Shown here one piece after another: positions 1-41,153 of a stretch of DNA of 41,153 bases; positions within the stretch are counted from its first letter, which is position 1, and every line of letters starts with the position of its first letter. The DNA is from Ectocarpus siliculosus (taxonomy: Eukaryota > Sar > Phaeophyceae > Ectocarpales > Ectocarpaceae), in the NCBI GenBank assembly GCA_000310025.1, contig FN649729.1, positions 3,851,632 to 3,892,784 of the forward strand. The letters are read 5' to 3'. Both the position numbers and the translations under genes were made by a program. The notes beneath the pieces were generated by a model. It was given only the letters and a program-made list of their open reading frames with translations, did no database searches and was not told where the DNA came from.

Positions 1-623
1 GAGAGGGGGGGGGGGGGGGGGTCGATCTGGGAAGTGATGTGTGCCGAGGGGCGGGTAGATGGGTTGCTGCCGTTACGATCCTAGAAGGCACGATGGGTGT
101 CGAATAACGCGCCACGGACATTTTCACACGTTGTGCGCGGGAAACTGCGTTACGAATGCCCTTTGTTTCGAACGTTTCTGTGTTTCCATCCTGATGTCAA
201 TCCTTGATGTTCATTCATCATCTACGAGAATGACGACGGGTCGCCACGCTAACTCATTGAATGCCGCGGGCTCCGCTTTGCCCCAACGCGATCACTGATC
301 GATCGATTAAGTTAACTTTTTGCCGCGCCTATTGTTCTCGTTTGTTGCGATGGCTCGTTTGCTGCATCGCAGCTGCAAAATACCAACGTCCCGCCCGTGG
401 GTGTGGCGCGTGTTACCAGTCTGCCATGCTTTCTCATTGACTATTCATCGTTCATTGTGGCCAGCACTACACAGCACGCTGTTTCCTTGTGCGACACAGA
501 CAGCTGTCTCTGAGCGAGGTTCGTGTGTGCTACACTTTGTGGTTCCGGCATTGCAGTTTGTAGTATCGCCATGGTCATGCATTTGTTTTTCGTATGTTCG
601 GGGTGGTTGTTTGTATTTCGCAG
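1..623. other. Window edge and probable intron upstream of the dehydrogenase exon
   Basis: The window opens with a run of about 20 G. No exon encoding the expected Rossmann-fold glycine motif of the downstream dehydrogenase is visible here, so most of this stretch is read as intron. It ends in a T-rich tract and a CAG acceptor at 621-623. Confidence 0.5.
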
Positions 624-1954
624 GTGGGCGAGGTCATCGCCAAGTCTGACTACATACTGGTGGCGGCAGCGTTGACGCCCGAGACCACAGGCATGGTTGG
701 AGCCGCGGAGCTCGCAAGGGTGAGTATCCTAGCTACAATTGGTGTTTCGTCGGTGGAGGCCAGACCAGCACACATGCGAAAAACGAATTTTCTGTCTGGA
801 TCACTGCTAGGCAACTCATTGGAGACCGACCGAGTTTGCCGTTTCAAAACGGTCTCGGTCGACGGTGCCCGCTACGGGTGCATCCGCTTAGCTTGTGCAG
901 GCAAAACCCGTACGCATGCAAGCTCTGCCAGCACCTCTTTGTTCTTGCTGTGGTGTAGCACTTCAGTTTTCTCTCTGTGTCGTTCGATTTTACGTGTCAT
1001 TGCCCATAGCTCACAGGCTCAATCCGTTATTGCTTGGTGGGTTAGGGTCCAGGGTTAGGGTCAGGGTCAGGGCTTACCGTTTTTTTAGGCTGCAGTAACC
1101 CCCTTGTGATCCTCGCACCAGACTGACTGGTCCATACACCGTGGCAGACATCAGCATAGATCCTTCACGTGCAGAAAAAACTCGCGATGATGCTCAACCG
1201 ATTGCATTATCTCAACCGTGCAGTGAGCCTTTCTCTCTCATCCCACTCTTTCTCTCTCTGCAGGCGAGACCCCACGCCGTGATCATCAACATAGGCCGTG
1301 GACCTCTCGTCGACGAGGAGGCGATGACACAAATGCTGCGGGATGGACGACTGAGGTGTGTTTGTGTGAGAGAGAGAGCCAGAATTGAGACAGGGGGAAC
1401 AGAGAGAGAAGAGAGAGTAGCCAATGTAGTCGATCAATACAGAGGCGAGAACAATGAGAATTTTTGTTTGGCTCACATTGTTTTTCACATTGCCATCGAC
1501 TACGCGACCTCTATTTGGATGATTCAGACAAATTGTCCGACAGCACAAACTGTGGGGTGAGGCACCGGGTGTTCCTATTTTCCGAGTACAATGCGGGGAT
1601 AGCTTCCAGCTCAGCCGACTGATTTTATTTTCTTACTCCTGGCCCACCTTTGCCCTGATCTGATTACTCCGCATACCGTTTTCCCTTCGTCCATTTTTTG
1701 TTGCGTGTTTTTTGGCACTGGTCCACACGAAAAAAAAATCAAGGGGTGCTTCTTTGGACGTGTTCTGCAAAGAGCCCCTGCCCGCGGAGAGCGATCTGTG
1801 GGGCTTGGAGAACGTGCTGCTGTCGCCTCACAACGCCGACCTGACGGCGCACTTCTTGAACGACAGCGTCCGTTTGTTTGCCGACAACGTGGGCAACTTT
1901 GTCAAGGGCGACGAGGTGTCGATCCACCTTGTGGATAAGAGAGCGGGATATTGA
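624..1954 (+). CDS. D-isomer-specific 2-hydroxyacid dehydrogenase, 3' exons (partial)
   Basis: NAD(P)-dependent dehydrogenases of this family reduce 2-keto acids such as glyoxylate, hydroxypyruvate or phosphohydroxypyruvate to D-2-hydroxy acids. Three exons splice in frame: 624-719, 1264-1355 and 1744-1954 (stop TGA 1952-1954). Exon 1 gives the LTPETTGMVG stretch (family LTPET/TRGLIG). Exon 2 gives IINIGRGPLVDEEAM, which carries the catalytic Arg of the GRG motif. Exon 3 gives LDVFCKEPLP with the catalytic Glu and LSPHNAD with the catalytic His. Phases fit: exon 2 ends in AG and exon 3 starts with G, restoring Arg. The last intron ends in AAG rather than the preferred CAG/TAG. The N-terminal catalytic half and most of the Rossmann domain lie left of the window. 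Substrate cannot be decided from this C-terminal part. The family call is firm, the exact enzyme is not. Confidence 0.85.
1028..1076 (+). repeat. Telomere-like degenerate GGGTTAGGGT tract in an intron
   Basis: GGTTAGGGTCCAGGGTTAGG followed by GGTCAGGG variants lies inside the first dehydrogenase intron. It is short and degenerate, so it is read as an interstitial telomere-like repeat and not a chromosome end. Confidence 0.5.
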
Positions 1955-4159
1955 CCTGCAACGTTGTCAAGTTTGTCCAAAGGGGGCGAGAGCAGACAGC
2001 AAGAGGGCAGACATTTTTACTATAATGATGTAGTCAAATTGGTTGGTTGGGTTGTTACTTCAGCGTTGGCTGCTTGGTTTGGTCTGGCTGGATGGTTTTG
2101 TCTACAATGTTGGTATTCCCTGTCATGACGTGCTTCGTAGTGCTTTGAGAGTCCGATGCTGTGCAAAAACCGGGGCCTGATGTGATTGATTTTGTTTCGC
2201 TTCGTGTTGTCGTGCGTTTGGTAGACGTCAGCAGGATTAGTCTCTGGTTTTCTTTGATTGGTTCGTGCAACAATGAGATTGTTTTTGTGGTATTGGAGGT
2301 GGCCAAGTCACATAAGGCTATCAGTCGGAAGTTGAACTTGGAAGATGACCCGAAAAAGTTCGATTTTTCATTTCGTGTGAACGTTGCATCTACGCGGTCG
2401 ATGCACGTCACATTGGCCGGCGTCCAATTGCATTTGTGGTATGTTTCACCAGCCTGACGCACTGCCCCAACCAATGCCACGAAACAAGGGCTGCCGTGAT
2501 CCCAGTATCTTGTGTTCGTCCGCCTACAGTAGGACATCGGATATTGTCCCAAAGCTACAGTAATATCCATGAAACGGATTCCTTGTCTTTTTTTTCAACG
2601 GAAGATTGTTTTTCTTGCTCTTCTCCCCCTGCGCACAGGAGCAGCGTTGTGCATCATGACAATCCGCCACCAACAAAACAGAGGGTGCCTATCATTTAGC
2701 TGCTGCGCACTAGCAGGAACTTGACTTACAAGAACTACAAAGACCTGCTGGTACGGAGCAAAATTTTGTTATTCTGTGCAAGACGGTGGAAGAGACGGTT
2801 TTTAAAGACGGTGGAAGAGACGTTTTTTACCGTGCGGTGGCGCAGGGTGACATGCGAGAGACACATCACCCCGGAATTAGAGCCAGACAGATGAGAAAGT
2901 CGGGCCTTTATCAACTGCTTTCTGCCGAAGAATGTTCTATCCGCCATGGCCATGGGCGAACCTCGGCATCAGCAGTAGCAGTACTGTAGAATGTTCATGA
3001 GTGAAGATAAGATATCCGAGGTGGAGTCCAGATCCGTTCGCAGATCGGGTGCTGCGAGTGCGTGACACACACTTGTGTGTGTGACCTCAGCTTGTCAGTT
3101 GCTGCTGTGCCGTGCCGTATCGTGGCGCAAGCACAGAGACTAGGCATGTACGTCAGGTTTCGATCCCTTAGATTGTATTGCATATCCATGCTCGTGCGTT
3201 CAAACGTGACGACACACCCGAACTCTGAACTCTGACCGAACGCGAGAGGGCAAAGCGACGTCGCGACAATTTGACAATTTCAAACTTTTTATTCCGCCGC
3301 ATCTCTCTCCCAACCTCCAACAACATCTATCTTCGCTTCTTTCTTCGTGTTCCGTGCCTGTTTGCAGGTCACCTCTCTCTGCCTACGACATGATAAAGGC
3401 CGGGGTGCTGCACCAGCAGTGACGGCCTCCGGAGAAACATCTTCCCTACCCGTGATGTAAGAAGGGAAGTGCCGCCTTTGTAGCAGCGAAGTGATGGGTG
3501 GCATGGCGGTTGTGTGGCAAGTGGATCAAGCTTTCAAGCTGAGAGACCATCACCAAACACACATCAAAAAGAAATCGTGAAATACAGGTAGCTTCCGCTC
3601 ACGCGATGCATTCATTGCTTCAGTAATAATGTACCTTAGACTCTATTTTATGGATACAGGTGGATTTGTTTTCTCTTCCACGTCCCGAAAAATGCCTAAA
3701 ATATTTTTTCCTCGCCAACATATGGACCGGGGCTTGGGGGTTGAGGTCCCCCTCCTGGCCTTCAATCCTACTGAGGAATACCAGACGCCTCCTTAGGTAG
3801 GAAAACCAGGCTGACCTATATCAAGCTGGTCTCCCAAGCTTGGATATAAAACCCTCCCACCAGCAGTGGCGGTGTGTATTCAACAGCGCAGATTTAACGG
3901 AGGCTTTTGAACGGCGTGAGTGATTGACGAAGATACTCCGCTCCGTGCATCTCACTCGGAGGGCAAAAAATCTGTAGCGCGGACAATCACACAGCAAAAG
4001 CAGTACTGTATGTAGATGGGACTAACGCAGACACACACCCCAACCTTTCGTGTTACAAGGGAACACCATCACAAAGATTTCTCTCACGTTCTCAAGTTCA
4101 TGTTCTGATGCGAGCGAAGGTCTCACATGTCCAACCTACCGTCCGAATTCGCCACTCAC
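1955..4159. other. Intergenic region with no supported gene
   Basis: Immediately after the dehydrogenase stop this should be its 3' UTR. A minus-strand open frame of about 170 codons (2055-2570) lacks recognisable motifs. A 25-bp direct duplication of an AAGACGGTGGAAGAGACG unit occurs at about 2780 and 2806. Around 3720-3860 there are short hairpin-capable stretches and a TATAAAA, but no RNA family is recognised. Confidence 0.4.
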
Positions 4160-4750
4160 TCAACCTTCAACTACCCGCACCCCACCCACTACCCACAACC
4201 ATCCGAACTCGTTACTGTTCCGCCGACCATGCTCCCTTGAAGAGTGCGGGCTTTGTGGCTCAACGCGTAGTTGAGAGAGCGGACTAGGTAGCAGCGGCAT
4301 TATCCTGCACTCGGCACCACAGCTTGGGGGTGTAGGAAATGTTAGCTCCTGCGCTCCGTCTCGAAGACAGCCACGTACATACGAGCAGGATAAAAAGGGG
4401 CGCGTCGGCGCGTCATCCATCGGCTGCCGAACCGTTGTTGATTGTATCGCATTCCTACCGACCACTCGATCGCCAACTGCCAACCGCCGACCGCGGTATG
4501 TACAATACACATACGGGCACGATAAACCTGTGTAGTCAAACAGAAAAGTAAACTCACCGCCGTCGGCCTTCTTCACTCCCACCACATGCGTGCGTCTGCT
4601 GGCGCTGCTTGATGCTGCGGCGCTATATGTCTCCTCGGGTCGTGGAGCGTAGGAGCGGAGGTCCCAGATGGGGCAACCCTTCGGTGTACATGGTGACAGT
4701 CCCCATGATAGGAAGAATAGGGTCTGCCCACATCGTTGATCGATGAATAT
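4160..4750 (-). CDS. Possible coding stretch, hypothetical
   Basis: On the minus strand a frame stays open from just after a TAA near 4750 down to 4160, about 195 codons. Its first part reads like coding sequence (CPIWDLRSYAPRPEETYS, then an Ala/Ser-rich run, then HVVGVKKADGG). A good 5' splice site (GCG|GTGAGTTT) follows KKADGG near 4556, and an acceptor-like tract (GAGTGCAG) lies near 4306. The real product may therefore be an exon of about 150-190 nt and not the whole open frame. No domain is recognised and no start codon can be assigned. This could also be chance. Confidence 0.25.
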   Translation of the reverse strand: MFIDQRCGQTLFFLSWGLSPCTPKGCPIWDLRSYAPRPEETYSAAASSSASRRTHVVGVKKADGGEFTFLFDYTGLSCPYVYCTYRGRRLAVGDRVVGRNAIQSTTVRQPMDDAPTRPFLSCSYVRGCLRDGAQELTFPTPPSCGAECRIMPLLPSPLSQLRVEPQSPHSSREHGRRNSNEFGWLWVVGGVRVVEG

Positions 4751-4759
4751 GCGTTACCA

Positions 4760-5649
4760 ACGCGGGGTTTACCCATCATCAGTGTGCCCAGCTTGCAATG
4801 TGCACCGGAGAGCTCCGCAGAATCGGAAATTAATGTTATCGGGAGGAGTTTCTTAGGAAAGATGTGCTGCGCAGTCAAGCGTCGATAGAGGGGCGGAGGA
4901 GCGTTGAGACAACAGGAAAAAAGTCCGGGAAAAAAAAACAAGAAATGGAGCCATTTCAGATCAAAAACAAACTGTAAGAAGAATGCAGCATGCATTCACT
5001 CGAAAAGGAACATAGAATGTGTGTCGTCCTTGTGCAGAACGCATGCAAATGCATTTTTGCCTAAAGCGAGAAAATGATTAAACGAAGTATCGTGTGTATA
5101 TTGTATGATCATAGGTCATTCGCTCTTGAGAGCAGGGTAGGGGGTGTGTACTCACTCATCATATAGTCGTGCATCGTAGCCGTTAGACCATTTGGCCTCG
5201 CATCCCTACAAAGCCGGGACGGAGCACGCCGTGTTCTCAACGGACCAGCCTCTCACATCACCAAGCGCGAAGCGCCGTGAGGCGTTCGGTGAGTCGCATG
5301 CAGAAGGGTGCGCTGCATCCTGCTAGGGTGTTCGGCATCCTGTGCTTATTGTACTCCTTGCGTACAGATGACAGCTGCGTATGACTTTATTATTTCCTGG
5401 CGCTTTCACTTCCAAGACAGTTGCAAGCGCTGCTGTGTAACTGCCTCTATGGTGCTTGATTGACCAATTTAACACAACGTGGTGCGAATATCCCCCCTGC
5501 GCGGAGTGAGGGTTCTCGACCCCGCACAACATATTAATCTACTCGACCACCATTTATGGTTGCCGAAAAATACAACAAAGGCGAAAAAAACAACAAAAAG
5601 AGCTGGGGGGGATGAAGAAAAGCTTACACTATTAGAATGAAAAAAGAAA
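4760..5649. other. Intergenic region, nothing recognised
   Basis: No supported gene. On the minus strand at about 5160-5205 there is a sequence like the 5' half of a tRNA (A-box-like TGGTCTAACGG), but no T arm or matching 3' acceptor strand follows. Confidence 0.4.
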
Positions 5650-5721
5650 CTCCCTCGCCGGGAATTGAACCCGGGTCTCATCGGTGAGAGCGATATATCC
5701 TAACCATTGGACTACGAAGGA
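5650..5721 (-). tRNA. tRNA-Glu (anticodon CUC), copy 1
   Basis: A complete 72-nt cloverleaf reads on the minus strand. The acceptor stem TCCTTCG/CGAGGGA has one G-U pair. The D arm is GTCC/GGAT, the anticodon arm is TATCG-CTCTCAC-CGATG with anticodon CUC, the variable loop is four bases, and the T arm is CCGGG-TTCAATT-CCCGG with a canonical B box. There is no intron and CCA is not encoded, as expected for a nuclear tRNA gene. A T-rich Pol III terminator (run of six T) follows within about 5 bases downstream. It is identical to the gene at 19823-19894. Confidence 0.95.
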
Positions 5722-6551
5722 ATTGCTCGACAGAAGCGCTGTGAACTCGGCACATACATACATTGGACTTCGTACTTACCAGTGCTTTGCCATCGACAGA
5801 CCATCACTCACCCATCGCCCATAAGTATAATGTACCTCACTCAACGCATTGGTCCATGCACCGTAAGGATGGGGGTCTGGCACGGATCGGCGTCTTGGCA
5901 CATCGGCGCGAAAGAAACGTTGCCTTTATTTTCAGACTAACGAACATGCCTGGTTGCCATCCTTGCACACAACGCATATAGATACAATTGTTCAAGCCAA
6001 GAGCGAGAAAAATATGAACGAAGCGAAACGTCCTGTACAGTATTGCAGATCTTATTATGCGCATGAGAGCAGCAAAAATGTTTTGCACCCAAAGGGACGC
6101 ATGCAAGCTATGCACCCACACCTTTTCTACCGACGGAACCACCAAGATCGACCTAGGTCTTCTCCAAGGCCCACCAACGTACCAACTACCCACGTCAGGA
6201 CCAACCTAGCACCTATCCAAGCCAATACCAACATAGGTTTATCGCATCAACACCAACCTAGCATCTATCCGAGGAATTGTACCAACCCAGAGATCTTCCC
6301 ATCAACACCAACCTAGCGCCATTGCCGGCACACCAACAACCTAGAACTGAGTGAGCCACCCAGCGCCAACCTACCATCTATTGGGCGGGTTTGGGGTTAG
6401 GGTTAGAGTTAGCGTCAGGGATTTCAGCCGGTTTCAGGCCTGTGCCAAAGCAGAAAATCAATCTAATAATGTTTAGATATACCCTCGAATTGCTTTGTTT
6501 TAATGTAAACAAATCAACTACATGTAGTAGGTGCTGGTTGAAGGGACAGAG
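5722..6551. other. Intergenic region with degenerate ACCAACCTAG repeats
   Basis: No gene is supported. From about 6140 to 6375 the motif ACCAACCTAG or close variants recurs roughly nine times. It is followed by a telomere-like GGGGTTAGGGTTAGAGTTAG at 6393-6412. Confidence 0.45.
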
Positions 6552-6556
6552 GACAC

Positions 6557-7043
6557 TGTTGGGTGGCTTGGTGCGCCCGGCGCAGTTGTAGACGGCAAAA
6601 ATAAAAGAACCGCGCGGCGAGTTTGCCGGCAACGATAAAATACAGTAAACTGCCCACGGGTGTGGTAACCCGCCGCATCTATGATGTTCCGGAGCGTGAT
6701 AGCTCTGATGTGTTGACGCTGGTGCTGTGATAGCTGTTGTGATGGCGTGATAGCCTAGAGGCGTGAAAGCCTGGCAGCGTGATAGCTGGTGGATAGGTAG
6801 TATGGGCACGGGCGTGATAGCCCAGGGCGTGATAGCCGGGAAAAAAGGAAGATGAATTAATCAAGGGCACGTGGCCAACACCGTTGCAGACACGCATACC
6901 CAGAAAACAAGAATATGTGGCAAAGATGGTACCACCATTCCCCCAATTTATTACAACTGCGGAACCCCCAAAATTCCCCGCTCCATCTTCTAGGAACATT
7001 CCTCGGTTGCAATAATCTGTCAATGCTGTGAGTACATCCAACA
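6557..7043 (-). repeat. Element 1 left LTR (3' LTR in element sense)
   Basis: The 487-bp LTR has TGTTGG...CCAACA ends. It holds about seven copies of the motif GCGTGATAGC (6690-6840, one variant GCGTGAAAGC), which look like a small enhancer-type array. The polypurine tract lies directly outside at 7044-7053. Confidence 0.93.
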
Positions 7044-7053
7044 GCCCCCCTGC

Positions 7054-9471
7054 TCGCTGCATTGTCAAGATTATTCCCGAACTTGCTTATATTATGCATC
7101 ACACGAAACCCATCCCAAAAACTCCAGAAATCAATGTCATTGTGCAACAGTCGTTTCTCCTCCCATTCTCTTGCAACAACCATAAACCATTAAACCAGAG
7201 AGACTAGTTCGAACTTCCATTGGTCGCAAACGAACCAGAAACACCTTCTACCAGAATCTCCATCGGTCTCCATTGTATCCAGAATCTCCAAAGATCAAAA
7301 CATTCACTAAAAACCATTAAACCAGAAACACTTGATTGGAATTCCCATCGGTTCCAAACCATTAAACCAGGAACACCACCAACACTTTCCATCGGTCGCT
7401 CATGAATTTCAAATTCCCAATATCAAATCATCCAAAACTCAAATCGTGGAAAGAACCGCAATGGGTTATATCAGGAACAAATTAAAACAAACACAAATGA
7501 AAACACATCCAACACCGTCCGGGACAAATCACTTTCCGAGGATACTTCAAATCCACAAGTAGCACAAGAATCATGATTGCACAAAAATGCTCGACTCCAC
7601 AATACCTCATCCTCATAACAACACGAAGACCATCAATACAAAAAAACCCTTTCGAGTATTTTCCATCGGCCAATCTTGAATTCAATGTCCAACAAACACG
7701 ATGAAATTACAAACCAGAATACCTCAGCAACATGGGAGCAACACCAAACCTGCCTCAGAAACAAAATCTCCTTGAAACATGTGACATCGCTACGTGCCCT
7801 GCCTGCGTGGTTGACAGCGAGAGGTACATTGGAGTCATGGAATGCTACAAAGATAGGCCCCCCTTCTTTTTTCATTATTTTTCCTCAAACACAAACCTTC
7901 GTTCAGTTTCCTACAATACCTTTTATTTTCTTCCTGCATACCCTACCCATGCATGTCTGGCTGCGGCCCCCCTTCTCCGAACACCAGACGTGAAGGGATC
8001 AACCCTCTACTTGATAAACGCATCTTGTGACATTTGGGTACTGGAAACAACCCCAAAATCGCAACCTGCATTGTCAAATCCCGAACTCTGCAAATCGAAC
8101 ATCGAAAACAGACGAAACATTCCATTCTTCGTAACATTGCTGTAGTTAATTGTCATGACACACCAATTCCCCCCCCAATGACAATTGACAACAGCATCGA
8201 AGACATAGCATTTTATATAAATAGAGGGGTTACCCCTGGCCGATGGTACATGGAGAGGCGCGCCAAACACACAGGGGACAACAACAACGTAGATAGAGCC
8301 TTCTACCTAAAAAAATGCCACACGCAGAAGGAAAAAACAAAAACAACAAGCACAACCAAAGTAGCGGCCTTCGCGACATGGCCGCAAGGATTCAAACCAA
8401 TAACCCTATTCCATCATCATGATCCTTTCTGAACAGTTTCAACGCAGCCTTCATGCCGTCAAATATTCTTGCAGGTGCAATTTCAATCGCAAAACCAAAT
8501 CCGAAAGAACGCCGAAACAAGCCAAAACCAAAAACCAAACAAAAAAACAATTCCGGATCCACAAACCCGCATACATCTGTCACTAAACCGCCGTTGCCCG
8601 TGGTTTCCATCCCCGCTGGGCGATGCATCCTTCTCTGGAAATTATCTCAAACCGTCAACAGCACAGAACCATTCTCAGACAAATACCAAACAAGCGGCAG
8701 CGCTGCATCAGAAAAACATCGGAATGGGGACGGACAATTCTGAGGAAAACAGCTTCAAAGAGTAGGCACAAAAACTCAAACGAAACAATGTTACAATTTC
8801 TTGGACGACAGAAACGAGTATTCGGAAAGCACATAGGCCCTAACAATCACTCCTGCCAACTCCTTGCTCCAGTATAGTCGTTGAGCACCAAACTAAACAG
8901 TGCGCACACGCAAATCGGTGCCGCCGTTGCTGTCCACGAAACGGATAGAAAACTAAACAAACATATAGACAGCCCCCCCTGCTGTCACATCCCGAAACAT
9001 ACCCCTTACATTTCCAGAGTTCATGCAAGAACACTCCGCGAATATCAAAATGCCAACTAACAAACATGTAGACAGCCCCCCTGCAAAGGTAGCTGTTCAT
9101 ATGGGGAAACAAAAACAAATCGATTGCTGTTCATGCCCTCTAGAATCATGGTCACACATGACATCCCCCCCCCCATGATTCTGGATGTACATAAAAACAG
9201 CAACAAACAAAGAAGAAAAAACCAGTGCAAAAGTAAAACGCGCTGCCAGAAAGAAAGGCAAAAAAAACTAAACTAAACACGAAACCCACATTGTTAGATC
9301 AGACTCGATGTCGTCGCGCGATGCAAGGCGCGTCACGAGCCCAAACGGAGTGCCCCGCTCGGAGGGGCGACCCCCAGCAGGTTGTTCTTGATCTCCCACA
9401 TGCACCCCTCCCAAACATCCTGTTCTCCACCGCCCTCCATCTCGTCGCTCCCCAGCTCGCCTTCCCCCAGC
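7054..9471. other. Element 1 non-coding internal region
   Basis: This A/C-rich 2.4 kb on the plus strand has no pol motifs. It contains degenerate short repeats (AAACCATTAAACCAG and CCATCGGT at 7180-7400). Two copies of AACAAACATRTAGACAGCCC followed by CCCTG lie near 8957 and 9060, and on the minus strand they repeat the polypurine-tract motif found at the LTR boundary. Confidence 0.6.
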
Positions 9472-11850
9472 TCACCGGTCCGTATCATCCCAGGCCAAAT
9501 CATCGGCTTGCCGTTCAATACGCGCCGTCGGAGATGGATGTGGTCCATCGGCCTCGGAGGTCGGCACCGATTTGCGTGTCGGCAACGGCGCGGCGGCAGT
9601 AACAGCGGCGGGCAGCGGAGCGGCGGTAGTCCTCGTCGCAGTCATCCGCGGGTCCGGCAGCGCGGCGACATCCGGCGAGGATGCAGGCGGCACGGGGGCC
9701 CCGGGACTTGGCGGCAGCGGCGGCGGTGCTGCAGCGGCGGCGGCGGCTGCAGGCCAAGGCGCAGCGGTGGCAGCGGGCTGCGAAGCGGTGATGGCCCCGG
9801 GTCCCAACTCCCTGGGGAGGGTGTTCCCTTGTTGCTTGGCAGTCAAACTCAAAACGGGTTGGGGAAAGTAGCCAGCGCGGTGGTGGAAAACGTCAACATC
9901 CATTTGTTCGGCACGACCCAACACATCCACATCACACTTAGACGCAACACCTTCCCTCGCATCAAACATCCCCGCACTCGCCCCCGAGTCTCCCTGCAAC
10001 TGCTCACCACCTTTGGGTGTTGACATCCTAGTGTGCCATACCGGGGCTTGAAAGGTCACAGCAGGCTTCACGACAGGAACCACAGGAACATCAGGCACAG
10101 ACATACCAGCAACGGGAACACCAGACACCTCCCCATCACTAACAACTCTAACCTCATTTCCAGACACAGAATCAGACTCGCCTAGAGAATTCACACTACG
10201 TGTGAGGAAGAGACGAAGAGGGGCGCCACTTGCTGGAGGAATGTCGCCCGGAGGTGGAGAGGGGGTCGCGGTCGAGGAGGCAGAGGTCGTTGGATTAGCG
10301 CCGATGTACTGCTGCTGCTGCTGCTGCTGCTGCTGAGTCGCCGGCTGAGTAGCGGTGCTAAAGGCCTCGTTGAAGACTCGCTGCTCATCAGCGTCGGGCC
10401 CTGCAGAACGGGGACAGAACGCGCGGCCCCGACCCCAGCTTGCCCCTTGGTCGAGTTGGTGCAGCTGCTCTCGATATGATCCGCCCGACAAGCGCCCCGA
10501 TTCTTGCCCCCCGGCCTGAGGAAAACCTGGTCCCCGCATACCGTCCCTCTCGCGAATGAACGCCATGAAGTCGTTGTAGTGGAACAAGAAGTCCTTGCGA
10601 AGTTTATGGCAGTCCGGGGTGTTGTGGGAGGAGTTCGCTCCGTGAACCTGGCAGAAGAAGGCACCTCTCTGCTCATGAGATGGTCCGCCATCCGCTCCCG
10701 CAGCAGCTGCTCTCCTCATGCCGCCGTCCCGGCCCGCGCCGGCAGCGACGGGCGCATGCCTCGTGTCCTCGATCCCCTCCCCAGACCTCCGTTTGATCCT
10801 CTGCTCGTGCTCGACCAGCCTCAGCGTCTCTTCCAGAGTACCTCTCGAAAGCATGGGGTGGAACAGAATACGGTCTTTGACATCGTCGTACATTGGGAGC
10901 AAGCCACGTGCAAAGTGTCTCGACATTAACGTCTCCTCTCGATTGTCCCCACAAGACTGTAATTGCATCCACACAGTATTCGCTCTTCCCCAGTAGTCGA
11001 CCAGAGTCTCTCCATGCTTCTGCCTAAGGCAGTTCCAAGTGCCGTCCAGGATTTATCTCTCATGCGTCCTGCTTGTAGTGTAGTAGGACTGAAACACTCT
11101 CCACCCTGCTTGTGGACTCTCTGAAGCTAGTATCTGGTCTAGTATAGGTTGAACGTTGATTTTCGTGATCAAGCACATCCAGACTCTCGTGGCCTTTCGA
11201 ACACTTTCATCGCCATACCTCTGCCGCAACCAAGTCTTATCGACGTGCAACGAACCCACAGGAATCTCTTCTCCTCTCATGATCTCTTCAAGACCCTCTG
11301 CATCCATCCACCCTGAGAAACAACTCGTAAAAATTCGGAACGCGACAGTCACACTTCGATCCTTCAAGAAAGCATCATTCCACTCAGGTACTTCGACTCT
11401 CTCTCTCAGCTTCAACTCTATGGGCTGGGAACTTGACGTGCCTGAGCGGACGTCATGTCCCGGAGTCTGGGAGGCGAAGTTGGCAACCCGGCGGAGGAGG
11501 TCGACAAGGGCGATAGTTGGATCTTGTTCCCCTCCATCCGCGGCTGCTTTCGTTCCTCCCTGCTGGTCCACATCGGGGAGGTTCAACGAACCTCGTCCTT
11601 CCCCCCCGTTGTCTTCCCCGTGGGGAGAGGAACTAGTCCCTGGTCCCCGCGGAGGTCTTCGTCCATCTCCTCCAGCCGTCTTATTCGCGCAGACACAGCA
11701 GCCACTTTCTTGATCTATTACGCTAGCGTGTTGGGTGGCTTGGTGCGCCCGGCGCAGTTGTAGACGGCAAAAATAAAAGAACCGCGCGGCGAGTTTGCCG
11801 GCAACGATAAAATACAGTAAACTGCCCACGGGTGTGGTAACCCGCCGCAT
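9472..11850 (-). CDS. Element 1 gag-like polyprotein, interrupted by one in-frame TAA
   Basis: One minus-strand frame runs from an ATG inside the LTR (11850) to TGA at 9472-9474. It is broken only by TAA at 11053-11055 (codon 266), and both parts are in the same frame. The first part carries an acidic/Gly-rich N-terminus and a helical domain. After the stop come W-x-x-L...Y...A/L-rich helices, FARGLLPMYDDVKDRI (a gag_2/UBN2-like Copia gag pattern) and EETLRLVEHEQRIKRR. A zinc-knuckle-like FCQVHGANSSHNTPDCHKL follows near 10640. The C-terminus is low-complexity: a poly-Gln run coded by nine CTG on the plus strand (10309-10335), then Ala/Pro-rich sequence. There is no protease or pol. Gag would package the element's RNA. 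The stop may be a mutation or a recoding site, and the sequence alone does not decide. Confidence 0.75.
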
Positions 11851-12215
11851 CTATGATGTTCCGGAGCGTGATAGCTCTGATGTGTTGACGCTGGTGCTGT
11901 GATAGCTGTTGTGATGGCGTGATAGCCTAGAGGCGTGAAAGCCTGGCAGCGTGATAGCTGGTGGATAGGTAGTATGGGCACGGGCGTGATAGCCCAGGGC
12001 GTGATAGCCGGGAAAAAAGGAAGATGAATTAATCAAGGGCACGTGGCCAACACCGTTGCAGACACGCATACCCAGAAAACAAGAATATGTGGCAAAGATG
12101 GTACCACCATTCGCCCAATTTATTACAACTGCGGAACCCCCAAAATTCCCCGCTCCATCTTCTAGGAACATTCCTCGGTTGCAATAATCTGTCAATGCTG
12201 TGAGTACATCCAACA
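11729..12215 (-). repeat. Element 1 right LTR (5' LTR in element sense)
   Basis: This is the direct copy of the left LTR and the gag frame opens inside it. In element sense the internal region starts CGCTAGCG, a perfect 8-bp palindrome, and not the usual TGG of a tRNA primer-binding site. Confidence 0.93.
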
Positions 12216-12399
12216 GACACTGCGCCGGTTAGTAGAGCGACAAGTGGAAGAAACGGATACATTGTTCGTGAAGCTCGTTCCTCACACAGGATTTCCGTCG
12301 GTGAAAGGTGTGGGTGCATGGCTTATATTATGCGTCCATTTGGGTGCATATAGTCTAAATTGTAAAAAAAAGTCGTAAAAAAAATGTTTCGTTCTCAGA

Positions 12400-13590
12400 T
12401 TGTTTTCGCACAGAGTGTACCAAGACAGACACCGATCCAACAAAACAAGGACATTTTTCGTGCTGGCGTCCACGTCCGCGTGGTTGTGGAACAAGGACAT
12501 TTTGAATGCCTTTTCTACTTGGTTGGCTCCGCTCAAATTGCCGGCTCATCAAGCTTTTATCGCTGGCCGCATGTTGCCATGTGGGTATCTGCGTGTTGCT
12601 TTTGCGCCGCTGCCCTCTCCTGCGATGGGGGGTACTTCTGCTATCCCTACCGCCGACTATGATAGCTCTTCTAGTGAACCTGCTGGTATGGAGTGTGAGA
12701 ATTAGATGCAAGCTGAAGAACAGGAAGGATCCCTCTCCGAAGAGGACACTCGTTTATTTTGGGCAGATCTGGTGGTACAAGAAGAGGCAGAAGAGGCCGA
12801 ACATGAACGGCAGTTGGCCCTTTTCGCTCGGCATCGGCGTACTGTTGCTGCTGCTGACGATTTGTTGCATTTGGATGCCGCTTTGCATGTTCCTGAGGAT
12901 ACAGGCACTTTGTTGCCCGCGGAATCTGCTGCAGCTGACGTGAGTGTCGGAGGCGACCTTTTGATGTCGAAGATGAAAGTACCGGCTACTGCTGTTCAGC
13001 AGTCTAAGGACTCAGGTAGAGTGACGGCTGGGGCCCGGGGTACCTCGGCGGCTGCAGGTGTTCTTTGCTGCTTCTGGATTTGGAGTTGCTCGTGCTGCTG
13101 GAGTTTCCGCTGGAGCTGTGGGAGCTGATAGGCCTTTGTTGTCTTCGGAGACTGCTGGATCTGCTGGAAGGTTGGTGCATTCGGAGTCTGCTGGAGCGAC
13201 TGGCACTGGTTATAGAGCTGATGGCGTCGTAGGTGCTTTGCCGCCTCGGGGAGAACACTTTCCTGGAGTTTCCGCTGGAGTTTCCGTTGGAGTCGACGGC
13301 GCCCACCGTTTTCCGGCGTACTCGGAGTCTGCTGTTCCTGCTGCTGCCACTGGTTATGACCCCTCCGTGTTGCCTGCACAGCCCTCGATGCCTGACGATC
13401 TCCTCCTCCTGGATGCTGACATCGAAAACATGAGTAATGCCCAGTACACGTTGTGGGAACAGCATGTAGTTTCTCACAACACCAAGCTGGAGAAGGATCT
13501 ACAGCGTAAACGGGAGGGAAGAGGAGGCCGAAGCTGCGGCTCGGGCGGAGAGGAAGCGTCGTTCCCAGGCGTTCTTGGCCCGTCATTAGG
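12400..13590 (+). pseudogene. Decayed coding sequence, unknown protein
   Basis: A plus-strand frame runs 12400-13128 with a single internal TAG (12703-12705). It contains an acidic, coiled-coil-like stretch (SLSEEDTRLFWADLVVQEEA). Coding character then shifts by one frame near 13060 (Ala/Gly/Ser-rich, then PSMPDDLLLLDADIENMSNA and KLEKDLQRKR). It shifts again near 13515, where EEEAEAAARAERKRR ends in a stop. One premature stop and two frameshifts in an otherwise coherent charged protein suggest a pseudogene, possibly a gag-like or structural protein of an older element. No family is recognised. Confidence 0.4.
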
Positions 13591-14109
13591 CTGGTGAAAG
13601 GTGAGTTCCCGGAGCCAACGCCATCCGCTTCTCGTCGTGCGCCTATGGACTCGGTGCGTGCGGGAGGTTCGCCATCGCCTACTTTTTCCGTAACGCTGGC
13701 GGGAGCTTCGGGGACCGCCGCTGGGGAGGGAATCTCCATCGCTGTACCGGATTGTGTGGAACAAGATGGCCATCATGTTATTCTCTCGCTTACTGTTGAC
13801 ACGCGTGCAACTCACCTCCCTTTTAGCTCGACCCATCGGGTTGATGCTGTGGCAGCATGGCATTCGTGTCGAAGGTTTGCAGAACCGTTTTTCCACGATA
13901 GGCATGTGCAACATGTTCAATTTGGAGACCTCCTTGACCCGCACTTTCTCAACTAACTCCATTACCCCGTTTGAGCGCATCAATGTACACCAGCTACTAC
14001 TCGGCCTTCGCCATGCCCACTGGCCGCAGCACGACGACGCTGAGCAGTTCGGTCAACCTGCGGACAACCGCTCGTACGCCGGATCGCCGCGAGGGCAGGG
14101 CGGCTATCC
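13591..14109. other. Possible continuation of the decayed sequence
   Basis: Two overlapping plus-strand frames stay open here (for example 13594-13956 and 13754-14461) without a domain I recognise. The second runs into repeat DNA, which argues against it being a real gene. Confidence 0.3.
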
Positions 14110-14402
14110 GCATCGTTTGTCCTACTACGGCTTGTTTTGTGTCGGCACGGCTCACAACTATCATTCAAGCCACCGGACACCCCAATGGGACCAGTGGGTG
14201 GAGGGAAACGCCCAACCATGGGAACGCAGTGACTCAAGGGCCGGTGGAGCAGATACGCTTAACTGCTCCACCAGGCCAAACTCTATCTACCAGGTGCTGT
14301 TTGTCTTACGAAGACTTCCATTGTGTTGGCCCGGCCCACAACTATCATACAAGCCATCGGACACCCCAATCGGACCAGTGGGTGCAGAGAAACGCCAACC
14401 CA
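14110..14402 (+). repeat. ~180-bp tandem units, left arm, first part
   Basis: About one and a half units of a ~180-bp repeat. Each unit contains the hairpin GGTGGAGCAG...CTGCTCCACC, a TCTTACGAAGAC block, and a CAACTATCATACAAGCCATC block. The second unit is split by LTR element 2 at 14402/14403 and resumes at 17468. The same units recur in inverted orientation at 18655-19330. Confidence 0.85.
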
Positions 14403-14671
14403 TGTTGATCACTCCTAGAGCCGGAGTGCTTGCCGGGTATGCCCGTATTTGTGTCCAGTGACTAGAAAGTCTCGTTGATAGCTTGTATTAGATCCGCAGG
14501 ACAAACGCACGACAGACAGGGGGGAGAGAGAGTGCCCCACACAGGCTGACGCATCATGGGGGCGCCGCAGACTCATCCAAGTCTACCACAACAGGTACCA
14601 CAGCAGGTCCCTTCATCTACGGAACACAGAACCGTCCTCAGATCCTTCCTACATATGCACACACACGAGCA
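14403..14671 (-). repeat. Element 2 left LTR
   Basis: 269 bp, starting TGTTGATCACTCC and ending GAGCA. It is a near-identical direct copy of 17199-17467, and ACCCA lies directly outside. Confidence 0.9.
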
Positions 14672-15419
14672 CCCTCCCTGGTTCCTTACGCTAGTAATTA
14701 ACCACCACCGTGTGTTGTTCAACGTACTCGGACACTACCGAAAAATCAAACAGAAAAAAAAAAGGCGTTGCGAGGGAAAACCCGGCCTCCGAGCCAAAAA
14801 CGCTCGCAATAATTCCACGACTACCGAAATAAAACCATCATCGTTGTCATCTCAACTACTTCAATTCCCTACAAACGAAGGCCAATTACAGCGCTACGTT
14901 GGCATATGAACTACTTCAATTCCCCTACATGGCGACATACCAAGCGGACCAAACTACATCGATGGTTCGGATGATCATCTCAACATTTTAAGGGAAAAAA
15001 CAAACATATAACTAAACCAACGTTAGCTGAACACAGCTGTGCTCCCCCTTGACATCTGGCCTACAATTCGAACACCAAGGAACGACGTTGATACGGTCCA
15101 AACACGGTAGCGACTGTTGAGGGGATGTCGTCAGAGGCATGCGCGTTCACTAACATCGGGTTAACGCCACAATGGATGCCCTCCCATATTGTGCGACTAC
15201 ACACAAAAAAACTCAAATTGCTACCAGTATTCTCTGCCAAGAAAACTCAAATTGCTACCAGTATTCTCTGCTACAGGTACCAACCGGATTGTCGGTCTTG
15301 GCGGGGGTCTTCTCTCCATTGCCAAGCGGACTCCGGCTCCTCCCAACCACCGGCAAGAAAAAACCTGCTGCTGCTCACCACCCTGGTAAGCGCGCCGACT
15401 ACAACGACAAATGCCCACG

Positions 15420-16285
15420 CTGCCCCCCCTACATCTGGAAGCGCGTTGGCGGAGATCTGTGATGACTGCTGTGCAGCTCCCCCCTTCATCTGGAGAACCG
15501 TCCAACCGAAAAGCCCTGCGCTGCCCCCCCTTCATCTGGAGGCGCGGAGGTGAAGAAAATGCTGCCCTCCCCTACATCTGGAGAGCGTTGACCCGCGTTG
15601 CCCCCCCTACATCTGGAGGCGTGCCGGTGAAGAAAAGTTGCCCTCCCCTACGTCTGGAGAGCGTTGACCCGCGTCGCCCCCCCTACATCTGGAGGCGTGC
15701 CGGTGAAGAAATGTTGCCCTCCCCTGCATCTGGAGAGCGTACACCCGCGCCGCCCCCCTACATCTGGGGGCGCGCGGGTGAAGAACTTCTGCCCTCCCCT
15801 ACATCTGGAGAGCGTTATCCCGCGTTGCCCCCCCTACATCTGGAGGCGTGCCGGTGAAGAAACGTTGCCCTCCCCTACATCTGGAGAGCGTTGGCCCGTG
15901 CTGCCCTCTCTACATATGGAGGTGCACGGGTAAGGAACTACTGCCCCCCACGTCTGGGGTGCATCGGCTGGCGCTGCCCACCCTACATCTGGAGGCGCGC
16001 TGTTGTGTAACCACTGCTGTACGTCCCTCCCCTACATCTGGAGGGCGTATACTGATGCCCTCCCCCTTTTTTTCTGGTGAGAACACCTGTGAGATATTTA
16101 CGCTACCCCCCCTACATCTGGGGGTGCGTGTTAGTACCCTCCCCTACATCTGGAGAGCACATCTTCGAATGTTTTTTGCGCTACCCCCCCTTCGACTGGG
16201 GGTGCGTGTCAGTGTCAGTACCTTCCCCTACATCTGGAAAGCACAATTTTAAGAACTCACGTCGCCCCCCTACATCTGGGAGCGT
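15420..16285 (+). repeat. CCCCTACATCTGGAG minisatellite inside element 2
   Basis: About 21 copies of the core CCCCTACATCTGGAG are spaced mostly 33-41 bp apart. From 15560 to 15900 they form a ~73-bp dimer: one half ends GAGAGCGTTG, the other GAGGCGTGCCGGTGAAGAA. The minus strand reads CTCCAGATGTAGGGG, a purine-rich motif reminiscent of polypurine tracts. Plus-strand open frames across the array are by-products of repeats whose period is often a multiple of three. Confidence 0.9.
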
Positions 16286-16611
16286 GGAGTGTTGGGGCTG
16301 GGTATCATGGGTTCCCTTACAAGGCTTCGCACGCAACATCTAGCTCATCTTGCGAGAATATGACCGCTATAAACGCTCGGGTATGTCATCGAATGAAGAC
16401 GAACTACAGTTGTTGCTCAACAAAACACTCACACTCAAGAATGGAAACGCACGAACCGCGAATCCCCTTTCGAAAACATCATTGGCTGTCTAATCGTAAG
16501 CGAAACTACAGACGCTCTACGAACACCAAATCAGAAATAGAAACGCCTGAACTGCGAATCCCCTTTAGAAACTTTCAGTATCATTCGTCACAAGCAAGAT
16601 CATTCAAGAAA

Positions 16612-17136
16612 TCACTCACGAATCAACCAGAATGAAGTGTCCGCGGCAATGCCGCGCTGTTGTTGGGCCTCGTTCAAAAGCAAAGCAGTATTGCGCGGTT
16701 TTGCTCCTTTGCGACAAGTCGACATCCACCAGAATCGCCATGAATGCAATACTCCAGCTCTCTCGGAGCGAGTACTTTTCCCGCGATCAACAGGCTCGTG
16801 TGTTGCGCCGCCCGCTACTCCACCGCTGACGCCGCCGCTGTCCCGAGCACCAGGGCCCACAGTCTCGGGTAGGTTCCCTGCGGTGGAAACCCTCCCGGTT
16901 CCCCCTAGGATTCCAACCGCACCCCCCACGGCGCCCCCGTCCACCACGGCGCCGTGTGACCCTCCTCTTCCTCCGTCTCGCGTGGGCTGCTGGAGCAAAA
17001 GTCCCTCGAAGCTACCGAGTGGCTGCTCCATCCTCGCCTCGGCCCTGTTCTGCTTCTCCTCAAAGCGTTCTGTCAACGCCCGCTTAACATCTCCGAGTTT
17101 AGCGGCGAGCTCCTGCTGCGAGACTCCTCCCGACAT
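16612..17136 (-). CDS. Element 2 gag-like N-terminal protein, hypothetical
   Basis: From the first ATG in the internal region (17134-17136) the minus-strand frame gives 174 aa, beginning MSGGVSQQELAAKLGDVKRA. A predicted amphipathic coiled coil (ALTERFEEKQNRAEARMEQ) is followed by a Gly/Val-rich linker. The frame is also open upstream into the LTR. Its position directly after the element's 5' LTR, and the coiled coil plus low-complexity composition, suit a truncated gag. No zinc knuckle, protease or pol follows. Confidence 0.5.
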   Translation of the reverse strand: MSGGVSQQELAAKLGDVKRALTERFEEKQNRAEARMEQPLGSFEGLLLQQPTRDGGRGGSHGAVVDGGAVGGAVGILGGTGRVSTAGNLPETVGPGARDSGGVSGGVAGGATHEPVDRGKSTRSERAGVLHSWRFWWMSTCRKGAKPRNTALLLNEAQQQRGIAADTSFWLIRE

Positions 17137-17198
17137 GTTGCTGGCACGGGCTCTTTCGTTTCCTTGCAAGGACGATGGAGAAATAAAGAACTCTAGAG

Positions 17199-17467
17199 TG
17201 TTGATCACTCCTAGAGCCGGAGTGCTTGCCGGGTATGCCCGTATTTGTGTCCAGTGACTAGAAAGTCTCGTTGATAGCTTGTATTAGATCCGCAGGACAA
17301 ACGCACGACAGACAGGGGGGAGAGAGAGTGCCCCACACAGGCTGACGCATCATGGGGGCGCCGCAGACTCATCCAAGTCTACCACAACAAGTACCACAGC
17401 AGGTCCCTTCATCTACGGAACACAGAACCGTCCTCAGATCCTTCCTACATATGCACACATACGAACA
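17199..17467 (-). repeat. Element 2 right LTR
   Basis: 269 bp, starting TGTTGATCACTCC and ending CGAACA. It is followed at once by the ACCCA target duplication. Confidence 0.9.
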
Positions 17468-17575
17468 ACCCACGGGGGGTCAGCGGCTCAAGGGCCGGTG
17501 GAGCTTAACTGCTCCACCAGGCCAAACTCTATCTACACCGGGCGCTGATCGTCGTACGAAGACTGTGACAGGATA
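17468..17575 (+). repeat. ~180-bp unit, left arm, remainder after element 2
   Basis: The interrupted repeat unit resumes with ACCCACGGGGGGTCAGCGGC and the GGTGGAGC...GCTCCACC hairpin. It then degenerates into the spacer that precedes the satellite. Confidence 0.8.
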
Positions 17576-17815
17576 GGGGCACCCCCTGGATATGGGAAAT
17601 TTTCTCAAACGGGCTCCCCTCCGGGCTAACGGGCACTCCTCCCCACCCACCCCGACTAACGGGCACCCCCCCAATAACGCCCCCCTCCTGGTGGTTTGGG
17701 GCACTCCCCCTCAACTAACGGCACTCTCCGTCAACAACGGCCACCCCACCTCCATTGCCGGTATTCCTCTCTGCTCACGGACACCTCTTGGCGCCGTGTT
17801 CGGACGGTGAAGTGC
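17576..17815 (+). repeat. TAACGGGCACCCCC degenerate repeats
   Basis: A C-rich spacer with about five variants of CTAACGGGCACYCCYCC. It lies between the ~180-bp units and the 22-bp satellite on the left side. No counterpart is seen at the mirror position on the right. Confidence 0.55.
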
Positions 17816-18655
17816 TCTGTATGTAGTATACACTGTATTTCCTGGACACATACAATGTATTTGTTGATCAGATACGCTCAACACTGTATTCCCTGAGCAG
17901 ATTCACTGTATTCCCTCATCAGATACACCGTATTCCCTCGCTTGTTTCACTGTATTCCATCACCAAATGCATTGTATTCCCTGGTCAGGATCATTGTATT
18001 TCCTTATCCGATACACAGTGCTCGTCGTACTTTTCACTGTATTCCCTGAGTATATATCATGTGTTCCCTCATCAGATACACCGTATTGCCTCGTTCGTTT
18101 CACTGCATTCCCTCATCAACTACACTGTTTTCCCTGGTCAGGATCCCCGTATTCCCTCTTCAAATACACTACCTTATTCCTTGTACTTTTCACTGTATTC
18201 CCTAACCAGATTCAATGTATCCCTCATCAGATGTGCACGCCGTGGAATGCAGTGAATCTGATGAAGGAATACAGTGTATCTGATGAGGGAACACAATGAA
18301 TCTGCTATGGGAATACAGTTTATCTGACGAGGGAATATCGTGTACCTGCTCTGAGAATACAGCGTATCTGATCAGGGAATACAATGTATCTGACGAGGGA
18401 ATACGGCGATTCTGGTAAGGGAATGAAGTGAATCTGATTAGGGAAACATGGTATGTGATGAGGGAGTACAGCGAATCTGCTCAGGGAATACAGTGTATCT
18501 GACGAGGGAATACAGTGTATCCCCTCAGCGAATACAGCGTGTGTGATCTGGGAATACAGTGTATCCCATGACAGCGTAGTATGTGATGAGGGAATACAGT
18601 GAATGTGACTAAAGGATACAGTGAATGTGACGAGGAAATGGCTCAGAGGCCACAT
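17816..18655. repeat. ~22-bp satellite in inverted halves (palindrome core)
   Basis: The left half (about 17825-18235) is a degenerate tandem array of CACTGTATTCCCTCATCAGA. The right half (about 18240-18650) is the same monomer in reverse complement (TCTGATGAGGGAATACAGTG). Orientation flips near 18236-18245, beside GTGCAC. There are about 18 monomers per arm, with frequent point differences. The arrangement is an inverted repeat and not a simple array. Confidence 0.88.
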
Positions 18656-19330
18656 ATCTGCTCCACCGGCCTTTGAGCGATGAGTCCCCATGGGTGGGCG
18701 TTTCCCTCCACCCACTGGTCCCATTGGGGTGCCCGATGGCTTGTATGATAGTTGTGGGCCGGGCCAACACAATGAAAGTCTTCGTAAGACAAACAGCGCC
18801 CGGTGTAGATAGAGTGTGGCCTGGTGGAGCAGTTAAGCTTTTCTGCTCCACCGGCCCTTGAGTCACTGAACCCCCGTGGGTGGGTGTTTCTCTGTACCCA
18901 CTGGTTCGATCGGGATGTCCGATGGCTTGTATGATAGCTGTGAGCCGGGCCAACACAAGGCAAGTCTTCGTAAGACAAACAGCGCCCGGTAGATAGAGTT
19001 TGGCCTGGTGGAGTAGTTAAGCTTATCTGCTCCATCGGCCCTTGAGTCCCTGAGCCCCCGTGGGTGGGCGTTTCTCTGCACCCACTGGTCCGATCGGGGT
19101 ATCCGATGGCTTGAATGATAGCTGTGAGCCGTGCCGACACAATACAAGCCGTAGTAGGACAAACAGCAGTACCCTTAACGAAGAGTTGGCCTGGTGGAGC
19201 AGCTCCACCGGCCCTTGAGCCACTGAGCCCCCGCGTGGGGGCGTTTCTCTGTACCCACTGGTCCGATTGGGGTGGAGGATGGGTTGAATGATAGCTGTGA
19301 GCCTTGCCAACACGATGCGGGCCGAGTTAG
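18656..19330 (-). repeat. ~180-bp tandem units, right arm, inverted
   Basis: Four units begin at about 18658, 18841, 19026 and 19199 (spacing 173-185 bp), each with CTGCTCCACCGGCCCTTGAG. They are reverse complements of the left-arm units at 14.1-14.4 and 17.47-17.57 kb. They include the uninterrupted GTGGGTGGGCGTTTCTCTG site that matches the target of LTR element 2. Confidence 0.88.
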
Positions 19331-19822
19331 GCGTGGTTCAACTATGTGACGGGAGGTATAGCGGGACTATTGCCGGTTACCCCCCCCCTAGATACTGCGG
19401 AACCCCCTCGGTTGACCATATCTCTGCGGGAATATATCGGATGTGAGTGTCTGATAGCTTAGAAGAACGTCATGGACCGTGCAGACACGATGCAAAAGAT
19501 TTGAGGTCAATTGGAGCGGTGTGGACGGAGGTTCGAGACGATTACTGCTTCCTGACATGCTGCGGAACCTCCTTTTTCAGCATAACTCTGCAGCCCCCGG
19601 TCGGATTTAGCTTGTAAGTAGCATTGCAGAAGCTGTAGTCCTACCTACACGATGCAATTAGTTTGAGGTCGATTGGAGCTCTGTGGGTGGAGATCTGCCT
19701 GGTGGAGCAAATAAGAACTTACTCCACCGGTGGAGCAAATAGCATGGCCGTTTAACGGCTTAAAAAATCGTGAGAGCAGGTGAGGAAAAAGAAAAAGCTA
19801 ACTTCAAAATTGGAAAAAGAAA
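19331..19822. repeat. Diverged ~170-bp units beyond the right arm
   Basis: Three degenerate copies of CACGATGC followed about 10 bases later by GAGKT (GAGTT or GAGGT) and an ACTGCGGAACC or TGCTGCGGAACC block recur near 19310, 19485 and 19645. A further CTGGTGGAGC...ACTCCACCGG hairpin lies at about 19693-19730. No gene is seen. Confidence 0.5.
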
Positions 19823-19894
19823 CTCCCTCGCCGGGAATTGAACCCGGGTCTCATCGGTGAGAGCGATATATCCTAACCATTGGACTACGAAGGA
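19823..19894 (-). tRNA. tRNA-Glu (anticodon CUC), copy 2
   Basis: The 72 nt are identical to the tRNA at 5650-5721, with the same cloverleaf and CUC anticodon. A T-rich terminator lies just downstream (TTTCTTTTTCC on the minus strand). Sequence identity with copy 1 ends within about 10 bp on either side. The copies are therefore conserved as genes and not as part of a recent large duplication. Confidence 0.95.
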
Positions 19895-20139
19895 ATTGTT
19901 CTATGGAAGGTTCGAGAATTTAGGGTATATACATGGTTCTTTGCAATCGACCGAGTGTCTCTTGTTCTCGAAATATGTATTGCACCGGGAGCGCTTGTCG
20001 GTGCCTCGCTGCTGCTGCATGCTATCCCACATGCATCGCCCCCAAAACAGTTCTCACTCCAAGCAAACGAAAACGCACGTGGTTTATTTCCTATATGTTG
20101 ATTTTTTTTTCTTCGATGGTCTCCTAGTTATTTTTTTTC

Positions 20140-20470
20140 TCCAGCAATACATGTAGACCGAAAATGAACCCACACGGGTATGTACAGACAGGCCTGGCGA
20201 CGAGGCGCGGCGAGCATGTTGTTTGTTCTTTTCTGGCCCGCACACCACATACATGCAGCGCCCGCGTTTGTGTTTGTTTTATTTTCCTTAACCAAAAATG
20301 AACGCAGGTAGGCCTAATGTCGAGAGAAGAGACGCGGCAGGCGTCTTCATTCTTCGTTTCCCAGCCCCACACCACACGCGCACCGCTCCGTCGACATTTT
20401 TTTATTCTATTCTTCCAATTGTTTGTTGTTGTTCGTTTGTTCCTGAACCGAAAATGAATGCAGGTAGGCC
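20140..20470 (+). repeat. Triplicated ~150-170-bp intron segment carrying acceptor-like sites
   Basis: Three diverged copies start at about 20158, 20294 and 20450 with AAAATGAAYGCAGGTAGGCC (the first copy is weaker). Each is followed or preceded by a T-rich block and a CCCACACCACA block. The third copy supplies the CAG acceptor before the exon at 20464, and the second contains the same CAG|GTAGGCCT site without a coding continuation. Confidence 0.55.
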
Positions 20471-23400
20471 TGGAGAACGGGGTGCGGTACCCTCTTGCCG
20501 CGAGGCACCGCGGGATAGACCCCTGGCTCTTCCTCGACCTCAGGGCGGCCAGGAAGTGGGTGCTGAACAACAGCGACGGCATGGAGGGAGGTGCTCAATC
20601 TGTTCAGGTATTGTATGACCTGCGGGTGTGACGCTGTACTTGTTGGGGGTAGGTACCAGCGGCGATCGTGAAGTTTTTTTCTTTTTCCTTGTACATATAA
20701 CGGAGACTCCCGGTGGTGCTGTTTCTTCGTCCTTCTTTTTTAGAGAATATACTTACAATCATAGAGAGATTGCCCTTTTTTTCGAAATGGTGTACGTACC
20801 ATAGCAGTCGAAGTTTTTTTTTTTAGTTTGTGGCGGGGGCGGACGTTGTGTCTGAAACGGTGCTCCTTTCCGAACAAATCTTCATCCCCCCCGTTGTTAT
20901 TGTCCAGCTACAATTGTACACTGGAGGGATTGCTGCCGCGGCGGCGTGCGGGGGAGCCGCGAGCGTGTGGAACGTCGACTTCTTCTCCGCTAGCGCCCAA
21001 GAGGTACGGCACGGCGGGGTTGCAGCTGCTGCTTTCGTTGGTGTTGGTGGCACATGTATGTATGTGTGTGGCTGTTGGTGGTGGTGGTGGTGGTGATGGG
21101 TGGTGTGCTTGTTGTCATTGCTGTTGTTATTATTGTTGTTGTTGTTGTTGTTGTTGTTTTTGTTGATGATGGTGGTGGTTGTGATTTTTGCCGTTGTTGC
21201 TTTTGTTGGTGCTGGTGGTGCCGCCGTCGTTCTTGCCATATAACATACCTGGAACTTTTCTTATGGTCATTCTTTTCGTCGCCGTTGCCTCGGTGTTCGT
21301 CCTTGTCGTTGCCGTTGCCGTTGCCGTGGTCCCGGTCTCTGTTTTTTTCTGTCCTTTCATACGAAGTGTTGGGGCGTTGGTGTTTTCTTGCCACAAGGAC
21401 GCCGCTGCAAGTTGTTATCGTCTCAGTTGATGAATCAGAACATTCAACCTAGGCTATGCTTGTATTCCACACACGCTAACCTTCTCAGTCCTCCAGGGAA
21501 CCACCACGGAAGGTCGAGAACGCCTCCGCCGACGCAACTCCCCAAGGGCTCACCACTTCGTTTCGAAAAAAAAAGAGTCAAATCGACATATGTATGTGTG
21601 TACATACAAAATGTCCCTTCTAACAAAAGAGTGTTTTCGAGACAGTTTCTGCCACAACACGCTCCTCCTTCCCCCTCCCTGCTCCGTCCTCTCGAGGACG
21701 CGTGTTCCAATGGCCTAACAACTAGGGCATGCAAAACGCCGACCCCCCCCTCGGTGATGCGATAGCCTGGTCCGGTGAAAACCCGACGTACTTTCGTCCC
21801 GGCTTTGCAATGTTCTATTTAGCGAATACGGCATGCACGGCTATGAGTACACCCTCACCCACCCACCCACCCATCCGACCCCCCTCCCCCCCTCCGTCGT
21901 TCCCCGAAATTGAACTGAAACAGGTTGGGAGGGCGAGCTTGAAGCTCAACGCGGGCTCGGCCGGAGAGTGCAAGTGCGAGTGGATGAAGCGGGACGTAAG
22001 TCGAAGAAGCAGGCAGGCTTGCTGACCGTTCCGTGAATCTTGAGGTTTTGGTTCAGGATTTTTTCTAGATGGAAGTACGGACGGCACGTTGAGCAAAACT
22101 TGAGCCAAACACCCTGTATCTGTTAGAAACCGGGAGCTACAGCAGTGAGGCAGGCGTGCGTTCTGAATGGTCAGAGACTCAGATTTGCTTGGGCAGAAAA
22201 GGGATGGTGCACGTTTTCAAAACTTGGTTGCAGAAAGGCGTCGATCGATTTTGAGAAACGACCGGTGTTTGGCCATTTCTTGATAACCCACTTCACAATC
22301 CTTTCTTTTTCGCTGCTGCTGCCGACAGCACCCTCGCACGTGTTGACGTCGATGCACCAAGGACGTACAATTGCATTGCTGTGCATTGCAACTCCTGTCT
22401 ACTCTCCGCATCAACTAGACACTTTTTTCCCTGCACGAACCCGTTGGGATGTACAGGCAGGTTGTTCGGTCACGGTTGTTAGTCATGCCCTTTGCACACA
22501 CGATGAAACCGCGTAGCCCCCCCTCCCCCCTACGCATGTACTGAAAAAAAACTCATACTCGACCCCCAATTCGGTGCCACAGATACGACTTTGAACGTGC
22601 CACATGCCAGCGTGCCCCTACCTACAGCCTTTCTTTCTTTCATGACAAGTTCCTTTTTTTGTTTTTGTGGGCTGTGTATGTATTCGCACACTCGCGAACA
22701 TCGCTCAGGTCTTGCCGACCATCAGACAGCTGGCCGGTACTCCGACAAAGGACTACCGAGCGGACAGGCGCGGCCGAAACGCGAAAATGTCGGGGGGGAG
22801 ACACAGCCGGGACGCCGGGGGGCGGTACAACCAGGTGTGTGAAACAGAGAGTCTTGTCTTGCGGCGTGTCGTGTGTTCGGCAAGGGCTTTTCTTTGGTAT
22901 TCGTCCGCGCGATTCATTGTTGCAGATGGCATACTAATCGTGAGCTACACCCGTTAGACTACTCAGTCACCGGACAGAACAGTCTAACGGGTCAGCCTTT
23001 CGCAAACACGCACCCGTCTGCGATTAATGCACGTGAGGGTCTGCCTTGATGTTGAGATTTTTGTTACCCTTGAACAAGCATCCCTCACGGGAAGGGGTGC
23101 AGCTGAGAAGCCTTTTCTCAGCTAACGCAGCACAACCAACGCCCACGGCGCTCTATCACTTTTTTACACGTTTACCGCCATGTTTTCTCAAAGTCGGGGA
23201 CTCTAATCTTGTTGTTGTTTCTTCCCATTTGATTCTTGGCGACAAGTTAGCGGCCACTGTTGTGCCGAGGCGCGCGCTGGGGGGGCGAGCGAGGGGGAGT
23301 ACGATATACCCCGCCATGCCGTGTGTGGGTTAAAGAAGACTATGTTGAACAGCGGTGAGGATAGCACACATCCTTGTCGCACGCCCTGTGTGACGAAGAA

Positions 23401-25811
23401 CCAGTCCGATAGTTCTCCGTCGTCCATGCGCACCCGGGCCCGCATTCCATCGTGGAATTGGCGGATGACTTTGATCAGCTTCGCGGGAATCCCGCCCCTG
23501 GGCAGCGGCTCCTCGCTTTCTCCCTCGTTGCACTCAGGGTTCTTGGTCTGAAAATTCTCGCGCCGAAGGGTCAACCAGCCCACTCAGCTCGTCACCACCT
23601 GTTCCCTCCTCCCCTTTGATGGCGAAGCCAGGTTACTGAGACAGTACAGCTCCCTCTAGCAAACCTAGGGCCGTGTACATAGTGCCCGTCCACCTTTCTG
23701 ATGGCGTCGCCTCCGCGCACAAAACTGAGATGGACATTGCTGTCTACACCGACGGCCATGAGGTCCGCGCATCTGCATTTTTGTACCTGACGCACCAGTG
23801 CCGACCCAACTCTACCACTACGCACGCCTCGCGGCGGGTGCGCCGCAGCAAGAAGGTATCGGTCCCTTGAGGGTAAGTCTAGCCATGCTCGCTAGAAAGA
23901 CCCCCCCCCTCGCTATGGGCCATGCCTAAGCAAAAGCCTTGCCGAGGCAGCGAGGGGAAGAAGGAAGAGTGCGGGGAGAGAGACAGAAGTACAGCAGAAA
24001 GAGACGAGAGTACTTCTGTAGACGCAACAGCTATCTCCACCCATAGGCCATGAGGGCTGCCCGCGACAGGACGGTGGGCACAGACAGGGTCATAGAAGGG
24101 TTGGTGCGTGGTCGCGGTGCGGCCGCTGGGGCAGGTTGGGCTTGTAGATCTCGACAAGATCAGTCGTCAAGCCACCCAAACTTTTCTATTTTCAGTATAT
24201 TTAAATGATCAGTGAAAATGATCAATGAGAGCCAAGGGGTCCTCCATGTGGAAACCGTGGAACACCCCAGCATAGTGTATATGTTACTACAGTACTGCCG
24301 TATGTTGGACTCGTCTACATATACTGCTGCTGCTGTGTAGTATAGCTGCTGACATGGTGACTGCTGGATCTTGGGAGTGTACGATTTTCAAATTTGGAGG
24401 ACATGCAGCATACCACGATATCATGGCCTGGTTGGGCTTGAAGTGCTCCTTTTTGATGTCCTCCTGTCTTTGTGTTGCTTACTAGATGCATGTATGTATG
24501 CGGAGTTATTGGTGTGTGTCTCTGTGAAAGGATATGGGGAGAGATTCATGGTGGCATTCTCATTTAGAGCAGTGTGCATTTTTCGAATTTTGGCCGTTCC
24601 AGCGACCTTGATATTACCCGCTGGCACTAACGTATTTTCATTGGTCACCGGGTACGCCGATGCGAATAATATAGACACACCTACCTATTGATTTGCCAAC
24701 ACCTGGCGTGGAGGGATACAGGGCAGCAACTCCATGGCATGTCACAACACCAGCATGTACAAATGATCAATCAACGATCTGTCAGAGGACGCCTGTAGAC
24801 CCAAAAGGGTTAATACGACTGCGGTGTCGAGCTCATGAAACTCACCTCGTAGTTCTTCTGTCAATGCCGCAATGTTTGCCTCTAAAACGTCCGCCTGGCT
24901 GTCAACCTCATGTACGTGTGCTTGGGTGTTTCGCGTTTCCGCTTGGTGCTAATCGGAGTTGAGCGTATGCTCATCTGTGGCAGAGCCTTCAGCGGGACTG
25001 TCAAAAGTGCCGCGATCTGACCAATGAGGAGCCAGCGATCCGGAGGAGACAGGGGACAGGGGATGTAGGATCCGTGGAGCAGCAGCACCCAACCAGACCA
25101 ACCGCCGAAGGTAGGAAGAGTAAGCGGCGGAGACGTGAGCGAACGAGCTGCACCGTAGCGGTGAGGGCTGGGTTGACGTTATGTACATTGTGGTGCTGGG
25201 GTTGGCTCGTTGGGTTGAAGTCTCCGATGCGGTTAATTTACGGATTTTTATTGAGGTTTTTCGTTTTACCGCACCGCCAGCCAGAATAGAGTCGCAATCT
25301 CCCCTTGTAGCGGTGTTGACAGAAAACGGCGTGTTGGCGTATGGTGCAGCACTGCCCCAAGAGGCGGGAAAGAGCTGAGGTAGGGTCCTCTCGAAGAATC
25401 AAACCCTCTCAAGCGCATGATCTCGTGGACGCCCCGCAGAAGAGCAGATAGAACAGAATGGGAGCTAATGGTTGTCTAGACGAGGTCTTCTGGCTCGTGG
25501 CCTCTTACAAAATCGGTGGAGAGCTTGAAGACAGTCCTGCACAGACCCGTAACGAACCCCTCGGATAGATTATCGCCGCGTTCCCCGTCACACTCGGAAC
25601 CAGGTATTGCTCTGGTGGATCCAACACGGAAAGAAACATTTTGGCAAAAGGTGTGCACACACACGCAGGTGCAATAGGTAATAGGTAAGCTCTCGCGTTT
25701 ATCCGACAGTCCCCCCTGCGGTGCAATAAAAAGTCAGGTTGATAAAACTCTGTTGTTTTTTCGCTGTAGGAAAAGACGTTGCATAGTACTTACACGAGCG
25801 AGCGTTGGTAG
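20464..25811 (+). CDS. Hypothetical multi-exon gene (5' end not found)
   Basis: Six candidate exons with GT/AG borders all join in phase 0: 20464-20607, 20827-21003, 21924-21995, 22709-22834, 24984-25160 and 25770-25811 (stop TAG 25809-25811). That is about 206 codons. Exon 1 reads [16 protein letters not shown]. Exon 2 is hydrophobic and Ala/Gly-rich ([17 protein letters not shown]), possibly a membrane segment. Exon 3 has CKCEW. Exon 4 is basic and Gly/Arg-rich. Exon 5 has [11 protein letters not shown] and a [10 protein letters not shown] basic cluster that could be a nuclear-localisation-type signal. No family is recognised. The start exon lies upstream or was missed, and exons 5 and 6 are less certain than 1-4. 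An antisense LINE fragment and much repeat DNA sit in the long intron 22835-24983. Confidence 0.45.
21121..21165 (+). repeat. (GTT)n microsatellite in intron
   Basis: A GTT-rich run lies within a longer GT/TTG-rich intron tract (about 21050-21340). Confidence 0.8.
21757..21865 (+). repeat. Dispersed intron repeat, copy A
   Basis: About 105 bp: GATGCGATAGCCTGGTCCGG ... TTTCGTCCCGGCTTTG ... ACGGCATGCACGG. It is followed by a C-rich pyrimidine tract and the acceptor of the exon at 21924, 167 bp away. Related copies lie at 29511 and 33484. A partial copy (CAATGGCCTAACAACTAGGG) is at about 21706. Confidence 0.7.
22949..22992. repeat. Perfect 12-bp hairpin in intron
   Basis: ACCCGTTAGACT (22949-22960) pairs with AGTCTAACGGGT (22981-22992) around a 20-nt loop. 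It may be a small MITE remnant or a structured intron element, but no target duplication is evident. Confidence 0.6.
23330..23583 (-). pseudogene. LINE (non-LTR retrotransposon) reverse-transcriptase fragment
   Basis: On the minus strand the frame reads [40 protein letters not shown], then [12 protein letters not shown]. The G-(V/L)-RQGCVLS-P-LFN block is a hallmark of LINE reverse transcriptases (the RT segment before the catalytic FADD box). The FADD region, endonuclease and 3' end are missing and the frame runs into unrelated sequence, so this is a short dead remnant. It lies antisense in the 2.1-kb intron of the hypothetical gene. Confidence 0.85.
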
Positions 25812-26329
25812 AGGAAAGGCCAGTGCGCAGATTTGACGTTTTGCCCTCGTTTCGCTGTTGTTGTTGTGGCGGTGTCGAGACCGTCAGAAAAAGCGGTACA
25901 GAACCACTCGTGGAGCCCTGCTTTCGTACGCCCAAGTGACAGCAGTTGGTGGTCTCCATCGACATCACAGACAGCAGAACAACATACATACACAGCAGTA
26001 GAGTGTATCGTTGGGGCTGCCCGCTGATCCGAGACCCATTGCCCACAATTCACGACAACAAAAGTCGTCGTTCGGTATGAAATCAACACTACCGCTGTAT
26101 CTTAATAGCTACCCCAATTCGTTGGCGATATAACACCAACAACGTGCGAAGGTGTAGAATATGTAACAATAATATGGAACACAGAAATAAAAAGGGAAAG
26201 GAAGTAAGTCCGTTGCTCCTAGCTTCGGGTACTCACAGTTGTTGTTTGATCTCTTGTTTTAGCCTTTTTAGACCAGGTCCGCTCAGCGCCCACTCGGAGA
26301 GAGTGAGGACGGGGCCCGTAAGCTTAGCC
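25812..26329. other. Intergenic region, nothing recognised
   Basis: No gene is supported between the putative stop at 25811 and the GCCTGA cluster. Confidence 0.4.
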
Positions 26330-26330
26330 T

Positions 26331-26523
26331 TATCAGGCACGCCGAAGGCGTGCTTCAGGCATGTGCTAAACAGCCCGCCGCATGCGAAAAATTTGGGCTC
26401 AGGCAAAATTTCAGGCGTTTGCCTGACACCAGGTTTTTGCCTGAAATGCCTGATTGGTTGCCTGAAATGCCTGATTTGAATCAGGCAACCTGCCTGAAAA
26501 CTTGCCTGACACTTGCCTGAAAC
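26331..26523. repeat. GCCTGA/TCAGGC clustered motif
   Basis: Thirteen copies of GCCTGA or its complement TCAGGC lie in about 190 bp, mostly as TTGCCTGAAATGCCTGATT variants. An internal hairpin GCACGCC-GAA-GGCGTGC sits near 26338. The mixed orientations allow many alternative stems. Confidence 0.75.
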
Positions 26524-26529
26524 CCATTA

Positions 26530-27390
26530 TAGTCGTTTTGGCGCCCTCATTACGCAGCTGTAGCGCGCAACTAACGTGCACCGGCAGTGTTGGCATTCAG
26601 GGCTTACACTGAAGTATTTAGACACGTCGTTAACGAAAAATATGTATTGATTTATGTTGCAAACAACATTTATTTGCCCCGTATAGCAGTAGTACGTTGG
26701 TTCCCCCCATTCACCCCATGCGTCTCGACTCAGTACTCCACCAACATCAGTAAGAGGTTGCTTGAAGCGGGCGAGGGGCGAGGGGCGAGGTACAGAGAGC
26801 ACACAGAAACTGAAGGAGCAGAAAGAAACAGAGAAAACAACCACATTACTTCGCAAAAGATTGTACAGATAGATGCCAAAGAAACCGGACAACAAACGGT
26901 CAAAACAAGATTCGGACATTCAACGTTCGACAACAAGCAAAGCATTCCCCGCCGACGCAAGGCATGGTAAACCGATAATTACCATCCTCCCCCACTTCCA
27001 TCTGTTTGGTGTGTGCAGAAGCGCTAAATAGACAACGCTAACAGTCAACGAGCTCTAGGAGCAGGGGGCCAGGGTTTTAAAATATGGCCGCAGGTAAATG
27101 CGAGCAGCCAGATTATTGGCGCCCCCTCGACTTTCCCGCAACCCCTTTCATGTACACACGGGCAAGAAAAGTTAGCTGGCAGCATCTTGCTGCACGACCA
27201 CACGACACACTGCCAGCACGACACTAATAACTACCAGCACGACACACTGCTAGCTAAACTAACACTGGCGCACCATTCGTCGAGCGCGCAAGGCCATGCA
27301 TTTTTATTTATTTTTTAATTGGGAGGGGGTCCGTACTTGATTTGTTCCCGAGCAGTAACCAGAAACGGGTATACCCGGGTACTTTATCAC
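26530..27390. other. Intergenic region, no gene supported
   Basis: Short repeats of CCAGCACGACAC occur at 27205-27250. Nothing else is recognised. Confidence 0.35.
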
Positions 27391-27531
27391 CAATTTCGGG
27401 TACACTTAGAAATCAACGCGCCTGCACCCCCAGGTACCCCCAGGTAGCCGGCGGCATCTCCAGACCCTCTGGTGTAACCGATATTGGTTACTAGTGTACC
27501 CGGAAGAGGTTGATTTTGTACCCAGAAATTG
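27391..27531. repeat. MITE-like imperfect inverted repeat
   Basis: CAATTTCGGGTACAC...AAATCAAC (27391-27416) faces its imperfect complement GTTGATTTTGTACCCAGAAA (27509-27528, continuing to 27531). Inner GGGTAC motifs and a GTAACC...GGTTAC hairpin lie between. No clear target duplication is seen. Confidence 0.4.
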
Positions 27532-27814
27532 TCATATTATCCCGGCGCCCGACGAGTCTAAAACCCGCAGAAAAAACCGTATACCGCACATACCCGCACG
27601 ACACACCAGTACCGCACATACCCCACAGTAGTCCCACACAAACCACCAATGCTCGTTGACAGGCACATTGCCTAGAAGGATACCAATCTCCGACAGGTTT
27701 GCTGAGACTGGCGTGTCAAGGACAGCTCTTTCTCGGATGGATAAACTTGTGCTATGTCGCTTGATGGTATTTACCCTTGTCGACAGGATGACAGCAGTTC
27801 CCAATATTGAACCC

Positions 27815-28219
27815 GTTCTAATCTTGTGGACTCTTGCGTGAGACAACATTTATTTCTTGATGCCCTTTCTAGGAAAGTGTGGCACCACGCTATTTTAGAA
27901 ACCGTTCCGGACAAGGTTTACCAACAGTTTTTGAGCCTTGTCCCCGCGCTTCGCGTGGCCGTCCCGCCGACAAAGAAATGGATATGGTAATAATGTGTTT
28001 ACGCATCAATTGCCAGCGTCGTGGTTATTACAGACATCGTTTGCTGGTGTTTGTTGCTCTATGTTCATGAGAATTCCTATTGAGGACACCATCAGACGAA
28101 GTCGCACGCACAATTCTACCGTATGGACACCAAAATACCCATCCGCGAAGACTGCGAAGGCCGTTCTTTGTCTACCGGTATCGCGTCTGTCTTCTGCCGT
28201 TGCCAGTCGCAAGGCCTGA
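27815..28219 (+). pseudogene. Coding-like remnant of unknown origin
   Basis: One frame reads like real protein (CVRQHLFLDALSRKVWHHAI, then LETVPDKVYQQFLSLVPALR, then PPTKKWIW) before TAATAA near 27986-27991. The next frame continues coding-like to a TGA at 28217-28219 (VFTHQLPASWLLQTSFAGVC...). There is no start codon, splice signals are unclear, and no family is recognised. It could be a decayed gene or unplaced exons upstream of the oxygenase gene. Confidence 0.25.
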
Positions 28220-28505
28220 ATGGATGGCTTGTTGGGCTTAGCCTGCGCACGTATAAAAAAAAGCATAGGTTACGCGGCGGGTAGAAGAATGGTGTTCCAC
28301 ATGTTTTCCAACTTTGCACGCAATTATCTCCGGAATGGTGCGTGCGTGTGGCAGCAGCAGCTCGCGAGGAGGGTGGGTGAGAGCAACACCACCGTCAAGA
28401 ACAACAAGTACAGCAGCAGCAGCAGCAGCTAGAGGAAAGGCAGCGAAGAACAAAACGAGGAGCCCCGCGTTGTCTTTGCTGGACAAGAGAGCACACGGAA
28501 CAACG

Positions 28506-31500
28506 ATGATGGATGCGGGCATCGTGGCTACCGGTTCGGGGGGCCTAGCCGCTCTGGCGGTGTACCTGGGCGTGGTACAGCTGCTGCGCTTCCGGAGGCA
28601 AGTCGACAACAGCAGCAGCTACGCCAAAAAAATGCTAGAAGCGAAAAAAGCGAAACGCGCGCCAAACTCTCGGTGGAGAATCGTACATGCGTGCGCGTTG
28701 ACAAAAAAGTTAACTTGGTCGTATGTTTTCGTTGTTGTCGGAGTTCTTGCTTCTTTCTGTCAAAGCTCGGAGAGGACCCGGAAGTCTTCAGCTGACAGTA
28801 GCCTATAGTGGGCGTGGTGGGCGTTTGTTTATTTTTTCCCTTTAGTTCGAAATAGGTCCGACCAATTGTCTACTTGTTTGTGCGTCCATGAGAGAGAGAG
28901 AAAGAGAGAGAGAGATTTCCCCAGTCTTGGAAGAAGACGGAAGCATGCATGCATACATACGCGCGGTGGCACGCGTTTGTTTTTCGTTTTGTGCAGGATC
29001 CGCCGGCTGCGTAAGAGCCTGGACGCCAAGGAGGACTGCTCCGAAGTGGTTCGTCAAATGGTCCAGTTGGAATTCCCCTTCCTGATGACCAAGGTGAGGC
29101 CTTCTTTTTTACGGGCGGGGGTAGGGGGTAGTAGGGGGCAGGTAGTTTTTATGCCTTTCTCACATAAAATATCCTTTGGATTGGCGGGCGACCCCGAAAG
29201 TTCGGTACGGATCTTGCGCGGGTGCAGATACAATCGGGTGGAAGTGAGAGCGAGATCTTTTATTGCCGAAACCACAGCAATAGCGAATCTGGAAGAAAAT
29301 ACAGCAAGGAGGTAGGAGTGGGGGAGCATGGTGTGGCGGCCGCTGAGGCGATGCCTTGTATGAATGAAAGGTCACTTATTTGCGGGGAGTTGCAACCTGG
29401 GTGAATCTTTCTCCTCGCGAGGAGGCAACGGCGTCGTGAGATCCAACGTCTCCCTCTCACGCACATACCTTGAAAACAGAATTGATTGGAGTACCCCCCC
29501 CCCCCCCGATGTGCCATCCTGATCCGGCGAACACGCGGCGTGCTCCGTCCCGGCTTTGTAGGAATGCGAGGGCAATGGTCTGACGACTGCGGCATGCACG
29601 GGTATGATTACACCTCTTCCCTCGCCGTTGCCACTGCTACGCCCTCCCTCCCGAATGACAACTTTCGAAGTCGCTAGAGTTTGCACTTTTCGCGACCTAC
29701 GGCGTGCCCTCCATCTCGAAGCTGCTTGACAAGACGGGCGAGTTTCGGAAACACGTCGGCAAGAGGTGGGAAATGGACGACCACTAGCAGTCCCTCCGCC
29801 TGCGGTGTTTTTGGCTTGGTTTCTTCCCTGTCGCACCATCGCGACTAGGGGAAATTCTCGTGCTGGGGTCTCAACATTGTCCTTGGAACCATGTCTTTCC
29901 CATTTATGGCTTAAAATGGCGGAAGAGAGGGTCGTGTCGTTTTGGCAGACTGGGGGCATATGGACGTATGGAAGTGGGGCGTGCGCTCGACCGTATGGGT
30001 TCATTGCCGGTAGAGCCTTGATACGACAGCGACAACACATAACAGCAATAACGACGACGACGACAGAAAATAGCAGGAACAACGGGGGAGTATGTGGCCC
30101 TGATACGACCGCGACAAGCAACGACGACAACCACAGAAAATAGCAGCAACAACGGAGAATAATACGTAGCCGCACAACGTTTTACAGGTACGATGACACG
30201 GACTTCATCCTTCGGGAGTACCTCGAGAGCGGGAAGGACGGAGACCGGGGCAGGACGGCCATGGGCCGGCTCAACGCTATCCACTCCATGTACGCCAAGG
30301 AGATCAGCAACGCCGACATGCTCTTCACGCTCTCGCAATTCGTCACCGCGCGGGCTCTGTGGATCAACAGGTGACTTGGCAGCTAGGAGGGGGGGGGGGG
30401 TGTGCTCGTTTTTGGGAAATCGTGCGTATTTAGAACTCACCGAGCTTCGTATATGAACCCCCGTGGCTCTTGAATACAGCACGGCGCTAGTCTGCGCTTT
30501 CTGTATCCGTGAGTTCAATTTTTTTGTTGTAAACAACCGTATAGTAAGAACCACAGACCGATCCTGTTGTTTTGCTCTCTTCGTTCCCCGCTCCCTCCCA
30601 CCCCTCTGGCATGTGCTCTTTTTCGTGCTCCCTCTCACCCACGCTCTCTGTCACTTATATATATATATATATATATCCCCCCCCCTCTCTCCCTCTCCCT
30701 CTCCTTCCCTCTGTTCAACCGTCTATCCACCCACGTCCACTTCTCTCACACTCACAACCTCCCCTCCCCCACATGTGTCTGTCCCATCTCTCGTTGCCAG
30801 GTACGGGTGGCGACGCTGCACGGATTTGGAGACGGAGGCGCTGTTGGCACACTACGGGGAGATGGGGAGGCGCATGGGCATCAAGGGCGTAGACTCCTGG
30901 AAGACGTGGCAGGACGCCGACGACTTTCAGGCGGCCTACGCGGTGCGTGAAGCTCTTGATAAGGAGTGTCGTCGTTGTGAGTTGGTTCTCGTTGGTTGTG
31001 TTGTTGAAGTGATTCGTTGTTTTTGTTTTAGGGTGTGTGTGATTTGTTTGCGGTCGGTCGTGGTTTGTAGTAGTAGTGAGTTCTGGCTGCTACTGCCCGC
31101 TTACATGGGGGATTTCTTGGTGTCGCGGGGAGCTTGCGCCTTTACCCCTTGGGTTTTGGCCGGTTAGTGACCACGGCGACTACACTGCTGTGCTCGATGA
31201 GAACAAACCTGAGAGAACCGATATCAACAAGTCTAGCAACAAGCGACGAAGGGCTAGGGTTAGGGTTAACCCCGACAACAACAACAGCAGCAACAAGCAA
31301 CGACAACAACAAGCGCCGCCGAAAAACCAACCCCGACCCCAACCCCCAACCCCCAACCCTACTAACAGAAGGAGCACTTCAGGTTCGCCGCCAGCAACGC
31401 CGCCATCGCCGGCGTGACGGTCGACCTCTTCGTCTCTCTCGTGCCCTCCAAGGCTTTGCAATCGGCCGCTCGCTGGGGCGTGTACGCGCTAATAGACCCG

Positions 31501-33857
31501 CCCCTGCTGAAGGCCTTTGGCTTCCCTACGGTGGGTAGTTTTTTTTGGGTGCTCACTTGGGGGGCGGCAGTAGTCTACGCAGGTTTTTCTAGGTAGAGTA
31601 AGCAAACATGCTGGATAAAGTATAGAATCGGCTATGTTGGGGGTTAGGGTTGCGGTTAGGGTCTGCCTGCCCCCTCCCTGGTCAGAAGGGGGGAGACACG
31701 GGTGGGTGTCTGGACTAAGAGGCGTTTTTCAGTCGGGATGCGTTCGAGGCGCCGTGAGGGGGAGAGGGGATGAGAGCCCGCGCCATAAGAGTAGTCCGTC
31801 CTCGTCTGTCGTTGTAGCCACCGGGGAGGAAGGTTTTCTATGGCGTACGTCGCGTTCAGTTGGGGGGGGGGGGGTGGTACCGTAGGCGACAGAAGATATC
31901 ACACCCCCTGAACCGATACTCAGAGCTACTTCCACCACGGTGTACATTCCAAACGATACGTTTTCGGAAAGCTCTCGACGAGGCGGTTCCAACTCCGCCA
32001 TTGTCGGCGCCAGTACTCTTTCTGCTGTGTAGCAATCGAGCTTCGAAAATCGGCCCAGGGGATGTGATACCTTTTGTCACCTACGGTATTGACGTGTTGA
32101 TCGAGTCGTCCACGAAGGATCGGTCGACGGCGTTCATGAGTAACTTCCGATCGCGGTTGATCTTGGGCTGACTCAAAGATGTCGAGGGGTTGTGTCGAGG
32201 TGGTCGAGAAAAATTATAAAAGCATGCCCAAGGTCCACTCTCCATTTTGATTGTTTGCTCACAGGCGCCGACCCTCCTGCAGTGGTTCATGAAGGGCAGC
32301 CTGTGGATGCGCGCGTTGTTCATCCGCTTCTTGCTGCCGCCCCGCCCCGACTTCATGGCCGTCCGGCGCACTCCCCTCTCGGGCGTCGCAGAGGGTGGTG
32401 AGTTTTCATCAAAAGCGGCATGATGGTGAAAACAGGGGGGGGAACCTCAATAGTGCCGGTTGACTCGTAGTGCCAAGTGCTCGGTATGCATAGATAGTAC
32501 CGGTGAAACCACAGGACGAGAGACTGAACGTTGAAGTTGTCTCGTTCTCTGGGTGGTGGCGAGTGCCGCCTGGTATTGTGCCGTTGAATCTGGCGGGCAC
32601 ATGCAGGCACTACCGAGGGACCGCCACTGAATTTTCACTAGAAAACGAGATAGATCTCTCTCGTCTCGCAAAAAAGCATTTGCGCTCAGGGTACACGTCT
32701 CCATTAATTTCTGCCCGCCCCCTGTGCCGGACGCCCTTGTTGTGTCCCAGAAAGCTCTTCCGATGTCCTCGTGAAGCCGGTTTATGACCCATTCCACGAC
32801 GTTCAGCTGGGCTGTTTGTACTACCGAGACGGGTAAGCGAGCCAGCCAGGAGAGAGATCCGTCCCACATCAATCACGCGTGCTTAATTTTTTTCCGCTTG
32901 TTGTGTTGTTTGGCAATGACTTTTACTGATGTACCGCGTTCGTTGTACCGGACAGCTCGTTCATTCGTTCGGCCGCGTACGTGGGAGCGGCCGTCGATTA
33001 TGGCCCTCGTCTCCGTGTGAAGTTTTGACGTTGTCCTTTGTACTTTTGAGTATGGCAAGAGAATGAGAAGGGAAGACTTGTAGTTCAAGGGGGCGGCAAG
33101 CCTGTCGTCATACGAAAACGTCCGAACATGCCTAGAGGCCGGGAGCGTTCCTTTTTGTACCTTTTTTCTTCGCCTCCCCTTCTTTGTGTACCTCTTTTCC
33201 TCCGATCCCGTTCGTGATCATACCCCTCCTCCTCTCTCCGTCACTTGATTGCGAGGGAGATTGTGCTCGAAGTTGTCGGAGCCCGCCTCACCGTCGGTCG
33301 ATCCGCAGCGCGGGCAGCTAAATATCTCGCCCTCGATGCGACTCGCCGAACCCCCCACGGTGCTTGTGGATTGGTCCCTCTCGTGCCTGGTGGGCGAATC
33401 CCAATGATGCGCCCCCTCCCGGGGCTTGGTAAATAGGGACCGTCTAGCAATGATGACACTACCAGCGTCTGGTTCATCCTTGTAATGTGATAGCCTGGGC
33501 CGGCGAAAATCCGGCATAACGCTTCGTCCCGGCATTGTAGGGATGTGAGGTCGATGGCCTAATGACTACGGCATGCGTTTACATGAGTAAGCCCCCCCCC
33601 AGAGTACCCCCCCCCCCCTCCTCCCTCTCACGCCTGCGACGAACGGTCTCCGACAAACGCCGGACAAATACAACACGGGCAGGTACAAGATCGAGGACCT
33701 AGGACCCGCGACGTGTCCTGCCGGACGCCTGTTTGAGGGACTGCCTTCCTACACCGGCAAGGGCGGCGGTGGCAGCGGTCCCGTAATCTGCGGGGCGGAC
33801 GGCACCAGCCCGCTCGCCTTCAACGCGGCCGGAAAGGCCAAGGACAAATCCATCTGA
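28506..33857 (+). CDS. MpaB/DUF2236-family ER-bound oxygenase, nine exons
   Basis: Exons: 28506-28720, 28997-29093, 29680-29765, 30188-30370, 30801-30942, 31369-31530, 32265-32397, 32751-32832 and 33683-33857 (stop TGA 33855-33857). Phases match throughout and give 424 aa, close to fungal MpaB. Residues 5-27 form an N-terminal membrane anchor, followed by RFRR. Family landmarks follow: MVQLEFPF (about 93-100), FALFATYGVPSISKLLDKTG (105-124), DFILREYL, GRLNAIHSMY with the conserved His about residue 165, FVTARALWINRYGWR (180s-190s), GEMGRRMGI, KEHFRFAASNAA, and LPPRPDFM. The end is GYKIEDLGP. Fungal MpaB is an ER membrane oxygenase that cleaves a prenyl side chain in mycophenolate synthesis. 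The algal substrate is unknown. Exon 1's donor is the weakest call: phase needs GTC|GTATGT (28720) or TCG|GTGGAG (28672). The ATGATG start follows an open frame with no better signal. Confidence 0.85.
29511..29622 (+). repeat. Dispersed intron repeat, copy B
   Basis: GATGTGCCATCCTGATCCGG ... CTCCGTCCCGGCTTTGTAGG ... CTGCGGCATGCACGGGTATG, then a pyrimidine-rich tract. The acceptor of the exon at 29680 is 169 bp from its start. It matches copies A and C. Confidence 0.7.
30656..30676. repeat. (TA)n microsatellite in intron
   Basis: About ten TA units lie in the intron between exons 4 and 5 of the oxygenase gene, followed by a long C/T tract leading to the acceptor at 30800. Confidence 0.85.
33484..33594 (+). 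repeat. Dispersed intron repeat, copy C
   Basis: AATGTGATAGCCTGGGCCGG ... CTTCGTCCCGGCATTGTAGG ... CTAATGACTACGGCATGC, followed by runs of C. The last acceptor of the oxygenase gene (33682) is 199 bp from its start. Confidence 0.7.
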
Positions 33858-35049
33858 AAAAAACGATCAAGGATCTTGGAGGCCACCCTCCCGTAAGCAA
33901 GTGGTACTCAGAGGGGACAAAGGGAAAAATATGTATCGGTTCTTCTGTACTGTAGTATAGCATGCTTGCTGTTCAGATGCTGCGCGGAGGTTGTTGCACT
34001 GAGAACCACCAGCCGGGCATGAAATCCTGGGTTTTTGTGCCATGGTTGGTCCTGGATTTTTCATGCGACGTCTGACGCGACCGACTGGCGTTTTTTTTCC
34101 GCGAGAGGGCGATGTCCGAGATGTCGGAGAAGAAGTTAGAGAAGAAGTTGAGCCCTCTGTTGTGGTGGATTGCGAGTTGCGCTCCTGATGGTCCTGCCGA
34201 ATAGAAGAGCCGGAGGAGCCACGAAAAAAAGCGCCTCCAGCCTCTTTGCTGATGAAATGGCGGGCGGCTTGCGCACAAGCACGTCACTAGATTGCTAGTC
34301 TTGTGGTGGGGAGGGGGGTAGGTCAGACAGGCCGCCCAGGGTTGTGAGTGTAATTGCGTGGGTGTATTGTCTGTAAGGTGTGGCACCCACGTTGATTAGC
34401 TACAGCTGATGAAGAGGCGCCCACCGTAGCGGGGCATTCATACATATGTAGTGTGGGTGTCTTTCCTTGTGGGCATCGGCCGTAGGAAAGACGTCAGTCT
34501 CAGTACGGCAAAAAAATGGAGAACGCTTCGAAAGGCCATGATCTGGGGAGCCGTGAGTGCCTGCATGTGTCTTTGAGTAGCGCCCACCGCGCTAACTGGC
34601 TCGCCGATGGGAAGGCGACAGTCTCGTGCGTGCATAGTCTGTGTTTGATATTGGTATCGGCACCGCTCCGTGGTTGACCGTGAAAAGACGTCGTCAAAGT
34701 GTCAAGCGTATGAACATCACATGTATAGTCCTTGCGGATGAGGGGACTTGGTGCATGTTTGTGGGGGGACTCTCACGCGAACTCTCTCGCTCTCTCTCGA
34801 ACAGGCGGTTCCGTTCTTTCGTTGCTAGCATGGGCAGCGCTCCTCCGCTGACAATGAAATGACGTTATTGCCCACGGATGAGTATCATTGTCTTTGAAAG
34901 GAGAACTCCGTCTTTTTGTGGGCAGACTCCCACGCGCGTTCTTTGTCCCAGGCATTCGTGAGAAGAGAGGGTTCACAGGGCGCGCGGGGGTAGTATGCTG
35001 AACGCCACAAACTTCAGTCAATCGTAGGGTGATCCCTTTCTATTTTAGT
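33858..35049. other. Downstream and intergenic region of the oxygenase gene
   Basis: No gene is supported. The first few hundred bases should include the oxygenase 3' UTR. Two related ~40-bp blocks (GGTATCGGCACCGCTCCGTG near 34651 and GCATGGGCAGCGCTCCTCCG near 34829) hint at an old local duplication. Confidence 0.4.
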
Positions 35050-36330
35050 ATGATACCCAAAGCTCGCGGGTTAATTTTAGAGAACGGGGGAGGGTAGGAC
35101 GGGAGGGGAACCCATGGTGGTGCGTGGCTGCAACCTCCAGGGAAAGAGGGAGGGGGGGGGCGTGTTCGAGAGAGCGCGGATTCCCTCGTTGCAGAGCCGT
35201 AGGAGACGGCAAGCATACTATGATGCCGTATGTGGAGGATATGTCTCTATGTAGTCATCCTCAAAGTCTGAACGTCGACGTTTGCACGTTTGGGTCTTTT
35301 GGGCGCACCAGCCGGCGTCACATACGCGGAAACCCACACGTAAGTTTGTGTGCTAACCATGTTTTTGGAGGTTTAGTGTCAAGGGAAGAGTCGGAACGTG
35401 AGTTAGACTTCGCTACTTTCTGTCGATGCCCACTGTGGAAGAGAGGGAAGTCACCTTCTCGCCTCATACCGCCTGTCGCTCCACGTGCCGCTTCATTGAG
35501 TTGAGAACCGTTATTCGTTTTTTTGCCAATGGTATCCATCCGTTCTTTTCGCAAGGCGTGCAGCGAACAAAACCCATCAGTCGACACACTCCAATGTCAC
35601 GACACGCCAATGATTGATGCTGACTACATGCATGCCCTCCAATTCACCTTCACCCAACCCTCCCTGTAACAAAAAAATATCGAGCGAATATCCGTTCTCC
35701 GCCTTGCGTAGAACGTTGGTGCTCCCACCCCACCCCACCCCGACGAGGGATCGGGAAGACTTGTCTAGAATATCTTCATGGCAACACGATCGAATCAGCT
35801 TCCTCACAAAGTACAACGCATACAATACCCCCCCCCACGCAACATACCGTTCACTCTACGCCACGGGGGCATGCTGCGTGTGAACCGCCCTGGCCAGAGG
35901 AAGGTCAGAACGACCACAACTGCAAGCAACAAGAGAGACAGACCCTTGGGCACCCACGACATGAGAACCCAAAACCCAAGTACGACCCTTCCTTCCTGGT
36001 ACACCAAGTCCTACTACTTGGCCGAGCTCGGCGGTTCACTGGTTGGTTGTGGCTGCCATCCCCGAACAAAAGAGTAACACTACGTGAGCTTCTGCAAAGC
36101 CTCTCGCAGCTTCTGAGCCGCAGAATCCGCGTCCCTAAACTCCAGCGCCCGGATGGCAAACCGGCAGTGCTCCATCGCGTCCGCCAGCTTGCCTTCCATC
36201 GCCCTGCTGCCGATGCTCGATCTCGTGTCAGAGGGGACCACGTGGGGGGCGGTCGCGCCTGGGTACGCTGCCGCTGGATCGTCACCGGAAGGCATTCGTC
36301 CTGTCCACGACGACATCGTGACAGACTATT
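35050..36330. repeat. Segmental duplication, left copy
   Basis: Colinear with 39310-41153 on the same strand. Shared blocks in order include GTAGGAYGGGAGGGGAACCC, TAGGAGACGGCAAGCATA, CTGAACGTCGACG, CACCAGCCGGCGTC, GAGAACCGTT, CAATGGYATCCATCC, TCTCCGCCT and ACGTAGAACG-like strings, then the VTA1-type C-terminal exon. Divergence looks like 25-30% outside the exon, with indels. Confidence 0.8.
36080..36316 (-). CDS. VTA1/LIP5-like C-terminal exon, duplicate copy
   Basis: The minus-strand frame ends TAG at 36080-36082. It encodes an Ala/Pro linker (DDPAAAYPGATAPHVVPS) and then RAMEGKLADAMEHCRFAIRA and LEFRDADSAAQKLREALQKLT. This matches the C-terminal helical (VSL) domain of Vta1/LIP5, which dimerises and stimulates the ESCRT-III-recycling ATPase Vps4. 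An acceptor GTGGACAG|GA precedes it near 36305, so the exon may start there and not at the first open codon. No upstream MIT-domain exons are visible between 36330 and 37786. It could be an alternative terminal exon of the gene at the right edge, the end of a paralogue, or a fragment. The frame is intact and differences from the other copy are mostly conservative. Confidence 0.6.
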   Translation of the reverse strand: MSSWTGRMPSGDDPAAAYPGATAPHVVPSDTRSSIGSRAMEGKLADAMEHCRFAIRALEFRDADSAAQKLREALQKLT

Positions 36331-37786
36331 AGTGGTGGAGGTGTGGTTGCCCCCCCCCCCCAGGGCAAAAACATGGCGAACGTTTTGTGTGTGCTGGGTC
36401 GTTCAGTTTTGTTGAGGCGGGGTGCGATGCAAACATCCATCCATGCCGCAAGGGGTTCATAGCGTTGTGTGACGACCGGCCTGTATGCAACGATATGTCT
36501 CCCCTGTGGGAAAGCGTTTTATTTGTTATTTTTCTTGCAAAAACACGACGAATTACTTCATCTATTTTCTGTGGAATGATTATGATGCGCGTTTGCACGT
36601 ACGTACGTGATGATGGCCTTGACACTACTACTGCTGTAAATACTCCTTTTGAAGAAGATAGGGTTAGTTTCTCGAGAGCACAGAATTTGGGCGTCTTGTC
36701 CTGTCGAATGAGTCATAACGATATGTAGTCCATGTATGTGTGCAAGACCGCGCACGTTTTTAGAATACATGCAATCACTGAAAGACTACAAGCTCGTTCG
36801 AGATATATCGCAGTCGGGATGTATGTATGTGTTGAAATCTTAGCAGGAGAAAGAACGGCTGGGTACTGCTGTCGTCTCTCTCGCTGGGTTCAACGTGAGA
36901 GCAGCTCAAAAGTCGCTTGCAACTCACCTCGGAATTTCCTGCTGTTTTTGCTCTCGAACACTGACGACTCACGGCGACCTGCGCTGCTTCTGTACAGTAG
37001 ACTGCTGTATATATATGTGGCTCTCGAGCTGGTTTGTGTCTCGAGATGGCGTCCCTGGCTTTGAGCTAAGCTCAGAATATTATCGACACACCAGTAGGTT
37101 CTTGTTTGACGTAACGCCACGTGATGCAAGCGACAGGTGGAAAGGTTATACAGACAATATGGGTGGTTATAACCCTGGTTTGGGTCCTTTCGGCAGGTCT
37201 CAGGCCGAGACCTTTTCCTTGAAGAGACCTACGTGACAAACTGTTGTTGCTTTTCGTCGAAGGTGCGGCGTAACCAGTGACGCTTCGACAGCCTCATTGT
37301 AGCTTCGTGGCACAAACGAGAGAGCATTCGATTGCTTAATCCCCGGCGTGACCCTACGTCGCGACCAGTCGGTATAGAATGGATTGCCACGGGATACGCG
37401 TGTTCGTTCGTATTTGATTGTATCCACACACACACGCCGTCGTAACAGACGTTCATTTTCGCATGACAATTATTACCACTGCTGTAGTTATAGGTGGAAA
37501 AATAAATACGCAGGGGAGATGTCCCTTTATGCTGTCTGGGAAATCGTAGACATGCAGGTACTTTCTGACGCTATGAGTCCATTGCTAATCTGTCTCAGAC
37601 TCTTGTCTATGATAGAGATGGTTTCGTTGTGTCATATTAAGAAAAAAGATAAAAAAATACACGCACAGAAGGACTACCCATTCGAGATATACCCACAGGC
37701 GAACGGGATGTGGTGGAGTCTTTTCAGTGAGTGGAGGAGAACCGGCTGGGTACTGGACTTATTTCGAGTCTTTTTTTAAGTCTATA
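36331..37786. other. Region between duplication copy and DNA transposon
   Basis: No gene is recognised. Open frames on both strands are short and motif-free. Confidence 0.4.
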
Positions 37787-37966
37787 CAGTAGCGGCTACG
37801 GTTTAAGAGAACTTATTTCAGAGAAAGCGGATTTAAGAGAGAGGAATTGGCGTGTACCAATAACAATCGATTTAAGAGAAATTTCCTTTTGCAGCTGGGA
37901 TTTTTCTCTTAAATCGAACAATGTGGAAACCACGTGGACACACACACCCACACAGCTGCAGACACC

Positions 37967-38498
37967 ATGCCCTGCGTGGCGGGCAGTCGCTGCACGGCTG
38001 TCCCCGATCACACGCCAGGCCCGCCGGCGTTCACAAACCACCAATGTAGAGGAGTCTGCAGGCAGTACCTCCATGGCACCTGTGGTGTGGTGGACCCTCA
38101 GGGCACCTCCGAGATGCATCGCATCTGCCACAACTGCCTTTCCTCCCGTGAGCGCATGACTTCAGGCTGTAGAGGACAACGTGGAGGTAGCCGAAGCGAT
38201 CGTTACAGAGATGGTAGAGGACCTCTGTGATGAGAATTTGGTGGGCATGGATCTTTCCTCTGACGACGAGGACGACGACCTGGTTGAGCTACGCCAATCG
38301 GGACAGTCGGCGGCGGCAGCGGCCCCGGCTCCGCCGCCGTACGCGAATGTAGCAAATCATTTTGGTGAACTTGAGGATACTGCCGAGAAGTGCCGCATGT
38401 CCGAAGTGTCTTTTCACCTCCGCAAGGCTAAGCTAGCGTGGATGAGTGCCTACGGTTCGAGGGAAACCAAGCAGACGTGCATGAGCGACTTCCTTTGA
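37967..38498 (+). pseudogene. Transposon-encoded Cys/His-rich protein remnant
   Basis: From ATG 37967 a frame gives MPCVAGSRC..., with Cys and His spaced as C-x5-C...H-x-C-x3-C...H-x2-C...H-x2-C-H-x-C (ending CHNCLSS). This is zinc-finger-like and typical of transposase N-termini. About 60 codons later the coding character moves to another frame (about 38160-38498): VEDLCDENLVGMDLSSDDED, then HFGELEDTAEKCRMSEVSFH, ending MSDFL and a stop. The acidic patch plus helical C-tail resembles the ends of pogo/Tigger transposases. The DDE catalytic middle is missing at the junction, consistent with an internal deletion. Family assignment rests mainly on the TIRs. Confidence 0.5.
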
Positions 38499-39088
38499 CG
38501 GTTGCAGCGCAGATCGTGTTCAGGCTGACAGGTCGCCAGGGTAGCGTTGGTTTCTTGGGTTTGTGTTATTTGTACGGCGAGTGATGTTTTGATATTGTGA
38601 AGCTGTTTTTTGTTCGTTGACTCGTGTTTTTGTCGGGGGTTCAAATCGATGGGATGAGAGGTATGAGGGTGTTACATATGTTGAGGGTACGGTGGGAGGA
38701 AGGTGCAGTGTGTAAACGGGTGCGTCGTTCTTGAGTGCTGGTGCATTCGTCGCCTCGTGTTGTCCTTCTAGAAGAGGTGCAACTATGAAACCCAGCTATA
38801 AAACAACTCAACCAAAACCTTTTACGTGTCCACGTGCAAAAATGTGCATCGCATCACACGACGATGATTTATTTTTCCGAACGCAGATCCACCAAAAGCG
38901 TACAACGTACAGCAGTGCTTGGGTCCACGTGCTTGCCAACCAAGAGAATGAGCGGTGTTTGGAGGTAGCCCGACGTGGTAACGCTAGCTGCGCAAGTGAC
39001 ATGCATGATACGCTCTCTTTATGACCTATTTTAGCATTCGAGTGTAGTCAGTGCGCGAGAGCCCCTGTTTCACGACCTTCAGTTTTGT

Positions 39089-39155
39089 CTACGATATAAG
39101 AGAGAATTCTCTTAAAGTGAGATTCTGTTTAAGAAAATTCTCTCTTATATCGTAG
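39089..39155. repeat. 20-bp-stem palindrome inside the DNA transposon
   Basis: CTACGATATAAGAGAGAATT (39089-39108) and its exact complement (39136-39155) enclose 27 nt. The arms resemble the element's own TIR (CTACGGTTTAAGAGA), so this looks like a nested terminal-repeat derivative. Confidence 0.8.
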
Positions 39156-39309
39156 CCAACACGATATAACAGAAAGCCGGATTTAAGAGAGTGAAATTGG
39201 CTTGTACCGACCCTCTCTTAAACCGTAGCCGCTACTGTACACTGATGATTTATATTAGGATTCACAGAGGGGTGGAGTTATACAGCAGTAGTATAGGACA
39301 GCGTATCCT

Positions 39310-40789
39310 CTTGGTATGATACACAAAGAAAGTTCGGAGGGTGCATAGGCGACGACGGGAGTAGGATGGGAGGGGAACCCCATGTTGTGCAAGGAGGCTA
39401 CAATGCCTTCCCTGTGGACAAGGTGAAGACTACGCTGTCATTCACTACATACAGTATTATGTAGATGGACTTCTACAGCAGGGAGTGAAGCGTTGCTGCT
39501 GGAGTTTTCCACCCTACAGTAGAAATACGAGCGGTTGATACAGGGCGGATACACCAGCAGTGCCGCGTAGGAGACGGCAAGCATATTACCCAATGATTAG
39601 ACATATCGGGGCATAGGTGTATTTGTAACCACCCGATCGATCCCTTGTTTTCTGAACGTCGACGAAAGTATGCATGTTTCGGCATGTCTCTTGGAGGCAC
39701 CAGCCGGCGTCCTACACGCAGGGCACCACGCAAGTTTTATTTTTCGTTTCAACATGCAGCGCATTACAAAAAGGCGATCGTGCTACAGCAGTATATATGT
39801 ACTAACGATGTATTCGGAGGACTGGGCGCAAACACTTCAAAGTCTAGTGTCAAATGGGGTGGGAAGAGCCCATTACTACACTATTCTGGGATGCCGACTG
39901 CGCAAGCGAGGGAGAGCGCCCTCTCGTTGCATGCAGCCTGCCCCTACATGTGACGCTTCTTCAATGGGTCGAGAACCGTTGCTCGATTTTCTGGCCAATG
40001 GCATCCATCCTCTCAATCGCTAAAGGCGTGGAGTGGAAAAACAAAACCCACCATTCAACACACACCAACGATAGCGAATACAAGCCCTTCAGTTCACCTT
40101 CTTCGCCCAACTCCGTAACGGCACATAACGGCATAAAAAAGGCCGACCATTCACCCTTCTCCGCCTAACGTAGAACGTCGACGCTGTCTTCGCCTTCCCC
40201 CCCACCCCACGCCGACGGGGCATGGGGGAGAATCGTCTAGGAAAAGAGATGTGCCCACCTACGTCTCGAGAGTTCATGGCCAAACGATCGGGCGAACCAG
40301 CTACAAAGTAAATGCAATAAGCCACCCGTACACTATACACACCCTTCACTCTACGTCGCGACAGCATAGTTGCGTGAGTCCGTCATGGTTGGAGGAAGGT
40401 CAGAACGACCTCCACAAGGAGAAAACAGCAAAGAACAAGAGCGAGCCCCCCTTTGTCCCCACCGCGACACCCAAAACACAAGCACGATCCTTCCCGGTGC
40501 AACGAGCTACACTTCACATACTACTTGGTTGCCTTATCCCCCCCCAAAAAAATAAGGTGCTCCAAAAAGAGAGCCTCTTCGCAACTATTGCACCCGGACA
40601 CCCCCACGTGTTATAACCTCACATCCCCGCACAACCAAAAAAGCTACAATATGTGAGCTGCAGCAAAACAACCTTCTTGCAACTGTTCATCTAAAACTCC
40701 CACGTCTTAGTTGCTGCAAAACGAGCCCCCAACTATTGCACTCACTCCCACTCCTTCGGCCTTCACATCCCCCCCTCCCCAAAAACAAA
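39310..40789. repeat. Segmental duplication, right copy (non-coding part)
   Basis: Colinear with 35050-36080. It would be the 3' flank of the VTA1-like gene on the minus strand. It contains no other supported gene. Confidence 0.75.
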
Positions 40790-41153
40790 CTATGTGAGCT
40801 GCTGCAGGGCCTCGTGCAGCTTCTGCACCGCGAGGTCTACATCCTTCTTCTCCAGCGCCCGCAGGGCGAACTTGCAGTGCTCCATCGCGTCCGCCATGTT
40901 GCCCTCCATCGCCCTGCCGCCGCCGCTGCCCGATCTCCGCGGCCCGGCCGCGGACGGTACAGGCGTCCTCGGGCGCGTCGACGGATCGTACCTCGGCCGC
41001 GGCACCGCAGGCGCCGGTGCCGGCGCCGCGTAGGGAGAGGGGGCCGGGGCCACGGGGGTCACGTACGGGGCGGGCGCGGGGGCCGGCGGCCCTGGTCGTG
41101 CGTACGGGGACGGGGCGGCCACACCCGGGTACAACGCTGCCGCGGCGGCTTCC
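40790..41153 (-). CDS. VTA1: VTA1/LIP5-like ESCRT cofactor, C-terminal exon (partial at window edge)
   Basis: The minus-strand frame ends TAG at 40790-40792 and is open to the window edge. It has a Pro/Ala-rich linker (PYARPGPPAPAPAPYVTPVA...), then GRAMEGNMADAMEHCKFALR and ALEKKDVDLAVQKLHEALQQ LT. The end matches the VSL domain of Vta1/LIP5: the CK(F/Y)A, AL, DV, AVQ-L, AL and LLT-type positions agree with the animal protein as I know it. Vta1 binds and activates Vps4 on endosomes during ESCRT-III disassembly. The N-terminal MIT domains should be on exons to the right of the window. This copy has a much longer Pro-rich linker than the duplicate at 36080. Confidence 0.75.
   Translation of the reverse strand, partial: EAAAAALYPGVAAPSPYARPGPPAPAPAPYVTPVAPAPSPYAAPAPAPAVPRPRYDPSTRPRTPVPSAAGPRRSGSGGGRAMEGNMADAMEHCKFALRALEKKDVDLAVQKLHEALQQLT

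Follow-up and report, generated by a model that had tools for sequence, protein, structure and literature searches.

Insects, nematodes and plants are known to harbor foldback transposons with satellite-filled arms; in Drosophila FB and FB-NOF, the foldback arms contain tandem repeats. The described systems closest in design to the structure studied here are Tetris, Tm1, and Galileo. Tetris is a foldback element of Drosophila virilis, described as non-autonomous and with no autonomous copy found. Its arms combine an external single-copy domain with tandem units of ~220 bp around a variable middle, a short stretch is common to the external domain and the unit, the arrays expand, and complete copies are flanked by 8- to 9-bp duplications (PMC4079207). 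Tm1 of Meloidogyne is a Mutator/foldback element with composite tandem-repeat arms and mostly 9-bp duplications, and its account reports that the arms of one element are on average ~93% alike and that copies with swapped middles occur; the same source ascribes a MULE-domain transposase to Arabidopsis FARE (PMC3169594). Galileo, of the P superfamily, is described with long, internally repeated arms, the repeats bearing transposase sites (PMC3688188). Finally, Rehavkus, recorded from arthropod and annelid hosts, encodes a PHD-bearing transposase, makes 9-bp duplications, and carries a minisatellite adjoining the inverted repeat, before the 3' repeat (PMC6446971).

We analyzed a window of 41,153 nucleotides of the brown alga Ectocarpus siliculosus (the whole stretch, contig FN649729.1, positions 3,851,632 to 3,892,784) and conclude, with a probability of about 0.88, that the structure at its positions 14107 to 19750 represents one damaged copy from a family of foldback DNA transposons that are dispersed and non-autonomous. 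The family is new, and its kind is already known. Going by the published description, it resembles Tetris in its single-copy domain joined to tandem units, variable middle, shared stretch, lack of autonomy (no autonomous copy was found in either case), duplications of similar length (8-9 bp there, 9 bp here) and expanding arrays (here in locus L028), whereas the unit here is ~184 bp, the middle is made up of two oppositely oriented arrays of a second satellite (22 bp), and the host is a brown alga. With Tm1, as far as it is described, it shares composite tandem-repeat arms, 9-bp duplications, likeness between arm mates, and swapped middles, but the units of Tm1 measure ~14 bp and a member of it encodes a transposase, none of which was found here. 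Long, internally repeated arms are common to Galileo as described, whose repeat sites we adopt as a model; unlike what we propose here, its transposase is P-type. The same foldback arms with tandem repeats occur in FB/FB-NOF and FARE, again with no transposase found here. Rehavkus, as described, is similar in its 9-bp duplications and in having tandem repeats by the inverted repeat, but here there are arrays on either side, and no transposase, PHD-bearing or other, was found.

Layout of the window copy

The features of the window copy are as follows.

14107..14402, plus strand: 184-bp units that remain of the left terminal inverted repeat (inverted match to the right arm, self-comparison)
14403..17467, no strand: later LTR-element insertion (LTR pair, 5-bp duplication)
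17468..17564, plus strand: inner remnant of a left-arm 184-bp unit (inverted match to 18777-18881, 86%)
17565..17829, plus strand: middle-domain spacer, left side (covered by alignments of other copies from 17466)
17830..18232, plus strand: array of the 22-bp satellite in its first orientation, with 14 scored monomers (monomer scoring; TRF)
18233..18255, no strand: flip junction, palindrome centre (alignable in 19/20 other loci)
18256..18654, minus strand: 22-bp satellite array, opposite orientation (monomer scoring; TRF)
18655..19318, minus strand: right terminal inverted repeat, with the ~184-bp unit present 3.7 times (TRF; orientation relative to the left arm)
19340..19750, minus strand: right terminal domain, single copy, ~410 bp (BLAST to other loci)
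19729..19750, plus strand: terminal motif, element end at 19750 (genome motif matches; flank junctions)

An earlier note on this DNA had described an imperfect palindrome with opposed outer units of ~180 bp. Self-comparison of the window confirmed the palindrome, 14115-14402 and 18877-19164 forming an inverted match of 288 nt that is 90% complementary, far beyond chance; the opposite orientation stood, and the unit size was corrected to ~184 bp. The inner piece of the left arm, first placed at 17.47-17.57 kb, was refined to the remnant listed above, whose first 5 bases are the second ACCCA of the LTR element. On its outer side the left arm has lost ~590 bp together with the terminus, which is why it begins only at ~14107-14115, and the left terminal domain had no match upstream in the window and none near the window copy among the contig C4 matches listed. 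The left spacer has no inverted counterpart on the right side in the window self-comparison. On the right, the terminal motif differs by one mismatch from the family's GGTGGAGCAAATAGCATTGCCG, read outwards, and the element ends at 19750 instead of the 19730 given at first. The stretch 19340-19750, outside the 184-bp units, is therefore part of the arm.

The LTR element is a later insertion and no part of the foldback element. Its LTRs (~14403-14671 and ~17199-17467) are 98.5% identical, and ACCCA flanks it on both sides as a 5-bp duplication. It contains a 76-bp tandem array (15518-15997), and a Pfam scan of its 223-aa frame gave no match.

Fixed ends, target-site duplications and the search for a transposase

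Searching the genome with the terminal motif gave 76 matches at up to 3 mismatches, 38 on each strand, compared to 0 for the reversed pattern. Other loci show the same layout with sharp ends, followed by unrelated DNA. Fixed ends and dispersed copies, as expected of a foldback transposon, emerged from the terminal-motif search; the inverted, internally tandem repeated arms around a middle domain, likewise expected, were seen in the loci fetched for their 22-bp array (below). A motif of ~35 bp is common to the terminus and the 184-bp unit (score of 31, the best of 200 shuffles scoring 27).

Target duplications were judged on other copies, the window copy having no left end. Among nine two-ended copies with unrelated flanks, the duplication was perfect (9/9) in L011, L012, L021 (both ends present, one with a small insertion), and C116, reached 8/9 in L016 and C66 and 7/9 in L013, and was not clear in C21 (6/9) and L015 (5/9). 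Pooled, 70 of 81 bases matched; non-mate end pairs averaged 4.1 of 9 matches, and 2 of 362,880 re-pairings reached 70, one of them being the true pairing. This test excluded four further two-ended copies without duplication, namely L022 (1/9), L024 (1/9), and L031 (2/9), which have shared flanks, and L038 (3/9), whose second end is doubtful. When all four were included, 77 of 117 bases matched, and none of 200,000 random re-pairings did as well. At least 7 of 9 bases therefore matched in 7/9 copies with unrelated flanks and in 7/13 once the shared-flank group and L038 were added. The earlier note had offered a foldback-type transposon with satellite-filled arms as one of two readings and suggested looking for fixed outer ends and target duplications. 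Both were found, and this reading is supported because the copies are dispersed, have fixed outer ends and 9-bp target duplications, and carry inverted arm pairs.

When duplication lengths of 6 to 12 were compared in seven copies, 9 alone stood out. The 9 bp outside the ends were 92% A+T, compared to 49% at 200-1000 bp, in 14 chosen ends of 9 loci, further known ends being left out. The window copy ends ~70 bp from a tRNA-Glu, but a tRNA was present in 0/28 other scanned loci, and a tRNA-adjacent target choice was rejected.

The 9-bp duplications agree with those of MULEs (8-11 bp, mostly 9 bp) and suggest a Mutator-like enzyme. It is possible, though rather doubtful, that the element is instead moved by a non-Mutator transposase, either P-type like Galileo's or of an undescribed class, the foldback architecture being convergent. 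Foldbacks with a P-type transposase are on record (PMC3688188, PMC3169594). Furthermore, no MULE domain was found near any end among the matches listed, the nearest of the 45 listed for PF10551 lying ~24.8 kb from a listed end, and the one MULE locus read (L039) showed no similarity to the element beyond stretches of 20-31 bp. However, P-type duplications are shorter (7-8 bp), and that of Galileo differs in length from the 9 bp seen here; no such shorter duplication stood out. The genome also has no match to PF12762, which we take to be Merlin-type. A length of 9, in turn, is that of several groups in a published table (PMC6446971).

The 184-bp array contains an open frame of 224-227 aa, an unusual length that was reached by 0/500 shuffles and 1/1000 tiled shuffles. 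A coding role was rejected because substitutions and indels gave no sign of coding constraint: in 45 overlapping alignments, mismatches at codon positions 1, 2, and 3 numbered 1152, 908, and 866, and 185 indels were frame-breaking versus 36 frame-keeping. Eight loci selected via the terminal motif (L031-L038) held 25 frames of at least 170 aa. A Pfam scan of 10 frames from five of these loci returned no transposase; 9/10 had no match, and a frame of L036 matched reverse-transcriptase RNase H.

Spread of the copies and the orientation flip

Some copies could have spread passively within larger duplicated blocks and not by their own transposition. L022, L024, L030, and L031 have flanking DNA in common, so that L022, L024, and L031 are not independent insertions, and L023, L025, and L026 have matching layouts (judged by layout, not by direct comparison). 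No empty site of the shared-flank repeat spanning the junction was found. As an account of the family, passive spread is nevertheless improbable: L011-L020 showed no flank match adjoining the ends of both elements, and several of them carry 9-bp duplications.

The flip of the 22-bp satellite that had been noticed near 18.24 kb was borne out, with 14 monomers one way and 12 the other (18256-18518, followed by weaker copies up to ~18640), compared to 0 monomers in a shuffled 21-kb control at equal score. Folded as single-stranded DNA, the core (17820-18660) reached -175.1 kcal/mol versus a mean of -95.6 (standard deviation, 4.7) for 20 shuffles (z = -16.8). In 20 other loci, fetched for having a 22-bp array, the orientation switch was present in 20/20, on 19 contigs, and the junction alignment recovered recognisably the same centre, small differences aside, in 19/20. 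The flip therefore did not arise locally, nor is it an assembly join. Head-to-head arrays with a short centre are indeed left by sister-chromatid inversion, which had also been proposed at the outset, or by template switching, without transposition, and the family's flip may have begun like this in an ancestor. As the origin of a palindrome at the window site, such an event is highly improbable and is refuted by the junction shared with other loci; the fixed ends and target duplications of the family likewise speak against it. An assembly artefact at 18.24 kb can be dismissed, given an equal switch in these other loci.

Opposed 184-bp arms surrounded the 22-bp middle in 14/20 of these loci, while five were single-sided and one, L028, was rearranged, with an array of 84 monomers scored. 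All 20 also have 184-bp units; the two satellites do occur together elsewhere. The idea that they always co-occur held in this direction but not in the other: 184-bp arms without a 22-bp core exist, the two middles read (L060 and L061) containing no 22-bp monomer.

Arm likeness and proposed mechanism

Taken as a set, the two arms within an element tend to resemble each other more closely than they do the arms of other elements. In a tree, arm mates were sisters in 5/6 two-ended elements (not in L024), and the true left-right pairing was the best of 720. By raw identity, the mate was the nearest arm for just 6/12 arms of the six elements.

We propose that the element is acted on by a transposase encoded elsewhere, in all likelihood a Mutator-type (MULE) enzyme. 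It would bind the terminus and the motif common to the terminus and each 184-bp unit, excise the element, and reinsert it with a 9-bp stagger. The arms may be homogenised through mutual pairing, by hairpin formation or gene conversion, and the arrays may expand and contract through unequal exchange or slippage. The window copy, once inserted, lost its left end and later received the LTR element. More speculatively, and in our estimate unlikely, the family could be moved by an undescribed transposase class specific to brown algae, with the motif in every 184-bp unit as its putative binding site. Growth of the arm satellites would then be selected because mobility rises, and the family would give rise to new satellites, of which the array of 84 monomers in L028 would be a beginning.

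Among the titles listed from the literature searched, most subscription journals being outside its scope, none concerned foldback transposons in brown algae or other stramenopiles. In keeping with a brown-alga origin, the genome gave 150 scored matches, out of 880 candidates, to the EsV-1-7 domain (PF19114), which is expanded in brown algae; 0/14 controls responded, although this says little, the named controls being prokaryotes. In brown algae, transposons are described as largely unclassified (PMC12477816). The element is otherwise an ordinary mobile element, but it extends the satellite-armed foldbacks to brown algae, and the family offers a multi-copy case for testing how arm likeness is kept up and how transposons seed satellites.

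Opposed satellite arms and their genomic copies

Self-comparison of the window reproduced the opposed arrangement of ~180-bp units (184 bp here) and ~22-bp satellites that the earlier note had described as an imperfect palindrome.

Features of the palindrome
14115-14402 and 17468-17564, first orientation: left 184-bp units (window self-comparison)
17830-18232, first orientation: left 22-bp array (monomer scoring)
18256-18518, opposite orientation: right 22-bp array (monomer scoring)
18655-19318, opposite to left units: right 184-bp units (window self-comparison)

No 22-bp monomers of equal score were present in a 21-kb shuffled control, and folding of the core formed by the two 22-bp arrays gave a z of -16.8 against 20 shuffles.

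We searched the 189-Mb assembly (492 contigs, denoted C; the window is C4:3851632-3892784) with the flip region as query. With 40 of 43 candidates scored, this yielded at least 193 matches, or at least 40 places after manual grouping, and the 20 best places apart from the window (L011-L030) were fetched with their flanks. The 22-bp array switched orientation in the same sense in all 20, and in 19 a single alignment spanned the flip junction, its centre recognisable as the same apart from small differences. Opposed 184-bp units surrounded the core at 14 of the 20 loci; they were confined to one side in L023, L025, L026, L029, and L030 and rearranged in L028. At L028 (3960-6024), the 22-bp array has expanded to 84 scored monomers (~2 kb), a growth comparable to satellite seeding by Tetris, as far as PMC4079207 describes it. 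Full-length copies of the foldback type ranged from 2,432 bp (C116, named after its contig) to ~4.4 kb (C66). FNIP-repeat proteins were seen in the flanks of copies L013 and L020.

Fixed ends, modules, and target-site duplications

Alignments of the copies continued beyond the 184-bp units and ended at window position ~19750 with GGTGGAGCAAATAGCATTGCCG or a close variant, while the DNA outside was mostly unrelated among copies and A+T-rich. With up to 3 mismatches allowed, this terminal motif was matched 76 times in the genome, 38 times on each strand; the reversed pattern, used as a control, gave no match. Among eight loci picked by the motif alone (L031-L038), the terminal domain was at least partly present in all, the 184-bp unit in four, and the 22-bp array in none. 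The joint occurrence of both satellites, raised in the earlier note, held for L011-L030, where 184-bp units were present at 20/20 loci, but not for the compact two-ended copies C116 and C21:1263925-1266412, in which the arms are of the 184-bp type and the middles are free of 22-bp monomers. These counts make the terminus the most widespread part in the loci sampled, followed by the 184-bp arm. Within that sample, the 22-bp core is the mark of one subfamily, and this nested sharing (terminus, then arm, then core) is a composite foldback design.

Target-site duplications were looked for in nine two-ended copies whose flanks are unrelated.

Matching positions of the 9-bp duplication (flank comparison)
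9/9: L011, L012, L021, C116
8/9: L016, C66
7/9: L013
6/9: C21
5/9: L015

The nine-copy total was matched by 2 of 362,880 orders of left/right flank re-pairing, the true order among them, and 9 was the only prominent duplication length in the range 6 to 12 (seven copies). Four further two-ended copies (L022, L024, L031, and L038) showed no target duplication. The first three have flanking DNA in common, also with L030, and are therefore not independent insertions, and the second end of L038 is doubtful. With these four added, the observed total was reached by 0 of 200,000 random re-pairings. Dispersed copies, fixed ends, 9-bp duplications, and opposed arms thus bear out the foldback-type transposon guessed at in the earlier note, and the family is real.

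The foldback copies of the shared-flank group (L022, L024, L030, and L031) lie inside a common larger repeat, and L031 spans 6.6 kb. One flank of this group is also found by itself as inverted pairs (C79 and C9:1629122-1629974) and is probably another inverted-repeat family. The left flank of L017 (1-323 bases outward) can be aligned in either orientation with a segment of the L013 flank and with part of the far flank of L011; it is a further such family, and L017 may have inserted into it. Past the right end of the window copy comes TTTAACGGC, which completes a GCCG-5 bases-CGGC pattern (window 19747-19759); this pattern also stands at the end of the shared-flank group (GCCGATTATCGGC) and is possibly due to chance.

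Fate of the window copy

The left arm of the window copy starts (14107-14115) at the counterpart of ~19164 in the right arm, so that ~590 bp including the terminus are absent. No left terminal domain was found upstream within the window, nor near by on the contig among the matches listed. The left arm is split by an LTR element (5-bp duplication ACCCA, LTRs 98.5% alike), an insertion later than the foldback element itself. Inside this LTR element, which looks non-autonomous, is a 76/151-bp tandem array (15518-15997) holding a CCCCTACATCTGGAG-like motif. A second LTR element (6557-12216; 488-bp LTRs, 99.8% identical) has long minus-strand frames at 9475-11850, which had no Pfam match.

A tRNA-Glu gene lies ~70 bp from the right end; no tRNA gene turned up in a scan of 28 other loci, so this proximity is a coincidence. 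In the window, tRNA-Glu (CTC) genes lie at 5649-5722 and 19822-19895, ~14 kb apart, and the flanks of the two are similar.

Arm evolution and mobilization

In a tree of terminal domains, the arms of the same element were sisters for L011, L012, L013, L015, and L016 and not for L024. For these six elements, the true left-right pairing ranked first of all 720 (mean identity 0.940 for mates and 0.887 for others), with the mate being the nearest arm by raw identity in just 6 of 12 arms. This indicates that the arms of one element tend to evolve together, and they may do so by pairing and converting each other. The terminus and the 184-bp unit have a ~35-bp motif in common, and the 184-bp array showed no sign of coding constraint. 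By analogy with Galileo, whose arm repeats bear further transposase sites according to PMC3688188, the motifs in the units could act as extra transposase sites.

As far as our searches go, the family is a new member, within the literature covered, of a kind already known. The genome gave 880 candidates for the EsV-1-7 domain (PF19114), of which 150 were scored; this domain is associated with brown algae, and its abundance suggests one as the host. The main text of an Ectocarpus transposon survey (PMC12477816) does not contain the word "foldback". Its tables count 51 DNA families and 94 other families as unknown, and the family may therefore figure there under another name.

No transposase of the family was found. 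The MULE transposase profile PF10551 had at least 45 matches in the genome, and of those listed none came closer than 24.8 kb to the 81 end positions compared. An abundant MULE locus, L039 (C6:1026000-1031000), showed no similarity beyond short stretches and no long terminal inverted repeat within 5 kb; it is one of ~28 loci with a MULE domain frame of near-equal score, and a SWIM-like motif was seen by eye. The 9-bp duplication, as the main positive evidence, suggests that the family is moved by a Mutator-like enzyme, and a closely similar argument was made for Tetris in PMC4079207.
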